The position numbers and the translations under genes are program-made. From assembly GCF_012913485.1 (NCBI RefSeq), contig NZ_CP051774.1:4836001-4900000 (forward strand): 64,000 bases of DNA. The letters are read 5' to 3'. The notes under the pieces are model-generated. The model saw only the letters and a program-made list of their open reading frames with translations. It was not told where the DNA came from and ran no database searches. The DNA comes from Luteolibacter luteus (GTDB lineage Bacteria > Verrucomicrobiota > Verrucomicrobiia > Verrucomicrobiales > Akkermansiaceae). Of the stretch, positions 1 to 64,000 are shown one piece after another; the stretch's first letter is position 1; the number at the start of each line of letters is the position of its first letter.

Positions 1-373
1 TCGAAGCGAACTCGACGTGTTTCTCCGTCAGGTAGCCATTGTCCTGCGGCTGGACCTTGCGGCCCTCGTATTCCGCCACATCGCCACGGGCGAGGATCCA
101 GTCACGGCGGAGCGCCGGCAGGCCCTCATCGGAGCTGCCGGTGAAAGCGGGATCACCCCATGGGCCGGAGCAGTCATAGACGCGCACCGGCTCGTTCTTC
201 TCGATGCGGCCGTTGAAGGTCTTCGTGTCATTCAGCGCGATCTCGCGCATGGGGACACGGACTTCCGGGAAGAGCTCGCCCTGCACATAGACGCGGGTGG
301 AGGCGGGCAGCGGCGCGCGGGATTCGTCGTGGGTGGAGGCTGCGGAGCCAGCGGTTTCTTCAGGCGAGATCAT
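1..373 (-). CDS. thiC: Phosphomethylpyrimidine synthase ThiC, N-terminal part (cut by window edge)
   Basis: ThiC is a radical-SAM enzyme that converts aminoimidazole ribotide to hydroxymethylpyrimidine phosphate in thiamine synthesis. The 124 visible residues carry family motifs: VRVYDCSGPWGDP, EGLPALRRDWI and the GDVAEYEGR stretch that precedes the core. The CX2CX4C cluster site lies beyond the window. The start is the ATG at 373, because the reading frame upstream is occupied by the riboswitch expression platform. A TPP riboswitch and terminator lie directly upstream, which independently supports the thiamine assignment. Confidence 0.93.
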   Translation of the reverse strand, partial: MISPEETAGSAASTHDESRAPLPASTRVYVQGELFPEVRVPMREIALNDTKTFNGRIEKNEPVRVYDCSGPWGDPAFTGSSDEGLPALRRDWILARGDVAEYEGRKVQPQDNGYLTEKHVEFAS

Positions 374-438
374 GGGAAGCGGAGAGCGTTGAGGTTGAAG
401 CGTGGAGTTTGAGAATCGGGAAACGGGAAACGGGAAAC

Positions 439-468
439 GAAAAAGGCCGCGCTGACGAGGGCGCGGCC
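439..468 (-). terminator. Intrinsic terminator between TPP riboswitch and thiC
   Basis: Read on the minus strand, GGCCGCGC, an 8-nt loop and GCGCGGCC form a perfect 8-bp GC stem followed by TTTTT. It lies between the TPP aptamer and the thiC start codon, so it is probably the expression platform through which TPP causes premature termination. Confidence 0.8.
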
Positions 469-489
469 GGAAGGAAAGAGGTCGGGTGT

Positions 490-591
490 GGACGAGCTTC
501 CTAGGGCGGTGCGACCCGCTTCAGGTTCGGAGGATTTTTGCCGCGCGCCGGCCGTTCTCAGTTCCGCGATCGTGGAACTCTCCTGTCGTGT
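490..591 (-). promoter_or_regulatory. TPP riboswitch (thi-box) controlling thiC
   Basis: On the minus strand the conserved TPP aptamer elements occur in the right order. These are CTGAGA after a stem-loop (GTTCC...GGAAC), then GAACCTGA, a GCGGGT...ACCGC helix, and CTAGGAAG, closed by a short P1 (ACGA at 586-589 with TCGT at 492-495). The aptamer precedes a strong terminator and the thiC start, the usual arrangement for TPP-dependent repression. An Rfam search was not possible here, but the motif set is diagnostic. Confidence 0.88.
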
Positions 592-931
592 GGAGGGTAG
601 CTTAGGTCGCCCCGGGCTGCTGCCAAGCGGGAAATTAGGCGCGCATTTCCGGGGAAACCGGCGGGGTGTCGGACAGATGGGGCGGGTGATGGGGTAGGAA
701 AGGGAGGGGGGCTCTAGCATAAATCATAGGGCTAATTTCCTTGTCCCGCATCAGCCGCGGGGCGGTGATGGTAGGGATAAAGTTTATCTGAATCCTGCAG
801 TTCCCTGTGTCTCCGGCGTGCCGGGGAGATGTGGGTATTTCCGCTTGGCCGGGGGAGACGTCCCGAGGCCGCGCAGCCGGGAAGAGCCGCAGGAGGAGGG
901 TGGGCTTTTCCCAAAACCCAAGTCACCCGAG

Positions 932-2272
932 ATGAGTCTCAAAAGAAAACCCCCGGTGCCGCTAACTACGGCATCTGTAGTACCTCCGTCTCCTCACGTC
1001 AAGAAGCGCACGCTGTGGCAACGCATGGGTGCCGGCTCGCTTTCCGTCTCGATCATCTTTCACATCATGCTGCTGGCCATCGGGGCCTTCTGGGTGCTGC
1101 GCGTGGTGCAAGATCCGCCGAAGAAGGTGGACTTCATGCCGCCCTCCGGTGGCGGGGGCGAGCCCTCCGCGGAAGTGGAGGCGAAGCGCAAGCGGCTGAA
1201 TGCCGTGCCCAGGGACATGCCGCGCCTGGTGGCGATGGATGTGGCTTCCTCCATCACGCTGCCGGAGCCGGACCCTTCATCGCAGCTCATCGCGCTGGAT
1301 GCCCTGACCTCCGGCAAGCCCTCCGGCGGCCTCGGCGGATCCGGAAGCGGCGGCGGAAAGGGGAATGGGACCGGAAAGGGAATCGGCGATGGCACCGGCC
1401 CGGGCTTGGGCGGCGGCGGTGGCTTTCAGAATCCCTTCGGCATGATCGATGGCCGGAAGTCGGCGCTGGTGGGAAATTTCTACGACCTGAAGCAGAAGAA
1501 GGATGGTACGGCGACGGGCTTCGATGAATCCGCCACCTTGCAGGTGATCTCGGACTTCGTGACGAAGGACAATTGGAACATCCGGAAGCTGGATGACTTC
1601 TTCAAGGCGCCGAACACGCTCTATCAGACGAAGTTCTACATCCCGATCATGAGTGCCGCTCTGGCTCCCGAGGCCTTCGGCTGCAAGGACGTGAAGCCGG
1701 TCTTCTGGGTGGCTCACTACCGCGGGATGATCGAGGCCCCGAAATCCGGGCGCTTTCGGTTCGTGGGCCGTGCGGACAATGTGATGGTGGTGCGCTTCAA
1801 CAAGAAGGTGGTGCTGGATGGCGGCGACTACTCGGCGCGCGTGGCGAGGCCGATCTGGGATGCAGGAACGATCGCCGTGCTGGCCGGAACCTCGGGGAAC
1901 CGTGACCAGGAGAAGGAGATGCGACGCGGCGGCTATGACATCCCGGTGAAGAGCTATCACTACCCGACCTGCGGCCAGTACAACGAGCGCGGCGGCGTGA
2001 TGGTGGGCAAGGACTTCACCGTGAAGGCCGGTGCAAAGTATCCGGTGGAAATTCTCCTGAGCGAGCTGGGCGGGCTTTTCGGAGCCTCCCTCATGATCGA
2101 GGAAGATGGCGTGGAGTATAAGAAGGACGCCGCTGGCACGCCGATCCTGCCCTTGTTCCGCCTGGACGCCGATCTGCCGGCACCCTCCACTGAGAACCGC
2201 GGGTCACCGCCCTATGATCCGGAAGGACCGGTATGGAAATTCATCCCCGGCGAGGTGGTAGGAGGGATTTGA
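932..2272 (+). CDS. Single-pass membrane protein with Gly-rich linker and PA14-like region
   Basis: About 446 residues. A basic, proline-rich cytoplasmic N-terminus is followed by one membrane segment (SVSIIFHIMLLAIGAFWVL, about residues 35-55), a charged stretch, a glycine-rich linker and a C-terminal extracytoplasmic region. That region (HYRGMIEAPKSGRFRFVGRA, then MVVRFNKKVVLDGG) reads like a PA14/GLEYA-type beta domain. The membrane topology with a Gly-rich linker recalls TonB-like proteins, but no TonB C-terminal domain is recognisable. The ATG at 932 is preferred over the in-frame ATG at 818 because the extra residues look non-coding. Neither start has an ideal ribosome site. The function is unknown; a cell-envelope role is inferred. 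Confidence 0.72.
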   Translation: MSLKRKPPVPLTTASVVPPSPHVKKRTLWQRMGAGSLSVSIIFHIMLLAIGAFWVLRVVQDPPKKVDFMPPSGGGGEPSAEVEAKRKRLNAVPRDMPRLVAMDVASSITLPEPDPSSQLIALDALTSGKPSGGLGGSGSGGGKGNGTGKGIGDGTGPGLGGGGGFQNPFGMIDGRKSALVGNFYDLKQKKDGTATGFDESATLQVISDFVTKDNWNIRKLDDFFKAPNTLYQTKFYIPIMSAALAPEAFGCKDVKPVFWVAHYRGMIEAPKSGRFRFVGRADNVMVVRFNKKVVLDGGDYSARVARPIWDAGTIAVLAGTSGNRDQEKEMRRGGYDIPVKSYHYPTCGQYNERGGVMVGKDFTVKAGAKYPVEILLSELGGLFGASLMIEEDGVEYKKDAAGTPILPLFRLDADLPAPSTENRGSPPYDPEGPVWKFIPGEVVGGI

Positions 2273-2497
2273 GCGATGTCGAACTGACGAAACCGTCGTC
2301 CTTCATCAGAACGCTCTTCTTCCGGGAACGCGGAGCCTCTGGCCCGCAGGATGGTACCTGCAAGCCGGCTGTTCTCCCGTGCTGGTCCGAGGAAGCCGCT
2401 GCCATGTTTCTCCTCTTGGAGAAAACCTTGGAGTCATGCGTCTAGGCACCTTCTTTCCCATCGGTAGGACAGTCCTCAGGAACTGCTTCCGCGGTCC

Positions 2498-5110
2498 CTA
2501 CTTCGCCTCCTTCAAGGCTACGTACTTCGCCTTCAACTCCTCAGCCTTCGCCTTGGCGGCCTGCGCGGCAGGGAGGGCTTGTTCAGCCTTGGCCTTGGCA
2601 TCGGGAAGTTCCGCGTTGATCGCGGCGAGCTTCTTCTCGATGTCCGTGGCCTTCGCCTTCGTGGCATCGATGGCCTTTTGGGATTCCTCGATCGCCTTCG
2701 CGTCAGCGGGTGGCTGGGCCTTCGCCAGCTCCTGATGCTTCGCGTCGAGATCGGCGGCTTGCTTGCGGGCTTCAGCGAGTGCTGCGTTCTGGGCCTCGAT
2801 GTCCTTTGCCATCGCGTCGGCATCCGCCGTCAGTCCTTCGGCCTCGTTGTTCTTGGCGTCGGCTTCGGCCTTCGCCTTGAGAGCTTCGGTATTCGCTTGG
2901 GCGGCGGTCCAGTGGCGTTCGCGCTCCTGCAGCCAGCCGAGCTTCTGCTTCTGCTGCTCCACGTGTGCCGTGGCGTCGCTTGCGATCTTCTCTGCCGGAG
3001 GAATGCCATCACGCGCCGGTTGCACCGCCGCTTCGCGCTCCTTGATCCGGCCTTCTTCGGCGGCGATCGTCTGGGTCGCCGTCTGGATGGCGGCGCTCAG
3101 GGTCTCGGCTTCCTTGGCGAGCGCACCGGCTTCGCCATCAAGCTTCGCGGTCTCCTCGGTGGCGGTCTTTTTCCGTGAATCGATTTCGGCGAGCACGCCT
3201 TCCTCGCGGCCCTTCTCGGAGCGCACGGCCTCCAGGGCGGCTGCGGCAGCTTCCGCCTTCGGGCGCTGGCCATTCACCGCGCCTTCCAGACCGGCGATGG
3301 CATCGCTGCGGTTCTCCGCACGGGCCTTGGCGAGTTCGTCTTCCAAGCGCTTCAGCTCTGCGGCTGCAGCTTCACTTTCCTGATTCGCTGCGGCGACCTT
3401 TTGATCCACTGCCGCGATGGCTGCGCGCTTCGCTTCAAATTCCTGGTTCGCGGCATCCATGCGGGTGCGCGCTTGGGTAGCCTGCTCCTTCTTGCCGGGG
3501 AGCTGCTGGTTGGCTTCGGCCAGCTTTGGCTCGGACTCCTGCTTCTGCTTGAGGGCAGCCGCGTGGGCTTCCTTCGATTGATTCACCGCAGCCTCCGCAT
3601 CGGCCAGGCGCTTGCGGGCTTCATCGAGCTTTTGCTTCGCGTCGTTCACCGCAGCCTCCGCGCCTGCGATCGCTTGAGGCTGGGTGCGGATCTGTTCGCG
3701 CATCGTCACGAGGCGATTCTCGATCGATGGGGGATTCGCATCGAAGCCGCCGACCGGATTGCCGCTGGCGACATCCCATGCCGTGATCTGCCCGCGATAG
3801 TCCGCCGCGAAGGCGCGCTTGCCGTCCGAATCGAAAGCCACTGCCACCGGCAAGTCCGGCTGCTCCTTGTGCTCGCGCAGCAGGTTGAAGTCCGGCTTCC
3901 AGATCCTCACCACGCGGTCCCGGCCCGAGGTGATGAAAGACCCATCGCGCGCCCATGCGAATGCCAGCACGCCGCCCGGATGAGCATCGATCTTCTTCAC
4001 CTCCGTGCCGCCATTCATCTCCCAGAAGCGGACGCTGCCGTCTTCCGATGCCGTCGCGAGGAGATTCGAGTCCGCGCGGAATGCCACCGCGGTGATGCCC
4101 GCCTGGTGAGCGCGCAAGGTGTGGAATTCATTGCCGCTATCCGCTTCCCAAACCCACACGCCACCATTGCGATCACCGGTCGCCAGCAAGATGCCATCGG
4201 GCGAGAAATCGAGCGCCGTGACCCAATCCGTGTGCTTCTTGATCGAGGCCTTTTGCGAGCCATCCTCGGCCTTCCAGATCTTGATCAGGCGCGAAGGCGA
4301 ACCGGTCGCGACCATCGAAAGGTCAGGCTTCAAGTCCGCCGCCAGCACGCTGTCGAATTCCTTCGCCGCGACGAGCATGCGTTCGCCGGTCACGACATCG
4401 AAGGTCACGGTCACGCCCGACTTTCCGGGAACTCCGCCACCCACGATCAGGTAGCGGGCATTTGGCGTGAAGGCGAGCGAGGTCGGATCGCCTTCGGGGA
4501 AGGGGAGCAGCCCGGCGAGTTCGAGGCTGTTCGTATCGAAAAGCAGCACCTGCTTCTGGCCGGTGACCGCGATCAGCGGTGCCCATGGGGAAGCGGCCAT
4601 CGCATTCACCGAGGAAGCGCGCGACGCCAGCACCGGCGGCTCCAGCAGCACGTCCAGCGGCATCGGCGGCGGGCCATCCGGCTTCGTATCGGCGGCAGAG
4701 GCGATGGAGGTATCGAACTTCGGCTTGGTGGGCTTGCGGGCGGAGGAATTCTTGTTCTCCAGCAGCCCGCCTTCGATCCATGCCTTCAGCAGATCCACTT
4801 GGGCGCTGCCCAGCTTTTCGCCCTCCGGCGGCATCTTCGGTTCGGCCGAGTGGGTGACCACCGCGATGATCTTTGAGCCGGTATCGCCGGGTTCCGCGAT
4901 CTTGCCGCCGGAGCCGCCTTTCATCGCGCCGGAGAAGGTCGAGAGGTCGAGTCCTCCCTTCGCCTTGTCGGGATTGTGGCAGTTCAAGCAGCTCTGCTGG
5001 AACACGGGCAGGATCTGATCGTCAAAGGTCACCTTGTCGGCAGCCCTGAGAGGGCTGGCAAGGAGGGCCGCGACGGAGAAACCGGTCGTAAGGGTGTAAG
5101 AGGATTTCAC
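2498..5110 (-). CDS. Secreted planctomycete-type cytochrome c / WD40 / coiled-coil protein
   Basis: About 870 residues. A signal peptide (MKSSYTLTTGFSVAALLASP) is followed by a c-type haem motif CLNCH near residues 41-45 in a PSCyt1-like domain (NPDKAKGGLDLS, MPPEGEKL). Next come several WD40 blades (TDWVTALDFSPDGILLATGD is one) up to about residue 470, then roughly 400 residues of Ala/Glu/Lys-rich coiled coil to the C-terminus. The GTG at 5110 is chosen because it begins the signal peptide; a longer GTG start at 5170 would add an unlikely N-terminus. Such proteins are typical of Planctomycetes and Verrucomicrobia and are presumed periplasmic electron-transfer or scaffold proteins. The function is not established. 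Confidence 0.85.
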   Translation of the reverse strand: MKSSYTLTTGFSVAALLASPLRAADKVTFDDQILPVFQQSCLNCHNPDKAKGGLDLSTFSGAMKGGSGGKIAEPGDTGSKIIAVVTHSAEPKMPPEGEKLGSAQVDLLKAWIEGGLLENKNSSARKPTKPKFDTSIASAADTKPDGPPPMPLDVLLEPPVLASRASSVNAMAASPWAPLIAVTGQKQVLLFDTNSLELAGLLPFPEGDPTSLAFTPNARYLIVGGGVPGKSGVTVTFDVVTGERMLVAAKEFDSVLAADLKPDLSMVATGSPSRLIKIWKAEDGSQKASIKKHTDWVTALDFSPDGILLATGDRNGGVWVWEADSGNEFHTLRAHQAGITAVAFRADSNLLATASEDGSVRFWEMNGGTEVKKIDAHPGGVLAFAWARDGSFITSGRDRVVRIWKPDFNLLREHKEQPDLPVAVAFDSDGKRAFAADYRGQITAWDVASGNPVGGFDANPPSIENRLVTMREQIRTQPQAIAGAEAAVNDAKQKLDEARKRLADAEAAVNQSKEAHAAALKQKQESEPKLAEANQQLPGKKEQATQARTRMDAANQEFEAKRAAIAAVDQKVAAANQESEAAAAELKRLEDELAKARAENRSDAIAGLEGAVNGQRPKAEAAAAALEAVRSEKGREEGVLAEIDSRKKTATEETAKLDGEAGALAKEAETLSAAIQTATQTIAAEEGRIKEREAAVQPARDGIPPAEKIASDATAHVEQQKQKLGWLQERERHWTAAQANTEALKAKAEADAKNNEAEGLTADADAMAKDIEAQNAALAEARKQAADLDAKHQELAKAQPPADAKAIEESQKAIDATKAKATDIEKKLAAINAELPDAKAKAEQALPAAQAAKAKAEELKAKYVALKEAK

Positions 5111-5171
5111 CAAACCGTAGCGAATACGGCAGGATCCAGATCGATTCTTGCTCAAAAAATCATCTGCCACG

Positions 5172-5897
5172 TCAGGCGGGGTCCGGACCGGGCCTGAGCG
5201 AGTCCTCGAACATACGGCGCAGTGCCAGCGGGTCGTCGATCCGGAGCGTGCGGCCCTTCACCGTGAGGATGCCGGCTTTTCGGAGCTTCGCCAGCAGGCG
5301 GGAGAGGGTTTCCTGGCGGGTGCCGAGCTCGGAAGCCCACACGCCCTTCGAGGTGCCGAGCTGGATTTCCGCCGGACCATCGCCCTCCGGGCAGCGCCTG
5401 ACCAGCCAGTGCAGCAGGCGCGTCTCCGCATCGCGCAGGCGGTAGCTCTCGATGGTGTGCACGAGCTCGTGGAGGTGCCGGCTGAGCGAGGCGAGCATCC
5501 GGATGGCCAGCTCGGAGCGGACACGCAGGTGATCGAGGAAAGGCTGGCCGCGGATCAGGGCGACCTCGGAGCGCTCCAGTGCCACCGTATGTGCCGGATA
5601 GCCGGGCAGGCCGGCCACGGCAGGCTCCGCGAAGGACTCGCCCTCGCTGATGAGATGGATCACTTGTTCGCGGCCGGCTTCGTCGACCCGGTAGGCTTTG
5701 ATCAGTCCCTTCAGCACCACGTAGAAGCCGCTCACGGGATCGCCCTCGCGAAAGAGGATCTCCCCCTTTGCCAACTCTTTCCGTTCGGAGTAGCCCGCGA
5801 TCTCCGTGAGGTCCGCTTCGGAGAGTCCGCTGAAGATCGAGCTCCGGCGGAGTTCCGAGGCCAGCGCGGCGATGCGGATCGAATCGGGTGAGGTCAT
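5172..5897 (-). CDS. Crp/Fnr-family transcriptional regulator
   Basis: 241 residues, the normal family length. An N-terminal cyclic-nucleotide-binding-type beta barrel (residues ~20-140, FREGDPVSGFYVVLKGLIKA and GESFAEPA) is followed by a dimerisation helix and a winged helix-turn-helix (SKGVWASELGTRQETLSRLL, recognition helix RQETLSRLLAKLRKAGIL). No N-terminal Fnr-type cysteine cluster is seen, so it is more like the Dnr/NnrR NO-sensing or general Crp groups. It is divergent from hmp with an FNR-type palindrome between them, which suggests it controls the flavohemoprotein and itself in response to nitric oxide or low oxygen. That role is inferred. Confidence 0.9.
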   Translation of the reverse strand: MTSPDSIRIAALASELRRSSIFSGLSEADLTEIAGYSERKELAKGEILFREGDPVSGFYVVLKGLIKAYRVDEAGREQVIHLISEGESFAEPAVAGLPGYPAHTVALERSEVALIRGQPFLDHLRVRSELAIRMLASLSRHLHELVHTIESYRLRDAETRLLHWLVRRCPEGDGPAEIQLGTSKGVWASELGTRQETLSRLLAKLRKAGILTVKGRTLRIDDPLALRRMFEDSLRPGPDPA

Positions 5898-5914
5898 GGA
5901 AAAAGAGCCGGTTT

Positions 5915-5928
5915 TTGATCCAGGTCAA
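5915..5928. promoter_or_regulatory. FNR/Dnr-type operator TTGAT-N4-GTCAA
   Basis: TTGATCCAGGTCAA matches the FNR/Dnr consensus TTGAT-N4-ATCAA with one substitution and extends to TTTGAT...GTCAAA. It lies 17 bp outside the regulator start (5897) and 56 bp upstream of the hmp start (5985), the position expected for a site controlling the divergent pair. Confidence 0.6.
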
Positions 5929-5984
5929 AGGCCGCCGCAACACAGGATGGAGGCCAGCGGTCGGCGTGGCGATTGTGGCTGCGT

Positions 5985-7217
5985 ATGGAAACGAACGACA
6001 AGCCGGGTTTGACGCAACGGACGATCGATGTGGTGAAGAGCACCGCGCCGGTCCTGCAGCAGAATGGGGAACTGCTCACGCGCCATTTCTACCAGCGGAT
6101 GTTCCGCGAGAATCCGGAGGTGGCCCCGCTTTTCAACCGCTCCAATCAGGAGAGTGGCAACCAGCAGCGCGCGCTGGCCGGGGCGATCTGCGCCTTCGCC
6201 GCGAATGTCGACCAGCTGGAGGTTCTCGGTGCTGCGGTCGAGACGATCGCGCAGAAGCATGCCGCGCTCCGCATCCTGCCAGAGCACTATCCCATCGTGG
6301 GTGCCAACCTGCTCGCCTCGATCCGCGAGGTGCTCGGCGCTGCGGCGACGGATGAGATCATCGATGCCTGGGCGGAGGCGTATGGCTTCCTTGCGAATAT
6401 CCTGATCGGCCGGGAAGGGCACATCTATCAGATCCAAGCTCGCACCGAGCATGGCTGGAATGGCTTCAAGTCCTTCCGCGTGGCGCGCAAGGTGCCGGAA
6501 AGCGAGGTGATCTGCTCCTTCTATCTGGTGCCTGCCGATGGAGGAAAGGTGCCGTCTTACAAGCCCGGCCAATACCTCACGGTCCGCGTGGCTGATGGTG
6601 AAGGGAGCACCACGATGCGGAACTACAGCCTCTCTTCCGCGCCGAGTCCGGATCACTTCCGGATCAGCGTGAAGGCCGAGCCAAAGGGAGCGGTTTCCGG
6701 GTTGCTGCACGGTTTGAAGGAGGGAGACGTGGTGGAGGTGGGTCCGCCATGCGGGGAGTTCTTCTTGGATCTCACGGAGCATCATGAGCGGCCCCTCGTT
6801 CTGCTCTCGGCCGGTGTCGGAATCACGCCGGTGCTGGCGATGCTGGAGTCGGTGCTCGCGGAGCAACCACAGCGGCAGGTCATTTTCATCCACGGTGCGC
6901 TCAATGGCCGCACGCATGCCTTCCGGCAGAAACTCCAGGAACTCGCCACCGGGCATCCGCAGCTCAAGCTGCATGTCCGCTATAGCGAGCCGGAAGAGAA
7001 AGACCGCGAGCGGCGCTGGCATGACAGCGAGGGCTTCATCGATGCCGAGCTGATCGAAAGCCTGATCCCGCGGCGCGATTGCGACTACTTCTTCTGCGGG
7101 CCCAAGCCCTTCATGTCGGGCATCTACCGCCAGCTTCTGGCATGGGGGATTCCCGGCTCGCAGGTGCATTTCGAGTTCTTCGGCCCTAAGCAGGAACTCG
7201 AAGCGGTGGCCTCTTGA
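5985..7217 (+). CDS. hmp: Flavohemoprotein, nitric oxide dioxygenase
   Basis: 410 residues, close to the usual ~400. The N-terminal globin domain (1-~140) has the B10 tyrosine in RHFYQRMF (Tyr36) and the proximal histidine in IAQKHAALR (His92). It is followed by an FNR-type reductase with the FAD motif RNYSLSSAP and NAD motifs GVGITPVLAML and CGPKPFMSGIY. The enzyme oxidises NO to nitrate using NAD(P)H and O2 in the cytoplasm. The ATG at 5985 begins a typical Hmp N-terminus; the in-frame codon at 5973 adds only four residues. It is divergent from a Crp/Fnr regulator and is followed by a clear terminator, so it is probably monocistronic. Confidence 0.95.
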   Translation: METNDKPGLTQRTIDVVKSTAPVLQQNGELLTRHFYQRMFRENPEVAPLFNRSNQESGNQQRALAGAICAFAANVDQLEVLGAAVETIAQKHAALRILPEHYPIVGANLLASIREVLGAAATDEIIDAWAEAYGFLANILIGREGHIYQIQARTEHGWNGFKSFRVARKVPESEVICSFYLVPADGGKVPSYKPGQYLTVRVADGEGSTTMRNYSLSSAPSPDHFRISVKAEPKGAVSGLLHGLKEGDVVEVGPPCGEFFLDLTEHHERPLVLLSAGVGITPVLAMLESVLAEQPQRQVIFIHGALNGRTHAFRQKLQELATGHPQLKLHVRYSEPEEKDRERRWHDSEGFIDAELIESLIPRRDCDYFFCGPKPFMSGIYRQLLAWGIPGSQVHFEFFGPKQELEAVAS

Positions 7218-7236
7218 GCCCGCCTCCAGGAAAAGA

Positions 7237-7270
7237 GAAACCCGGCACTGCAAAGCGCCGGGTTTTTCTT
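7237..7270 (+). terminator. Intrinsic terminator after hmp
   Basis: ACCCGGC and GCCGGGT form a 7-bp GC-rich stem around a 10-nt loop, followed by TTTTTCTT. It begins about 20 nt after the hmp stop codon. Confidence 0.85.
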
Positions 7271-7298
7271 AGCGTCAGGAAACACACTCAAAGGCCGC

Positions 7299-7679
7299 CT
7301 ATGAGGGACCGAGCGGCAAACGAAGGCAGAAGATCGACGAAAGGATGCCGATCGCCACCGGGATCAGCGTGGCGGAGTCGCCGCTGATCACCTTAGCAAA
7401 GTGGAAGAATTGATTGTGCTGCGGCGTGGGGAACAGGAGTCCCGGAACCGTCAGGAACAGGGCAACGGCAATCGCTGGAATGGCGGCGATCCCGATGAAG
7501 ACCGCCGTCCGGCGGTTGAACTTGCCTTTCAACAACAGCCTCGGGCCGGTGATGAACCAATCGCGAAAGAATTCTCCTTCGCCGTGCCGCCTGCGATTCC
7601 CCTGCGTCTGACGCAGTTCTGAGGTGGCAGCGGCGACAGCGACCTCCTCGGGTTCGTGGTTGGCTGGATGGGACAGCAT
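7299..7679 (-). CDS. Small membrane protein of unknown function
   Basis: 126 residues. A hydrophilic N-terminus rich in Glu and Arg (residues 1-~45) is followed by two hydrophobic segments, one around AVFIGIAAIPAIAVALFLTV and one near the C-terminus (SATLIPVAIGILSSIFCL). The ATG at 7679 is preferred over an upstream in-frame TTG at 7715 because a purine-rich stretch (GAGA) precedes it. No family is recognised. It is convergent with hmp and is not obviously part of an operon. Confidence 0.6.
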   Translation of the reverse strand: MLSHPANHEPEEVAVAAATSELRQTQGNRRRHGEGEFFRDWFITGPRLLLKGKFNRRTAVFIGIAAIPAIAVALFLTVPGLLFPTPQHNQFFHFAKVISGDSATLIPVAIGILSSIFCLRLPLGPS

Positions 7680-7804
7680 GAAGGTCTCATTACACGTGAT
7701 CGCGTAGGTAGACAATCCAGAAGTCTGAAATTTTTTGAACGAATCCCGGTTTCAGGTGTCGTGAGTAGATGGAGATGCCTCCGGGGTAGTCTTCCAAGGA
7801 GCGG

Positions 7805-10639
7805 CTAGTGATTGAAAATGAACTCCTTGGAGTTTAGGAGCGCCCAGAAGACATCGCTCAGGATTTGCTGCTTTTCGTTCTCGTCCTTGCCCTCGTTTAC
7901 CGCGGTCACAAGCTTGCCGAGCTCCTCGGCGGTGGGTTCGCGGTTCACTGTTTTTAGATAAAGATAACGGATAACCTCTTCCGGTGACTTCTTTTGTTCC
8001 AGCAGTGTCGGGACGACTTTGCCTTCCTGGATGCGGTTGTGGGTGGCGTCACCGTTCAGGAGGTGGAGGGCCTGCGAGAGGTTCGGCTCCATCTTCACCT
8101 CACAGGAGCAGACCGTCGCGCGGGTCGCCCGGCCGAAGGTGGTGAGGAAGTAGGTGGAGGTATTTCCATCCGCGATCTGGACGGCACGCGAGCCGAGTGG
8201 CAGGCCTTTGAACTTGTTCGGCGTCTGGGTCGCCTGAGAGATGCAGTCGAGCAGCACCTCCGCCCTCACGCGGCGGACGAGCGCGCGGGAGAAGTTCCGC
8301 TGGTCAGTCTCGTTCGTCTCATTTGTTGCGCTGGAGAGCTGGTAGGTGCGGGAGGTGCAGATGTCCCGGACCAGCTTCCGCAGATCGTAGTTGTATTCGA
8401 CGAACTTCTGGGAAAGCGCAGCCAGCAGGGCAGGGTTCGAGGGCGGATTGGAAATGCGGACATCGTCCACCGGATCGGTGATGCCCACGCCGAAGAAGTG
8501 GGACCACACGATGTTCGAGACGTTGCGGGCGAACCAGGGATTGTCCGGCGAGGCAAGCCACTCCGCCACCGCTTCACGGCGCGATTGCTTGCCGAAGTTG
8601 TCCGGCGTGGCTGTGCCGAGGAAGCGCGACTTCACCGGCTGCTTCGTCACCAGGTGAGGAACCTCGCCGTCGCCGTCGAAGACCACGCGCTCGCGCGGGT
8701 CCTCCGCGTTCTTCCGCTTCACCTGCGCGAAGAACGAGGCGAAGCCATAGTAGTCATCCATCGTCCAGCGGTCGAAGGGATGGTTGTGGCACTGCGCGCA
8801 CTGGATGCGGGTGCCCATGAAAACCTGGGCGACGTTCTCCGTGAGCTTCAGCGTGTCCTGCTCGATCTGGAAGAAGTTCGTGGCCGGGCTGGAGAAGGTG
8901 CCGCCCTCGGAAGAGAGAATCTCCTTCACGATCTGGTTGAAGGGCATGTTCCCTGCGATGCGGTCGCGCAGCCAGTTGTAGTAGCCCAGTGCCGCCTTGT
9001 AGGAGACCTGCTGCGGGCCGTTGTTGAAGGTACGGATCTGCAGGAGCTCCGCCCACTTCATCACCCACATCTCGGAGAACTCCTTGCGGGCGATCAGGTC
9101 ATCGACCAAGGCCTCGCGCTTCTTCGGATCGGTGCTGGCGAGGAATTTCTCGCGCTCGGATGGCTCGGGCAAGCGGCCCACCACATCGATGAAGACGCGG
9201 CGGATATAGGTTTCATCGTCGCAGAGCGGCGCAGGGATGATGCGCAGCTTGTGCAGCTTCTCGTAGACGTGTTTGTCGATGTAGTTGAACTCCGGAAGCT
9301 CGGGCCTCGTGTAGTCGAGCTGCTTCGGAATCACGATCGACTGCGCGACTTCCGTGAAGACCATGTAGCGGCCTAACAGGAATGCCTCACCGCGGTTCTT
9401 CGAGACGGACATGCCGGTCCGGTGATCGATCGATACCGAATTGTCGTTGGAGGTGGAGAAGGAGGAAAGCGTGGTGACATCCCGGTCCGTCCCATCGGAG
9501 AAGGTCGCCTTGACGGTATAGGGCGTCTGCAGGTCTTCGCCCTTGAGCACCACCTGAGGTGGCTCGATGCTGATGCCGGTGGGCTTGGCGATTTCGCCTT
9601 GGTCATACTCGGCCCCGCTGCGGATCCACTCGACCAGGGCCTTGTAAGGAGCGCTGTCCTTTTCGAAGAGCTTGCCGCCGGTGTGAGGCACCGCACCGAT
9701 CGCTTTTGTCACCAGTAGCGAGTCTTCGGGGATCGCGAGATTCACGCGGCGTCCGGGATTCTCGCGGGTCAGGCGGAAGTGATCTCCCTGAGGATCAAAG
9801 CCGAAGAGGGTGAGATGGAAGCCATCCTTACCGCGGGCCGAACCGTGGCAGGAGCCGGTATTGCACCCGGAGGAGGTCAGCACCGGCATCACGTCGAGCT
9901 GGAAGGAAATCGGGCGCGGCTTGGCAGCGTCCTTCACGGTCACCGGCACCTCGGTCTTCAGGCCGCGATACTCCAGCACGAGCGTCGTGCTGCCATCTTT
10001 CAAGGGCGTGAGGAGGGTTCCTTCGAGTTTCGCGATCGATGGATCCGCGACGCTCGCTTTCACCTGCCGGGAGATGTCCTGGGTGGCTGCGTCATTGAAG
10101 CGGGCGACCACAAGCACCTTGTGGAAATCCGCGGCAGTCTCGAGGTTCACCGCCTTCGGGAAGGCTTCGATCGAGCCGATGGCGGGATCCGGCTCGGCAT
10201 TCCAATCCGGCAGCGCGGTCTTCGGCCGCGGGGCGAGCGTTACGCCCTCGGGCCATGGGGCACCTTCCTTGAGCCAAGTCTCCAGCGCGGCGATGTCTTG
10301 TGATTTGAGCGGGCCTCCCTTGGGCGGCATGAGCTCGTCATCGTCCTCGTCCAGCTTCACGCGGGTCAGGAGTTCGGACTTTTCGATCTGCTCCAGATGG
10401 ATGGCCGGGCCGGTATCGCCTCCTTTGAGGAACGATTCCCGGGTTGTCAGCAGCAGTTCGCCCTTGGTTTTTTCCGGGCAGTGGCAGGAAAGGCACTTGG
10501 TTTCCAAGACCTTCCGTGCGGCCTCGAAGGAGGCGGTGTCTGCTCCGAAACCCGTGGAGAGCAGCAGGCTGCCGGCGGAAACGACGGCGAGTCGGCTGGT
10601 GAGGAGTCCTTGGGCGGGGAAGGCGGCGTCGGGGCGCAT
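7805..10639 (-). CDS. Secreted DUF1549/DUF1553 protein with planctomycete cytochrome c domain
   Basis: About 944 residues with an N-terminal signal segment. PSCyt1 with the haem motif CLSCH (CPEKTKGELLLTTRE follows) comes first. Next are an Ig-like region, a second CX3CH-like site (CNTGSCHGSARG), the DUF1549 region (RRVFIDVVGRLPEPSEREKF, then CAQCHNHPFDRW with a further CXXCH) and the C-terminal DUF1553 domain (WLASPDNPWFARNVSNIVW...LLNGD...LLNSKEFIFNH). The ATG at 10639 is taken; a GTG six codons upstream is possible. The family is expanded in PVC bacteria, usually beside DUF1501 proteins like the one at 15.8-17.2 kb. A periplasmic redox role is likely, but no substrate is known. Confidence 0.92.
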   Translation of the reverse strand: MRPDAAFPAQGLLTSRLAVVSAGSLLLSTGFGADTASFEAARKVLETKCLSCHCPEKTKGELLLTTRESFLKGGDTGPAIHLEQIEKSELLTRVKLDEDDDELMPPKGGPLKSQDIAALETWLKEGAPWPEGVTLAPRPKTALPDWNAEPDPAIGSIEAFPKAVNLETAADFHKVLVVARFNDAATQDISRQVKASVADPSIAKLEGTLLTPLKDGSTTLVLEYRGLKTEVPVTVKDAAKPRPISFQLDVMPVLTSSGCNTGSCHGSARGKDGFHLTLFGFDPQGDHFRLTRENPGRRVNLAIPEDSLLVTKAIGAVPHTGGKLFEKDSAPYKALVEWIRSGAEYDQGEIAKPTGISIEPPQVVLKGEDLQTPYTVKATFSDGTDRDVTTLSSFSTSNDNSVSIDHRTGMSVSKNRGEAFLLGRYMVFTEVAQSIVIPKQLDYTRPELPEFNYIDKHVYEKLHKLRIIPAPLCDDETYIRRVFIDVVGRLPEPSEREKFLASTDPKKREALVDDLIARKEFSEMWVMKWAELLQIRTFNNGPQQVSYKAALGYYNWLRDRIAGNMPFNQIVKEILSSEGGTFSSPATNFFQIEQDTLKLTENVAQVFMGTRIQCAQCHNHPFDRWTMDDYYGFASFFAQVKRKNAEDPRERVVFDGDGEVPHLVTKQPVKSRFLGTATPDNFGKQSRREAVAEWLASPDNPWFARNVSNIVWSHFFGVGITDPVDDVRISNPPSNPALLAALSQKFVEYNYDLRKLVRDICTSRTYQLSSATNETNETDQRNFSRALVRRVRAEVLLDCISQATQTPNKFKGLPLGSRAVQIADGNTSTYFLTTFGRATRATVCSCEVKMEPNLSQALHLLNGDATHNRIQEGKVVPTLLEQKKSPEEVIRYLYLKTVNREPTAEELGKLVTAVNEGKDENEKQQILSDVFWALLNSKEFIFNH

Positions 10640-10721
10640 GAAACGATTACGGCGCACTCATGAAACGCATTTCATTCGTTTCTTATCCACTTCCGTGAAT
10701 GACCCGGGTTTCGGCCGGTGG

Positions 10722-11237
10722 CTAGATTTGCCGCATTTCTTTCTTCGCCACCCGGTAGCCGAGCAGGAAAGCCCCGGCCGCGATCACCAAGCCGCCGATA
10801 AGGATGGCTGGCTTCTGGTGCCTGACCCATGCCGGCTCATCCGGCCGCTTTTCGGACCAGCTGTTCCAATCGTCCGGATCATTGCCGATGGTGGCAGAGA
10901 CGCCGTCGGCTCCACAGCTATACAGACCGAAGCCATGCTCGAATCCGTCCCCGATCAGGTAATGGATAGGCCGGTCCCAAGAATCCCGGGGAACTTCCTT
11001 CAGAATCTGTGCCCAAGGTTTATCCGGCGGCAGGGATGGTGGCCTCTCGAGGAGGGCCCGTAGTCCGAAATCAGCCGGGGGCAGCTCGCCCGTCTTGATT
11101 TGATAGGTCCGGACGGCAGAGTCGATCGCGTGGATGCTGGACAGGGTGCGATTGGAGTTTGCCACTGCCTTACTACAGCCGCCGCCGACGAGTCCGCCGA
11201 GAATCACGAGTAGCGTGTGGTGACGCGGCAGGAGCAT
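10722..11237 (-). CDS. GspG-like pseudopilin-domain protein with lipobox and C-terminal membrane segment
   Basis: 171 residues. The middle part (SIHAIDSAVRTYQIKTGELP, then DSWDRPIHYLIGDG and FGLYSCGADG) matches the globular domain of type II secretion major pseudopilins, which end in DPWGxPYxY...LYSxGADG. The usual GFTLxE prepilin leader is missing. Instead there is a lipoprotein-like N-terminus ending GLVGGGC and a C-terminal membrane helix (PAILIGGLVIAAGAFLLGY) followed by basic residues. It is therefore probably a membrane-tethered relative rather than a filament subunit. It lies upstream of and parallel to the DUF1549/1553 gene, 82 nt apart. Confidence 0.75.
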   Translation of the reverse strand: MLLPRHHTLLVILGGLVGGGCSKAVANSNRTLSSIHAIDSAVRTYQIKTGELPPADFGLRALLERPPSLPPDKPWAQILKEVPRDSWDRPIHYLIGDGFEHGFGLYSCGADGVSATIGNDPDDWNSWSEKRPDEPAWVRHQKPAILIGGLVIAAGAFLLGYRVAKKEMRQI

Positions 11238-11299
11238 GTTTCTTTAAAGTCCCGGCAGACGGGATTTGTTTGTCTGCGCTTGACGATAGCTCGCCCGCG

Positions 11300-11758
11300 C
11301 TACCTCTCCGCCACCGCCGTCTTCGAAAGCGAATCGTGCCAAGCCCGGTTGCCGTTGGTGAAGAAGGCGGCGAAGAAACCGAGGAAGCAGGGGATCGCCG
11401 AGAGGAACTTCGCGGCGTTGCGGCTCGAGACTTGTTTCAGATTCAAGCTGTGGTTGTCGCGGTCGAGGCCGCGCACGCGGATGCCCATGATCACTTTCCC
11501 ATACGTGCCGCGCCAAGGGGAGAGTTCCGCGAGTGCGCAATAGAATACCCAGAGCGTGAAGGCGCTTGCAGCGATCACCAGGTGAACCACCGCGGCCGGA
11601 TGTTTCGGGGTAGAGCCGAGCGATCCACTTTCAAACGGGTTGATCCCGAAGAATTTGGTCGAAGCGAAGTAGAGCAGCAGGAAGATCGGCAGGACATCGA
11701 TCATGTAAGCCATGACCCGCTTGAATCCGTTGGCGGGCCGATAAGTCAGGTAAAGCAT
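11300..11758 (-). CDS. RDD-family membrane protein
   Basis: 152 residues with three hydrophobic segments. The family signatures are present: an Arg and Asp in the first helix (KRVMAYMIDVLPIFLLLY), the conserved GTYGKVIMGIRV loop, and the C-terminal NRAWHDSLSKTAV. RDD proteins are inner-membrane proteins, some linked to Na+/H+ exchange, mostly uncharacterised. It lies just upstream of the GspG-like gene on the same strand, 62 nt apart. Confidence 0.85.
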   Translation of the reverse strand: MLYLTYRPANGFKRVMAYMIDVLPIFLLLYFASTKFFGINPFESGSLGSTPKHPAAVVHLVIAASAFTLWVFYCALAELSPWRGTYGKVIMGIRVRGLDRDNHSLNLKQVSSRNAAKFLSAIPCFLGFFAAFFTNGNRAWHDSLSKTAVAER

Positions 11759-11935
11759 CCGGAAGAGATTTTACATGATAATCGGGCGCGGGGAGTCAAT
11801 CGAAAGCCTTGTCCTGCGCCGGGGCAATTGCGGTGGTCCGAGGGGGAGGCGGGGCTTGTCAGGGGTGGGCGGGATGACAGAGGGTGCGGGCAACTTTCCC
11901 CGTTCAAACGGGTTTGCCCGCGAGCTCATTAAAAG

Positions 11936-13333
11936 ATGAAGTTCACCCTTTTTTCCCTACTTGTGGCCTTGGCCGCGCCGCTCATGGCCGCGGAGAAGCC
12001 GAATATCGTGGTCGTCCTGATCGATGACATGGGGTGGGGGGACTTCTCTTGCTTCGGGAACAAGGAGGCGAAGACGCCGAATATCGATCGCCTTGCGGAG
12101 GAAGGCATTCGCTTCCGGCAGTTCTATGTGAATTCGCCGATCTGCTCGCCTTCACGCTGTGCGCTGACCACGGGTCAGTACCCGCAGCGGTGGAAGATCA
12201 CTTCTTTCTTGGAGAACCGTGCTGCGAACCGAAGACGCGGAATGGCCCAGTGGCTCGATCCGGAAGCGCCGACGCTCGCGCGCTTTCTGAAGTCCGCAGG
12301 GTATGCGACCGGGCACTTCGGCAAGTGGCATCTCGGCGGCCAGCGCGATGTGGACGATGCCCCGCCGATCACGCGCTATGGATTTGATCAGAGCCTGACG
12401 AACTTCGAAGGCATGGGCCCGAAGCTGCTGCCTCTCACGCTCAAGCCCGGCGATGAGAAGCCGGGAAGGATCTGGCAAGATGCGGAGCGTCTCGGCGGGC
12501 CGGTGACCTGGATGCAGCGCTCCGCGATCACTACCGGGTTCATCGATGCGGCGATCCCTTTCATCGATGCGGCGGCGAAGGATGAGAAGCCCTTCTTTGT
12601 CAATCTCTGGCCGGATGACGTCCACTCGCCTTTCTGGCCGCCGGTGGACAAGTGGGCGAAGGGTAAGCGCGGGATGTATCTCTCCGTTTTGCAGGAGGCG
12701 GACCGCCAGTTGGGCAAGCTCTTCAATCACATCCGTGATACCCCGGCGCTTCGTGATAATACGATCGTGCTGGTCTTCTCCGACAATGGACCGGAACCGG
12801 GCGCGGGCTCGGCAGGGCCTTTCCGCGGGGCAAAGGGAACCCTTCGCGAAGGTGGGGTACGCTCGCCCTTGATCGCCTGGGGACCGGGATTGATCGATGG
12901 CGCCAAGAAGGGGGCCATGAATGAGACCTCGGTTTTCGCAGCCTTCGATCTCGCGCCTTCGCTTTTGAAAATCGCCGGAACGGAAGCTCCTGCAGGCACG
13001 AACTTCGATGGCGAGGACATGTCCGCTACTATCCTCGGGAAGTCGGAGGCATCACGCAAAGCTGCGATCTTCTGGCGTCGTCCGCCGGACCGGAAGTTCA
13101 CCGGCGAAGGAAAGAAGATCGTTCAGCCGGATCTCGCCGTGCGGGATGGAAAGTGGAAGCTGACCTGCGACTATGACGGCTCGAAGGCGAAGCTCTTTGA
13201 TCTGAGCGCGGATGTTCGTGAGGAGAAGAATCTGGCCGGGGAGAATGCCGAGGTCGTGGAGCGCTTGAAGAAAGCAGTCATCGCTTGGCATGAAGCGATG
13301 CCAGCGGACAAGGGCGCGGAGTTGGGGAAGTGA
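11936..13333 (+). CDS. Secreted formylglycine-dependent sulfatase
   Basis: 465 residues. A signal peptide (MKFTLFSLLVALAAPLMA) is followed by the sulfatase N-terminal domain: metal-binding IDDMGWGD (Asp30, Asp31), the Cys-type activation motif CSPSR starting at Cys70, GKWHLGG, and later FSDNGPEPG. The cysteine would be converted to formylglycine by a sulfatase-modifying enzyme, which is not in this window. The family hydrolyses sulfate esters, commonly on algal or host polysaccharides, and is strongly expanded in Verrucomicrobia and Planctomycetes. The substrate cannot be read from sequence. The ATG at 11936 starts the signal peptide. Confidence 0.93.
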   Translation: MKFTLFSLLVALAAPLMAAEKPNIVVVLIDDMGWGDFSCFGNKEAKTPNIDRLAEEGIRFRQFYVNSPICSPSRCALTTGQYPQRWKITSFLENRAANRRRGMAQWLDPEAPTLARFLKSAGYATGHFGKWHLGGQRDVDDAPPITRYGFDQSLTNFEGMGPKLLPLTLKPGDEKPGRIWQDAERLGGPVTWMQRSAITTGFIDAAIPFIDAAAKDEKPFFVNLWPDDVHSPFWPPVDKWAKGKRGMYLSVLQEADRQLGKLFNHIRDTPALRDNTIVLVFSDNGPEPGAGSAGPFRGAKGTLREGGVRSPLIAWGPGLIDGAKKGAMNETSVFAAFDLAPSLLKIAGTEAPAGTNFDGEDMSATILGKSEASRKAAIFWRRPPDRKFTGEGKKIVQPDLAVRDGKWKLTCDYDGSKAKLFDLSADVREEKNLAGENAEVVERLKKAVIAWHEAMPADKGAELGK

Positions 13334-13385
13334 GTAGGGATCGCCCCGCTCCGTAGATACCTGGGCCAACCGCTCGGAGGATGGT

Positions 13386-15794
13386 TCACTTCTTCTGGCG
13401 CAGCTGCTCCAGGCGGGAGAGTGGCTTCTCCGCCGGCGGTGCAGCAGGCGTCTCTGCCTGTGCCATCGGCTGGGCCGGTGGTGGCGGGGCATTCTCCGCG
13501 GGCTTGTCGATGCGGAGGGTTCCGCCTTGTCCCACCTGATGAAGAATCATCTGGCCCTTCTCCGGCACATTCACCCGGCAGAAGAGAGCGGTGTGCTTGC
13601 CCACGGCGGCATCGCCCGCGATCTCGACGGGGAAGTGAATCTCCGCCTGACCGTGTGCGAATTCCACCGGTGCTGCCTTGGCGCCATGAGGCAGGCCGAA
13701 AAGTTCGGCGGTGGCATTGCCCTCGAACTTCCCGGGATAGTCCAGTTTGCAGATCATGGTCGTGGCCTTGCCCTGTTCGGTGGCGGCCATGTCCATGGTC
13801 ATGCTGAGATAAGGGTCCGCGATTTTCAGCGTCGCGAGGCTGGTGGAAACCAGCACGGGGCCTTGCGGGGTGTTCGCCTCGCCGAGGACGCACACCTGCC
13901 ATTCGCCGACGGCAGCGTCACCGTTCGCGTTGATTTCGTAGAGAGCCTCGTTCTGATCGCCGTTCATCGTCACGGTGGCCGGTGAGCCGATGCCCGGGGG
14001 ATTCCACATGAAGCGCAGGTTGATGGCCTCCTTGTAGCCTTCCTTGCGCTCGGCGCGCACCTTCAGCTGCATCGTGCCGTTCTTCACGATCGGCACCACC
14101 GGCGCTTCGAGCTCCAGCTTGTAGGGGGCTTCATCGATCACCGCTACCGGCACGCGATCACTATCAAAGGAATGATAAGGTCCTTGGTTGTTGATCTCGA
14201 TGTGATGGATCGTATCCCGCAGGCCACCGGTCATCGGGGGCGCATCGCCGGCGGACTTCACGTTGAAGCGATAGAGCGAACCGGCCACGGGGGCGTCCGC
14301 CGCGGCTTCGAAGACCACGGGCGCGGCATTCACGGAGCGATGGACCAAGGGTGCCTTGATCGTGACTCCGGCGGGCAGGCTTTCCGCCTCGAAGTTCAGG
14401 TCGCAGCCGATCTGCGCGCGGGCAACGTTGACCATCGCGGCGTAGCGGTTGCCGCGAGGGACCACGATCATCTTCCACTTTTGGGAATTGTCGCGTTCCA
14501 CCACGGGCAGCGATGCCGCGATGGCCGCGTCACGTCGCAGGATTTCCAAACGGTAGGTAAAGTCCGGGCCGCCCCGATGGAGTTGGTCACGGACGACGGC
14601 GAAATACTGTCCGTCCTCGGGCGCGGTCCACTGCAGCACCGGATCGGGACCGCCTTGGTCATCGTTGTTGGCGATGTTCTTCCCGTTCGAATCACGGATC
14701 GAAAGAATGGCATCCAGCGGAGAGCGGAGTTCGCGGGCCACCACGTTCAGCGTGAGGTTTTCGCCCTTCTTTGCGGTGAAGGAATAGGAGTCCGTGTCCC
14801 TTTCGACGCCAATGATGCCGTTTCCAATGCAGGGGACCTCGGTGAGCTTGGTGGCTTGCTTCGTGGTGTTGTTGGGCTCTGCTTCGCTGGTGGCGGTCAG
14901 CCCTGAGATCCGGATCCAGTGTGGTGAAGGCGCGAACAGGCCATCGCGTGATGGGAATAGCGGGAAACGTCCGTTCGCATCCGCGGGGATGGTCACGGTC
15001 TCGGTGAAATCGCCGGCAGGATCGCCGACAAACTTGAACTCTACCGTTTCTCCCGGCTTTGCCCCTGTGGGGAAGACCGCCTTTGGCCGCGGGAAAGTCC
15101 CGATGTTGACGCGGTATTCGCAGGCATCGTTGCCCTCGTAAGCGGCTTCACGAACCAGGATCTTGTAGTCGCCATCCTCAGGGATGATCACGGAAACAAA
15201 CGCGTCGTTTCTCAGCAGGGGGGCATCGTCGCAGGAAGCGATCTCGAAGCCTTTCGGGTCCACGATTGCCACATAGGCATCAAACATCGTCCGGCCGAGC
15301 CGCATGGCTTCCACCTCGGCGGTGAAACGTTGGCCCTTCTTCAAACTACACACATAGTAGTCCGGGTCTTCCTGTTTCGCCACGCCTTGGATGGTCGTGT
15401 TCAGCTCGATTTTTTGGGCGGTGTCGGGCGTGTCGTTCGGATCGACCTCATTCACCACCGGGAACTGGCCGACGAAGAAGGAGCGCAGGTAGCTTACTCC
15501 TCCCGAAGTCCGAACGCGCAGCTGGTGTTCGCCCAAGGGGGCATCCGGCTTGATGAAGATCTTGGCGGAAGCGTGCTTGTCATTCTCCACCGCGAAGGAC
15601 CGGACCTCGATGCCCGGTTCGTAGGCAAGAACCTCCTGGATGCCATCGAGCCGCTCCCCGTAGAAATGCATGTCCAGCTCCACGCCGCGCTGGCCGCCAC
15701 GGGGCTCGATCAGATTGAGCGTCGGGGTAAAGCCTGCGAAAGCCGTGCCTGTCGCCAAGGCAAACAGGGGCAGTAAGGTGGAGCGAGGATTCAT
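13386..15794 (-). CDS. Secreted PPC-domain (pre-peptidase C-terminal) protein
   Basis: 802 residues with a signal peptide (MNPRSTLLPLFALATGTAFA). It contains at least two PPC-type beta domains, recognisable by NEVDPNDTPDTAQKIE...DYYVCSLKKGQRFTAEVEA and SEAEPNNTTKQATKL...DTDSYSFTAKKGENLTLNV, followed by further beta-rich regions and a Pro/Ala-rich tail. No catalytic domain is visible. The gene starts 36 nt after the DUF1501 gene on the same strand, so the two are probably cotranscribed. That pairing is common in PVC genomes, where such proteins are thought to act in the periplasm or on the cell surface. Confidence 0.88.
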   Translation of the reverse strand: MNPRSTLLPLFALATGTAFAGFTPTLNLIEPRGGQRGVELDMHFYGERLDGIQEVLAYEPGIEVRSFAVENDKHASAKIFIKPDAPLGEHQLRVRTSGGVSYLRSFFVGQFPVVNEVDPNDTPDTAQKIELNTTIQGVAKQEDPDYYVCSLKKGQRFTAEVEAMRLGRTMFDAYVAIVDPKGFEIASCDDAPLLRNDAFVSVIIPEDGDYKILVREAAYEGNDACEYRVNIGTFPRPKAVFPTGAKPGETVEFKFVGDPAGDFTETVTIPADANGRFPLFPSRDGLFAPSPHWIRISGLTATSEAEPNNTTKQATKLTEVPCIGNGIIGVERDTDSYSFTAKKGENLTLNVVARELRSPLDAILSIRDSNGKNIANNDDQGGPDPVLQWTAPEDGQYFAVVRDQLHRGGPDFTYRLEILRRDAAIAASLPVVERDNSQKWKMIVVPRGNRYAAMVNVARAQIGCDLNFEAESLPAGVTIKAPLVHRSVNAAPVVFEAAADAPVAGSLYRFNVKSAGDAPPMTGGLRDTIHHIEINNQGPYHSFDSDRVPVAVIDEAPYKLELEAPVVPIVKNGTMQLKVRAERKEGYKEAINLRFMWNPPGIGSPATVTMNGDQNEALYEINANGDAAVGEWQVCVLGEANTPQGPVLVSTSLATLKIADPYLSMTMDMAATEQGKATTMICKLDYPGKFEGNATAELFGLPHGAKAAPVEFAHGQAEIHFPVEIAGDAAVGKHTALFCRVNVPEKGQMILHQVGQGGTLRIDKPAENAPPPPAQPMAQAETPAAPPAEKPLSRLEQLRQKK

Positions 15795-15830
15795 CTCGGG
15801 CGGAGTCGGCGTTGAGAGCGTAGCGGCTTT

Positions 15831-17162
15831 CTAGGCCTTCTTGGCCAAGAGCGCGTCCAGCACCTGGCCGCCATCCACGATCTCGATCGGGCGACCGCCG
15901 GGAGCCATGAGCTCCTTGTCGCTGGTGATGCCGATCTGGTTGTAGATGGTGGTGGAGAGGTCTTCCACGGTCACGCCATCGGTATCCACACCGCCGCCAA
16001 GGGCATCGGAGGAACCGTGGACGTAGCCTTGCTTGAAGCCGCCACCGGCCATCACCACGGAGAAGACGCTCGGCCAGTGGTCGCGACCGCCGGTAGGATT
16101 GATCTTCGGCGTGCGGCCGAACTCGGTGGTCACCATGACCAAGGTGGAATCCAGCATGCCGCGGCGATCCAGATCGCGGATCAAGGTGGCGATAGCCTTG
16201 TCCACGGAGGGCATCTGGCCTTCGAAGGCACCCTTGATATTGTCGTGGTGATCCCAGCCACCAACGGTGAGCGAAACGAAGCGGGTACCTGCCTCGATGA
16301 GGCGGCGCGCCAGCAGCATGCGCTGCCCGGCTTCGTTGCGACCGTATTCGTCCTTCAAGGCATCCGGTTCCGCTTTCAGGTTGAAAGCTTCGCGGGCCTT
16401 TTCGGAGGAGATCAGCTTGTAAGCATGCTGATAGAAGGCATCCATCGCGTCGATGGCGTCGGATTTCTCCAAGGCACGGAAATGGGAATCGACCGTCTCC
16501 AGCAATGAGCGGCGGCGGGAGAAGCGGAATTCGTCGCAGCCATTCGGAAGGTTCAGATCGCGGACTTGGAAGTTGCCATTTGCGGGATCGGAACCGAGGG
16601 CGAAGGGGCCGTAGGCGGAGGAGAGGTAGCCGGAGCCTGCGAATTCATTCGGCACCGAGGGGACACAGACGTAGGGCGGCAAGTTGTTCTTCGAGCCCAT
16701 TTCGTGCGAGATCACCGAGCCGTAGGAGGGATACTCAAGGGCAGGGGAGGGGCGGTAGCCGGTGAACATGTTGTGCGTGCCGCGTTCGTGGGCGGCCTCG
16801 CCGTGGGACATCGACCGGATGATGGTCATCTTGTCCGCCATCTGCGCGAGTTCCGGGAGCCGCTCTCCGAACTGGACGCCGGGGATCTTGGTGTTGATCG
16901 CGCCGAAGGGGCCGCGGTACTCCGCCGGGGCGTAGGGCTTCGGGTCGAAGGACTCCTGATGGGCGATGCCGCCCGGAAGGAAAATGTGGATGATCCCTTG
17001 GGCCACACCTTCGCGCAGCTCGTAGAATTTCTGCGCCGCTTGGGCTTTCTGTGAGAAGAACTGCGGCAATGTAAGCCCCAGTCCGCCCAAAAGGCCGACA
17101 TGGAGGAACTCGCGGCGGGAAGAGTAGCGATCGAGCGGATTTCCGGGGCAGATCGGTTTCAT
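15831..17162 (-). CDS. DUF1501 protein with twin-arginine signal
   Basis: 443 residues. It has a Tat-type leader with SSRREFLHVG (Arg16-Arg17) followed by a hydrophobic stretch, so export of a folded, possibly cofactor-bearing protein is expected. The body has the DUF1501 pattern (IIHIFLPGGIAHQESFDPKP, SHGEAAHERGTHNMFTGYRP, TTEFGRTPKINPTGGRDHWP), which resembles the alkaline phosphatase/sulfatase fold. It is first in a likely two-gene unit with the PPC protein. DUF1501 genes usually accompany DUF1549/1553 genes, one of which lies about 5 kb away here. Confidence 0.93.
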   Translation of the reverse strand: MKPICPGNPLDRYSSRREFLHVGLLGGLGLTLPQFFSQKAQAAQKFYELREGVAQGIIHIFLPGGIAHQESFDPKPYAPAEYRGPFGAINTKIPGVQFGERLPELAQMADKMTIIRSMSHGEAAHERGTHNMFTGYRPSPALEYPSYGSVISHEMGSKNNLPPYVCVPSVPNEFAGSGYLSSAYGPFALGSDPANGNFQVRDLNLPNGCDEFRFSRRRSLLETVDSHFRALEKSDAIDAMDAFYQHAYKLISSEKAREAFNLKAEPDALKDEYGRNEAGQRMLLARRLIEAGTRFVSLTVGGWDHHDNIKGAFEGQMPSVDKAIATLIRDLDRRGMLDSTLVMVTTEFGRTPKINPTGGRDHWPSVFSVVMAGGGFKQGYVHGSSDALGGGVDTDGVTVEDLSTTIYNQIGITSDKELMAPGGRPIEIVDGGQVLDALLAKKA

Positions 17163-17288
17163 GGGCGGAATCGGGTTATCAAAGACGCCTTACGCCGGAA
17201 TGAGTGAGCTTTATTTCATGCTGACGAAACGAAATCGGAATAAAACTGAGGGATTGGCGAAGGCCTAACCTTGTTGCATCCTGCTGGC

Positions 17289-19811
17289 ATGCAGCCCCCC
17301 GACATCCGAGCACTCGAGGTTTTCAGCCTCATCGGGAGCGGAGCCTGCGGGAAAGTTTATCGTGCCCGCGACTCCGCCGGCCGGGCCTTGGCGGTGAAGG
17401 TTTTCGACCCCGCAGCGGTGAATCCCGCCCTCTTGGAGGAGGCCGTGGCCCGCTTGGAAGAAGCGCCCTGGCCAAAAAACGCCGTCGAAGAATACTCCGC
17501 GGACTACCGGGGGAAGCAGATCTTGCGGGTCTCGAGATTGCACGCGGATGAGAAAGGCGGGGTGTGGACGCCGCGGTCGCTGCAACACCGGCTCGACCGC
17601 TTTCCCGGCGAACGATCCTGGCCGGTGGTGCTGGAAATCCTGACCGCCCTCTCCGATCTCCATGACCGCCGGGTGGCGCACGGCAATCTCAAGCCGGGGA
17701 ATGTTTTTTTCGACGAATCCGATCGTGTCCGCCTGACCGACTGGGCCTTGGGGAACATGCCCGGGATCGGCTCGCTCGATTATACCGATGCGGTTCTCTA
17801 TCAGCCTCCGGATCAGCTCCGCGAACCGGAGGGCTATTTGCGGGAGAAGGGGTATCGCTGGGATGTTTTTGCGTTCAGCGTGCTGGCATTCCGGCTTCTT
17901 ACCGGGGCTTTCCCGCGCTGCACGGCGACCTTTGACCAAGTGGCACCGGAGCCGGGGAAAACCCGCCGCGAGGGGATCGCCGCCAATCTCAGGCGCATCG
18001 CGAAATCCGTCGAAGCGCAGCCGGACGTGACTTGGCCGGATACGCCGGCGACGCCCTTGGAGAAAGCTTATCGCGGGATTCTGGATCGCTGCCTTTCGCT
18101 GGATTCGAATTCCCGGCCCGCCAATGCCGGCGAGGTGCTGCAGTTGTTCCATGCCGCTGACAAGGAGCAGGCGGGCGAGCAGCAGCGCGATGCGATCCTC
18201 GATCAGCAGAGGCGAGCGAGGCGGAGTGCTTGGCGCGCCAACGTTGCCGCGGGTGTCCTCACGGGCTGTGTCGTCGTCCTCTCCCTGCTGTGGCAGATGA
18301 AGAAGTCCGCGGTGACTTCCGAGGAAGAAGGGCGCAAGGCTGACGTCCAGCAACTGCAGGCAGCTTTCGACGCCTCGGAGGCCGAGAAGGCCTCACTGAA
18401 GCAAGCCGGAGAAGAGGAGCGCAAGACACTCCAATACGACAAGGACATGTGGCTTGCCCGGCTGGAGGCGTCCCGGAGCGTGGGGGATCATCTCTTCGCG
18501 TGGGCGATGGAGAAGGGCAACCGCCACCTGCCGCCACTGGATGGGCGCGAACTGCGCCTTGAGCGATTGGAGAGCTACTTCGAGGATTTCATTGCCCGCA
18601 CCGCGGAACTTCCCACGCTCAAGGAAGAGCGGGCGCGTGCCAAGCTGCAACTTGCCGAGATCACCTTGGCGAAGGGAGATCCGAAGGAAGCGGCGCAGCG
18701 GCTTGAAGAAGCGCTTCTGTCTGCGGGTGATCTCCCATCCGGTCCGGACCTCGACTTGCGTCTGGCCACGGATCGTCTGCTGATGGCCCTGCTGCTTCAG
18801 GAGCGGAATGACAAGGGGGCGGGTGACGCTTTCCGTACCGCGCGCAAGGCGTTGGAGGCCGTGCCGCAGGCGGAGGTCGATGCCGATCGCTTGCAAGAAC
18901 TGCTCGCGGTGCTGGGCTACCATGAATCCCGGCTGCTGGCGATCGAGGGCAAGGATACCGAGGCTTTCGAAAAACTCAGTCATTCCACCGAAGTGTTGAA
19001 CCGTTTGGTCCTACAGAGGCCTGATACGGCGGTGCTGAGATCGGAGCTCGCGGAGTGTTATCTTTCCTCCGCCACCATCCTCGATGGCATCGGCGAAATG
19101 GGCAGCGCCCGCGAAGCGCGAGCCCAAGCTTCAGAAGAGATCCTGGAGCTGCTGAAGAAGGATCCGGGTAACCTCGAACTCCGGCTCGACCTTGCCGGGT
19201 GCTACGGAGCGATGGCCGAGTCGGCCGCTCTTTCCGGAGATGTTTCCTCGACCGAAGCGATGTCGAAGGCCGCGGGGAAGCTGCTGGAAGAATACATGGG
19301 CCAAAGGCCGGATAGCGCCGAGGCTCGCTCGCGGCTGGCGGCTGTCCGGAGCCTGATGGCCGGAGTGGTCAGGGATCGCGGAGATGCGGTGGAGTCCCTG
19401 CGCCTGATCAATGAGGGCATCCTGCTGGTGGAGGGCGTGGCGGTGGGTGAATCTGCGGATCCCGTGGCGAAGTACCGGCTCGCGCTGCTGCTTTGGGAGA
19501 AGGGTCGGCTTCTGGGGATCGAGCGCAAGCTGGTGGAAGAGGTCGACGTGGAGACCCGCTCCGCCGACATGTTGCGCAAGCTCCTGAATAGCGACTATGG
19601 CTTGGTCCGCGGGGAGCAGATCCGTCGTTCTCTCGGTTGTGTCCTCGGCGATTTGGGGCACGCGGCGCAGCGCATGGAGAATCACGAGCTGGCGCGCGCT
19701 GCCTACGGTGAAGCGGTGAGCGTGTGGTCGATCCTCGCGAAAGAACGCCCGCAGAATGAGGAATACACCGAAGGGCTAGCCTGGAGCCAGCAGCGCCTGA
19801 AAGAGCTGTGA
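17289..19811 (+). CDS. Membrane-anchored Ser/Thr pseudokinase with TPR-like C-terminus
   Basis: 840 residues from the ATG at 17289; an upstream TTG would add six residues. The kinase-like domain (1-~285) keeps the G-loop GSGACGKVY and the ATP lysine in LAVKVF. The catalytic loop reads HGNLKPGNVFF instead of HRDLKPxN, so the catalytic aspartate is Asn, and the DFG motif is DWA. This points to a pseudokinase. A single membrane helix follows (AAGVLTGCVVVLSLLW, ~residues 320-336), then a coiled coil and a long alpha-helical TPR-like region, presumably outside the membrane. The phytoene/squalene synthase gene follows after 11 nt, so cotranscription is likely. Confidence 0.85.
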   Translation: MQPPDIRALEVFSLIGSGACGKVYRARDSAGRALAVKVFDPAAVNPALLEEAVARLEEAPWPKNAVEEYSADYRGKQILRVSRLHADEKGGVWTPRSLQHRLDRFPGERSWPVVLEILTALSDLHDRRVAHGNLKPGNVFFDESDRVRLTDWALGNMPGIGSLDYTDAVLYQPPDQLREPEGYLREKGYRWDVFAFSVLAFRLLTGAFPRCTATFDQVAPEPGKTRREGIAANLRRIAKSVEAQPDVTWPDTPATPLEKAYRGILDRCLSLDSNSRPANAGEVLQLFHAADKEQAGEQQRDAILDQQRRARRSAWRANVAAGVLTGCVVVLSLLWQMKKSAVTSEEEGRKADVQQLQAAFDASEAEKASLKQAGEEERKTLQYDKDMWLARLEASRSVGDHLFAWAMEKGNRHLPPLDGRELRLERLESYFEDFIARTAELPTLKEERARAKLQLAEITLAKGDPKEAAQRLEEALLSAGDLPSGPDLDLRLATDRLLMALLLQERNDKGAGDAFRTARKALEAVPQAEVDADRLQELLAVLGYHESRLLAIEGKDTEAFEKLSHSTEVLNRLVLQRPDTAVLRSELAECYLSSATILDGIGEMGSAREARAQASEEILELLKKDPGNLELRLDLAGCYGAMAESAALSGDVSSTEAMSKAAGKLLEEYMGQRPDSAEARSRLAAVRSLMAGVVRDRGDAVESLRLINEGILLVEGVAVGESADPVAKYRLALLLWEKGRLLGIERKLVEEVDVETRSADMLRKLLNSDYGLVRGEQIRRSLGCVLGDLGHAAQRMENHELARAAYGEAVSVWSILAKERPQNEEYTEGLAWSQQRLKEL

Positions 19812-19822
19812 CTTGAGGCTTG

Positions 19823-20791
19823 ATGCTCCGCTCCCGCTGGGGCTCGCTCGCGTCTGTGTCCAAGGTCGACCAGCAAGTGCTGAAAGATGTCTCGCGTTCA
19901 TTTTACGTGAGCCTCCGGCTATTGCCCGCGCCGATGCGCCCGGCGACCAGCACCGGCTACCTGCTTGCCCGTGCCAGCGATACCATCGCCGACACCGCAG
20001 GGATACCCGTGGACGATCGGCTGGACCTGCTGGATGCCTTTTCAGCAGAGCTAGCGGGGAAGGAGAGCAACCGCCGGCGTGAGCAGATGAAGAAATTCAT
20101 CGCCCGCCAGACGAACGAGAGCGAGCGGGTGTTGCTTGAGCGGCTCGATGAGTGTCTCAATCTTCTCCATGGCTTGGACGAGCTCCAGGCCGATGCCGTG
20201 CGCAATGTGGTGACCACCATCATCAGCGGCCAGCGGCTGGATCTCGTGCGCTTCGATGAGGCAGGGAGGGGAAACCCGAAGGCTCTCCGGAACGAGGAGG
20301 AGCTGGAAGACTACTGCTACCGTGTGGCGGGATGCGTCGGGGCTTTCTGGACGCGCATCGGATTGCTGACGCTTGGGTCGAGGTTTTCGGAATCGGCTCC
20401 GGAGGATCTCGATGACCTCGGCGTGCGTTATGGAATGGGACTCCAACTGGTGAACATCCTCCGTGATTTGCCCGAAGACCTCGCCAATGGCCGCTGTTAT
20501 TTACCCGTGGCCGATTCTTTCGATTCGGCAGCGCTCGCTGCCGCACATGGGGAGTGGCTGAAGCATGCCGCGGTATGGCTCGAGTCCGGACGTCGCTATG
20601 CATCCCGCCTCAAGCTCCTGCGGCTGCGGGCAGCATCGGTCCTTCCAGCTTTGATCGGTGATGACACGCTGGCCTTGCTTGAGGCACAAAAAGGAGTGCC
20701 GCTTGGCAAAGTGAAAGTCCCCCGCTCTGCAGTCCGGAAGGCCCTGTGGAGGGCCCTCTGGTGGCCAGCGGGAAGGGTGCCGAATCGCTAG
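19823..20791 (+). CDS. Squalene/phytoene synthase family protein
   Basis: 322 residues. It has both Asp-rich Mg-diphosphate sites: DTIAD near residues 53-57 and NILRDLPEDLANGRCYLP in the second half, plus GMGLQLVNILRD. The family condenses two prenyl diphosphates head to head (FPP to squalene or presqualene, or GGPP to phytoene). The sequence alone does not decide between hopanoid and carotenoid routes. The ATG at 19823 is preceded by GAGG at suitable spacing; an adjacent TTG is less likely. It overlaps no gene but sits 11 nt behind the pseudokinase gene. Confidence 0.9.
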   Translation: MLRSRWGSLASVSKVDQQVLKDVSRSFYVSLRLLPAPMRPATSTGYLLARASDTIADTAGIPVDDRLDLLDAFSAELAGKESNRRREQMKKFIARQTNESERVLLERLDECLNLLHGLDELQADAVRNVVTTIISGQRLDLVRFDEAGRGNPKALRNEEELEDYCYRVAGCVGAFWTRIGLLTLGSRFSESAPEDLDDLGVRYGMGLQLVNILRDLPEDLANGRCYLPVADSFDSAALAAAHGEWLKHAAVWLESGRRYASRLKLLRLRAASVLPALIGDDTLALLEAQKGVPLGKVKVPRSAVRKALWRALWWPAGRVPNR

Positions 20792-20803
20792 CACGCAACG
20801 TAC

Positions 20804-20834
20804 AAAAAAGGGGCGACCGGATTGCGGCCGCCCC
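20804..20834 (-). terminator. Intrinsic terminator for the minus-strand pilin-like gene
   Basis: On the minus strand GGGGCG pairs with CGCCCC around a GC-rich loop (itself containing GGCCGC), followed by TTTTTT. It lies between two convergent genes, 26 nt after the stop of the 20860-24297 gene. Confidence 0.8.
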
Positions 20835-20859
20835 TGTGTCAGGATTCCGGGGATCTGTG

Positions 20860-23800
20860 TTAGACCTCGTCTTGGCTGAGCCAGCGGAAGTTGGTCACCA
20901 CGAAGCGGCGGCCAAATTGCTCGTTGGCATTCGAAAGGCTGCCTGCCGGAGTGTTCGATTCATTGCTGGGATCCACGAATTCCGGAGTCCGCTGCACTAC
21001 GGCCTCGCACCAGGCACGGCCCACGACCTTGCCATCCGGATCAAGCGCCTCGCCATAGCCGCGGATCCGGAAGGTATCCGAGCGGACCGAAACGACGGAT
21101 CCTACCTGCGAGAGAATGTCGCCCTGTGTCAGGTAGCCGGGAGCTCCGGTAGCGCTCATGCCCATCATGGCTTCCGGGAAGGCATAGTTGTCTGGGGCCA
21201 CATCGGTCGCGGAGATGATGCGGGAATCCTGGCTATACATGCCATTGATGGAGCCGGTTTCGTCGATGGCGCGCTGGAGAAGGCCCTCCAAGGCTTTTTC
21301 CCGGTCGCTGCCCGGACGGCGATTCACAAACTCCGCAAGGGACAGGAAGGGGCCGTTTTCCCGGATTTCCTGGACGACATGTTGGGCGAGTTCCTGGATT
21401 TGTTCCGCAGTGAGCGTGCGCATGCCGGTCCAGCGGGCGTGGCGTGCCTGGAGGGGATTCGCGTTGTCGACCGATGGACCGGTGGCACGCCGCATGCGGC
21501 TGAAGGGGAAGGATGCTCCCTTCACGGTGCCCGAACTAGACTGACTGGCTCCGTCGGCCAAGGTGACATAGTCCACGGTCTCCTGGTTCATCGATCCCAG
21601 CAGGGCGGCCCAAGCATTGACCGAAAGCGAGTTCACGTTGAAGGCTCCATCGATCATCAGGTGAGCCGCACTCTTCGTGTAGCCTTGGTCGTCGGTTACC
21701 GCCGCCACGGTTTCCTCAGGGGACATGTTGCCGGCCGGAACCATCCGCGTGTTCAGCAGCGGCTTGCTGTCCTTGAAGAAGGACTCCGCCACGGAACTCA
21801 AGGATTTCGAACTCATCAGCGGGCCGCCGTAGGGTGCCAGAGTGGAGAAGAAGTATCCGTCCCACAGGGCGTTGTTGGCGAGCCATGCATGGTCGAGCAG
21901 GCGATACTCCTTGGTGCTGGCGGCCGCTACGGCAGACGAACTGATCATCGGCGTGGCGAAGGATTCGCCCACCGTATAAGCGGCACCAGGCAGGAAGCCC
22001 TGGTTGCACAGCTGCGCGTGGCGAAGCTGGGCCAAGCTTTGCAGGGGCATCAGGGGCACTTCATACTGGGGGGCGACGCGGGTGCCATTGGCTTCGCTGT
22101 GACCGGTGAAGAACTTGCCACGGTTCTGACCGTCGCAAGGGAACTTGTAGCTGGGAGCCAAGCGTTTGATCAGAGCCTCGAAGGGATGAACCCCCATGCT
22201 TTCCTTGGTGAGGTCGATGCCGGTGAGGGCGGATGCCTGGCCTCCTTGCACCCAAGGCTTGCCCGGGGAATCCGATTCCAAGGTGGTCTTGGCGTAGAAG
22301 CTGAACTGGGCGAAGGCCTTGGCGCGGGCGAAGTCCTTCAACTTGGTCGAAGGGGACTCATACATCTCGCTGCCCAGGTAGGGCCGTTCCAGCCGGGCCT
22401 CGCCATTCGGGAAGGAATGGGAGGGATCGCGGCTCATCGCCGTGCGCAAGCGGGTGGCATCCCCATAGTCGAGGTCCAGCGTGCCCGAGCGGATCTTCTG
22501 CGAGCCTCTCATGAGGTTCAGCTCGATCGACAGGCGGTTGTTCGACACGGTCGAAGGCAGGGGGCCGAAGCCAACGTCGATGGAGTCGGCAAGCGACAAG
22601 GGGAAGATGCCGCGGCCATCATCGGCGGGAGCGCGGATCACCTGTGGCGTCAGCCAGTCCACCCAGAAGCCAACGCCTTGCGAAGGATAGCCGGGTGCGA
22701 GCGGGATGCTCACGGTCTTGGTATCGGTATAGTCGAAGAAGGAGTCCTGATTGGCTGCCCATGACCAGTTGCCATCAACGGATTCGCCGAAGACCTTGTT
22801 TTCGCCCGGCTGCAGCGTGACCTGGCCGCCCGCTCCGCTGTAGGAGTTGCGGAGATTGATGCCGAAGGCCTTTGCCACGGACGAGTTCGTCTCGTGACCC
22901 ACGTAAAGCTGGTTCATGTGAGCCATCGTGGTGGTTTGGGGCTGGCCGTTGCGGTAGAAACGGAAGCCGATCGGCAGGTCCTTGAAGTCGATCCGGAGCT
23001 GATCGAAGCTGAGCGGCACGTTGTACGGGTTGTACAAGGTCACGATCGGAGAATAGATCATGTAGACCATGTAGTTGTCCCCGGCCGTCGAGGTATTGCC
23101 ATCGACACCACCTGCCCAAGGTCCGTGGGCATCCTTGGCCACCATCGAGAATTGCATCTGCACCTTCGCCACCACCGGCATCAGCAGAAGACCTTTGGGG
23201 GCAACCGGACTGGCCTTGTAGGTGCGGGAGCGGGCGTCGTATTTCACCGGATTGTAGCCGGTCGGGACGTTGGCCTTGAGGGTAGGATTCGCCCCGGTGA
23301 GATTGCGGTATTGGTTGGCGTAGTCGAAGGCCTGGGTCCAATACGGATTGGGGACATCATTGATTACCGACTCGTCGTCGTAGATACGCTGCGAGGAATA
23401 TTCCGAGGGAAGGGAGCCATTGCCGAAGAGCAGGCTGAGGTCCTTCTTCAAGCCGCCGCGTGCAGCATCTGTCGCCAAGCCCTGGTGGACGGTGGTGACC
23501 TCATGCTGGTACTTCTTCAGTTCCGGCATCTTGTCGATCAGCGCGGAAGTGGGGATCGTGTAGAGCTTCCTTTGGTCGGAGCCATCGTACCAGTCGAAGC
23601 CATCGAAGCCTTGGATCGCCTCCATACCGAAGCGGGCAGGGGAACCCATCGCGGCTTGGCGCGTCGCGTTGCCGAAGTCCTGCTCCTGGCGGACGATGTC
23701 CACCTTGGCTTTCGTGCCTTCATCCATGACGGTCCAAGCGTAGCGACCGTCGATGCCATTGCCGGAGGCGGGGGCTTCCACCTTCGGGGCGCGCACCCAT

Positions 23801-24297
23801 TCCTGTTCGTGCGCTTCTTTGCCGAGGGAGCCTTCTCCTAACAGGATCGTGCCACCTTCGACATCCGGAAGCTGTTCCACGTTACCGATTTTCCCTTCGG
23901 CACCGGAGACGAGGTAGCTGACGAAATTGCCGTCTTTGTCAGTGGCGGGACGGTCGGCGGTGGGCAGCACGCCTTTCCATACGCCAGTTAGACCCTTCGG
24001 AGCTGCTTCTTCCGCCAACTGGGCGGGTGCGGTGATCCGCTGGTCGGGACCAGCGCTTTTCTGCAACTGTCCGATAGCCAGGGAAAGGGCCATCCGGGCA
24101 TTGCTGCGTGCCACCTGCATGGCCTCGCTTTGACCCGATCCTCTCAACGAAACGGACGAGAGGGTAAGTAGGCCAACTGCGAGCACGGTGAGGAGCACCA
24201 TGAGCGAGAGGGAAATCACCAGCGCAAAGCCTCGCCGACCTTTTCGAAGGCGAAATGCACGTGCGCGCATGTTTTCCGGGAATGAATTGGGTTTCAT
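20860..24297 (-). CDS. Giant pilin-like protein, Verru_Chthon cassette A-like (paralog 2)
   Basis: 1145 residues. The N-terminus is a type IV prepilin-like/PilX-like leader: a basic stretch, then RRGFALVISLSLMVLLTVLA with a Gly-Phe cleavage context and one long hydrophobic helix. The rest is a large extracytoplasmic region ending in FRWLSQDEV. It is closely similar along its whole length to the 1150-residue protein at 27668-31120 (shared EAMQVARSNARMALSLAIGQ, GVGFWVDWLTPQ/GVGFWIDWLTPQ, DRVEY-free C-terminus with RAWCEAVVQR). The overall pattern recalls Verru_Chthon cassette protein A, but the small pilin partners B-D are absent. A surface or pseudopilus-tip role is inferred. Confidence 0.85.
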   Translation of the reverse strand: MKPNSFPENMRARAFRLRKGRRGFALVISLSLMVLLTVLAVGLLTLSSVSLRGSGQSEAMQVARSNARMALSLAIGQLQKSAGPDQRITAPAQLAEEAAPKGLTGVWKGVLPTADRPATDKDGNFVSYLVSGAEGKIGNVEQLPDVEGGTILLGEGSLGKEAHEQEWVRAPKVEAPASGNGIDGRYAWTVMDEGTKAKVDIVRQEQDFGNATRQAAMGSPARFGMEAIQGFDGFDWYDGSDQRKLYTIPTSALIDKMPELKKYQHEVTTVHQGLATDAARGGLKKDLSLLFGNGSLPSEYSSQRIYDDESVINDVPNPYWTQAFDYANQYRNLTGANPTLKANVPTGYNPVKYDARSRTYKASPVAPKGLLLMPVVAKVQMQFSMVAKDAHGPWAGGVDGNTSTAGDNYMVYMIYSPIVTLYNPYNVPLSFDQLRIDFKDLPIGFRFYRNGQPQTTTMAHMNQLYVGHETNSSVAKAFGINLRNSYSGAGGQVTLQPGENKVFGESVDGNWSWAANQDSFFDYTDTKTVSIPLAPGYPSQGVGFWVDWLTPQVIRAPADDGRGIFPLSLADSIDVGFGPLPSTVSNNRLSIELNLMRGSQKIRSGTLDLDYGDATRLRTAMSRDPSHSFPNGEARLERPYLGSEMYESPSTKLKDFARAKAFAQFSFYAKTTLESDSPGKPWVQGGQASALTGIDLTKESMGVHPFEALIKRLAPSYKFPCDGQNRGKFFTGHSEANGTRVAPQYEVPLMPLQSLAQLRHAQLCNQGFLPGAAYTVGESFATPMISSSAVAAASTKEYRLLDHAWLANNALWDGYFFSTLAPYGGPLMSSKSLSSVAESFFKDSKPLLNTRMVPAGNMSPEETVAAVTDDQGYTKSAAHLMIDGAFNVNSLSVNAWAALLGSMNQETVDYVTLADGASQSSSGTVKGASFPFSRMRRATGPSVDNANPLQARHARWTGMRTLTAEQIQELAQHVVQEIRENGPFLSLAEFVNRRPGSDREKALEGLLQRAIDETGSINGMYSQDSRIISATDVAPDNYAFPEAMMGMSATGAPGYLTQGDILSQVGSVVSVRSDTFRIRGYGEALDPDGKVVGRAWCEAVVQRTPEFVDPSNESNTPAGSLSNANEQFGRRFVVTNFRWLSQDEV

Positions 24298-24334
24298 GAC
24301 GGTAAGAACACATAGTCACGATTTTGGTGAACTG

Positions 24335-24362
24335 TAAATACATAATGTATCCACCCACTCAA
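24335..24362 (-). promoter_or_regulatory. Candidate sigma70-type promoter of pilin-like paralog 2
   Basis: On the minus strand TTGAGT, a 16-bp spacer and TATTTA lie about 40 nt upstream of the ATG at 24297. The -10 part sits inside TGTATTTACA, which recurs exactly at the same place upstream of the paralog at 31120. Confidence 0.45.
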
Positions 24363-24388
24363 AAGGGGTAGGTGACCCTCCCCTTTTG
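24360..24388 (-). terminator. Hairpin downstream of the C39-like gene
   Basis: CAAAAGGGG (24360-24368) pairs perfectly with CCCCTTTTG (24380-24388). On the minus strand the stem ends in CCCCTTTT, so it could terminate the upstream operon, although no extra T-tract follows. It overlaps the candidate -35 of the next gene, so it could instead be regulatory. Confidence 0.4.
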
Positions 24389-24430
24389 GGGAGAAAAACG
24401 ACATAACCCGTTAGAGGGATGCCGAGGCAT

Positions 24431-24450
24431 GCTTATTGCATGCAATAAGC
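24431..24450. repeat. Perfect 20-bp palindrome
   Basis: GCTTATTGCATGCAATAAGC reads identically on both strands. It lies in the 210-bp gap between the C39-like gene (ends 24508) and pilin-like paralog 2 (starts 24297), with no T-tract after it. A dimeric regulator's operator is more likely than a terminator. Confidence 0.6.
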
Positions 24451-24507
24451 TGTATAACAGAAGGCTTGATCAGTTTCAAGCCCCCAAAGTGCCGCTTTTG
24501 CTTGCAG

Positions 24508-25299
24508 CTACCAGCGTCCAATGACCGCCGCAGGGACGACAAGTGACACTTCGCCGCGCTTTACGTCCTTCTTTCCGACGTTGGCTCCGGGGACATCCGC
24601 AATGAGGCATGGGGATGATTTCGCCTCTGCGGCCAAGACGGCACGATCTGCCATTTTAAGCACTCCGTCACAGTGCTTCCCCCCCCAAGGGTCAATATAG
24701 GAGATCCGGATGCCCGTTTCCCCCTTTGCGAGCTTCGCGGACACTCCTGTCACAGTGACGAAGTGGCCTTGCACCGGAGTCCAAACGCCCTGTCTCAGCA
24801 CGAAGCGTTTCAGGCTGAGGACCGGTGGGAATCCTCTTGTTAGAGAACGATTGAGATGCTCATGGGTCCGTTTTAGCAGGTGCTGCTGCTGCTCGCCCTT
24901 GCGCCGGAACAGGTCATCGATTGCGAGGGTGGGGAGGTAGAGGGAGCGGTTCATCTCGTTTGCCGCCACCACGAGATCCTCCACGTTGATGCCGCCATTG
25001 TTCCAGCGCATGCGTCCCTTCAGGGTCGCAGAAGGCCGCAGTCCGTGGCGTTTGATCCATTGGGTCAGTTGCTCCTTGTCGTTGTTGCCGGGCAGGGATC
25101 TGGCGGCCGCCTGCCAGCTTTCATTGCCGAAGCGGAAGGAGGCAAGCAGCGCCGCCGGCCCGCAGGCATTGCCGGAGATGGCCAATTGATTGACCGGAGC
25201 AGCGCCGGGATTGGGAGCTTCGCGGAATTCCGCGGCTCCACAAGAACCGGCTAGCGCGATCAGAAGAACCTTAATTCGACGCAGGTGCGGCATACGCAT
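24508..25299 (-). CDS. Secreted C39-like (papain-fold) cysteine peptidase
   Basis: 263 residues. A short signal-like N-terminus (KVLLIALAGSCGAA) leads into a peptidase-C39-like domain with a plausible triad: Cys46 in GNACGPAALLA, His179 in GHFVTVTG and Asp203 in YIDPWGG. Peptidase C39 proteins process leader peptides or act as secreted papain-like proteases. The gene start overlaps the end of the subtilase gene by 29 nt, so the two are translated from one transcript. Both lie between two giant pilin-like paralogs, so processing of those proteins is a reasonable hypothesis. Two adjacent ATGs (25299, 25293) are possible starts. Confidence 0.78.
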   Translation of the reverse strand: MRMPHLRRIKVLLIALAGSCGAAEFREAPNPGAAPVNQLAISGNACGPAALLASFRFGNESWQAAARSLPGNNDKEQLTQWIKRHGLRPSATLKGRMRWNNGGINVEDLVVAANEMNRSLYLPTLAIDDLFRRKGEQQQHLLKRTHEHLNRSLTRGFPPVLSLKRFVLRQGVWTPVQGHFVTVTGVSAKLAKGETGIRISYIDPWGGKHCDGVLKMADRAVLAAEAKSSPCLIADVPGANVGKKDVKRGEVSLVVPAAVIGRW

Positions 25300-26839
25300 C
25301 GGAGCGCCGGTTGTTAGAAGGCTTGATGTCGCTCGCGCTGGGGAGCGTGACCTGGGATTGGACGGTCGCGCCGTTTGACGGGATATTGAAGGGAAGGGTG
25401 AAGGTGGCGATGTCGCCAGGCTTCAGCGAGGTGATGGTCATGGTGCGGGTCCCGCCACTGGAAGTCGTGACTTCCAGCGGGGCATTGTAGATGACATCGG
25501 TTCCCCGGTTCTGGACCGTTACTTGCAATTGGTTCTGTCCGTTACCGTTGGTGCTGACGTAATTCGAGGCGAGCGCCACGTCACCGACGCCGCTGCTGCC
25601 CGCGCGCAAAACCCGGCCGAAGTCCACGGATCCGCCACCATAAAAGCTGTCGACTCCGGGGGCACCTGCCTCGTTGAGATTATTGGCAACGTTATCGTAG
25701 GCCTTCGCGGCGGTGATCTTCTGCCCTCCGCTCGACATGGCGGCGGCGAGCACCCCGGCACCGATTGGCGAGCTTGCGGACGTGCCCGTAAAATAGACGC
25801 TTTTCCCTCCGACCCATGCGGTCACCAAGTCGAGGCCCGGTGCGACCAAGGTGACATTCCCGGAGTTCGAGAAATCCAGATGGGTGCCGTTCGCATCCAC
25901 TGCCCCCACGGCAACCACTCCTTGGTATCCGGCGGGATAGGCTACCTGCTCATACCCCTCGTTGCCGGTCGAGGCGAAGATCTTGATGCCCGCTGCTTGA
26001 GCCTGTTCCACCGCCATGCGAAGCAGGGTGGAATTGCCGTAGGAGGCCATCGAGATATTGATGATGTCCACCCCGGCGGCAGTTGCCGCATCGACGCCTT
26101 GGGCGAGGAGAAAGCTATTGGATTGCCCCTCGTCATTGGCGATCCGGAAAGAGAAGAGATCGGTCCCGGGAGCGATCTGGCGAATCAGGTCAGTTACCGC
26201 GGTGCCGTGGCCGTTCTGGGCAGATGGGTCGGAAGGCAGGTCCACCAGATTGAAGCCTTGGACGCCGGCCAGTGTGGAGCCCGTGTCCAGAACCGCGACC
26301 TTCACCCCGGACCCGTAGGTGGAATTGTCACCCGTGATCCCGAGCCAGCCTAGCAGGGAGGTACCGAAACCCACCGCTCCGTCCTGAATGCCATCCGTTT
26401 TCGGGGTGGGCAGCGTGACCGGATAGATGAAACCGGTCTCCTCCGTCCCATCGAGCAAGGAAGCGAGTTCGTCCGCGGAAAGGAAACCGACATGGAGGGC
26501 ATTCAGCCGGTCGATCTGGCCGAGGACGGCAATTCCCTTGCCCTTGGCCCTCTCGAGGAATGCCTCCAGCGCCGCGCGATCGGAGAACATCAGCGAGCGC
26601 TGGTTCTGGAAGGCTCCTGCGGCCTCCGCCTCGGAATCCTTCACCAAGCCGGCTTTGCGCTCGGTGAGTTTACTGTCCTTTAAGCCCGAACCCTGCGGAG
26701 GAAGATATTTTGGTGCCTTTGGCTTCGAAGCGAGAGGTTCCGTCCTGGATTCCCAGGAATTCCGGGTCAGCCACCAGCCTGCCAGTCCTCCTCCAAGGAT
26801 CACCAGAATGACGAAAGTGCGCTGAGTTCCGCGGGTCAT
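25271..26839 (-). CDS. Membrane-anchored subtilisin-like serine protease (S8)
   Basis: 522 residues. An N-terminal membrane anchor (FVILVILGGGLAGWWL) is followed by a prodomain-like segment. The S8 domain has an intact triad: Asp175 in VAVLDTGS, His201 in NGHGTAV and Ser354 in GTSASSP, with the oxyanion-region ASTGNEG. The C-terminal ~110 residues look like a CARDB-type beta domain (LQVTVQNRGTDVIYNAPLEV). It is probably active in the periplasm. It overlaps the downstream C39-like gene and follows the unknown secreted-protein gene by 45 nt, consistent with one operon. Confidence 0.92.
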   Translation of the reverse strand: MTRGTQRTFVILVILGGGLAGWWLTRNSWESRTEPLASKPKAPKYLPPQGSGLKDSKLTERKAGLVKDSEAEAAGAFQNQRSLMFSDRAALEAFLERAKGKGIAVLGQIDRLNALHVGFLSADELASLLDGTEETGFIYPVTLPTPKTDGIQDGAVGFGTSLLGWLGITGDNSTYGSGVKVAVLDTGSTLAGVQGFNLVDLPSDPSAQNGHGTAVTDLIRQIAPGTDLFSFRIANDEGQSNSFLLAQGVDAATAAGVDIINISMASYGNSTLLRMAVEQAQAAGIKIFASTGNEGYEQVAYPAGYQGVVAVGAVDANGTHLDFSNSGNVTLVAPGLDLVTAWVGGKSVYFTGTSASSPIGAGVLAAAMSSGGQKITAAKAYDNVANNLNEAGAPGVDSFYGGGSVDFGRVLRAGSSGVGDVALASNYVSTNGNGQNQLQVTVQNRGTDVIYNAPLEVTTSSGGTRTMTITSLKPGDIATFTLPFNIPSNGATVQSQVTLPSASDIKPSNNRRSDAYAAPASN

Positions 26840-26884
26840 GCTTCCAAATAAACCCGCGGAGCGCCTAGCGGTAGCGGAAATTTG

Positions 26885-27598
26885 TCAGGGCTTCTCCGGG
26901 ATCACCACGGGAGGGGCGTCCTCGTAGAGGTTCACCATCGGTTGCTTCGAGGTGGGATCGAGATAGGCGATCGCGATGTCGCGCTTCCCGTCGACCGAGC
27001 GCCAGCGGGAATTGTAGAAAACCGTGAACTCCTTTGGCTTGGCCTCATAGAGGACCTTGGCGTCGAACTGATTGAGGTGGTTCACCTTGCGGACCTGCTC
27101 GATAATCGCGGTCTTACCGGGGGCGACCACGATGCCCTTGGCCTCAGAGAATTCCCCGAGGTCGAAACGCAGGTTTGCCGGGGTGAGATTCATCGCCTTG
27201 GTGGTGCCCAGGGGGAAAGAACCTTCGTCGTCGCCCATGGCCACGATCTGATAGGGGACTTCCTTGCCCGGATTCGGCAGGAAGAGGAAAAGGACCTTGC
27301 CACTGCTCGGCAGGCTCACGGGCGGCAGGGATGGCGGCGTCTTGCCCGGAGCGGGAGGTTCCTTGCTCAGAAGGAAGCTCGCCTTGCCTCCGGTAACGGT
27401 GGCCACCACGGGCAGGGAAAACACTTCCGTGAAGAGCGGGACTTCCGCGATCTCGCCCGGCTTTTCACCCGGCAGATAGAGCATCTTGATGCCGTTCACG
27501 TGGGTGAAGCACAAGGTGCGGAGCGTGATCTTCTTGGTTTCCTGAGCCACGAGAGGTGCGGCGAGGGTCAGGAGCATGGCGAGTACGAGACGGAGCAT
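26885..27598 (-). CDS. Secreted protein of unknown function
   Basis: 237 residues from the ATG at 27598, which begins a signal peptide (MLRLVLAMLLTLAAPLVA). The mature part is a Pro-rich, beta-looking protein (PPAPGKTPPSLPPVSLP, then SGKVLFLFLPNPG and FTVFYNSRWRSV). No family is recognised from sequence. It sits between pilin-like paralog 1 and the subtilase on the same strand, with short gaps, so it is probably part of the same export or surface system. Confidence 0.72.
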   Translation of the reverse strand: MLRLVLAMLLTLAAPLVAQETKKITLRTLCFTHVNGIKMLYLPGEKPGEIAEVPLFTEVFSLPVVATVTGGKASFLLSKEPPAPGKTPPSLPPVSLPSSGKVLFLFLPNPGKEVPYQIVAMGDDEGSFPLGTTKAMNLTPANLRFDLGEFSEAKGIVVAPGKTAIIEQVRKVNHLNQFDAKVLYEAKPKEFTVFYNSRWRSVDGKRDIAIAYLDPTSKQPMVNLYEDAPPVVIPEKP

Positions 27599-27613
27599 GA
27601 TCGGTAAAGTGAA

Positions 27614-27643
27614 TCGCCCGGCAGCCTTTGGCAAGCCGGGCGA
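27614..27643 (-). terminator. Strong intergenic hairpin after pilin-like paralog 1
   Basis: TCGCCCGGC (27614-27622) pairs perfectly with GCCGGGCGA (27635-27643). On the minus strand it is followed only by TTCACTTT, so it may terminate weakly, attenuate, or protect the upstream mRNA. It lies between the stop of the paralog-1 gene (27668) and the next start (27598). Confidence 0.45.
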
Positions 27644-27667
27644 ATGGGTGGTTTTAAATGGCAGGGT

Positions 27668-30600
27668 TCAGACTTCGTCTTGGGACAACCAGCGGAAGCC
27701 GGTGACCATGAAACGGCGGCCGAAGCGCTTGTTCACATCCGAGACGCCTTCGATTTCGGCGCTTGGCAGATCGGTGGAATCGACGAACTCCGGCAGGCGC
27801 TGCACCACCGCTTCGCACCAAGCGCGGGCGAGGATGTTCTTATCCGGGTCGAGGGCTTCACCATAGGCGCGGATGCGGAAGGTATCCGAGCGGACCGAGA
27901 TCACGGAGCCCACCGAAGACAGGATGTCTCCCTGCGTCAGGAAGCCCGGGGCTCCCGTGGCGCTCCATCCTTCCATGGCTTGAGGGAAGGCATAGCCGTC
28001 CGAAGTCATGTCGGCCAAGGCGTTGTATTTCGAGTCGGCATTGAAGCGGGCATTGATCGATTCCGTTTCGTCGATGGCCTTCTGGAGAAGTCCCCGGAGC
28101 GCCATGTCGCGGTCGTTTTCCGGACGACGATTCACGAACTCGGCGAGCGAGAGGAAGGGGCCGCGCGACTTGACCTCTTCCACGATGTGTTGGGCGAGCT
28201 CCTGGATCTCCTTGGCTTCCAGCGTGCGCATGCCGGTCCAGCGTGCATTGCGGGCTTGCAGGGCATTCGAGGATTCTACCGCGGGGCCGTTTGCCCGGCG
28301 CATGCGGCTGAAGGGGAAAGAGGCTTCTTTCACAGTGCCGGTGCTAAGCTGGGTAGCTCCATCGGCGAGGGTGGCGTAGTCCACCGACTCCTTGTTCATG
28401 GAGCCAAGGAGGGCTGCCCACGCATTGACCGAGGTCGAGTTCACGTTGAAGGCGCCGTCGATCATCAGGTGAGCCGCGCTCTTTCGATAACCTTCGCCAT
28501 CAGACAGCTCCGACATGGTGTCGGAAAGGGTGTTGTTGGTGGCCGGGATCATGCGCGGGTTCAGCAGTTGGCTTTTCCCTTCGAAGAATTCGGTCGCCAC
28601 GGTATTGAGATTCTTGGAGCCGAGCAGCGGACCGGCATAGGAACTCAAGGTGGAGAAGTAGTAGGCATCCCACAGGGCATTGTTCGCGAGCCAAGCGTGG
28701 TCCAAGAGGCGGTACTCCTTGGTGCTGGCGGAGGATACTTGGTTGCTGGGGATCATCGCCGTGGCGAAGGATTCGCCCACCGTGTAGGCGGCACCAGGCA
28801 GGAAACCCTGGTTAGAGAGCTGCGCATGGCGGAGCTGCGCGAGGTTCTGCAGCGGAAGCATCGGAATTTCGTATTGGGGAGCCACACGGGTGCCGGTGCC
28901 ATCCGAATGCGAGGTGAAGAACATGCCGCGATTCTGGCTGTCACAGGGGAACTTGTAACCCGGGGCCAAGCGCTTGAAGGAAGCTTCGAAAGGATGGATG
29001 CCCATGCTCTCCTTGGTCAGATCAATGCCGGACAGGCTGGTGGCTTGGCCGCCTTGGACCCATGGCTTGGATGGGGAATCCGCTTCCAGCGTGGTCTTCG
29101 CGTAGTAGCTGAACTGGGCGAAGGCCTTGGCCCGCGTGAAGTTCTTCAGCGGTGTGCTGGGGCTTTCATACATCTCACTGCCGAGGTAGGGCCGCTGGAG
29201 GCGAGCCTCCCCATTTGGGAAGGCATTGTCCGGATCGCGGCTGAGCGCGGTGCGGAGGCGGCTCGCGTCTCCGTAGTCGAGGTCGAGCGTGCCGGATCGG
29301 ATCTTCTGGCTGCCCTTCATCAGATTGAGTTCGATCGAGAGGCGGTTGCCGGAGGCCGAGGAAGCGGAGGATGGAAGCGGGCCGTAGCCGACATCAATGG
29401 TGTCACTCAGCGACAAGGGGAAGATTCCTTGGCCATCGTCCGAGGCAGTTTTGATGTGCTGCGGGGTCAGCCAGTCGATCCAGAAGCCCACGCCTTGGGA
29501 TGGATATCCCGGAGCGAGGTTGATGCTGTTGGTAAGATTGTCTTGGTAGTCGAAGAAGGATCCCGAGTTGGAAGCCCAGTTCCAATTGCCATCGACCGAT
29601 TCGCCGAAGACCTTGTTCTCCCCGGGTTGAAGCGTGATCGAGGATGATGCCGATCCCTGGAAGGTGCTCCGCACGTTGATGCCGAAAATCTTCGGGGTGT
29701 TGGAGTCGCCCGGATGTCCGACGTAGAGCTGGTTGAAGTGGGCGAGGCTGGTGGTTTGCGGTTGGCCGTTGCGGTAGAAGCGGAAGCCGAGCGGCAGATC
29801 TTTGAAGTCGATGCGCAACTGATCGAAGCTGATCGCGACGTTGTAAGGGTTATACAGGGTCACGATGGGCGAATAGATCATGTAGATCATGTAGTTGTCC
29901 GCTGCCGTGGCCGTATTGCGGTCGACGCCGCCGGCCCAGTTGCCGTGGGCATCCTTTGCGACCATCGAGAACTGCATTTGCACTTTGGCCACCACCGGCA
30001 TTAGCAGCATGCCTTTGGGCGCTTGGGGAGTGGCCTTATAGGTGCGGGAACGGGCGTCGTATTTCACCGGAGTATAGCCGGAAGGAACGGCGGCCTTCAT
30101 CGTCGGCGTCGCTCCGGCAAGCCCGCGATAGAGGTTCGCATACTCGAAGATCTGGCTCCAATAGGGGTTCGGCGTTTCATTCAGCACCGTGGAGTCGTCG
30201 TAGACGCGCTTCGAAGAGTATTCAGCAGGCAGGGTACTGTTATCGAAAAGAAGGCTGAGGTCCTTGCGCATGCCTCCGCGTGCCGCATCCGTCACAAGAC
30301 CGCGGGAAACGGTGGTAACGTCATGTTGGTACTTCTTCAGCTCCGGCATCTTCTGGATGAGGTCTCCGGTCGGCAGCGTGTAGAGCTTTGCCTGATCGGT
30401 GCCTGCGAACCAATCGAAGCTGTCGAAGTTCTGGATGGCTTCCATGCCGAAGCGAGGGGCGGAGCCCATGGCGACCTGATTGCTGGCCGAGCCGAACTGC
30501 TCGTCCTTGCGGATGATGTCCGCCTTGGCCTTCACACCTTCATCGAGGACGCCCCACGCATAGCGGCCATCAAGGCCCTTGCCGGAGCCGGGGGATTCCA

Positions 30601-31120
30601 CTTTAGGAGCACGGACCCAGCTGACTTCGTTGGCACCTTCACCCAGGGAGCCTTCGCCCATCAGCATGGCTCCGTCCGCAGTGTCAGGAAGCTTGGTGGC
30701 GCTGGGCTTGGAGTCAGTCTCATTTCCGGAAGTAAGGTAGCCGAGGAAGCCTTCCTCTTTTTCCGGGACCGGATCATTCGCGTTGGGCAGGGCGCCGGTC
30801 CACACGCCGGTGAGCCAGGAAGGGGCATTGTCGTCCTCCACGGCCGCAGGAGCGGTGATCCGTTGGTCGGCACCGGCGCTCTTTTGGAGTTGGCCGATGG
30901 CAAGGGAGAGCGCCATCCGGGCGTTGCTCCGGGCTACCTGCATGGCTTCGCCTTGGGAAGAAGCGCGCAGGGAGACCGTGGAAAGGGTGAGCAGGCCCAC
31001 GGCTAGCACGGTGAGCAGGACCATCAGTGAGATAGCGATCACAAGCGCGAACCCTCGATTCGAACGCTTGTGCAAGAATGTGCTTAAAAGCTGGTTTTTT
31101 TGCCAAGAGATGTCTTTCAT
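27668..31120 (-). CDS. Giant pilin-like protein, Verru_Chthon cassette A-like (paralog 1)
   Basis: 1150 residues from the ATG at 31120, chosen because it gives the same N-terminal layout as the paralog at 20860-24297; the longer open frame to 31474 is not plausible protein. The N-terminal prepilin-like leader is NRGFALVIAISLMVLLTVLA. The body shares long stretches with its paralog, including LLMPVVAKVQMQFSMVAKD and the C-terminal FGRRFMVTGFRWLSQDEV. It is the first gene of a minus-strand cluster with a secreted unknown, a subtilase and a C39-like peptidase. A large surface-exposed or pseudopilus-associated protein is inferred; no direct functional evidence is visible. Confidence 0.85.
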   Translation of the reverse strand: MKDISWQKNQLLSTFLHKRSNRGFALVIAISLMVLLTVLAVGLLTLSTVSLRASSQGEAMQVARSNARMALSLAIGQLQKSAGADQRITAPAAVEDDNAPSWLTGVWTGALPNANDPVPEKEEGFLGYLTSGNETDSKPSATKLPDTADGAMLMGEGSLGEGANEVSWVRAPKVESPGSGKGLDGRYAWGVLDEGVKAKADIIRKDEQFGSASNQVAMGSAPRFGMEAIQNFDSFDWFAGTDQAKLYTLPTGDLIQKMPELKKYQHDVTTVSRGLVTDAARGGMRKDLSLLFDNSTLPAEYSSKRVYDDSTVLNETPNPYWSQIFEYANLYRGLAGATPTMKAAVPSGYTPVKYDARSRTYKATPQAPKGMLLMPVVAKVQMQFSMVAKDAHGNWAGGVDRNTATAADNYMIYMIYSPIVTLYNPYNVAISFDQLRIDFKDLPLGFRFYRNGQPQTTSLAHFNQLYVGHPGDSNTPKIFGINVRSTFQGSASSSITLQPGENKVFGESVDGNWNWASNSGSFFDYQDNLTNSINLAPGYPSQGVGFWIDWLTPQHIKTASDDGQGIFPLSLSDTIDVGYGPLPSSASSASGNRLSIELNLMKGSQKIRSGTLDLDYGDASRLRTALSRDPDNAFPNGEARLQRPYLGSEMYESPSTPLKNFTRAKAFAQFSYYAKTTLEADSPSKPWVQGGQATSLSGIDLTKESMGIHPFEASFKRLAPGYKFPCDSQNRGMFFTSHSDGTGTRVAPQYEIPMLPLQNLAQLRHAQLSNQGFLPGAAYTVGESFATAMIPSNQVSSASTKEYRLLDHAWLANNALWDAYYFSTLSSYAGPLLGSKNLNTVATEFFEGKSQLLNPRMIPATNNTLSDTMSELSDGEGYRKSAAHLMIDGAFNVNSTSVNAWAALLGSMNKESVDYATLADGATQLSTGTVKEASFPFSRMRRANGPAVESSNALQARNARWTGMRTLEAKEIQELAQHIVEEVKSRGPFLSLAEFVNRRPENDRDMALRGLLQKAIDETESINARFNADSKYNALADMTSDGYAFPQAMEGWSATGAPGFLTQGDILSSVGSVISVRSDTFRIRAYGEALDPDKNILARAWCEAVVQRLPEFVDSTDLPSAEIEGVSDVNKRFGRRFMVTGFRWLSQDEV

Positions 31121-31158
31121 GACGGCCTTTGAGCGGAAATTAGGACTCAACATCGTTT

Positions 31159-31168
31159 TGTAAATACA
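31159..31168 (-). promoter_or_regulatory. TGTATTTACA box upstream of pilin-like paralog 1
   Basis: Minus-strand TGTATTTACA lies 38 nt upstream of the ATG at 31120. The same 10-mer lies 35 nt upstream of the second paralog (24333-24342). It contains a TATTTA -10-like element, so it may be a shared promoter core or operator. Confidence 0.4.
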
Positions 31169-31419
31169 AAAACTCTTATTTCCCCCTAACAGGGGACGGA
31201 ATTGCACCCAAAGCGAAAATTCAGGGTTGGAAGATGAATTTCGTTCAGGATGCGAACAGCTGCCGAGGGCGCGGCGTTCATCTTTTGCCGATTCTTTGGC
31301 AGTAAACGTCATTCTTGGTATGACTAAGCAACGCCCATGCCTCTCTGCAGAATGAATCCGGGATTTCCGGTGATCCTTCTTGCGCAACCGCCCCCTTCGC
31401 CTGCAATCAGGTGTCGCAC

Positions 31420-32889
31420 ATGCGTGACTTGAAGGCAGATCCAGCCTGGCAGGAGGAGGACTTGGGAATTCCACTTCCCGATTCTCCGCATGCCTGTTCG
31501 GTGTGTCTGCCGACTTGGAAGGCCGTGGTTGGCTATGAAGAAGCCCGGGACAAGGTGGTGCGCCGCATGCGCATCGGCTATCCGCGCTTCTTCCGGCATC
31601 CCTTCGTGAAGCGGCTTACCGCGATGGCTTCCGCGGAAATTGCCGGCGAGGGTGAAGAGGTCTTCGTGTTTCCGACCAAGCTGGCGGCGCAACGTGCCCA
31701 GCGCTGGATCGAACCCCGCGGGGAAGTGGCCGTACGCCACGAGAGTTTCCAAGGAATGCCGGTCATTGCGGTGCCTTCGAAGGCACGGCAGGTGGCGGTG
31801 GACTATCAGCGCTTCACGGGTGAACTGGTCGGCAGCCGTCAGGCGGACGATCTCATCAATGGGACGCCGCGCAATGGAAACAAGACCCATTTGCTCCAGC
31901 GTCGCCTCGGCAAGATCGTCGGCGCGGAGCCGAAGCAGGTTCACATTTTCAATAGCGGCATGGCTTCGATCACCGCAGTGCTGCGCTCGCTTCCTGGTGT
32001 GAAGGAAGGTCGCAAGACGCTTCAGATCGAGTTCCCTTATGTCGATGCCCTGAAGGTTCAGGAGTTCTTCGGGAATGGCGTGGTTTTCCTGAGCCAGTCC
32101 GAGGGCGAGTCCTTCGATGAGGCGCTGCGCCGCATTCGTCAGGGGGAATTTGCCGGCGTTTTCACCGAGGTTCCAAGCAATCCCTTGCTGCGGACTGCGG
32201 ATATCCCGCGTCTCTCCGCCGCATGTGCGGAGGGGGGCGTGCCGCTCATGATCGATGATTCATCGGTCGGGCCTTCGAATGTTTCGGTGCTCAAATGGGC
32301 GGATGTCGTGACCACCAGCTTGACCAAATGGCTCTCCGGCACCGGAGACGTGATGGCGGGCATGGCGGTGGTGAGGGCGGATTCGCCCTTCGCCGGGCAG
32401 TTACAGGCCTCGCTTGCCGAGGAAAGCGCGAAGGCCGCGCCGCTCTACGTCGGAGATGCGGAGGTCCTGCTTTCAAACCTGAAAGGCTTCCCGGATCGGA
32501 TGGCGATTCACAATGCCAACGGCGAGGCTCTCGCGTGGATGCTTTCCAGTCACCCGGCGGTGGAGCAGGTTTGGCACCCGTCCCTGATCACCCGGGAGAA
32601 CTATGACCGGATCAAGGCCCCGCGCGGTGGTTATGGTCCCTTGCTTTCCTTTGTGCTGAAGAACCCGAAGAAGGCTCCCAAGGTCTTCGATGCCCTGAAG
32701 GTTTCCAAGGGACCGAGCTTCGGCACGCCCTTCACCTTGGCCTGTCCGTATACGCTTCTGGCTCATTATTATGAGCTTGATTGGGCGGAAGGCTGCGGGA
32801 TCCCTTCGCATCTGATCCGCGTTTCCTGCGGCACGGAGGAGACTTCGGTTCTCTTGGCGCACTTTGCTGCCGCTTTGGATCAAGTTTGA
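31420..32889 (+). CDS. PLP-dependent Cys/Met metabolism enzyme, cystathionine gamma-synthase-like
   Basis: 489 residues. The C-terminal two thirds are a fold-type I PLP enzyme of the Cys/Met metabolism family: IFNSGMASITAVLR (phosphate site), LLRTADIPRLSAAC, MIDDSS with the PLP aspartate, and the Schiff-base lysine in TTSLTKWLSGTGDVMAG. The N-terminal ~150 residues are an extension (PDSPHACSVCLPTWKAVVGYEE). This layout is more like the long fungal/atypical cystathionine gamma-synthases than the ~390-residue bacterial MetB. The ATG at 31420 has AGGTG 8 nt upstream; a GTG at 31411 is possible. It stands alone, divergent from the pilin-like cluster. Confidence 0.85.
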   Translation: MRDLKADPAWQEEDLGIPLPDSPHACSVCLPTWKAVVGYEEARDKVVRRMRIGYPRFFRHPFVKRLTAMASAEIAGEGEEVFVFPTKLAAQRAQRWIEPRGEVAVRHESFQGMPVIAVPSKARQVAVDYQRFTGELVGSRQADDLINGTPRNGNKTHLLQRRLGKIVGAEPKQVHIFNSGMASITAVLRSLPGVKEGRKTLQIEFPYVDALKVQEFFGNGVVFLSQSEGESFDEALRRIRQGEFAGVFTEVPSNPLLRTADIPRLSAACAEGGVPLMIDDSSVGPSNVSVLKWADVVTTSLTKWLSGTGDVMAGMAVVRADSPFAGQLQASLAEESAKAAPLYVGDAEVLLSNLKGFPDRMAIHNANGEALAWMLSSHPAVEQVWHPSLITRENYDRIKAPRGGYGPLLSFVLKNPKKAPKVFDALKVSKGPSFGTPFTLACPYTLLAHYYELDWAEGCGIPSHLIRVSCGTEETSVLLAHFAAALDQV

Positions 32890-33080
32890 GCCAAATCCTT
32901 CATAAATGCGGAGGATTTTGAGTCACTTGATTTGGAATAAAGTGCGCTTAAGTGTAACATTAGCAAATCTCCTTGCGTACGCTGGATAAACGGCTGAAAT
33001 CGGATCAACCCGCGTCCCGAAATGCGACTTCTTGAACAAAAGAATCGCAAGTTCAACCCGATCCCAAGGCATTAGAACGC

Positions 33081-33305
33081 ATGAAACGCAAACCCAAGCT
33101 CGCGCTTCGAGTTAATGAGGAGAATCCCAATCATCACCTCTGGAACAATCGGGGTGTCTGGTGGTGTCACCTCACGGTCCACAAGCCGGATGCCACTGCG
33201 GAACGCCTCAGATTTTCGCTGAAAACGCGTGATGTGGATCAGGCTCGCGAACGCCGCGACCGGATTTTCCGCCAGATCGCGGAACACTACGAGATTGCTG
33301 CCTGA
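33081..33305 (+). CDS. Small protein resembling an integrase arm-binding N-domain
   Basis: 74 residues. The central part (VWWCHLTVHKPDATAERLRF, then SLKTRDVDQARERRDRIFRQ) resembles the N-terminal arm-DNA-binding module of tyrosine recombinases, where a three-stranded sheet is followed by an SLxTRDxxxAxxxRD helix. No core-binding or catalytic domain follows in any frame. It may be a free-standing DNA-binding protein or a remnant. There is no operon partner on either side. Confidence 0.55.
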   Translation: MKRKPKLALRVNEENPNHHLWNNRGVWWCHLTVHKPDATAERLRFSLKTRDVDQARERRDRIFRQIAEHYEIAA

Positions 33306-34041
33306 GCAGATTCGGGCGGCTTTCGCGGGTCGGGCGAAGGCGTCGGGGTGCTTTCGCTTCTGGATGGAAGCGAAAGAAGGTGGGTAGTTTGGATCGCGGC
33401 TTGATTGTCGCCGGTGGGGTTGTTTTTCAGGATCGGTCTTCCGGTCGGTTGGGGAGAGGAAGTCATGGTCCCCAAAGTGGGTCTGGAACCACTGGGTCGA
33501 TGCTTCGGGTGTTCGCAAGGCATGGTTCACGTGTCACGGGAACAGGTCAGCGGAACGCTGCCGGATTCCCGATGGAACTGGCTCCATCATTTCCGCCTAA
33601 GGGGGGCTCGGTGTCGTGAGGATCTGTCTGGGGCGATGAGGCTAGGCTGGCTGTTACTCTTTTCTCTGTCGGGATTCCCAGATTGGCGGGTTGCGAGAGA
33701 TCAAGAGGGAGGCCCGCCCTGCTGCGCCGGTGGAACTTCGCAAACTTTCGCGGAGTGGGACTGCGGATAACAAGGCGGTCTTTTTTGAGGAGTGTGCAAT
33801 GTTCTGTTATAGATAGTTGCTCAGGGGAGTAATAAAGTTGCTATAATGATTGCGGCGTTGGTTTGGTAAAGGGTGGGGTGTTCTGAGTGGCACTATTTTA
33901 CATGGTGGTATTCAACTTGTGTTATTGCAAAACTTGCAGGGTGGTAAACGGCGATATGGGCGAAATCGTCGCACGGTTTGATATGATCTTTTTCTTCGTG
34001 GCGATACGAACTTTGCAGCATCCGTATCAGAAGTTAAAGAT
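33306..34041. other. Intergenic region without a recognisable gene (736 bp)
   Basis: No convincing coding sequence. Short open frames around 33380-33770 lack family resemblance and plausible composition. The second half (33780-34040) is markedly AT-richer than its surroundings, consistent with a promoter region for the transposase gene. It contains an 18-mer (33888-33905) nearly repeated at 38519-38536. Confidence 0.6.
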
Positions 34042-35160
34042 ATGCCGCGCCAAACGAGGATCGAGTTTCCCGGTGCTTTCTATCACTGCTCGGCACGAGG
34101 TTTCGGAGGTCGGGCCATCGTCATGGACGATCACGACCGGGATGGTCATGAAAGCTTGGTGGCAGAAGTGGTGCAGAGGACGGGCTGGGAGATCTTTGCC
34201 TGGGCCCTGCTAGAGGATCACTATCATTTGGTGATGAGGACACCGGAGGCGAACCTGGTGGGAGGAATGAAGTGGTTTCAGAACTTCTGGACGAAACGCT
34301 TCAATGCCAAGCATGAGAGATCCGGGTCTGTTTTCGGAGGCCGCTATAAGAGCGTGCTGGTGCAAGGGGATGGTCATCTGTCCTCGCTTATCGATCATGT
34401 CCACTTGAATGCATTCCGAGTAGGCTTGGTGACTACCGCGCAGCTTGCGTCGCACCCATGGTCGAGCTTGAAAGATTACCTGCTGCCTCCCTCATCCCGC
34501 CGGTCGTGGGTGAGAGCGAGCGAGGGCCTCAGGCACATGGGCTACGATGGTGAGGACTGCGATGACCGTCTCCGTTATCTCGAACACCTTGAGCACATCG
34601 CGGTGCGGCTTGGCGGGCGGGTGCCACTGCCGGGGGGCGGCAGGACTTTGCATTCCACGCTGAGGCGTGGTTGGTACCTCGGGGCGGACTCGTTTCGTAG
34701 CGAGTTGATCGCGGTGCGGGAGCAAGGAGGGGCCTCAGCCGATTCCAGGGGTCGGACCCATGGAGCGGAAATGGCGCAACGCATCCTTACTGCAGGACTT
34801 TCCGCCGGCGGACTCGCATACGAGAGCCTTGAGAACTTGCGGAAGAGCGATTGGCGCAAGCGGGCGATTGGCCGTGCGATCCGGTTACGTACCACGGTTC
34901 CCACGGAGTGGATCGCTTCGAACCTCAGGATGGGAGTTTCATCGAGAGTCGCGCTTATGGTGGCTCGGGATCCGGAGCCTTCGTGGGGAAAATCGTGGCG
35001 TCCGGCGAAGGAGTTTCTCGATCGGCTGCTAGAAGTTGCCCGGCAGATGGAGAATTCCCCGCGGCCGGAACCCTTGCGTGAAGACGAGGACGCGGAGGAT
35101 GTTTACTGTCCGCATCATGGCGCGGAAGGCAGGCGCTGCGAATGCAATTGCTCGCTCTAA
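34042..35160 (+). CDS. IS200-like / REP-associated-type (Y1) transposase-family protein
   Basis: 372 residues. The N-terminal ~150 residues match the Y1_Tnp (REP-associated tyrosine transposase) fold: PRQTRIEFPGAFYHCSARGF, the metal-binding HUH motif in EDHYHLVM (His60, His62), and GGRYKSVLV followed by HVHLNAFRVGLV. In the family the last motif is usually YxHLNPxRAG with the nucleophilic tyrosine. Here the corresponding residue is His119 (IDHVHLN), so transposase activity is doubtful. The C-terminal ~200 residues are an unrecognised extension common in longer members. No terminal repeats were found around it, so it looks like a single resident gene rather than a mobile IS. Confidence 0.75.
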   Translation: MPRQTRIEFPGAFYHCSARGFGGRAIVMDDHDRDGHESLVAEVVQRTGWEIFAWALLEDHYHLVMRTPEANLVGGMKWFQNFWTKRFNAKHERSGSVFGGRYKSVLVQGDGHLSSLIDHVHLNAFRVGLVTTAQLASHPWSSLKDYLLPPSSRRSWVRASEGLRHMGYDGEDCDDRLRYLEHLEHIAVRLGGRVPLPGGGRTLHSTLRRGWYLGADSFRSELIAVREQGGASADSRGRTHGAEMAQRILTAGLSAGGLAYESLENLRKSDWRKRAIGRAIRLRTTVPTEWIASNLRMGVSSRVALMVARDPEPSWGKSWRPAKEFLDRLLEVARQMENSPRPEPLREDEDAEDVYCPHHGAEGRRCECNCSL

Positions 35161-35634
35161 ACGGAAGTCCGGAGATCCGGAGTTCCGTATTTGATAGGCG
35201 GGAGTTGGATGTGCGGTTGTCCTGCCTTTTCACCGGTGATTGTTTCATGGTCGTCCGAGCGGAGTCGCTTCAGGAGGAGTGTCTCGACTTGTTTCACGGA
35301 ATTCATGGTTTTTAGCGATTGGACGATCACCGCGGAAGCGGGGGCGAACCGTCCAGAAGTAGGCGGCGAAACACATAGGTAAAGAACATTCGAATTGTCT
35401 GCTTTTGGGTGAATGTTCCACGCGCTGTTATGATCGGCAGGTGAAGGGTGAAAGAGTCTTGATGTCGTGATGCAGGTGGTGGAGGTGACTGGATTTGGTA
35501 GGTCTTGTTCCACGGTGTGGGGGACAGTCATCGAGGGTATTTGTTATAACAATTGTGTTTCGGCTAAATGTTATGCGGTTAGTGATTTCGTTGTATGACT
35601 TCCGGTGCGACCACAATCCGTCGCACACATACCA
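35161..35634. other. Intergenic region (474 bp) with a 12-bp palindrome
   Basis: No gene seen. TTGTTATAACAA at 35541-35552 is a perfect palindrome about 80 nt upstream of the LTD protein start and may be an operator or part of its promoter region. The rest holds nothing recognisable. Confidence 0.5.
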
Positions 35635-36273
35635 ATGAAAAACATCGCAATCCTCGCGGCTCTCGTTGCCGCTTGTTCCTCCGCCAACGCCCAGCTCAAG
35701 ATCACGGAAGTGATGTACAAGGGCATGTTCGGTGAGTTCATCGAAGTCACCAACACCGGTTCCGCCCTGACGGCCTCGCAGACCGACGACTACAGCTACG
35801 ACGACAGCGGTGCCTCCGCCGGCAAGGTTCCGTTCCCGGCCGTGGCTCTTGCCAACAACCAGTGCGTGATCATCACCGAAGTCAGCAGCGCGATCTTCAA
35901 CCTCGCCTGGTACACCGAGCCTTCCGGTGACAACGGCCTCATCACGGTTGCTCCGGTGATCATCGGCAACAGCACCGATAACCTCGGCCGCTCCGACACC
36001 ATCAATATCTTCCAGAACTCGACGGTTGTGGACAAGCTGAGCTACAACGATGAAGCCGTCCCGCCGAACGGCCCGCGTACGGAAGATGTGAGTGCTGTGC
36101 CGATCACTGGCTGGGACCACACCCTCGACAACATGACCAACGGCGGTGTGACCGAGTGGAAGCTCTCCAACACCTCCGACGTCGCAACGAAGTGGCAGGC
36201 CGGCAATCCATCGCAGTCCGCAGGTTCTGCCCCGATCGGTAGCCCCGGCCGCTACGTCACCGCTACCCCGTGA
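35635..36273 (+). CDS. Secreted lamin-tail-domain-like protein
   Basis: 212 residues. A signal peptide (MKNIAILAALVAACSSANA) directly precedes QLKITEVMYKGMFGEFIEVTN, the start of an LTD (lamin tail) beta-sandwich as found in many secreted bacterial proteins. Further LTD-like strands follow (LANNQCVIITE, VVDKLSYND). No PEP-CTERM anchor is present. The ATG at 35635 is chosen for the signal peptide; the upstream in-frame ATG adds ten unlikely residues. It stands alone and is followed by a terminator. Its role is unknown, presumably extracellular. Confidence 0.8.
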   Translation: MKNIAILAALVAACSSANAQLKITEVMYKGMFGEFIEVTNTGSALTASQTDDYSYDDSGASAGKVPFPAVALANNQCVIITEVSSAIFNLAWYTEPSGDNGLITVAPVIIGNSTDNLGRSDTINIFQNSTVVDKLSYNDEAVPPNGPRTEDVSAVPITGWDHTLDNMTNGGVTEWKLSNTSDVATKWQAGNPSQSAGSAPIGSPGRYVTATP

Positions 36274-36318
36274 TCCGGGTTCCTTAGCTCTGAATGGAGC
36301 AATGGATAGCTCATGCAG

Positions 36319-36355
36319 CGTCGCCCCGGGCTTTCCGGGGCGGCGTTCTTCTTTT
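36319..36355 (+). terminator. Intrinsic terminator after the LTD protein gene
   Basis: CGTCGCCCCGG and CCGGGGCGGCG form a GC-rich hairpin with a short loop, followed by TTCTTCTTTT. Confidence 0.8.
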
Positions 36356-36518
36356 GGCCAAGGGGAGGAATACCCGGGCACCGGACACGCGATGCCAAGC
36401 ATCAAGCTATCCGGGTCAGTCACCTTTCGGGAAATTCGACAGTCCGCCGGGAACGGACATGGTGAGGAGATGCCGCCTTTCGGTCGGCTGGGGCATAAGC
36501 TCCGGCGGGGAAACCACG

Positions 36519-36554
36519 CAAAAAAGGAGCCGTCTCGTTTCCAAGACGGCTCCT
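36519..36554 (-). terminator. Intrinsic terminator after the SdiA-regulated-like gene
   Basis: On the minus strand AGGAGCCGTCT and AGACGGCTCCT form a perfect 11-bp stem with an 8-nt loop, followed by TTTTTG. It starts 20 nt after the stop at 36574. Confidence 0.88.
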
Positions 36555-36573
36555 ATGGGTGATGTGGAACCCA

Positions 36574-37692
36574 TCAAGGGGTGACTTCCTTGACTCGGAA
36601 AAAGCCTTTCCCGTTTCTCGGAAGCGGTTGCGTTTCCATTGTGTGAGTCGTGCCCGTAGCGGTGGCCACAGAGCTGACAGCTTGCCAATCGGTATCGGCG
36701 AGCGTTTCCGAAAACTCGATGACGTACTGTCTTCCGGCTGTAGCATTCCAAGTCACCGATGCGGTCACCGATTCCTCCGGCCCTGCGATCGCGCAGGAGG
36801 TTACCGAGAATGGTACGGCGAGGGGAGGCGGGGTGAGCACATGCAAGCCGGAAAAGACATTCGGTGGGGGCCCCTGCTCCGAGGCGAGGTAAATTGTGCC
36901 CTGGTCATCCATGGTGATCCCTTCAATGGTGTGTCTTCCCACGAAGGCGATATTGAGAGTGTCTACCACTTCGCCCGCGCGGGTCATTTCGAGGATCAGG
37001 TTGTCTTCTTGGCTAAGGATCAGGAGATTCATCCGGCGGGGATCTTCGGCAGCGAAATGCTGGCTGTTCGCCATGATGAAAATATCCGAGATATCGTGCA
37101 GGTAGCCCAGTTTGTTGAACTTTTGTGCTGCGAAGGGCTTGGTGACGACAGGGGTCGGGCTATCGAAGCCGCTAATCTGGTAGATGGCGAATGGAGTGTG
37201 TTCTTTTACCCCCCACACTGTGTCCGTCACAGGATCATAGCAGATCCCTTCCAGTCCGTTGTTTGAGTTCCCTGCAAAGAGCGGATCAATAGATACCGAA
37301 GGGAAATCGCCTGCGGCGGCGGTGGTGCCGCCGATGTAGGTCGCGATCAGGCCGGTCATCGGGCGTTCGTCCGCGATCATGAAGCGGGAGTTGCCGAGAT
37401 AAGCCAGACCCTCGGAGTCGACGAGTGCCTTCGAGCCGTCCGTCCTGCGGGTCAGGAGCGACATTTTGCTTTTGAAGGACCCGTCGGTACCGTACTCGCT
37501 GATAGCCTCTCCTTCATCCCCGATCGTGAATACAGTATCCGTGTCGCGGTTGTAGCAAAGGGTGGATGCCTCCGAGACTTCGTTCATCGGAAGATCCGCT
37601 GCCAGATGTGTGTAGCTATTCAAAGGGGCAGCTCCCGGGCTGTTCTCGGGGGCGGCAAAGGCAGAGAGCGTGAGCAGGAATAACCGCTTCAT
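36574..37692 (-). CDS. Secreted SdiA-regulated-type beta-propeller protein
   Basis: 372 residues from the ATG at 37692, which starts a signal peptide (MKRLFLLTLSAFAAPENSPG). The main domain (~30-290) reads as an SdiA-regulated/YjiK-like propeller: VSEASTLCYNRDTDTVFTIG, DSEGLAYLGNSRFMIADER, NGLEGICYDPVTDTVWGVKE, IEGITMDDQGTIYLASE. The C-terminal ~80 residues form a fibronectin-like domain (VTWNATAGRQYVIEFSETL...KGFFRVKEVTP) that recurs as a C-terminal module in Verrucomicrobia. It lies 38 nt downstream of a PEP-CTERM gene on the same strand, so cotranscription is possible. Confidence 0.8.
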   Translation of the reverse strand: MKRLFLLTLSAFAAPENSPGAAPLNSYTHLAADLPMNEVSEASTLCYNRDTDTVFTIGDEGEAISEYGTDGSFKSKMSLLTRRTDGSKALVDSEGLAYLGNSRFMIADERPMTGLIATYIGGTTAAAGDFPSVSIDPLFAGNSNNGLEGICYDPVTDTVWGVKEHTPFAIYQISGFDSPTPVVTKPFAAQKFNKLGYLHDISDIFIMANSQHFAAEDPRRMNLLILSQEDNLILEMTRAGEVVDTLNIAFVGRHTIEGITMDDQGTIYLASEQGPPPNVFSGLHVLTPPPLAVPFSVTSCAIAGPEESVTASVTWNATAGRQYVIEFSETLADTDWQAVSSVATATGTTHTMETQPLPRNGKGFFRVKEVTP

Positions 37693-37730
37693 TCTGATGA
37701 TGGGGATAAAGGAGAGGATTGTGTCATTAT

Positions 37731-38363
37731 TCAGCGGCGACGGCGGCGGAGGGCAGCGAGAAGGCCCGCTGTGGAGAGCAGCGCGGCGGACGGCTCGGGG
37801 ACAGGGGTGATCGATCCGTTGAGCACCAAGGCGCCCGGCTGGCTCACGATGACGGAGCTCGTGGTATTTAGCGCTTGGGCAAAAAGGCCGAACTCTACGG
37901 CGCCCGTGGTCGTGAAATCGGGAATATCCCAAACTTTGGCATGTTCCGCCCCGATGAAGCCGAAGCCCTCTTCGCCGGACTCATATAGTTCTCCCATGGT
38001 CCAAGCGCCCCCGTCGATGCGGTAGCCCCACTGGAAGCCGGTCACGCTTCCCGCGGAAACCGCCGATGAGAAATCCAGGCTGGTAATGGTCAATTGCTTG
38101 CCGGCCTCGGCTTGGATCGTGAATCCACAGTAGTTGTTGGTATCGATCGTGGTCGACCACCCCCGATAGCGGAATTGCACGCTGAGGTTCGCGCTGCCGT
38201 GGCCTTGGAAACCTGAGACTTCAGCACCGTCCTCGAAATTGTAGGCTTCGAATGGCTCGGCGACGGCGGAGTCATAGCGCCATTCGGCGAGAGTTGCGGC
38301 TGACGCGGTGCTCGCAGCAAGAACCAAGGATGCCGAGAAAAGGAAGGGTAAGTATGATTTCAT
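37731..38363 (-). CDS. PEP-CTERM secreted protein
   Basis: 210 residues. It has a signal peptide (MKSYLPFLFSASLVLAASTA) and a C-terminal sorting signal: VPEPSAALL, a hydrophobic stretch and RRRRR at the end, typical for exosortase-dependent processing. The middle region is beta-rich with no recognised enzyme domain. It is probably exported and attached to or released from the outer surface after exosortase cleavage. It is first in a possible pair with the SdiA-regulated-like gene. Confidence 0.88.
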   Translation of the reverse strand: MKSYLPFLFSASLVLAASTASAATLAEWRYDSAVAEPFEAYNFEDGAEVSGFQGHGSANLSVQFRYRGWSTTIDTNNYCGFTIQAEAGKQLTITSLDFSSAVSAGSVTGFQWGYRIDGGAWTMGELYESGEEGFGFIGAEHAKVWDIPDFTTTGAVEFGLFAQALNTTSSVIVSQPGALVLNGSITPVPEPSAALLSTAGLLAALRRRRR

Positions 38364-38658
38364 GGTGAAATGTGATCTCTTGATGATGGAGTAGGTTAAT
38401 TGATTTTTCGCCGCCCAGGGGGGATTCTCGAAAAAGAGCGCCAGATCACAGGTTGGGTGCCAAGTGCCGGGTAGTTTAATCAGGTGACTATATCGTGGCT
38501 ATTTTTGAAATATCTGAATGGCACTATTTCACTTGGGTTTAATGGATGGTTGCGTGTCCCGATTAAAGTTGATGAGTTGTGTTTTTATATATCTTGGGGC
38601 ATTTTTGTTTCCTGATTCATCTCTCCATTCGTGATGACGATTTCCTAAGCATGGATCC

Positions 38659-40158
38659 ATGAAGCTGAGGACCTGTCTTCTTATTGGATGGCTCGCAGGA
38701 GCCAGTGGTATGTTTGGGGGCGAACTGCCCATGGCTCTGCTCAAGACCCCGCAGGATAATCCCGCGTATGCAGCCACGGAGGCTTATCGCAACGGCTGGC
38801 TCTCCCGGACGGTCGAACTCGCCACCCCGCTTGCGGATCAGGGAAATGCAGAGGCCCTGTTCCTGCTCGGCCTTGCCAAGGAAGAAGTCGCTCCCGCGAA
38901 GCTGTCCCGGCGACAGGCGATGGATTTTTGCTACCGCCGGGCCGCGGCAGCCGGTCATCCGGAAGGAGAGATGCGCCGTTGGCTGACAATCATTGGTTCC
39001 GATCTGGAGGATGAGTCGAGCGATGCGAAATCGAAGCTCGAGGCGGCGGCGAAGGAAGGAAGTGCGCTTGCCATGAGGATCGCCGGAGAGGCGGAAGCAA
39101 GGGGCCTGATGCAGGACAAGCCGGACTTTGTGAAAGCAGGGGAGTGGTGGGAAAAGGCCGCCGCGGCCGGAGATGGTCCATCGCTGCTGCTACTTGCCCG
39201 GTGGCGTGAGGGGGGCTTCGCAGCTTCGCCGAACGAGGATCGTGCCGGAGCTTTGGACTATTATCGGAAGGCGCTGGAGGCGGGCGAGGACGACGCGCTG
39301 ATCCCGATGGCCCGTCTCTTGCTCTCGACCCATGAAGCCGAGGCGCGTGATCTACTTGATCGTGCCATGGCCAAGGGTATCTCGTCCGCCTGGTTGGTGC
39401 TCGCGGATTTGGAGCGGGGAAAGGGCAATGAAGTCCTCGCCTTGGAATCTTACGGCAAAGGTGCGGCCATGGGAGACACGGCTTGCATGCGCAAGCTGGC
39501 GGAGCAGCTTCTGGCCGAGAACAAGCGCGGAGAAGGGCTGGAATGGCTGGAGAAAGCTGCCGCTGCCGGAGACCCGGAGGCGGCGGGGGACTTGGGAGGG
39601 CTGCTCTCTTCCTCCGATCCGCAAGGTGCGGCTGCCTATCTTTTATCCGCAGCGGACGCGGGTGTCCGCCGGGCTCAGTATGGGATAGCGATGCTTTATC
39701 TCAATGGGAAGCTAGGTCGGCCGGATCCTCATTCGGCTGTCGCTTGGCTGACCGAGGCCATGAATTCGGGCGATGCCGAAATGCAGTACAAGCTGGCCAC
39801 GCTTCACGAGCAGGGGCTCGGATGTCCTATCAACTATGCCAACGCGGGCGTCTTGTACACGATGGCTTGCAACAAGGGCCATGCCGCAGCCCCGGGCAGG
39901 ATCGCATTTATGGCGACGGAGGGCTTGGGAACCCGTGTCGATCCGGTGCAGGCATACGCGTATGCCTCGCTTGCGGTGGAGCGCGGCGATCAAAGCTCGA
40001 AGCCTCTGCTGGCCAAACTCTCTTCGATGCTGACACCGGCAGAGAAAGAAGAGTCCTCCGAATCATTGAAGAAGCTCAGGGGGGCTCCCGGTGGAGCGGT
40101 TGGCGCGGCCGCTGAAGCTGGCAAGCCTGCAGCGGGTTCGCCATCCCCGGCCAAATAA
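38659..40158 (+). CDS. Secreted Sel1-repeat protein
   Basis: 499 residues. An N-terminal signal-like segment (MKLRTCLLIGWLAGASGMFG) is followed by many Sel1/TPR-like repeats of ~36 residues with the A-x-G-x-x-x-A pattern, for example YLLSAADAGVRRAQYGIAML, LTEAMNSGDAEMQYKLATLH and YASLAVERGDQSSKPLLAKL. Sel1 proteins are protein-interaction scaffolds. The tail is Ala/Gly/Pro-rich. The next gene begins 12 nt after the stop, so the two form an operon. Confidence 0.88.
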   Translation: MKLRTCLLIGWLAGASGMFGGELPMALLKTPQDNPAYAATEAYRNGWLSRTVELATPLADQGNAEALFLLGLAKEEVAPAKLSRRQAMDFCYRRAAAAGHPEGEMRRWLTIIGSDLEDESSDAKSKLEAAAKEGSALAMRIAGEAEARGLMQDKPDFVKAGEWWEKAAAAGDGPSLLLLARWREGGFAASPNEDRAGALDYYRKALEAGEDDALIPMARLLLSTHEAEARDLLDRAMAKGISSAWLVLADLERGKGNEVLALESYGKGAAMGDTACMRKLAEQLLAENKRGEGLEWLEKAAAAGDPEAAGDLGGLLSSSDPQGAAAYLLSAADAGVRRAQYGIAMLYLNGKLGRPDPHSAVAWLTEAMNSGDAEMQYKLATLHEQGLGCPINYANAGVLYTMACNKGHAAAPGRIAFMATEGLGTRVDPVQAYAYASLAVERGDQSSKPLLAKLSSMLTPAEKEESSESLKKLRGAPGGAVGAAAEAGKPAAGSPSPAK

Positions 40159-40170
40159 TCTCCTCTCGCG

Positions 40171-41325
40171 ATGAAACACACCGAACGTATCGTCTGGGCT
40201 GCGGTCGTCATGGTGGCGATCTTGTGGAATGTGATTGGGAGTGGTGAAGGGAAGCCTTTGCCGTCTTCTTCCAGCGAGGAAGAAATACGCAGCCAGCAGC
40301 CTCGCAGCCGCAGTGTCCGCTCTTCTCGATCCGGGGAGTCATCGCGGGAGAGAAGCCGGGATGGTGATCCGAGCGGGCGAGCGAGCGTCAAAACGAAGAG
40401 CTTGATGGCTCTGCGGGCGGACAATCCCCTCGCGAGGATGACGCGTTTCCTCGAACTGCTTTCGGACTGCGATGCGGCCGGGTTTGAGGAGATCGCCGAA
40501 GCTCTCAACGAGCTAAAGCGATCGGGGATTTTTCATCCCGAGCTAGATGCCCTGGTGAATTTCCGGGCGGGCCAACTCAAGGGTGCCGAGCTTCTGAGAG
40601 ATCGGGTGGGAACCGCGGTGGACTTTGAAATGATCGGTGCGGTGACCGGACAATACGAAGGCTGGATCCAAGCGGACCCTGCGGCTGCGGGTGATTGGCT
40701 GGCCTCGTTACCGGTTGGCAAATTCCGGGACCGGATGGCAGTCGCCTACATCGCGGCCTCGGCCAAGGATGATCCGATTGGGGCACTGAGAATGGTCTCT
40801 ACTCTTCACCCAAGCCAACAGGCTCCGGCGGGGCAGGCGGTGGTCCGGCGATTGGAGGAGTCGGCGAGTCTTGATGATGCCTCGGAGTTATTCGGTACTC
40901 TGCAAGCGAACTCGCAAGAGGGGGAATCTCCTTATCTCCAGGGAATGCTGGAAGCGCTCGCAGAAGGAGCGGCCAAGTCCGGAAGCCAGGAAGCTTTTTT
41001 GAAACTGGAGGCCCACTTGGACGAGCCCTATTTGAGCGGGCCCTCGCTGGTCAGGATCTCGGAGGCAAGAGGAAAGACCGACCCCTTGGCAGCCTTGGAT
41101 TGGGCTGCAGGAATGGAAGGAACAAAAGGGGATATCTCCGAGGGATCGCTTCTCTCCGCCACGATCAATGGCATGGGGCTCGAACAACTCGATATGGCCG
41201 AGGAATGGGCCAGGGAACGGCAGGAATGGCCCGGGGTCGCCAGAATGCAAAGTAGCTTGGACGGCAGGCGCAAAATGCTGGAGGATCGCGGCGGCGGGGA
41301 GAATGACTACGATCGCGACGATTGA
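40171..41325 (+). CDS. Single-pass membrane protein with helical repeats, unknown function
   Basis: 384 residues. An N-terminal membrane helix (IVWAAVVMVAILWNVIGS) is followed by a Ser/Arg/Glu-rich spacer (~30-75) and an all-alpha region that reads as helical repeats, for example AGDWLASLPVGKFRDRMAVA and LAALDWAAGMEGTKGDISEG. This spacing resembles repeat proteins common in Verrucomicrobia that have no known function. It is coupled to the Sel1 gene (12-nt gap). It ends about 100 bp before the left end of the integrated element. Confidence 0.75.
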   Translation: MKHTERIVWAAVVMVAILWNVIGSGEGKPLPSSSSEEEIRSQQPRSRSVRSSRSGESSRERSRDGDPSGRASVKTKSLMALRADNPLARMTRFLELLSDCDAAGFEEIAEALNELKRSGIFHPELDALVNFRAGQLKGAELLRDRVGTAVDFEMIGAVTGQYEGWIQADPAAAGDWLASLPVGKFRDRMAVAYIAASAKDDPIGALRMVSTLHPSQQAPAGQAVVRRLEESASLDDASELFGTLQANSQEGESPYLQGMLEALAEGAAKSGSQEAFLKLEAHLDEPYLSGPSLVRISEARGKTDPLAALDWAAGMEGTKGDISEGSLLSATINGMGLEQLDMAEEWARERQEWPGVARMQSSLDGRRKMLEDRGGGENDYDRDD

Positions 41326-41422
41326 TTTCCGTGATCTTTCCGGAAGTTGTGACGAATCACAGGATTGCGGCTTGAATCCTCGGCCCGCTCGGCAAGCATT
41401 CTGCGCACCGCGCTGGAATCAA

Positions 41423-41465
<43 letters not shown>

Positions 41466-41778
41466 GACAGGGTGCATTTTCATTTTGTCCTAAGTGCTGG
41501 CAAGATGAGCGGGTTATGAAGGTGTTGCGGCATGGTTCCGCAGGTCTGAAGCCCCAAAATGCATCCCTTTTCGGGGCGATGGGATACACGCGGGGATGCA
41601 TCCTGTTAGCCTAGATTCGAAAGGGACAAGGCGTCCCCTGCTTGCACGCCCACCGCGATGTGATAGGTGGCCGGGATGCGAGCTCTTGCTATTGCCGTCC
41701 TCCTTCCTTTTGAGCGTGGAAAGCGTGAAGGAGTTAAAGGACTAACAAAAGCCCCGCGCCGGCCTGCCTTCCTCTCAA
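41466..41778. other. Left-end non-coding region with candidate integrase arm-binding sites
   Basis: No gene seen. Variants of one motif occur here: GGTGCATTTT (41471-41480), AAAATGCATCCC (41556-41567) and GGGGATGCATCC (41592-41603). Similar words lie at the right end: GGTATGCACC (61365-61374) and GGATGGATGCATTT (61375-61388). This is the arrangement expected for arm-type sites of a tyrosine recombinase. Confidence 0.5.
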
Positions 41779-42309
41779 TCATTGCTTTTGAACTCTGACC
41801 CTAAAGAAACGGCGTGTGGTCGTCGCCGCGTAGCTACCCGGTTGGATTGGCACCCACGTCTGCAAATCGGAGCTGGCTTCAAGGATCACGTCATGATCTC
41901 CGGAGTCGTCGTCAGGAATGATTGCCGTGTTGCTCTTGGAGGATTCGTCGGGGGAAGTGATGGAGTAAGAGACAATAGAACTGTCACTAGTGAGCCTGAA
42001 GAACGTCACCGTAGCTGGGCCAGCTACCGTGCTTGCCGTGCTAAAGCCCGCAGGCTTCTGCGCGGCTGAAGTGAGATCGGATTCGACGACAAGGCCGGAG
42101 ACTTGGATCGCGGCACCTGCCAAAGGGTGACCAGAGACGCCAAGGACTTGAAGGGTAGTCCCGGAAGGGATGTCAATTGGAGGAGCGGCATGCTTGGTGG
42201 GAGCATTCGCGGGATAGTTCGGAGGTCCATTCTTTGGCAGTGCGAGGTTAAAGATTTCTCCGCTCACGACAGACACGAGCCCGACCAACGCGATTGCAAC
42301 TGCTTTCAT
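41779..42309 (-). CDS. Secreted protein with Verrucomicrobia-type C-terminal beta module
   Basis: 176 residues from the ATG at 42309, which begins a signal peptide (MKAVAIALVGLVSVVSG). The mature part begins with a Pro/Asn-rich stretch. It ends in VILEASSDLQTWVPIQPGSY followed by TTRRFFRVRVQKQ, a pattern (LExSxDLxxW...FFRV) seen at the C-terminus of many secreted Verrucomicrobia proteins, including the protein at 36574-37692. Function unknown. Its start overlaps the end of the upstream open frame (ATGA overlap). It is the gene nearest attL. Confidence 0.65.
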   Translation of the reverse strand: MKAVAIALVGLVSVVSGEIFNLALPKNGPPNYPANAPTKHAAPPIDIPSGTTLQVLGVSGHPLAGAAIQVSGLVVESDLTSAAQKPAGFSTASTVAGPATVTFFRLTSDSSIVSYSITSPDESSKSNTAIIPDDDSGDHDVILEASSDLQTWVPIQPGSYAATTTRRFFRVRVQKQ

Positions 42310-42548
42310 CGGCTTGGATATGTCAGGGCCGGTCGCACGGCACAAGGGAGGATCAGAGTAGTTCTTTCTCGGGCCAGCTTAGGATCATCCAGCACCGCTA
42401 GCCGGTGGTCTGGCCACGTCTTGATCGCTTCCTTGATCGCCTCCCCCGCGGCGTAGCGGTCCCCTTCAGCCAGCCACTTCAGCGACACGGCGTGGAGGAA
42501 CTTGGCGGCCGCGATTCGGGATTGAGGCGGAGGGCTGAGGACGAAATC
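42306..42548 (-). pseudogene. Start-less coding remnant, about 80 codons
   Basis: The open frame reads like real protein (PPPQSRIAAAKFLHAVSLKW, then LAEGDRYAAGEAIKEAIKTW and PDHRLAVLDDPKL), but it begins right after an in-frame TAG with no ATG. The only in-frame start is a GTG at 42488, inside the conserved-looking part. It may be the 3' end of a truncated gene or use that GTG. Its stop overlaps the next start by 4 nt, suggesting former translational coupling. Family not recognised. Confidence 0.4.
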
Positions 42549-42629
42549 CTAGGGCTGCTACGGCGCAACGGGTGGATCTAGCGCCCTATTCATCCGCCTG
42601 GCCTTACCCTCACTCACCCCTCCATCGTC

Positions 42630-43025
42630 TCAGAGCGAGCGCGACTCCGCCACCAGCTTCCTCAGTCTCTCCGCCTTGTCGTGCTTGTCCTGGTCTTCCA
42701 GCGCCTCGAAGACATCCTGGCCATTCCGGTCCTTCACATCCGTGCGCGCACCGTGGGCCAGAAGCAGCGCCACGATCTCCCAGCGATCGATCGTCGCGCA
42801 TTCGAAGAGCGGGGTCCTGTGGAAGCTGTTCACCGTATTCACGTCGAAGCCCAGCCCGATGATCTTCTCCACGACATCAGCATCGCCCTCGATCGCATAC
42901 CAATGCAGCATCGTCTCCCCGATGCCACTGCGGTTCGACATCACCCGCTCGCGGAGGTCCGCGGGAAGATCCCTCCCCGCCTCCAGCAATTCATAAGCCC
43001 TGATCCATCCGTCCGCGTGTGCCAT
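42630..43025 (-). CDS. Ankyrin-repeat protein
   Basis: 131 residues from the ATG at 43025; the longer open frame upstream does not look like protein. It contains about two to three ankyrin repeats: GETMLHWYAIEGDADVVEKI, FHRTPLFECATIDRWEIVAL and LLAHGARTDVKDRNGQDVFE. It has no signal peptide, so it is probably a cytoplasmic interaction protein. It is third in a minus-strand run with two small membrane protein genes upstream (29-nt gap). Confidence 0.82.
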   Translation of the reverse strand: MAHADGWIRAYELLEAGRDLPADLRERVMSNRSGIGETMLHWYAIEGDADVVEKIIGLGFDVNTVNSFHRTPLFECATIDRWEIVALLLAHGARTDVKDRNGQDVFEALEDQDKHDKAERLRKLVAESRSL

Positions 43026-43054
43026 GGTCGATAGGAGAGAATCAAATCGCAGGA

Positions 43055-43528
43055 TCACCGTCCCGGCAAGGCCGCCCTCGCCCGCCAGAGGAGCAGGAGG
43101 AACCACGGCAGGGCCACGGCTAGCAAAATGAGCCAGTGGGGAAGGACGAGCAACCAATCTTCAGGGGGGCGGATATGCATCCACCCGGTCATGGTCTCGT
43201 CAGGCGCGGTTATTATCCAAGGATCGTAATCCGTGCCTGGCTGAAGGGAGCCACGGGCAAATGCGAGGGCCGGGAAAAGAGAGAGCTCCAGATTGGGGTC
43301 CGGAGGACAGGCTTTCCGGGAGCTTGAAAAGCTCGATCCCACGAGTGCCGGAGCAAGCTCGCTGTTGTGATGCAGATGGATGGCCGCCAGTTCGTTTCTC
43401 AGGAGGTAAGTGCCGGAAGAGGCGTCGGTCGCATGAGTGAATGAATCCCACCACGCCCAGCAGATGAACGCCATCATCAGGATGCCGGCCCAGAAAGTGA
43501 GGGAGCGATAGAGAGGCTTCCGTCTCAT
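43055..43528 (-). CDS. Small two-helix membrane protein (paralog A)
   Basis: 157 residues. A membrane helix near the N-terminus (SLTFWAGILMMAFICWAWWD) and one near the C-terminus (LPHWLILLAVALPWFLLLLW) enclose an extracytoplasmic loop. The N-terminal K/RPLxRSxTFWxG and C-terminal PHWLILLxxALPW match the adjacent gene at 43525-43953, so the two are tandem paralogs. The 4-nt overlap with that gene shows coupling. Function unknown. Confidence 0.72.
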   Translation of the reverse strand: MRRKPLYRSLTFWAGILMMAFICWAWWDSFTHATDASSGTYLLRNELAAIHLHHNSELAPALVGSSFSSSRKACPPDPNLELSLFPALAFARGSLQPGTDYDPWIITAPDETMTGWMHIRPPEDWLLVLPHWLILLAVALPWFLLLLWRARAALPGR

Positions 43529-43953
43529 GCTTCAGGGTTGGTGAGATGCACAGCCCGGCGATGCCTCCGAGCCCGACAGATTAGAAAGAAGGACCATGGC
43601 AGGGCGAAGGTGAGGAGGATGAGCCAGTGGGGGATGAAGATCACGATGGACCGGTTACCTTCAGCAAAAGGGCTTTCGCTTATCTCTAATAATGGCTTTG
43701 GAAACGACCCCTTCCACTTCTTTGCTGGTTGCACGAAGCCGTACAGACTTCCACTTTTGACCTGTAACAAAGGCTTATGGATATCAAAGGCGACCCTGCC
43801 ATGGTGCTGGTAGGTCGAAACCAATCTCTCACTCGTTGAGAATACGAATCCAGCCCTGTGCGAGAGCGAATGGCACCAAGCGAAGATTATAAAGATGATC
43901 ACGAGGACCCCAGACCAAAACGTGATGGAGCGATGCAGCGGGCGGGGTTTCAC
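43525..43953 (-). CDS. Small two-helix membrane protein (paralog B)
   Basis: 142 residues with the same layout as the next gene: PLHRSITFWSGVLVIIFIIF at the N-terminus, a soluble loop of ~80 residues, then IPHWLILLTFALPWSFFLI and a basic tail. The loop sequences have diverged strongly while the helices are conserved. First gene of a minus-strand operon that continues to the ankyrin protein. No family assigned. Confidence 0.72.
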   Translation of the reverse strand: MKPRPLHRSITFWSGVLVIIFIIFAWCHSLSHRAGFVFSTSERLVSTYQHHGRVAFDIHKPLLQVKSGSLYGFVQPAKKWKGSFPKPLLEISESPFAEGNRSIVIFIPHWLILLTFALPWSFFLICRARRHRRAVHLTNPEA

Positions 43954-44008
43954 GGGGGCAGGATGAGCGGACCGCGGGAAAAGGAAAGTCCGACATCACG
44001 AACGGCGC

Positions 44009-44239
44009 TCACCTGCAAACGCTGCACGTCCCGCCAGCATTGCAATGCTTGCAGTATTTGCAGTTTTTGCACGCGTGGCACTCCCCCTTGGGATTACATG
44101 TTGCGTTGTCCCTATCGCAACACGACGAGATCTTTTCAGTCACTCGGGTGAGGCTTGGGGCACAGCAAGTGATTGCGGTAATGCGAGGAGGGAGAGGAGA
44201 CGCATAACCCCTCCTAACACTGCCACTTAAATAGAGCAT
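44009..44239 (-). pseudogene. Cysteine-rich small protein, probably frameshifted near its N-terminus
   Basis: The last ~45 codons encode a striking Cys array (CCDRDNATCNPKGECHAC, then KNCKYCKHCNAGGTCSVC). In this frame the upstream part is poor protein. In another frame an ATG at 44205, preceded by AGGAGGGG, gives a signal-peptide-like start (MRLLSLLALPQSLA) that runs out of frame after 21 codons. A single indel joining the two would give a small secreted or lipoprotein-type Cys-rich protein. A shorter intact product from an internal start is also possible. Confidence 0.4.
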
Positions 44240-44317
44240 CACGCGATCACGTATCCGTCCCGTAATCAAACGTCTGAACTTGACCCGGTTTTGATTTCCT
44301 CTAGCCAGTTCCGACCG

Positions 44318-44824
44318 ATGAAATTCCTGCTCATCTCCTCCATCGTCGCCATATCCTCCCTCACCTCCGCTTGGGCCCAGCGCTTGTCGTGGGAAGCGCG
44401 TGTCACCAATGTGGAAAACATCGATTATCTTGCTGCTGACGGCACGGGCGGCGCAGTGGCGATCATCCGCGAACCTGCCAAAACCACGCCGCCCTATACC
44501 GCTAAATATCGGGCCGTGTGGTATTCCTCGAAAGGCCAAAAGAGAGCGGATTTTGAGCTCCCCGAATACGAAACCTACTACAGCAATGGGCCTCAGATGG
44601 TGACGGCGACCCGCTTCTATCTGACCTTGATGTCCGATGACGGGGAGATAGTCCTGCGTCGCTACAACCTCGGGAAGAAGGGTGAGATCACGACCAACGA
44701 CACCCCCTTTGTTGATGGGGCATTCGGTCTGAGAACCACCGAGAGCGAGGCCGACAAGCTCGGCTTTTTCCTGATCAATGCTTGGGATGACGACGAGGTG
44801 ATAATCAGCCGCTACGTGCATTGA
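44318..44824 (+). CDS. Secreted protein of unknown function
   Basis: 168 residues. A signal peptide (MKFLLISSIVAISSLTSAWA) precedes a beta-rich mature part (LSWEARVTNVENIDYLAADG, AVAIIREPAKTTPPYTAKYR). No domain is recognised. The ATG at 44318 is chosen because it starts the signal peptide. It runs against the surrounding minus-strand genes, which suggests it was acquired separately as cargo. Confidence 0.65.
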   Translation: MKFLLISSIVAISSLTSAWAQRLSWEARVTNVENIDYLAADGTGGAVAIIREPAKTTPPYTAKYRAVWYSSKGQKRADFELPEYETYYSNGPQMVTATRFYLTLMSDDGEIVLRRYNLGKKGEITTNDTPFVDGAFGLRTTESEADKLGFFLINAWDDDEVIISRYVH

Positions 44825-44896
44825 GGGTGGTTGAGGCCGATGCTTGTCAACGGGTGATGCATGGATCGCTTACGGCGAACTACGGACGGAGAGATC

Positions 44897-45313
44897 TCAT
44901 ATCTCGTCTCGAAGGATATCCGGAATCCTCTGATCAGCGAGAATGTCCGATCGTCGCTCAGGTGAAACCTCTAAACACCGTTGAAGTGCTGCCCGGGCCC
45001 CGTCCAAGTCGTCGGCCTTGGCTCTGTGAATAGCTAGTTCCTTGAAAAACCCTGAGGCGACCATTCGATCTTCGGGGCCGTCCTTTGCAATCGCGGAGGC
45101 AAGTTTCTCGCCAAGGTCCCAAGCGCGAAGGGGTGCGCAGCACATCACCCGGAGGCGAATGAACCTCGACGCGCCCCGAAAGATTGCGGGCGCCTCTTCT
45201 ATGGCTTTCCACGCGTCCGCGTACATACCTAGTTGAATGAACCCTTCCACCTCTTGGGCGAAGTGTTCAACTCGCGCCGTCATCGCTTCATTTGCTGATT
45301 TTCCCATGCTCAT
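44897..45313 (-). CDS. TPR-like small helical protein
   Basis: 138 residues, all alpha-helical in appearance with TPR-like repeats (FIQLGMYADAWKAIEEAPAI, ADDLDGARAALQRCLEVSPE). It starts 6 nt after the tail-tip protein gene ends, so it is likely coexpressed with it. It may be a partner or chaperone, but this is only context. An alternative start lies two codons downstream (45307). Confidence 0.6.
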   Translation of the reverse strand: MSMGKSANEAMTARVEHFAQEVEGFIQLGMYADAWKAIEEAPAIFRGASRFIRLRVMCCAPLRAWDLGEKLASAIAKDGPEDRMVASGFFKELAIHRAKADDLDGARAALQRCLEVSPERRSDILADQRIPDILRDEI

Positions 45314-45319
45314 TGACCA

Positions 45320-47557
45320 TCAAAGGTTCGTCCATTCCGATACCGTGCCGTCGCCGTTCAGAGATCGGACCCGCGCATAGACAAGCGTGTGATTCTGGAA
45401 CTGCGTGGAGCCTCCCGGCTTGCCCTTGTCCCACAGCACGAGGTTGATCTTCTTCCCCTTCACCCGGGCGCGGTTTTCAACGTACGTCGCGGCAACGTAG
45501 GGATTCGCTCCCTGCTTCCATTCGTATTCGACCTTCGCCTCGACCTCGTAGGCAGCGGGCGTGATATCAGCCGGCGGATTCCACACCATTTTCACCGCCC
45601 CGATCTTGTGCCCAGTCTTGCTGGAGTAAGGCGTGAAGGTCTTGCTGACCCCGAGCGGCGCGCGCAGGTCTCCTTCGATCTCGGTCCAGTCCGACCAGCT
45701 CGTCGAGGTGACACGGGTCCGCACGCGCACGCGCTCGATGACATGGCCTTGGAATTCGAAGCTGCTCCCGGCGAAGTCCTCGTCGATCACCTGAAGGGCC
45801 AGCGTGCCGACACCCGGCGCCACTTCCCCGTTGGCTTCGATCACCTCGTCGGACCACGCGGTGAGCGAGTTCGGACGCCACTGGAAATGCATGATGACCT
45901 GCACCTCGATCGCGTCGAAGTCGATCAATGCCGGATCTTCCCACGTGGCTGTTACCGTGCCGGGGAAGAATGCCGCGTTGCTCGAATTGACCGCGACGGA
46001 GTATTCGAGGTTGTCCGGTTCGAGGTCGGATCCCGGGATGACCGGGCTTGCAAGCGCGAGCTCCTGCTCTTCGGTCGCCTCATCCCACGCGTAGAAGCTT
46101 TCCGAGACCTCCCGGAGCGTCAGGGTCGGCATCACCGCCGGGTTGTCGCCTCCTTCGATTGTAGTCTTGTGCTCGATCACGCGGAAGAGCCCGGAGAGTC
46201 CCATCGTCTGGAGGTCGAGCGTAACGGTGTCCCATGGCTTCACGTCGAGCCCGGTCAGCAGGTCGAGCCCCACTTCTACCGTGCGACCTTCACGCGCCGT
46301 CAGGAGCAAGATCTTGGCAACCCGCTGTGCTTGGGTGCTGGATGGAACAAACTCAAGGTTGATGTCCATCTCCAGTTCCAGCCCGTCTTCAGTCACGCCA
46401 TCCGCATGGATGATGCGCGGAAACTCGGTCGGCTGGTCGTGGCTCTCGGCACTGGCGAAGATCCCGCGGGCCACGTTCGCGCGCTCGCGATCGCTCGTTG
46501 CCGTGCGGACCCGGATTGCCCCCATGATGTTGGCATCGGTGATCGTGACTTCCGGCTCACGCCAAGTGCCGGCATGGATGTAGTAGTCGCCGTGGTGCTC
46601 GATGCAGGTTCCGGCCATTGCCCGGATGATCGGTTCAAGCCAGTCCCCGGGCTCTCCTTCGAGCGAGAAATACCCGCAGCACCGGTAACGCTTCTCCGTG
46701 CCGCCTCCCTTCAACGGCACCGTTTCGTCGCAGATGTTCGCCGCCTCGATCAGGGCGTCGGTGTCGATCCGTTCGCGCGGGACATTGAGCAGGGTCTCCA
46801 GCACGTTCGCGGCGATCAGCGCCGGGTTGTCGGTCCATCCGGTGCTTTCGTCGCGCGGGTCGTAGATGTCCTTCCGGCCTTTCATCCTCACCGTCATCGC
46901 GGGGATGAAGCTCGGCCAGATCTTCGAGTCGTCGGTCACATCGTAGACCAGCCGGGAGTAGAAATAGCAGATCCCGAGGGCGCGGTGGTCCACGGTCCAC
47001 TCCTCGCAATCCATCACCATCCCGGGAATCGCCTCCTGCGTGGCCGTGCCGAGCCGCCAGTTGAAGGCCGAGAACCGGCTGCGCGCGTGCCCGGTGTCCG
47101 GGACATACATGATGTATTCGTCGCCGAGCTCCGGGTGATACTCGCCGTAGGGCGGCACTCCATCCGATGGCACCACGGCAACCAGCTCGTTGAGCTGACC
47201 GTTGATGTAGACCGCTTCGATGCTCTCGCATTCGTGGGCAGCCAGGGCGATGCACATGTGGAGGCGGGTATTCGCGAAGTGGGATCCGCTGACGAAGAAG
47301 ATCACGCCGCCTTTCCGGACGCTTCCGTACACCACTTCGTGTGGGCTGAGCGGCTGCTTGATGTTTCCGGTGCGCGAGGGCTTGCGGGGCCCTTGGTCCG
47401 GGGCTGAGAGAGCGGCAGCGCCGGCGGATAGGCCCGCGGAGATTGCGAGATTGACCGCGATAGCAAGTGCGGTGCCTGCGGCAGTTAGTCCTCCTGTCGC
47501 CGTGGTTAGCCCCGCGGTTGTAGCGATTGCCGTCCCTATTCCTGCTTCAATTCCCAT
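45320..47557 (-). CDS. Phage tail-tip (J-like) host-specificity protein
   Basis: 745 residues. The N-terminus is Ala/Gly/Thr-rich and hydrophobic (ATTAGLTTATGGLTAAGTAL), as in tail-tip proteins. Next come QPLSPHEVVYGSVRKGGVIF, the tip-attachment-like region with ETLLNVPRERIDTDALIEAA and YRCCGYFSLEGEPGDWLEPI, and C-terminal fibronectin-type domains (AFFPGTVTATWEDPALIDFD). This order matches the central and C-terminal architecture of siphophage J/gp-tail-tip proteins, at a shorter length than lambda J (~1130 residues). No other tail-tip genes (K, L, I, M) are adjacent. Confidence 0.75.
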   Translation of the reverse strand: MGIEAGIGTAIATTAGLTTATGGLTAAGTALAIAVNLAISAGLSAGAAALSAPDQGPRKPSRTGNIKQPLSPHEVVYGSVRKGGVIFFVSGSHFANTRLHMCIALAAHECESIEAVYINGQLNELVAVVPSDGVPPYGEYHPELGDEYIMYVPDTGHARSRFSAFNWRLGTATQEAIPGMVMDCEEWTVDHRALGICYFYSRLVYDVTDDSKIWPSFIPAMTVRMKGRKDIYDPRDESTGWTDNPALIAANVLETLLNVPRERIDTDALIEAANICDETVPLKGGGTEKRYRCCGYFSLEGEPGDWLEPIIRAMAGTCIEHHGDYYIHAGTWREPEVTITDANIMGAIRVRTATSDRERANVARGIFASAESHDQPTEFPRIIHADGVTEDGLELEMDINLEFVPSSTQAQRVAKILLLTAREGRTVEVGLDLLTGLDVKPWDTVTLDLQTMGLSGLFRVIEHKTTIEGGDNPAVMPTLTLREVSESFYAWDEATEEQELALASPVIPGSDLEPDNLEYSVAVNSSNAAFFPGTVTATWEDPALIDFDAIEVQVIMHFQWRPNSLTAWSDEVIEANGEVAPGVGTLALQVIDEDFAGSSFEFQGHVIERVRVRTRVTSTSWSDWTEIEGDLRAPLGVSKTFTPYSSKTGHKIGAVKMVWNPPADITPAAYEVEAKVEYEWKQGANPYVAATYVENRARVKGKKINLVLWDKGKPGGSTQFQNHTLVYARVRSLNGDGTVSEWTNL

Positions 47558-47673
47558 GCTTCAACTGTCGCAGGTCTTATCAGCGATTGCGAGTCGTTAG
47601 CTGGTTTCTTCATACTCGTGTGGAGATATTGACGAGCTTGCAGTGGAATCCCATTTGCGATACCCAAATTACC

Positions 47674-48984
47674 ATGAGAAACTTCGCCACCTCTATCAAA
47701 GATTTCCGCCATCTGGAGGACTCTTGCCTAGTGGGCGAATTATGCGTTACGGCAGCGATCTTTCGCAGGTCTAGCGAGTATTTGCCTGTTCGGCAAACAG
47801 GCCTGTTGCTGTCACGGGAGGGAGAATTTCTGCTGCAATTCCGAGTTCCGGAAAAGTCCAGGAAACCTATTCAAAGTGGCTTCGGGCCTCGAGACGCAGT
47901 TCGAATTGCCTGGGCTCATGCAAAATTGGACGGTCACCTTGCTGTGAAGTTGAGAGACATAATTCCGGGGAGGGAGGTATGGAATTCGGACGGTACCCTC
48001 TACTGTGAGTATCGGATCGCTCGACTTGTCTTCGAGCCCTCGCGGGTCCCTGGTCGATCGAGCAAGAGCATTTCCATGCGCGGTGTCCTTCATTCCACGC
48101 TGCTCCGCTCAACGAACGCCGATCGTCAAACTACCGAAAGTTGGTCTGACGATAGCAGTTCGTCGGAAAGCTTTCAGAGTGCGGCGCTTGCAGGAACGAT
48201 CGGCAGCTACCTCTATTCCTTTAGGCAGCATGGGGAACACATCGAGCTGTTGGTCAGCTTGGTGAAAGGGAAGAGATCGAAGTCAGCGAGGGCCGATATG
48301 GCGTTTTTTCGGGCTCTCTTAGAAGCATTCAATTGGATGAACGGAGGGAGCCCATTTGAACACTTCTTCCTACATCGCAGAGATGGAAAGTCTCGGCACG
48401 AAGCTCGAAGCAGATGGAGTGGTCCCTTGGCGAAGCCTCGGCTGATGACAAGAGATCCGGCGGGAGACGTCGGTCCTAGATTGCTCTCTGCAGCTGTGCC
48501 AGTTTTGCTATCAGGAACTCAGCTTGGAAATGGCATCAAGTTGTTGCTCTGGCAATATCGAGAAGCAACCCGCGAAAGCTCCGTGACGCTGGGTGCGTTA
48601 CTTCAGCTCTGCGCATTACTTGAGGGGGCAATTGGATTGGTGCTCCGTCACAAATTGGGCTTGAGCAAGAGTGCGATCGATAAGTTGCCCTTGCCATCTG
48701 GACAGGTCGGACGCCCGGGTGTAGCTGAAGCGCGCTTCTACGAAGCTTCCACACGTTTAGGATTCTCTTGGGCAACTGAATTTGGCCCAGTTTTCCAGAA
48801 GTGGAAGGATGTGAGAAATAGTCTAGCGCACGGAGAGTTGATGAAGATCGATAGATCCTCCGGACGAGAAACTTTGGCTAAGTATCACGCAGTCCTTCAG
48901 GCATTCAACGCTATCATCTTGCGGGCGATCGACTACAAAGGATCCGTGAGCGTCGATGGGAATTGGTATGCAGTGAAGGCATGA
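47674..48984 (+). CDS. HEPN-like candidate defence protein (partner of SIR2 gene)
   Basis: 436 residues from the ATG at 47674; the open frame upstream of it does not look coded. The C-terminal ~110 residues are helical and carry an Rx4H motif, RNSLAH (Arg381, His386), within FGPVFQKWKDVRNSLAHGEL. This is the hallmark of HEPN ribonucleases and fits ApeA-like/Abi HEPN proteins. The N-terminal ~300 residues are beta-rich and unrecognised and could be the sensing part. It lies 71 nt upstream of the SIR2 gene on the same strand, against neighbouring phage genes, and is visibly AT-richer than most of the window. Function in phage defence is inferred. Confidence 0.7.
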   Translation: MRNFATSIKDFRHLEDSCLVGELCVTAAIFRRSSEYLPVRQTGLLLSREGEFLLQFRVPEKSRKPIQSGFGPRDAVRIAWAHAKLDGHLAVKLRDIIPGREVWNSDGTLYCEYRIARLVFEPSRVPGRSSKSISMRGVLHSTLLRSTNADRQTTESWSDDSSSSESFQSAALAGTIGSYLYSFRQHGEHIELLVSLVKGKRSKSARADMAFFRALLEAFNWMNGGSPFEHFFLHRRDGKSRHEARSRWSGPLAKPRLMTRDPAGDVGPRLLSAAVPVLLSGTQLGNGIKLLLWQYREATRESSVTLGALLQLCALLEGAIGLVLRHKLGLSKSAIDKLPLPSGQVGRPGVAEARFYEASTRLGFSWATEFGPVFQKWKDVRNSLAHGELMKIDRSSGRETLAKYHAVLQAFNAIILRAIDYKGSVSVDGNWYAVKA

Positions 48985-49055
48985 GAACGGTTGTCAGGAG
49001 CTGCTTGACCAGCCTTCTGCCCTAATGGTTATGTTCTCATGTCATTCTCTTCCGC

Positions 49056-50324
49056 ATGAGCGAAAACGCAATTATTCTTGGGGCTGGCGCCAGCTACGAT
49101 GCTGGCATTCCTCTGCTAGGCAACTTCATGGATGTTATGGTCCGGATGGCCAATACCAAACGTGCGGGGAAGAGGGATTTGTCGGAGGAGGACTCGGGCT
49201 TGTTGTCAAAGGCAGTCGGGATCCGAGAGAAACTGGAGGGCTACCACGCCAGGGTTGCGGTGGACCAATTTAACATCGAAGAGGTCCTCTCGGTCCTTTC
49301 CTTCGAGTCGATCTCAGGAGATAGGCGTCGAAAGCGTGATCTTGACGATTTCACTCGAGCAATCGGACGGGTAGTGGAGCTTACTTGTGGTGTCACCCAT
49401 AGTGGGAAGCTCAACGTCATTCAGGAGTCGGGTCCCTACGACTATCGGCGTTTCTGGCTGGCGCTTCTTTCCCTCTGCCATTCGCGGTTGGTAGAGATTC
49501 CAACGATTCTTTCCTTCAATTATGATCTAGTGCTTGAAAGGGCTTTGTTCCAAGTAGTCGTCGGGCATCAGCACTCGGAAATTGTGAGGAAGCTCGGAGT
49601 CCAAGGGTTTTACATCGACTATTGCAACGATCATTGTGAGCCTGTGGCCTTTCGGTTCAAGCAGGCGGCGTTTATCGACAATGGGTATGCGAGTGAGTTT
49701 CCAAGGCAGGTAGCCGGGATTGTTCTCGAGCAGTTCACATATGATCGAGATAATCGTCCTGAAGGCTTTTTGAGGATTCCAATTCTCAAGCTCCATGGGT
49801 CGCTGAACTTTCCCAATGGCAAAGCCGACTCGGGGTGGCATCCGTTGGCCGCTTTGTCCGATCCCAAAATAATTCCACCAATATTTAACAAGACAGGTTC
49901 GGCATTTGCCGCCCCAATCTGGAAGGAAGCGCTTAGGTCTCTGCGCGAGTGTCGCAACCTTTCGGTTTGCGGATACAGCCTACCTGTAACCGACACCTAT
50001 ATGCAGTATTTCCTGAAAGCTGCTCTAGGTCCGAACAAAAGCCTGAACCGGGTGTTCGTTTTCGATCCTTGCTTGAGCAACGGCAGCGATGCTGGTCGTG
50101 CTTTGCGCAACCGCTATGCCCAATGCTTTTCGGCACCCCTTCAGCAGAGGATAGACTTCGATCCGGGAAATCAACAGGGAACTTTTTCAGGGATGGTCGA
50201 GCTTCTAGCGTCGGAACCTGATGTTCTCCTCGATGGCCTTTCCCCGGTGCCAGATCAGGAGGAACAATATCAAGCGGTGGAGCTAGTTCGCCGAGTGCGT
50301 CGCGATCGAATGGGGGGGCTGTAA
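49056..50324 (+). CDS. SIR2-like NADase-family protein, candidate defence effector
   Basis: 422 residues. A SIR2-like Rossmann domain fills most of the protein: the nucleotide-binding AIILGAGASYDAG (Gly9-Ser13), the active-site ILSFNYD (Asn155, Asp157), the catalytic-type KLHGSLNF (His247) and SVCGYSLPVTDTYMQYF near residues 303-320. These are the motifs of prokaryotic SIR2 NAD+-depleting effectors in Thoeris, DSR and short-Argonaute systems. No membrane segment, TIR or extra sensor domain is seen. It follows the HEPN-like gene by 71 nt on the same strand and likely forms a two-gene unit with it. The NADase role is from family knowledge. Confidence 0.85.
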   Translation: MSENAIILGAGASYDAGIPLLGNFMDVMVRMANTKRAGKRDLSEEDSGLLSKAVGIREKLEGYHARVAVDQFNIEEVLSVLSFESISGDRRRKRDLDDFTRAIGRVVELTCGVTHSGKLNVIQESGPYDYRRFWLALLSLCHSRLVEIPTILSFNYDLVLERALFQVVVGHQHSEIVRKLGVQGFYIDYCNDHCEPVAFRFKQAAFIDNGYASEFPRQVAGIVLEQFTYDRDNRPEGFLRIPILKLHGSLNFPNGKADSGWHPLAALSDPKIIPPIFNKTGSAFAAPIWKEALRSLRECRNLSVCGYSLPVTDTYMQYFLKAALGPNKSLNRVFVFDPCLSNGSDAGRALRNRYAQCFSAPLQQRIDFDPGNQQGTFSGMVELLASEPDVLLDGLSPVPDQEEQYQAVELVRRVRRDRMGGL

Positions 50325-50379
50325 GCCACCCGGCCGGGAAAGAGTGTCCCCGCCAGCCAATGCAAGCGGGGCTTGTAGG

Positions 50380-50595
50380 TCATCTCGCCGGGGGCTGGAT
50401 TAGCGCCGACCACCACTCCCCGAACCACTCGTGGGCGATATCTCCGTCGCACTGGTAGAGGGCTGCATCGTCTGTTCTGACGAGGAGCTCATTCAATATG
50501 CTATCCGAAACGACCTCGAGGACTTGCCAAGGATCAGCATCGTGAGGACGCCACCACCACCAGCCCGAGGAAGTCGGTCTTTCAATCGCATTCAT
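50380..50595 (-). CDS. Small phage-type protein of unknown function
   Basis: 71 residues. The composition looks coded: PTSSGWWWWRPHDADPWQVL resembles the aromatic xGWYWYR...W start of many small phage proteins, followed by an acidic helix region. It starts 43 nt after the gene at 50639 ends, on the same strand, and is convergent with the SIR2 gene. No function assigned. Confidence 0.55.
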   Translation of the reverse strand: MNAIERPTSSGWWWWRPHDADPWQVLEVVSDSILNELLVRTDDAALYQCDGDIAHEWFGEWWSALIQPPAR

Positions 50596-50638
50596 ATGGG
50601 AGCGGTGCCCCGCCGGGGGGCGGCGGGGCGATAGGCAT

Positions 50639-51163
50639 TTACTCGGTGGGCAGGACTGCCTTCTCCCACTCTGTGCGGCTCCAGCGGCTTTTAGCGGAGC
50701 CTGGCATCCGGAGCTCCTCCATCATTTCGGACGGAATGACCCTGGCTCGAAGATGGTAGAAGCCCTTGGGCGGGTTCTTATGTACAGTGAGGCAGAAAGG
50801 AAAGACAACGCGCCCTCTGTTCTCCTCGCACTCGGCCAGCAGCGCTTCCAAGCCTGCCGCCAGAATGATTTGGGCGAGTTGCTTCCGTCTGATTCCCAAT
50901 GCTTGGCCGACCGAGTCCAACTGAACAGCCAGTTCGCCGGCTACGTTCATGGTGGCGGTGGGGAGCTTGGGCTTCCGCCGAGCTTTCCTCTCGGCTTGTT
51001 CGGCGCGCTCCTCATGTCTCCGCTTTGTGGATCCAATTGGGCGACCCATTGGCCTGGGTTTATCAAGCTCGATGCCAAGCGTTTCCATCTGGCGAGCTTG
51101 TTCCTCTTCGTGATCGACTCGAAGGCCTCTCTCGAACGCCGCAAAGGCAGAGATCGCTTTCAT
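50639..51163 (-). CDS. Putative ribbon-helix-helix-like DNA-binding protein with AT-hook-like motif
   Basis: 174 residues. It has a basic stretch with PMGRPIGSTKRRHEERAEQA, an AT-hook-like GRP core, followed by ATMNVAGELAVQLDSVGQAL and GIRRKQLAQIILAAGLEALL, which looks like a ribbon-helix-helix or similar short DNA-binding fold. The C-terminal part is unrecognised. Its start overlaps the stop of the upstream gene (51160-51621) by 4 nt. Regulation or partition of the element is possible; neither is shown. Confidence 0.55.
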   Translation of the reverse strand: MKAISAFAAFERGLRVDHEEEQARQMETLGIELDKPRPMGRPIGSTKRRHEERAEQAERKARRKPKLPTATMNVAGELAVQLDSVGQALGIRRKQLAQIILAAGLEALLAECEENRGRVVFPFCLTVHKNPPKGFYHLRARVIPSEMMEELRMPGSAKSRWSRTEWEKAVLPTE

Positions 51164-51621
51164 TCGTTCACCTCCATTCCAAGGGTATTTTCAGCAATCC
51201 ATTTGTCAGCGAAGTTCTGAGAATGGCGGAGTTTTTCTTCCATCAGAACCATCGCCACCATGGCAATCTGCGAGCGGTCGAGGTTTTGAAGGTTGATGAG
51301 CGAGCGGGCAACACCTTCGAGGATGAACTCATGGGGCACACAGGTCTCCAAGCCGAGTTCCTCGATACCGTCCGTGTAGCCAGCCGCGGCGGCGAGACGT
51401 TCGAGCGCGGCATGTAAACGAGACGGGACATCGATTCTAACGGCTTGGGCATCGGGCTCGGTTTCCCAACCGACCGTGCACCACCACTCGGCCACAGTCT
51501 CGGGCTTACGCTTTGTCTTTCGGGCCCGAGCTCGAAGGGCCTCTGCAAGTTCGCCGGTGAAAGTGACGGTAACCGGCTTCGTGGACTGAGCCCGCTTTGC
51601 CGGGCTTCCTTTGAGTTTCAT
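51160..51621 (-). CDS. Putative ribbon-helix-helix-type protein
   Basis: 153 residues from the ATG at 51621. The N-terminal half has the strand-helix-helix look of RHH proteins (KPVTVTFTGELAEALRARAR, KTKRKPETVAEWW), and a second similar unit follows (QAVRIDVPSRLHAALERLAA). The C-terminus is helical. It is translationally coupled to the gene at 50639-51163 (ATGA overlap), so the two products may act together. No family named with confidence. Confidence 0.55.
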   Translation of the reverse strand: MKLKGSPAKRAQSTKPVTVTFTGELAEALRARARKTKRKPETVAEWWCTVGWETEPDAQAVRIDVPSRLHAALERLAAAAGYTDGIEELGLETCVPHEFILEGVARSLINLQNLDRSQIAMVAMVLMEEKLRHSQNFADKWIAENTLGMEVNE

Positions 51622-51681
51622 CTGTCGTGACAAAAAGAGCCCGTGACCGGAACGGCGGTGAAGCGCCATCACTGCGGTTAG

Positions 51682-51816
51682 TGGCCGCAGCTATCCAATC
51701 ACGGGCAAAGTGTCGTTCGATGGTTTTACCGCGGCCCGGGGCACTACTCCCAAGTCATCGATGCGGACCGGGACTTCACTCCCGGCGACATCGTGATAGC
51801 CTCCTTCCTGCGGTGA
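51682..51816 (+). pseudogene. 3' fragment of an unrecognised gene
   Basis: An open frame directly after an in-frame TAG and without a start codon encodes WFYRGPGHYSQVIDADRDF followed by TPGDIVIASFLR and a stop, which reads like a natural protein C-terminus. The rest of 51622-52184 holds nothing else I can support. Confidence 0.35.
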
Positions 51817-52184
51817 AGCGAGTGGAATTCTGATTACAGATTGGAATCAAACGTTCCTGCGACATGCAGCAACTGTGGAGAGCCGCCCCAAAGCTATGTC
51901 CCTTCTCTCGCCTTGGGCTGGTTCCATCAACCGTGGAGTCGACTTGAAGGTGAAAAGCGCTGACGAGTAGCTCGAGGAAGAGATGGCACGCCTCTAAGCC
52001 GAAGCCCGAGCAGGGGGCTGCGGACCGATAAGCGATAAAGGTCGATAGATAGCGTATTAGGGTTAGTGGTGTGAAACGGGAAATTTGTTCAATTCCGAGA
52101 AATAATAATATTTCCAAACGCGCGGATAAGTTTCTTTCGTTTTAGATAAGTGTCGCCCTTAAGAGCTGAAACAGAACCAAAACA

Positions 52185-52661
52185 ATGAAGACATTGATAA
52201 AATCGACATTCGCGGTTATTTTGTCCTGCATGGCTCGATCGTATGCGGGAGAGGAGATGAAGGAAGCGTGCGGAAGCAACGTTGCCATCGTCCCGAGCTA
52301 CGGAGCGAAGCCCAACGCGACGGGAACGGTCATTCTGCATCGAGGTAACATGGGTGACAATTGGGAGACTCAATGGTCCAAGCCGATCGCAGTGACCCCA
52401 GACAAAAGCGGTAAAATTCGATGGTGGTGTAATAGCACCGACTGGAACTTCATCGATCCCGGGACGTGGCGGATTGAAAGTCCGAAAATTGTAGTAGATC
52501 AGAAAGGTGTTAGGGCTGAAACGAAGTTTACTGATTCCTCATGGGAAGGATGGACAGCCGAACAATCTCGCTGCGGCGACTGTGATGGCAAGAAGACGAC
52601 TCATGTCATCGTCAAGCTCACAGCTGGACGTTCATTCACAATTAAGTGTCTGTGCAAATAA
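52185..52661 (+). CDS. Secreted protein of unknown function
   Basis: 158 residues. A signal-like N-terminus (MKTLIKSTFAVILSCMARSYA) precedes a mature part with several cysteines (KEACGSN, RWWCNSTDW, RCGDCDGKK, IKCLCK) that could form disulfides, and an immunoglobulin-like beta pattern (GTVILHRGNMGDNWETQW). No family is recognised. The region is AT-richer than most of the window. It runs on the plus strand among cargo and regulatory genes. Confidence 0.6.
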   Translation: MKTLIKSTFAVILSCMARSYAGEEMKEACGSNVAIVPSYGAKPNATGTVILHRGNMGDNWETQWSKPIAVTPDKSGKIRWWCNSTDWNFIDPGTWRIESPKIVVDQKGVRAETKFTDSSWEGWTAEQSRCGDCDGKKTTHVIVKLTAGRSFTIKCLCK

Positions 52662-52752
52662 GCAGCTGACCAAGGTGCCGCCACCGAGACTTCCGATGGC
52701 GGTGCCCCTGCGCTGAAATCCAGCAAAAGGTTGGTGACATGGGACGGAGCGA

Positions 52753-52976
52753 ATGAGGCGCGAACGCATCGAGGCGGAGGTAGAGTTCAAGCCGAAAGGG
52801 CTGACGCAGCTCAAAAGCGCTGCGGCTTATACTGACTTCACGGCTCGTTCCACTGAGAATACGATCCGCCTGAAAAAGATCGAATTCCCCCGCGTCGGAT
52901 CAAGGGCGAGCGCTTCTGCGTTCGTATCAAAAAGGGGTGGCTCGACGTTTGGATGGATCAGCAGCCTGTCATCTGA
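52753..52976 (+). pseudogene. Frameshifted excisionase/HTH_17-like gene
   Basis: The first ~50 codons read KGLTQLKSAAAYTDFTARST, then ENTIRLKKIEFPRVG, as in helix-turn-helix 17 (excisionase/AlpA) proteins. The expected second half (IKGERFCVRIKKGWLDVWMD) continues in a different frame from about 52905 and ends at a TGA at 52974-52976. One indel near 52900 explains this. The neighbour at 53001-53351 is a complete member of the same family. Confidence 0.6.
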
Positions 52977-53000
52977 GCACGAGATCATGTAGCGACAGGC

Positions 53001-53351
53001 ATGGAAAACACCGCGCGGGAAGCGCAGATGCCCAACGATTCCGAAATCCTGAGACGACTGGCGTCAAGAGTGGCCCAGCTCGAGGGATGCATAACCCAAG
53101 CTTTGGCCGCGGCTGATCGCTTCCACGAGATCGCGGATCGAATGGAGCGCCGGGCAGGGGGACTTCCACCGCGCTACCTGAACATGCGCGATGCCGCGAA
53201 TTACTGCGGGCTCTGCCTCCGCACCATTGAGGGCGCGGTCGCCAAGGGTGAGATCACCTCTTTCATGCGCGGCCGGCGTCTCGTTCTCCGCGAAAGCCTC
53301 GAATCCTGGGTCGAGGGGAAGGTTGCTGCGATCACGCACGCGCCGCACTGA
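53001..53351 (+). CDS. Excisionase/AlpA-type helix-turn-helix protein
   Basis: 116 residues. An N-terminal helical, coiled-coil-like part (ILRRLASRVAQLEGCITQAL) is followed by an HTH_17-type DNA-binding domain: RYLNMRDAANYCGLCLRTIE, EGAVAKGEITSFMRGRRLVL, RESLESWVEGK. Such proteins act as recombination directionality factors or regulators of mobile elements. Its position, away from the integrase, argues for regulation of the nearby cargo rather than excision, but this is not decided by sequence. Confidence 0.75.
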   Translation: MENTAREAQMPNDSEILRRLASRVAQLEGCITQALAAADRFHEIADRMERRAGGLPPRYLNMRDAANYCGLCLRTIEGAVAKGEITSFMRGRRLVLRESLESWVEGKVAAITHAPH

Positions 53352-53398
53352 ATTTCGCCTCCGGGCGCCCGCCGGATTGGGATAGCGAGAACGGAGGT

Positions 53399-54088
53399 TC
53401 ATTCCAGATTGAAGAGGACTCGGTTATATTCTTGATCGATCCTCACGCGCCCGACACTTCGTAGGAGAGGGGTGCTTTCCGGGCGGCTAAGGCCGAAAAA
53501 TTTGGTGAAGTCTATATTTGTTGCCTGCGATCGAATGCCGATAGCAATGTGCTTGAGATATTGCTTCGGCACCGATGTGAAATAATGGGGGCGACGAAAT
53601 TCAACGCTGGGATCCATGAACGAGACAAAGTGGCGATGCTCTTTCTCGAAGCTCCATCCAGGAGCTTTGTGAAGGAATCCGTCTCTGATCAATTGCGCCC
53701 TACGATCGGCCTCTTTGCTGATGTGCCCCCCCATTAGTTGATCAGCATAAAAGAACGGACGTTTTTCAACGTAGTTCACTTTCAAAGGCGCAACCTCTTC
53801 GGGGAAATCAAATCCGAATGCAACTCCCCGGTGGCAATCTCCGTAGTGCGCCCAGACCGCTGGATCGTGAATTGATTCGGTATAGCAAATGATCCCCCAA
53901 TCCTCGGTGTAGCACTTCAGTAGCAATTCAGGATCCATGCCCGTTCCCTTCTTCCCTTCGCGCGCAGGAAGCACAACGGGCCAGCAATCGAGAGGATCGT
54001 TGAGCTCTTGAATGCGGCCGAGTTTCCACTGTCCAGTTTCAAGGGCTTGAAATGCAAATTCCGTGGAGAGGTATCGCCAGAGGATCAT
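53399..54088 (-). CDS. DUF2971 protein
   Basis: 229 residues. It has the DUF2971 pattern: LWRYLSTEFAFQALETGQWK with NDPLDC at the start, IICYTESIHDPAVWAHYGDC then HRGVAFGFDFP in the middle, and a C-terminal KHIAIGIRSQATN segment. The family is of unknown biochemical function and is frequent in mobile elements and accessory islands. It lies 70 nt downstream of a membrane/coiled-coil gene on the same strand, and the two may form a cargo unit. Confidence 0.85.
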   Translation of the reverse strand: MILWRYLSTEFAFQALETGQWKLGRIQELNDPLDCWPVVLPAREGKKGTGMDPELLLKCYTEDWGIICYTESIHDPAVWAHYGDCHRGVAFGFDFPEEVAPLKVNYVEKRPFFYADQLMGGHISKEADRRAQLIRDGFLHKAPGWSFEKEHRHFVSFMDPSVEFRRPHYFTSVPKQYLKHIAIGIRSQATNIDFTKFFGLSRPESTPLLRSVGRVRIDQEYNRVLFNLE

Positions 54089-54158
54089 GGGGGAAAGGTG
54101 ATGTGGAGTCCTTTTTTTCTGCTGCCGACTTCAAGGGTCCAGCGGTGATGCAGGTATC

Positions 54159-54974
54159 TCAGGCCTTGAAGGGTGCCGGTATCTGATGTTCGCGGGCAAT
54201 TTTTTCAGCGAGTTCTTTGGTTGAAGGGGCAAGTTTGATGCCTGCCAGTGCGGGATTGCCATCTTCCAGTCTTACCCAGCGGAAGGTTTGTATAAACCGA
54301 CGTTCCTTCTCATCAGTGAAGACCAGCCAAACATTAACGCTCTCCGGAAAAGCTCCTTCGTTGGTCCGCGGCATCCAACGGAAATAGAATCCATCTCCAA
54401 CGAGCATCATTTGTGGATGAATTTCTCCCTGTGCCAAATCCCGGTCACTGTAAATTGACACGTCATGTGCCACCCCAGTGGTGAGGACGAACTGGGAGCC
54501 CCACCACTCCATGCCGTAGCGGTCCCTCTGAGCCTGCAGCAAGGGCACGTCGGCGTGGAACCTTGGCCATCTGGCCTCATCCGTGGCCTTCTGGGCCTCT
54601 TGATGGATTGTCCTTTCAAAATCCAGCGAATCCCTCGTGGCTTTTACCATTTCCTTGTGCTGGTCGACCGCTGCCTGCAACTCGTCGGCCTGCATCCTCA
54701 GCGCCTCTCCGCTCTGTCGCAGTTCCTTTCCTTGCTGCAGGAAGCCCAGCACGACCCATAGAAGCGCTAGAGGGCCGGCGGTCCCCGCGACCGCGTCGCC
54801 AAAGGTATTCGGCGCCATTTCCCGCCAGTGCGCGGCGTTTGGCCATCCTCGCAACCATACGATTCCCCAGAGATATGTTGCGGTCAGGGCACCACCGAGA
54901 ATGAACAGAGCATGATTTCTGAAGAAGTTGAGAGTTGTCTTCACTGTCCCCAAACTACGCCGAGTCCTTCTCAT
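54159..54974 (-). CDS. Membrane protein with coiled coil and soluble C-terminal domain
   Basis: 271 residues from the ATG at 54974; a TTG at 55097 would extend it into the preceding gene. Two membrane helices (HALFILGGALTATYLWGIVW and TAGPLALLWVVLGFLQQG) are followed by a coiled coil (LRQSGEALRMQADELQAAVD). A ~120-residue soluble domain (WPRFHADVPLLQAQRDRYGM...FRWVRLEDGNPALAG) ends the protein. Two helices plus coiled coil plus a soluble C-terminus is a common plan for envelope proteins in defence or cargo islands. No family assigned. Confidence 0.68.
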   Translation of the reverse strand: MRRTRRSLGTVKTTLNFFRNHALFILGGALTATYLWGIVWLRGWPNAAHWREMAPNTFGDAVAGTAGPLALLWVVLGFLQQGKELRQSGEALRMQADELQAAVDQHKEMVKATRDSLDFERTIHQEAQKATDEARWPRFHADVPLLQAQRDRYGMEWWGSQFVLTTGVAHDVSIYSDRDLAQGEIHPQMMLVGDGFYFRWMPRTNEGAFPESVNVWLVFTDEKERRFIQTFRWVRLEDGNPALAGIKLAPSTKELAEKIAREHQIPAPFKA

Positions 54975-55074
54975 CGCGGAACTACAATTGGCGTCCTCCT
55001 TCACACCACTAACGGAATTGGTCCGGTCCGGATGGTTTTCGAATGGCTCATTGGAGTCGGCATTCAGGTGTAAG

Positions 55075-55488
55075 CTAAAAGTTCCGAGACTGCTCAAGCG
55101 CCCAGGCTTCGGCCGCCCGCTCTGACTCTGGGGAGTCGTGAGGGTATTTGAGGAAATGCCCGATTTCGTGAAGCAAGAGGTGGGCGACGAATGTCGCCGG
55201 CTCAGTGAGCTTGATTCCGATCGTCCAGCACCACCCGCCGGTGAGTGTCCTGCAGGTATCCTCGATGTAGGCGTCGCGGAGATCGTCGGAGAATTCCTCC
55301 CGAAGCCAAATCACCGGCTCCGGCCCGCCCACTAGCACCTTGGCCGCCCGGAGAGGCTCGTTGTCCGGGAATCCCGCCGCGGTGCCGGCGGCAGCCACGT
55401 CCGGAACGATGCTCAGGCACTCCGGGCGAAACCCGTAGTGCGCGAGAATGGCATCGAGGAGGGGGCGATGTGCGGGGGTATGGATCAT
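55075..55488 (-). CDS. Small HEXXH metallopeptidase-like protein
   Basis: 137 residues from the ATG at 55488; upstream codons in the frame do not look coded. It carries a zinc-protease motif, HEIGHFL, near the C-terminus, followed by an acidic ESERAAEAWALEQ that could supply the third ligand (Glu). This resembles minimal gluzincin/ImmA-like or SprT-like phage peptidases. It lies among packaging/tail-type genes on the same strand. The substrate is unknown. Confidence 0.68.
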   Translation of the reverse strand: MIHTPAHRPLLDAILAHYGFRPECLSIVPDVAAAGTAAGFPDNEPLRAAKVLVGGPEPVIWLREEFSDDLRDAYIEDTCRTLTGGWCWTIGIKLTEPATFVAHLLLHEIGHFLKYPHDSPESERAAEAWALEQSRNF

Positions 55489-55543
55489 GGGAAAGACAAA
55501 TGGCCGATAATTGCGCGAGGATTGATTCTGACAGGTTGTTCCC

Positions 55544-56416
55544 TCAATCCGCTGTCTCCACCTTGCCCGGGGCGTGCGAGCGCGAATTTGGGCTGCTAGA
55601 GTGCCGTGGTTGTCTGCTCTGAGGATGCGACTCCCTGCCAGAGGGCGCCAATTGCTTGCTCGGAAGGAAGTCCAACAGGCTCCGGCGGTTCGCGGTCGGC
55701 GTTTCGTTCTGCCATGGGCTGGCATTTCGATAGGATCCGTGGCGCGGAGGGAGGAGGTTGCCCGAAACCTTTTCGTCGTCGAAGATCAGCGACTTGGGTG
55801 GAACCGGAATTCCAAGTCGGCAGGTTTCTTTCACGCCGGCTTTCGTCCACTGCCAGAATTGAACCTTGTCTGCCTGGAGGACCTCGAACGGCGAGGCGTC
55901 GAGATACCACGCCGGAATGACAGGAGGGAACGAGGCGGGGAAGTAGAGGGTCGACAGGAGCGATTCCGGGTCGCCAAGCCTCTCGGTGGATTGTAGCAGG
56001 CCGGCAGTCACGTCGGCGGCTTGGGCGGCGAGCCAGTCCTCCGCGCTCTGCTTCGCCGACTTCATTGCCTTGTCGCCGTGAATGAGGCGGAGCCACTGGA
56101 ACGCCTCTTCGCTGAGCCCGGCGGCATCTTCATCCTGGGGCGGCGCCTTCCGCCATTGCTTGGCCCTTTCGGGGAATCGCTCCATTTCGAGCTCTTCCCA
56201 GCCGATGCAGGCCGACCAGAAGGCCCAGCATTCGAGCAGGAGCCAAGGAAGGAATTCCTTCTCGTGGACATTGCCATTCAGCCGGAATCCCGGGCTGCCG
56301 AGCGCTTTGGCGTAGCTCAGGGCTTCGACAGGAATCCCGAGAACCGCGGCTGCGCTGGCCATGGTGGGGAACATTCTGGAGCGCTCTGAGAGCGGAGGGC
56401 AGGGGATGCTTTTCAT
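55544..56416 (-). CDS. Phage protein with N-terminal HTH, possible small terminase
   Basis: 290 residues. The N-terminal region (FPTMASAAAVLGIPVEALSY, then AKALGSPGFRLNGNVHEKEF) has the layout of Nu1-type helix-turn-helix domains: a helix pair, then a short wing-like turn with GN/NG and a following helix. The rest is helical with a Pro/Ser-rich tail (QPRHSSSPNSRSHAPG). A large-terminase gene is not present next to it. The small-terminase call is therefore tentative; a regulatory phage protein is the alternative. Confidence 0.5.
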   Translation of the reverse strand: MKSIPCPPLSERSRMFPTMASAAAVLGIPVEALSYAKALGSPGFRLNGNVHEKEFLPWLLLECWAFWSACIGWEELEMERFPERAKQWRKAPPQDEDAAGLSEEAFQWLRLIHGDKAMKSAKQSAEDWLAAQAADVTAGLLQSTERLGDPESLLSTLYFPASFPPVIPAWYLDASPFEVLQADKVQFWQWTKAGVKETCRLGIPVPPKSLIFDDEKVSGNLLPPRHGSYRNASPWQNETPTANRRSLLDFLPSKQLAPSGRESHPQSRQPRHSSSPNSRSHAPGKVETAD

Positions 56417-56612
56417 GGTGTGTGTGTCGGGGCCCTATGGACATTAGTGCCTAGCGAAATCCTGCGGGCTTGCGTGCCTCGGAAGGGGGGGCTCCGGGAA
56501 GGACCCGCCCGTTTCGGGGCTGATATTAAGGGTGCCCTGACCTTTCGAGGCAGGGATGAGGTGGTGGTGATTCGAAATCATGAAACCTCACGGGGTGAGG
56601 GGCGGGCAGGCG

Positions 56613-57200
56613 TCAGAAACCACGCTTCCTCAGCTCGTTTGCGAGGGCGGCATCGAACTCCTTTTCGAAGCGGCGAGGCGCTATCCGATCCTGAATCCTG
56701 TCGATCTTGGCGTGGAAGAATTCCTGGGTTGCCTGGTAGGTGAAGAGCCGGGTCACCCGCTGGTTGCCCGAAGGGTATCGGCCTTCACCTTTCTTGAAGA
56801 TGCCCTTCTTCAGGCTTCCAATCTGTTTGATTCGAAAGGTTCCATCGAGCTGCTTCCCTTTGAAGAAGACCTGAGAGACCTGCCGCTTGCTCTTGCCCTT
56901 GCCGCGAAAGAATACTTGAACCGTGGTGTTTTCGGTGGCTTCCAAACCCAGGCCCTTCCGGTCACTGACGGTCACCTCGACCTGACCGCTCAGGCGTACA
57001 GCTTTGTGAATTACGACGATCTGCTTTAGGGCGCTCTTCGCTCTTAGTTTCATCTCCTCGGCCAGATCAGATTGGGTCCTGCTTCTGACTGCTTCTCCTG
57101 TCTTGTTGAGGGCTTGCTGGGTAACGCGGGGAATGACTGTCCTTTGAAGCTCGGTCAGGCCGCGGGTAACATCGGCGATGTAGGATTTAACGGATATCAT
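56613..57200 (-). CDS. Phage minor tail protein Z-like
   Basis: 195 residues from the ATG at 57200. It has the pattern of lambda gpZ and related minor tail proteins: a short N-terminal helix (YIADVTRGLTELQRTVIPRV), QQALNKTGEAVRSRTQSDLA, then a basic region (KLRAKSALKQIVVIHKA) and beta-strand segments with KGLGLEATENT. The C-terminus is again basic and helical (FEKEFDAALANELRKRGF). Size and charge fit the family. It is 20 nt from the small gene upstream and likely shares its transcript. Confidence 0.68.
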   Translation of the reverse strand: MISVKSYIADVTRGLTELQRTVIPRVTQQALNKTGEAVRSRTQSDLAEEMKLRAKSALKQIVVIHKAVRLSGQVEVTVSDRKGLGLEATENTTVQVFFRGKGKSKRQVSQVFFKGKQLDGTFRIKQIGSLKKGIFKKGEGRYPSGNQRVTRLFTYQATQEFFHAKIDRIQDRIAPRRFEKEFDAALANELRKRGF

Positions 57201-57220
57201 GACGACTGTGGTTGGTGATT

Positions 57221-57445
57221 CTATGGGGGAGCGGAGGTAGAGTTTCGGGGCCTGACAGCGCGAGCTTTGCCGAGAGCAACGTCGCATGCGTCTGCAGCAG
57301 ACCTGTCGCCGCATTCAACGACGTGGAGAACCGATCGACTGGAGGCTTGCGGGTAAGAGCCTGGACCGATCACGATAAAGCACCGGCCGCATTCTCGAAG
57401 GAACGCGCTCTGCTCTTCGGTGAGGACAAGTCGGTGCACGTTCAT
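57221..57445 (-). CDS. Small protein coupled to the DnaC-like gene
   Basis: 74 residues. Its ATG overlaps the stop of the DnaC-like gene by 4 nt, strong evidence that it is translated. The sequence starts MNVHRLVLTEEQSAFLRECG and contains CFIVIGPGSYPQ and HVVECGDRSAADACDVALGK. No family is recognised. The position in the replication operon suggests an accessory replication role, but this is context only. Confidence 0.6.
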   Translation of the reverse strand: MNVHRLVLTEEQSAFLRECGRCFIVIGPGSYPQASSRSVLHVVECGDRSAADACDVALGKARAVRPRNSTSAPP

Positions 57446-58206
57446 TTCAGCTCAAAGATGGTGGAGCATTCAAGCAGCCGACCACGAAGGGGTGCGCCTA
57501 CATCGGCCGGCATGTTGGCGAGGAACTGGTCGGGGCGTGAATTCGCCGTCCAGATCGTCACAAGGTTTTCTGCGTGCCTGTGGTCGAGCAGGCCGAAAAG
57601 AGCTGCAGCCACAGCAGGCGTGTGGGTGCACTTCCCGAGGTCATCAAGCAGCAACCAGCCCGTTCGTCTGGCGAGTCTCAAGAGGTCCTTGGCTTCCTTC
57701 GCTTCATCACCTTTGCCGAATTGATTCCTCACAGCATCGGCGTAGTCCACGGCAGACACCGCGGAAACGAGCCACTCGCGCCCACGATCATATCCCTTTC
57801 GATCCATCCAGATGCGATAGGCGCCGCTCTGATCAAAGGTGAGGATGGCGTCGACAATCCTTTCGTAAGCGACCCGGGTTTTGCACTTCCCTGTGGGGCC
57901 AATGAGGCCAAGCCATGGCTTTTCGTCGGTCGGGTTCCACTTCTCAACATTCCCCCAAAGCTTCGCATTGAAACGTGGATCCTGGCGATCGGTCTGCGCC
58001 ATCCGTGAAGGTAGAAACCCGGAAAGGAACCTTTCTGCGTGCTCCTTGTGGTCGGCTCGGGCCTTCCTTTCCCGCTCAATTCGGTCGGCCTCAATACATG
58101 CGGGACAGTGCCATGGTCGGTCAACGGGGTTCCAAGAGTCCTGTTTCTCGGGCTCCTCCCAAGTAAAGGTTGCCCCACAGTCGCAGGTGTCTTCTTTCGT
58201 GGTCAT
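57442..58206 (-). CDS. DnaC-like helicase-loader ATPase with N-terminal zinc motif
   Basis: 254 residues. An N-terminal Cys motif (CDCGATFTW...WHCPAC, Cys8/Cys10/Cys34/Cys37) probably binds zinc. The AAA+ core has a Walker A-like GPTGKCKT (about residues 103-110) and a Walker B GWLLLDDLGK, with an arginine-rich C-terminus (GAPLRGRLLE). In Walker A the usual glycine before the catalytic Lys is Cys (GKCKT instead of GTGKT). It probably loads a replicative helicase at the element's origin, as phage DnaC/lambda P-type proteins do. Its start overlaps the initiator-like gene by 4 nt. Confidence 0.82.
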   Translation of the reverse strand: MTTKEDTCDCGATFTWEEPEKQDSWNPVDRPWHCPACIEADRIERERKARADHKEHAERFLSGFLPSRMAQTDRQDPRFNAKLWGNVEKWNPTDEKPWLGLIGPTGKCKTRVAYERIVDAILTFDQSGAYRIWMDRKGYDRGREWLVSAVSAVDYADAVRNQFGKGDEAKEAKDLLRLARRTGWLLLDDLGKCTHTPAVAAALFGLLDHRHAENLVTIWTANSRPDQFLANMPADVGAPLRGRLLECSTIFELK

Positions 58207-58913
58207 TCTTCGATTGGGATAAAGGTTCCTGTGCGATCCCCGATCTGGTCCTCGGAAGATTGCTCCGCTGTCTTTGCTGCCTGAAGGTTCAGGGGCCGAT
58301 CGGCTCGGCTAAGCCAGTTCGTGATGAATCGACGGGTAAGGCTTCTGCCTGGATGTCTGGCAATCCACACCGACGCGCGCTCTATCTCCCCATCGATGTC
58401 GAGTCCTTCGAATGAAGGATCCTTTCGAAGCGAATCGATCCAATCGGCGTCTGAGAGCTTGCTTGTACTCTTTCTCTTTTTAGGGGGTACCTTAGAGGGA
58501 GTTCCTTTGTGTCCCGTTTGGGGGGACGGGTGTCGTCCCGTTTGGGGGGACGGGTTCTCTTCGACCCGTCCCGATTCGGGGGACACCTCCCGTCCCGTTT
58601 GAGGGAACAGGTCGGCAGAAACCTGTCCCGTTTGGGGGGACGGGTTGATTTCGCTACCCGTCCCATTTGGGGATACGGGTTCAATGAGCGTTGTCTGACC
58701 CGGACGAGACTCCCGGCGGATGAGTCCAGCCGTCTCCAGCTCCTTCAGGACAGAGAAGACGGTCTCACGCTTTAGCCGGCAGATGCTGGCAATGGTCGAT
58801 GCGTTGGAGTAAGTCCGACCGCGGCGCCAGAGGTGCACGAGGACACGCATCTGCTGAGCAGTGAGAGGGAGATCATCCAGCCAAGCGGGAATGAATGGCG
58901 GCTTCTCCTTCAC
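58203..58913 (-). CDS. Winged-helix replication-initiator-like protein containing origin iterons
   Basis: 236 residues, GTG start, overlapping its neighbours on both sides by 4 nt. The N-terminal ~90 residues form a winged helix (LTAQQMRVLVHLWRRGRTYS, ICRLKRETVFSVLKELETAG). The middle is a low-complexity region of repeated (P)SPQTG(R) units, encoded by six iteron-like DNA repeats. The C-terminal ~60 residues are helical (DADWIDSLRKDPSFEGLDID, SLTRRFITNWLSR). The plan, a DNA-binding N-domain, iterons inside the gene and a helicase loader directly downstream, parallels lambda O/P, so it likely initiates replication of the element. Confidence 0.72.
   Translation of the reverse strand: MKEKPPFIPAWLDDLPLTAQQMRVLVHLWRRGRTYSNASTIASICRLKRETVFSVLKELETAGLIRRESRPGQTTLIEPVSPNGTGSEINPSPQTGQVSADLFPQTGREVSPESGRVEENPSPQTGRHPSPQTGHKGTPSKVPPKKRKSTSKLSDADWIDSLRKDPSFEGLDIDGEIERASVWIARHPGRSLTRRFITNWLSRADRPLNLQAAKTAEQSSEDQIGDRTGTFIPIEE
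58511..58680. repeat. Six dyad-symmetric iterons, candidate replication origin
   Basis: Six copies of a ~21-bp unit based on GTCCCGTTTGGGGGGACGGG begin at 58511, 58535, 58568, 58592, 58625 and 58660. The spacing is 24, 33, 24, 33 and 35 bp. Each unit contains the inverted halves GTCCC and GGGAC. They lie inside the initiator-like gene, where lambda-type origins sit. Mismatches are concentrated in copies 3, 4 and 6. Confidence 0.78.
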
Positions 58914-59068
58914 CCGGCCCTCCCGCGTTGCAGTTCGTCGAGTAGACGAAGAACCCGCTTTGCTTCGTGTGGAGCTCGCCTATCTAAAGGCCGGACTAGG
59001 TTCTCCCGGTCCCAAGAAGGGGTTTCCTTTCGTAGCCTCTGCTGTCGTCGTGCGCGATGGTATCTCAC
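58910..59068 (-). CDS. Small basic protein, translationally coupled on both sides
   Basis: 52 residues, GTG start at 59068. It begins MRYHRARRQQRLRKETPSW and ends EAKRVLRLLDELQRGRAG. Its start overlaps the stop of the gene at 59065-59262 by 4 nt (GTGA), and its stop overlaps the initiator-like gene start by 4 nt (GTGA). This chain of overlaps and the coherent composition support a real gene that automatic callers would miss because of its size and GTG start. Family unknown. Confidence 0.55.
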   Translation of the reverse strand: MRYHRARRQQRLRKETPSWDRENLVRPLDRRAPHEAKRVLRLLDELQRGRAG

Positions 59069-59262
59069 GGCCGGCGACGTGGTTCGCGGTTGAGGGAATC
59101 GAGGATGCTCAGCACGCGGCCAACGCTTCCTGAACCCCGAGGTGGAGGAGGTCCTTCGATTACTTCGTAATCCGGATCCTGATCCTCAGCGTATTTGTCG
59201 GACTGTCCCTCTTTCTTTCTCCAGAATGAGGAGGTGGGATTGTTTCGGCGATGCTTCTTCAT
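59065..59262 (-). CDS. Small phage-type protein
   Basis: 65 residues. It begins MKKHRRNNPTSSFWRKKEGQ, then an acidic stretch (SDKYAEDQDPDYEVIEGPPP) and a short C-terminal helix. It overlaps the next gene's GTG by 4 nt, which supports translation. First gene of the overlapping replication operon. No function assigned. Confidence 0.5.
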   Translation of the reverse strand: MKKHRRNNPTSSFWRKKEGQSDKYAEDQDPDYEVIEGPPPPRGSGSVGRVLSILDSLNREPRRRP

Positions 59263-59364
59263 GGTCGCTGCAATGTTGGATTGCAGGCCGCCGCGGGCAG
59301 GGTAGAGTGCTGGCGAGCGAGGAAACTCACCGGGTCGATCCGCCTCACGGGTCGGCCCGGGTTT

Positions 59365-59583
59365 TTAACCTACGTTGGCGGTCTCAGGTTGACCGGATAC
59401 ACACCCAGTAATTCGGTTGACCTCGGCGGCGGAGATCATAGCGGCGCCAAAGCCTGTGATCGGAGTAATCGCTCCCTTGGCAACCTGACGATAGACCCAT
59501 GAGCGATGCTTTCCTAGCATTGCTGCCACTTCTTCGAAGGAGTATGCCCTGCGTTCGATCTGTTGTTTGATGGTTTTTGCCAT
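59365..59583 (-). CDS. AlpA/excisionase-type helix-turn-helix protein
   Basis: 72 residues from the ATG at 59583. It is a compact HTH_17/MerR-like DNA-binding protein: RRAYSFEEVAAMLGKHRSWV, YRQVAKGAITPITGFGAAMI, SAAEVNRITGC. Proteins of this size next to an integrase are typical excision factors or AlpA-type activators in satellites and prophages. It is 102 nt upstream of the replication operon on the same strand and about 0.7 kb from the integrase, so it could control both. Confidence 0.72.
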   Translation of the reverse strand: MAKTIKQQIERRAYSFEEVAAMLGKHRSWVYRQVAKGAITPITGFGAAMISAAEVNRITGCVSGQPETANVG

Positions 59584-60287
59584 GACCACCCTGACGCAGC
59601 ACTTCACGACAAGGCGGAAGAGATCAGAGCAGAGCGCGGATCTTGGCGACTGGATGCGAGACCGTCACGCTTCTTGCTCTCGGCAAATCAACAGGCGGTC
59701 AAAGCTGGGACTCGCTGGTAATCAATGCTGATTGATGGCGCCCGCAGACAAAAATAGAACTGACGCCGGTGCCGGGAACATTCCCAGTAGGAGCAGCTCT
59801 TTGTATTCCACTGACGCGGCTGGAACCCATGTGGCTCTAGGGCCGCAAAGCTGGCCGGCTCTTTCTATGAGTCGAAAAAACCAATGTTTGCCGAGGTATA
59901 GGCGATCACGTCGACAGCACTTTCTAAATACGTGTCGCAGCTCTAGTCCTTATGGCCGTAGGAAAGTCGGCCCTCTCAGCTCTTTTTTTGTGCGACTTCA
60001 ACTTGGCCGTTCCAAATGGCGCCGGTCCGCGAGCTTATGTAATTTCAAGCACGACTTTGCTGGTTTCCATGACAATCCTCTCTCCCTTGGCATTGATCCA
60101 AGAGGCTTGAAGGGCTCCGCTGGGGCGACGGGTAAGGCTTGGCATGGCAGCTCTTTACTATGTTCTGTCGCGGCTCTAACGCGGATGAAATCTAGGGTTG
60201 CTCGCCGTTGGTGAGATTTTCCTGTATAGAGCCGGATGCTTTGGTCAAGGCTGCAACCAGTCTTCGACTTACATAGCGTCGGGGAGC
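59584..60287. other. Non-coding region between HTH gene and integrase (704 bp)
   Basis: No gene I can support. Open frames here lack coherent composition. A repressor or small regulatory RNA would be expected in this position in a prophage or satellite, but none is recognisable by eye. Promoters for the leftward operon probably lie here. Confidence 0.5.
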
Positions 60288-61340
60288 TCAAATCGCCACC
60301 TTGAGTATTTGAGCCTCACTATGCTTCTCGATCACGTGTCCGTAAGTTTTGGCTGCGAGGGCACCCCCGTCCTTGTGCCCAAGCCAACTGGCTATCGTCG
60401 GAATATCCACGCCCGCTTCGATGCACCGCGTGGCAAAGATGTGTCGGAGATCGTGGATGCGCAGATGCGAGAGCCCCAGGCGGTCGCACGCGCCCTCCAG
60501 CGCAAGGCGAGGGGACTTCATCGGCATCACAGGGTCCCCGCCACCATGCTGCTTTACCTGCTTCAGCTCGGCGAGGACGTCGCGGGCGGTGGAGGTGAGG
60601 GGCACGCGGCGGAATTCGTCGTTCTTCGCGGTGCGGATGACAATGGCGCTGTCGGTGATGTCTCCCCACTTCAAGGCCTGCGCTTCCGAGATGCGGAGGC
60701 CGGTGGAGGCAAGTAGACGCACTGCGGCTGCTGCCGCTTTCGAGTGAGCTTTCCGCTGGCCGATGATCTCGGCAACAATCCGACCGAAGTCGTCGATGGT
60801 CGGAAGGTCGCGCTTGCTCTCGATGGGCTGGAGCCGGTCGAGTTCGTCGGCGAGGTTGAGCGTTACCATGTGGGCTTCGATGGCCCGATCATAGGTGCGG
60901 CGCAGCAGAGCCAAGGAGCCGTTGTAGCGCGTCCGGGAAACCAGCTTGGCATGCGCATCCATCCACGATCGGAGATCGGCGAGCGTGGCCTTGCTGATAG
61001 ATTTCGCCGCGGGCTTGCCGTCGAGGGTATCGCTGGTAGCGATCAGGCTTGCGCCTACCTGCTGGTAATAGTGCCGAGTGGTTTCCTTGATGCCGGGATC
61101 TTCGCGGAGCGCTTCATCCGTGATGGCTTCCGCCAACGTGCCCGCTTTCTTCGCATTGGTCGTGCCCCGAAGCTCATTAAGTGCCGCGGTAAGGCGGCCC
61201 TTCGCCGTGTTGAAGTCTTCGGTTTCAAGACAGCGGCGACGGACCTTGCCATCCACCTTGGTCACGGCGTAGTAATTGCCCGCCCGATGACGAAAGAGGT
61301 TTTCAACCTTCGATTTAGCGAACTGCGCTTTCTGTTTCAT
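60288..61340 (-). CDS. Tyrosine recombinase/integrase of the element
   Basis: 350 residues from the ATG at 61340; a GTG at 61373 would extend it over a candidate arm site. The N-terminal arm-like region (AGNYYAVTKVDGKVRRRCLE) and SAM-like core-binding domain precede the catalytic domain, which has the family residues: Arg in ASTGLRISEAQAL, His-x-x-Arg in HDLRHIFATRC, His in WLGHKD and the nucleophilic Tyr in KTYGHVI. It catalyses integration and excision at the CAU tRNA gene whose start is 78 bp away. It is oriented away from attR. Confidence 0.93.
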   Translation of the reverse strand: MKQKAQFAKSKVENLFRHRAGNYYAVTKVDGKVRRRCLETEDFNTAKGRLTAALNELRGTTNAKKAGTLAEAITDEALREDPGIKETTRHYYQQVGASLIATSDTLDGKPAAKSISKATLADLRSWMDAHAKLVSRTRYNGSLALLRRTYDRAIEAHMVTLNLADELDRLQPIESKRDLPTIDDFGRIVAEIIGQRKAHSKAAAAAVRLLASTGLRISEAQALKWGDITDSAIVIRTAKNDEFRRVPLTSTARDVLAELKQVKQHGGGDPVMPMKSPRLALEGACDRLGLSHLRIHDLRHIFATRCIEAGVDIPTIASWLGHKDGGALAAKTYGHVIEKHSEAQILKVAI

Positions 61341-61415
61341 CCCGTCGCGAATTGTTCCTGCGAAGGTATGCACCGGATGGATGCATTTAGCCAGCGTAAT
61401 CGGCGCAACTCATTG

Positions 61416-61490
<75 letters not shown>

Positions 61491-61530
61491 TCTCCACAGC
61501 TTCACCGGTTTGAGTGTCGCCTGGAGAAAG

Positions 61531-61560
61531 AAAAAGGGGGCGCAAACTTGTTGCGCCCCC
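61531..61560 (-). terminator. Intrinsic terminator after the minus-strand PEP-CTERM gene
   Basis: GGGGGCGCAA (61536-61545) pairs perfectly with TTGCGCCCCC (61551-61560). On the minus strand it is followed by TTTTTC. It is 32 nt past the stop at 61592. Confidence 0.85.
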
Positions 61561-61591
61561 GGGGTTCAAGTTATTCGGAGCTTTGGTGGCC

Positions 61592-62290
61592 TTAGCGCCG
61601 GCGTCTGGCGCGGAACGAGAGGCCCGCGGACAGAATCATGGCGACAGAAAGAGAAGAGCTGGTCTCCGGAATCGGCGAGATATTGGGAGCAAGATCGCCG
61701 ATCCAAACGCTATTACGGGGATCTGGTTCAGATAGCCCTTGAATGTGGGCTGCGGCTAGGAAGTCGTCGTCTGTCACCGCTTCGAAAAGCGATGCAGTCA
61801 AATCGATTCCCTTGAAGTCGACGATGACCGGGTCGTTCTTGATGATCCGGTCGGCCTTTTTCGTAGGCATGGCCAACTCAAAATCAAATCCCTTGAGGGG
61901 CTGTCCGCCGCCAAGGCTGTCCTCATCATGATCGATGGTGATGAAGCCCGCTGGATTGATGACCGTCCAAGAGACTGAATTTGTGAAGCTAGGATCCAGA
62001 TTGAAGTAAAACCTGGTAATGAACTCTTCGACATCCACTGACTTCACCAGATTTGAGGTATCGAGTGACAGCCGGACAACATTTACACCGGCGACAGGCG
62101 CCATGTCAGTGAAGGTCGCGGTAATCCATGGGGCAGAGCCTCCCGGGGTGAGGGAGGGATCCTTCGTCCAATCCAACTGTAGTGTGGTGACCGCCGCCTC
62201 AGCGGGGCTTGCGATCATCAGGAATGCGGCAGCAATGCCGACGGGTGTGCAGCTCGCCAACGCGAGCCGTGGGAATACGGGGGATTTCAT
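61592..62290 (-). CDS. PEP-CTERM secreted protein
   Basis: 232 residues from the ATG at 62290, which begins a signal peptide (MKSPVFPRLALASCTPVGIA and hydrophobic residues up to SPAEA). The C-terminus has the sorting signal: PIPETSSSLSVAMILSAGLS followed by FRARRRR. The central part is beta-rich (TTLQLDWTKDPSLTPGGSAP, SVDVEEFITRFYFNLDPSF) with no recognised enzyme domain. It is probably exported and processed by an exosortase. It is the first host gene beyond the element. Confidence 0.85.
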   Translation of the reverse strand: MKSPVFPRLALASCTPVGIAAAFLMIASPAEAAVTTLQLDWTKDPSLTPGGSAPWITATFTDMAPVAGVNVVRLSLDTSNLVKSVDVEEFITRFYFNLDPSFTNSVSWTVINPAGFITIDHDEDSLGGGQPLKGFDFELAMPTKKADRIIKNDPVIVDFKGIDLTASLFEAVTDDDFLAAAHIQGLSEPDPRNSVWIGDLAPNISPIPETSSSLSVAMILSAGLSFRARRRR

Positions 62291-62712
62291 ACGTGCAGGG
62301 GGTGCCGCTGTCCTATGATAAGTGTCGGTGTGTGTCAACCCATAGGTTAGATTGTGGTATTTGGTTCGCGGGGTTCAATCATGGTGGAACCGTTGGAACT
62401 ATTTCTGGATGCGAAAGTATCATCCAAATTTCAGTCACTTACGGCGATTGTCGGGTGAAGGATAGGGTGTCCAGAAGGGTCAGCAGATTCCTTCTCAATG
62501 CCGGGATGTGTATGAATTTTTTCTTATCCTACTTGGGGAGACGCTCGAAAGACGCCGTTATAGGAAAGAAGGGTAGACTTCCGAATATCCCAATGCCGAG
62601 GATCCGGGGCCTCTTGGCGTTTATTGGTTAGAGGATCCGGCCCGTGCGTACGGAGGGGTGCCGGGATGGCATTGACTCAACGGTGTGAATCCCGCAGCAT
62701 CTTGCCGTTCTC
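62291..62712. other. Intergenic region with no recognisable gene (422 bp)
   Basis: Nothing supported here. The region holds the presumed promoter of the PEP-CTERM gene at its left end. Confidence 0.5.
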
Positions 62713-62871
62713 ATGATCTTCCAGAACGGCACTGCTCTCCTTTCCCCGGCCTACCTCGCGTACGCCGGACAGGAGCATGTCGTGTGGAACCGCACCGGTC
62801 ATGTTTGCCCGGTCTTTGCAAACTACCGCAAAGACAGAGCGGCGCGGCGGGATGAGACCGTGATGGGATAA
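62713..62871 (+). CDS. Possible small protein (52 residues)
   Basis: An ATG-initiated frame that starts MIFQNGTALLSPAYLAYAGQ and continues VCPVFANYRKDRAARRDE, ending TAA at 62869. The codon use looks coded, but there is no clear ribosome site and no family resemblance. It may be a leader or small gene upstream of the MFS transporter. Confidence 0.35.
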   Translation: MIFQNGTALLSPAYLAYAGQEHVVWNRTGHVCPVFANYRKDRAARRDETVMG

Positions 62872-62890
62872 GTAGATCCCTCAAAGTTTT

Positions 62891-62928
62891 CGCCCCGTCC
62901 GCCGCTACCGGTGGATGGGGCTTTTTTT
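62891..62928 (+). terminator. Terminator-like hairpin just upstream of the MFS start codon
   Basis: GCCCCGTCC...GGATGGGGC forms an imperfect GC-rich hairpin followed by TTTTTTT. It ends 9 nt before the ATG at 62937. It may end transcription of the small frame at 62713-62871 or attenuate the transporter gene. Confidence 0.7.
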
Positions 62929-62936
62929 GCGCTTTC

Positions 62937-64000
62937 ATGAGCACGAAGCCCGAACACACGACCCTCTTGCAGGACCTCAAGGCCTTGCCGGGACAGTATT
63001 GGATCCTTTTCAGCGGGACCTTGGTAAACCGCTTCGGGCACTTCGTGATCCCGTTCCTGGCGATCTATCTCCGGCAGCAAGGCTTCGATGCGAAGATCAC
63101 GAGCCTCACAATGGGCTCTTACGGAGCAGGAGCCCTGCTCGCCGGGGTCATTGGAGGCTATCTAGCGGATCGCTTGGGTAGGAAGAACACCATGCTGATT
63201 TCCTGTGGTGGAGCTGCGAGCTTCATGATGCTGCTATCGCAGGCCCATACCGTCCCCTCGCTGGTGATCACGACCTTCATGACAGGGCTTTTGACTGCGA
63301 TGTATGGGCCGGCAGCGAGCGCCTTGATTGCGGATCTCATTCCTCCGGCACTGCGGGTGCGGGCATTCTCATGCCAGCGGCTGGCGATCAACTTCGGCTT
63401 CGCGGCGGGCATGGCCACGGCGGGCTTCATGGCGACTCGTTCCTTCTTTGCGCTCTTTGTGGCGGATGCGGCGACGACCTTGATTCTTGGTCTCACCGTG
63501 CTGTTCGGGATCAGGCCGAGAATCGTGGCCGCACGGCAGAATAGCGGCTGGGGACATGCCCTACGGCACATGCGGGGAAACAGGCCTTTCCAGCTAGCGG
63601 TCGTGGCGTCCCTGCTGATCGGCATCGTGTTCTGGCAGATGAGCAGCAGTTACGGACTTCAGGCGACGGAAGGAGCGGGTCTCGATGAAAGGGCTTATGG
63701 CCTCCTCATGGCGCTAAACGGGATATTGATCGTGTTCCTTGAGCTGCCGTTGACGAGCTACACGAAGCGGCTTTCACCGGTCCTGATGATGGCGCTTGGC
63801 TATGCCATCATCGGCCTCGGCATGGGCATGAATGCCCTAGGAGCATCCCTACCCGTGCTGGCATCGAGCATGATCGTGCTGACCGCGGGAGAGATGATCG
63901 CTTTTCCCGTGAACAATGGCTACATGGCCGCGCTTGCTCCGGATGAAATGCGCGGCAGATACCAAGGCGTGATTTCGATCTCCTGGAGCGTCGCGACGAT
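62937..64000 (+). CDS. MFS transporter (cut by window edge)
   Basis: 354 visible residues, C-terminal end missing. The N-terminal half of a major facilitator superfamily protein is clear: TM1 with WILFSGTLVNRFGHFVIPFL, the family loop between TM2 and TM3 (GGYLADRLGRKNTMLIS, the G-x-x-x-D-x-x-G-R-K/R motif), and further helices such as SLVITTFMTGLLTAMYGPAA. It resembles drug/sugar efflux-type transporters (MdtH/YceL style). The substrate is unknown. The start codon follows a terminator-like hairpin by 9 nt and has no clear Shine-Dalgarno sequence. Confidence 0.88.
   Translation, partial: MSTKPEHTTLLQDLKALPGQYWILFSGTLVNRFGHFVIPFLAIYLRQQGFDAKITSLTMGSYGAGALLAGVIGGYLADRLGRKNTMLISCGGAASFMMLLSQAHTVPSLVITTFMTGLLTAMYGPAASALIADLIPPALRVRAFSCQRLAINFGFAAGMATAGFMATRSFFALFVADAATTLILGLTVLFGIRPRIVAARQNSGWGHALRHMRGNRPFQLAVVASLLIGIVFWQMSSSYGLQATEGAGLDERAYGLLMALNGILIVFLELPLTSYTKRLSPVLMMALGYAIIGLGMGMNALGASLPVLASSMIVLTAGEMIAFPVNNGYMAALAPDEMRGRYQGVISISWSVAT

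Follow-up and report, generated by a model that had tools for sequence, protein, structure and literature searches.

The integrated element and its initiator-like gene

The window, that is, the whole 64,000-nucleotide stretch of the Luteolibacter luteus genome analyzed here, carries two exact 43-bp attachment-like repeats at a tRNA-Met gene that bracket approximately 20 kb (41423 to 61458). The distal copy lies at 41423 to 41465 and the proximal copy at 61416 to 61458, both on the plus strand, and the latter overlaps the tRNA gene (61418 to 61490). Genes for a tyrosine integrase (60288 to 61373, minus strand; Pfam Phage_integrase, E value of 1.2e-21, and phrog_1, 4.8e-45) and a small, excisionase-like HTH_17 protein (59365 to 59607, minus strand; HTH_17, 4.2e-6, and phrog_66, 1.3e-5) are located upstream of an initiator-like gene (58203 to 58913, minus strand). 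Immediately downstream is a gene for a DnaC-like helicase loader (57442 to 58206, minus strand; phrog_50, 9.2e-13, and phrog_3277, 9.3e-8), the place that a helicase-loading gene takes in a lambda-type origin region. Tail or tail-completion genes lie inside the element at 56613 to 57314 and 45320 to 47557, and no capsid or terminase was found among the element proteins scanned, which represent part of the open reading frames, some by Pfam or PADLOC only. With structural genes recognized solely of the tail type, the element resembles a reduced prophage or a satellite. It is perhaps decayed, and its origin may be inactive now.

The element also encodes a SIR2-like protein (49056 to 50324, plus strand) that matches PADLOC Aga_SIR2 (2.7e-9), with weaker matches to SIR2 models and a Pfam SIR2_2 match below the cutoff. 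It adjoins a gene for an unrecognized protein of 485 amino acids (47527 to 48984, plus strand), and the two are possibly a defense pair carried by the element. A DUF2971 protein (53399 to 54088, minus strand) matches the candidate phage-defense family PDC-S31 (7.9e-17).

The initiator-like gene starts with GTG and encodes 236 amino acids, comprising a winged helix-turn-helix domain, a linker, and C-terminal helices. The protein matches phrog_270 (replication initiation; 1.6e-8), as do all 16 aligned members of the initiator family, and, at 2.7e-6 and 3.1e-6, phrog_345 and phrog_678, both labeled as O-like replication initiation. In Pfam, it matches a MarR-type winged helix-turn-helix. An AlphaFold2 model, built on a 15-row alignment, places the winged helix at residues 10 to 79 (58677 to 58886, minus strand), with pLDDT values of 93 to 98 over blocks 11 to 80, helices at residues 10 to 14, 19 to 31, 38 to 45, and 49 to 61, and strands at 65 to 68 and 76 to 79. 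The linker (approximately residues 81 to 150), within which the iterons fall, has pLDDT values of 43 to 55 and is predicted to be disordered, and the C-terminal helices (155 to 225) have values of about 54 to 67. With a disordered linker, the peptide would be free to drift while the underlying DNA word stays.

Comparison of the initiator with lambda O by hhalign gave a probability of 5% over 57 columns, and the lambda O family was absent from its Pfam hits up to an E value of 1. Because the profile comparison gave no homology, the protein is not assigned to the lambda O family itself, for which the matches to phrog_345 and phrog_678 are insufficient. The top 50 hits of a fold search against viral models included replication initiators and HTH proteins, mostly with TM-scores near 0.3 on the query, and 1 of the 63 hits at an E value of ≤0.001 was named GpO N-terminal (TM-score of about 0.3). 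The corresponding search of the PDB returned MarR-type regulators; 4pql ranked 12th and 4pt7 ("Structure of initiator") 23rd, and no hit fell below an E value of 0.001.

The iteron array and the DNA beside it

Six dyad sites with the core GTCCC-N7-GGGAC, imperfect in some copies, occupy 58511 to 58676, about 240 to 400 bp into the coding region of the initiator gene (58203 to 58913), and the array is thereby placed within the initiator coding sequence as in a lambda-type origin. The dyad core is 17 bp long, reads GTCCCCCCAAACGGGAC or a near variant on the minus (coding) strand, and is often flanked as ACCCGT...ACGGGT on that strand. All six sites are assigned to the minus strand. Iteron 6 (58511 to 58527), which is nearest to the unstable segment described below, iteron 5 (58535 to 58551), and iteron 2 (58625 to 58641) match the consensus at 17 of 17 bases, and iterons 4 (58568 to 58584) and 3 (58592 to 58608) do so at 15 of 17; these five are in frame 2. 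Iteron 1 (58660 to 58676) is in frame 0, matches at 14 of 17 bases, and starts 35 bp from its neighbor. The steps between starts are 24, 33, 24, 33, and 35 bp. All six starts and their spacings agree with those given in a sequence-only reading of the window. That reading had the repeats encode an SPQTG-like linker, which holds for five copies in a single frame and fails for the sixth, iteron 1, read as SPNGTG in another frame. It had also stated that the 24- and 33-bp steps keep the frame, which they do; we add that the 35-bp step shifts it, since 35 is not a multiple of 3. In the 6.41-Mb genome, the 17-bp word occurs at 20 places with at most three mismatches. Six of these, including all three exact copies, are the array, and the other 14 are scattered with respect to one another and carry two or three mismatches each. 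A reversed-pattern control gave 19 places.

Two codon controls were applied. In one, the protein was held fixed and synonymous codons were resampled in 20,000 sequences; in the other, the gene's own synonymous codons were shuffled. The six copies agree with their consensus at 95 of 102 cells, compared with a mean of 75.8 and a maximum of 85 after resampling, and 27 of the 30 arm pairs are complementary, compared with a mean of 12.4 and a maximum of 22; neither observed value was reached by any of the 20,000 resamplings. Shuffling gave maxima of 88 for identity and 23 for the dyad, again never reaching the observed values. With 27 of 30 pairs complementary, each iteron is an imperfect inverted repeat of approximately 17 to 19 bp, as in lambda-type origins. 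The off-frame iteron 1 agrees with the other copies at 14 of 17 bases, a score attained by 31 of the 20,000 resamplings and 404 of the 20,000 shuffles, and this single match taken alone is evidence of lesser weight.

Within the gene, stability is lowest over the 60 bp at 58449 to 58508, a candidate unwinding segment that immediately follows the 3' end of the array as read on the coding strand. It stands at the 98.9th percentile of the element for 60-bp segments, and the least stable 40 bp (58463 to 58502) at the 99.2nd for that length. This 40-mer starts 7 bp past the array, where a lambda-type origin has its melting segment. Among the checks proposed earlier, the one for an AT-rich unwinding element found the gene's least stable DNA abutting the array, although the minimum for the element is elsewhere, near 52.0 to 52.2 kb. 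Another, on GC skew, gave no switch at the array.

Relatives, viral contigs, and inverted sites

Relatives were sought in several genome searches, in each of which the query's own genome was counted and among which thresholds differed and draws overlapped. With the initiator protein as the query, 13 of 192 genomes had a match, 6 of them chiefly via the linker and C-terminal part, and with the winged-helix alignment, 12 of 386, 5 of 387, and 8 of 260 genomes did. A scan of genome contigs returned three loci, all from one Verrucomicrobiales MAG. No match to phages was obtained by tblastn with the whole initiator, and no relative turned up when viral contigs were scanned with protein patterns; the DNA word itself, described below, found relatives where these protein-based searches gave little.

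The array survey covered 19 genes (the window gene, 16 relatives, lambda O, and O of Yersinia phage YeP1), each with 200 codon-resampled controls. A first scan had comprised 26 genes. Eight of these (L027, L030, L032, L035, L036, L041, L042, and L043) were omitted for a short frame or no visible array and L046 was added, a selection made after looking. L004 and L006 to L010 (matching chiefly in the linker and the C-terminal region), L013 (its match interrupted by a stop codon), and L045 (cut by a contig end) were left unused. In 13 of the 19 genes, an array of at least three dyad sites beat all 200 controls: the window gene, L022, L029, L046, L019, L017, L031, L023, L025, L024, L026, lambda O, and YeP1 O. 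Reading frame varies among the copies in 11 of the 13 arrays, and a single frame is kept in L024 and YeP1 O. Arrays that were weaker against the controls occur in L020 (3/200), L018 (3/200), L016 (6/200), and L034 (1/200, two copies), and L033 and L028 showed no array in the same survey. The iteron words vary from locus to locus; L026, for example, has seven sites resembling AGTCCGCCACACGGACT, and those of L046 resemble CCCCAAAACCGGGG. The YeP1 O gene (L040, 2480 to 3496) is made up differently from the mostly off-frame arrays elsewhere, with 15-bp linker repeats in one frame.

The 45 steps of 12 arrays, leaving aside the sixth copy of L031, which is 183 bp away, cluster at 21 to 24 and 33 to 36 bp, with others of 17, 20, 57, and 63 bp, and 22 of the 45 are not multiples of three. 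The steps showed no distinct helical phasing, since the R of 0.63 at 10.5 bp was equaled or nearly equaled at 11 (0.63) and 12 bp (0.62) and barely exceeded that at 13 bp (0.60). For DNA stability, 13 of the survey genes were used, L024, L026, L033, L034, L028, and YeP1 O being excluded. In nine of them, lambda O included, the least stable 40-mer of the gene starts between −14 and +30 bp relative to the end of the array, and in L022, L017, L023, and L025, it lies elsewhere in the gene. The best 40-mer starting at most 60 bp after the array reaches at least the 98th percentile of its own gene in 12 of the 13 (the 79th in L023), a measure that favors high values because it is a maximum.

AAGG-type words follow the iterons in the window (approximately 58463 to 58510) and in nine relatives, every 9 to 29 bp and mostly every 12 to 15 bp, in two frames in several genes. 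At least two such words stand in tandem right after the array in 10 of 13 genes. Against a protein-sequence control, P was 0.045 to 0.26 in seven genes and below 0.01 in L017, L016, and L018. A second DNA-level module was considered and set aside, since the words are mostly accounted for by a KGxP-like peptide repeat.

The gene following the initiator is replicative, encoding a loader, DnaB, or a primase-helicase, in 8 of the 11 relatives scanned. A DnaC-like loader is next in L022, L029, L046, L061, and L026 (via its copy L063), a DnaB helicase in L017 (via L039) and L018, and a primase-helicase in L031 (via L037). The next gene was not recognized as replicative in L016 (a terminase small subunit) or in L020 and L025 (no match). 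The order integrase, initiator, loader also occurs in L046 (contig L058, 7268 to 12237) and L029 (contig L055, 2467 to 6032), and L058 encodes a head maturation protease (phrog_80, 2.7e-45), which makes it a prophage with head genes. The loaders of the window (57442 to 58206), L022, L029, and L046 have a Walker-A-like loop, GxTGx[SC]KT, with Ser or Cys where the last Gly of a Walker-A motif is usual.

A scan of viral contigs with the 18-bp DNA word retrieved four contigs, L059 to L062, each with five sites within one winged-helix open reading frame, all matching at 17 of 17 bases except one at 16 of 17 in L060. The steps are 35, 46, 24, and 25 bp, and the sites use all three frames, encoding SPQTG, PPKRDR, and VPPNGT. 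Codon resampling in each contig gave at most four sites; five were reached in 0 of 3,000 cases. L059, L061, and L062 are close to one another over the initiator gene (94 to 99%, with some flanks of L062 at 82 to 91%), and L060 is more distant. The proteins of L061 and L060, the two of the four that were scanned, match replication-initiation families, and the next gene in L061 is a DnaC-like loader (phrog_50, 3.6e-41). Similar scans with the L017 word and with a pattern for the inverted window word found nothing in viral contigs, and the L026 word led to L063, whose initiator sequence is identical to that of L026 and gives no independent support.

The winged helices of L059 to L062 are identical to that of the window at only 30 of 77 positions (39%), yet they are almost alike where the recognition helix starts, with CRLKRETVF in the window and CRIKRDTLF in the viral proteins. 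All seven aligned genes that bear the word (the window gene, L022, L029, and L059 to L062) have Lys48-Arg49 at this helix, as does L020, which has one site, and Lys48 is present in none of the 11 other aligned genes, all of which lack the word. This alignment omitted L024, L026, lambda O, and YeP1 O of the survey genes. L046 is identical to the window over 41 of 80 winged-helix positions, yet it lacks Lys48-Arg49 and has a different word. Since the Lys48-Arg49 genes amount to about two clades, the apparent link between helix and word is a pointer rather than statistical proof.

L022 and L029, which are located on separate contigs of one genome (G360), have the winged helices nearest to that of the window among the aligned genes (57 of 80 and 57 of 79 identical), and their linker identity to it is low (17 of 47 and 14 of 44). 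At a threshold of three mismatches, L022 matches the word six times, always inverted and never directly; six inverted matches were reached by 0 of 5,000 codon-resampled controls, and the inverted sites encode PSRFGG-like peptides. In L029, whose other sites have drifted, this threshold yields two inverted matches (10 of 5,000 controls). Both loci share with the window the first steps (35 and 33 bp) and the pattern of frames. Over 25 bp, inverted and direct scores for L022 sites 1 to 5 are 22 and 13, 23 and 18, 18 and 14, 17 and 11, and 17 and 15; at site 6, they are 16 and 18, which does not favor inversion. For L029 sites 1 to 4, they are 23 and 14, 22 and 15, 18 and 13, and 16 and 11, and site 5 ties at 13 with site 5 of the window and scores 12 inverted and 16 direct against site 6. 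All six L022 sites are oriented opposite to the six of the window. In L022 and L029, sites 1 and 2 retain the flanks and position of their counterparts, with the orientation reversed and a similar lesion in one arm, and these two would carry the main weight of a case for inversion in place.

The inverted matches together with the diverged linker indicate that the duplex site was kept and the peptide was not. Comparison of relatives had been proposed to decide whether DNA or protein is conserved, and across them, the DNA word is retained while the peptide is altered; the opposite outcome, a kept peptide with lost DNA words, was not seen. We tentatively suggest, as a possibility we consider somewhat doubtful, that embedded origins of this family evolve by flipping single iterons where they stand, with the array, its first spacings, and the winged helix being retained. 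A concerted flip, if it occurred, would imply that orientation has to agree within an array although each site is nearly symmetric, possibly via a directional A-tract bend, and that palindrome-driven template switching reshapes origins inside coding sequence.

A candidate origin and its known counterparts

Judged from the sequence, the array is very probably an origin of the lambda-like kind, to which the initiator encoded by the same gene binds. The lambda-type layout that had been proposed is borne out in the window: iterons lie in an initiator-like gene, a DnaC-like loader gene comes next, and the gene's least stable DNA abuts the array. The array would serve as the replication origin of the 20-kb phage-derived integrated element. 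We infer that the initiator uses its winged helix to bind every near-palindromic iteron, most probably in dimeric form, and that the array, once occupied, puts strain on the unstable DNA just downstream (approximately 58449 to 58508). The DnaC-like protein from the next gene would then load the DnaB helicase of the host onto the separated strands.

Three other explanations were weighed. The winged-helix protein might bind these sites for autorepression or in a partition-like role. The domain is indeed MarR-like by profile and fold, and two centromere-binding winged helices, 4rs8 and 5k5q, rank 18th and 31st in the fold search, in which no hit fell below an E value of 0.001. However, the array lies some 240 to 400 bp inside the coding region and borders the gene's stability minimum, replicative genes are next in 8 of the 11 relatives scanned, and a phage replication-initiation family is matched by all 16 aligned members, and we regard this explanation as improbable. 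The palindromes could instead act in the transcript, as RNA hairpins or terminators, with the 5-bp arms pairing as stems. That is very improbable: there is no Rfam match within 57400 to 59700, and a hairpin explains neither why the whole 17-bp word, center included, is kept in distant genes nor why it is located beside a stability minimum.

The repeats might also be a mere coding repeat of an SPQTG linker, with a palindromic look due to codon choice. Five of the six copies do share one frame, which the 24- and 33-bp steps keep, and a single frame is retained in L024 and in YeP1 O. Nevertheless, no codon resampling reached the observed identity or dyad, the same 17 bp is used in three frames across four viral contigs, and the word is inverted in L022. 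A reading as a coding repeat only is already contradicted by these results and has next to no probability.

An origin bound by its own initiator would extend the lambda arrangement to Verrucomicrobiota genomes and viral contigs with initiators that are not recognizably lambda O. The same word at 39% winged-helix identity, together with the shared Lys-Arg pair, might be of use in predicting origins of uncultivated phages from sequence, and the off-frame and inverted copies provide a natural test of DNA-level versus protein-level selection in one stretch of a gene. In a literature search covering few subscription journals, no title or opening of an abstract among the papers listed described this array or an inversion of iterons.

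The nearest known counterpart is ori-lambda, which two papers place inside gene O, with iterons that are inverted repeats of 18 to 19 bp bound by O dimers and an AT-rich stretch of about 40 bp after them (PMC5043065, PMC6022878). Four iterons are annotated in O in the lambda record. Like lambda, the window has dyad iterons in the initiator gene that read CCC...AAA...GGG on the coding strand, an unstable stretch right after the last iteron, and a helicase-loading gene next (P in lambda). The lambda copies lie in three frames at spacings of 20, 24, and 23 bp, and the window likewise has an off-frame copy. In contrast, the iteron word is another one, there are six sites rather than four, with extra steps of 33 to 35 bp, the loader is DnaC-like instead of P, and the initiator has no detectable sequence homology to lambda O. 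The proposal that the array would work like ori-lambda is well supported by sequence comparison, the likeness being one of architecture and not of membership in the lambda O family. Shiga-toxin lambdoid phages (P27 and 933W) have six iterons in the middle of O, the two extra iterons adding 13 residues, and only four of the six were strongly bound in vitro, as one article relates (PMC7466680). They share the number of iterons with the window and differ in having lambda O family proteins and lambda-type iterons.

The origins of iteron plasmids contain nonpalindromic direct repeats outside the rep gene. Those of F, P1, R6K, and RK2, like the window, have initiator-binding repeats beside an unstable stretch, binding being predicted here. 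Plasmid iterons bind monomers, according to one of the papers on lambda (PMC5043065). Each site of the window, by contrast, is a dyad and is inside the gene, for which reason an origin of the iteron-plasmid type was rejected.
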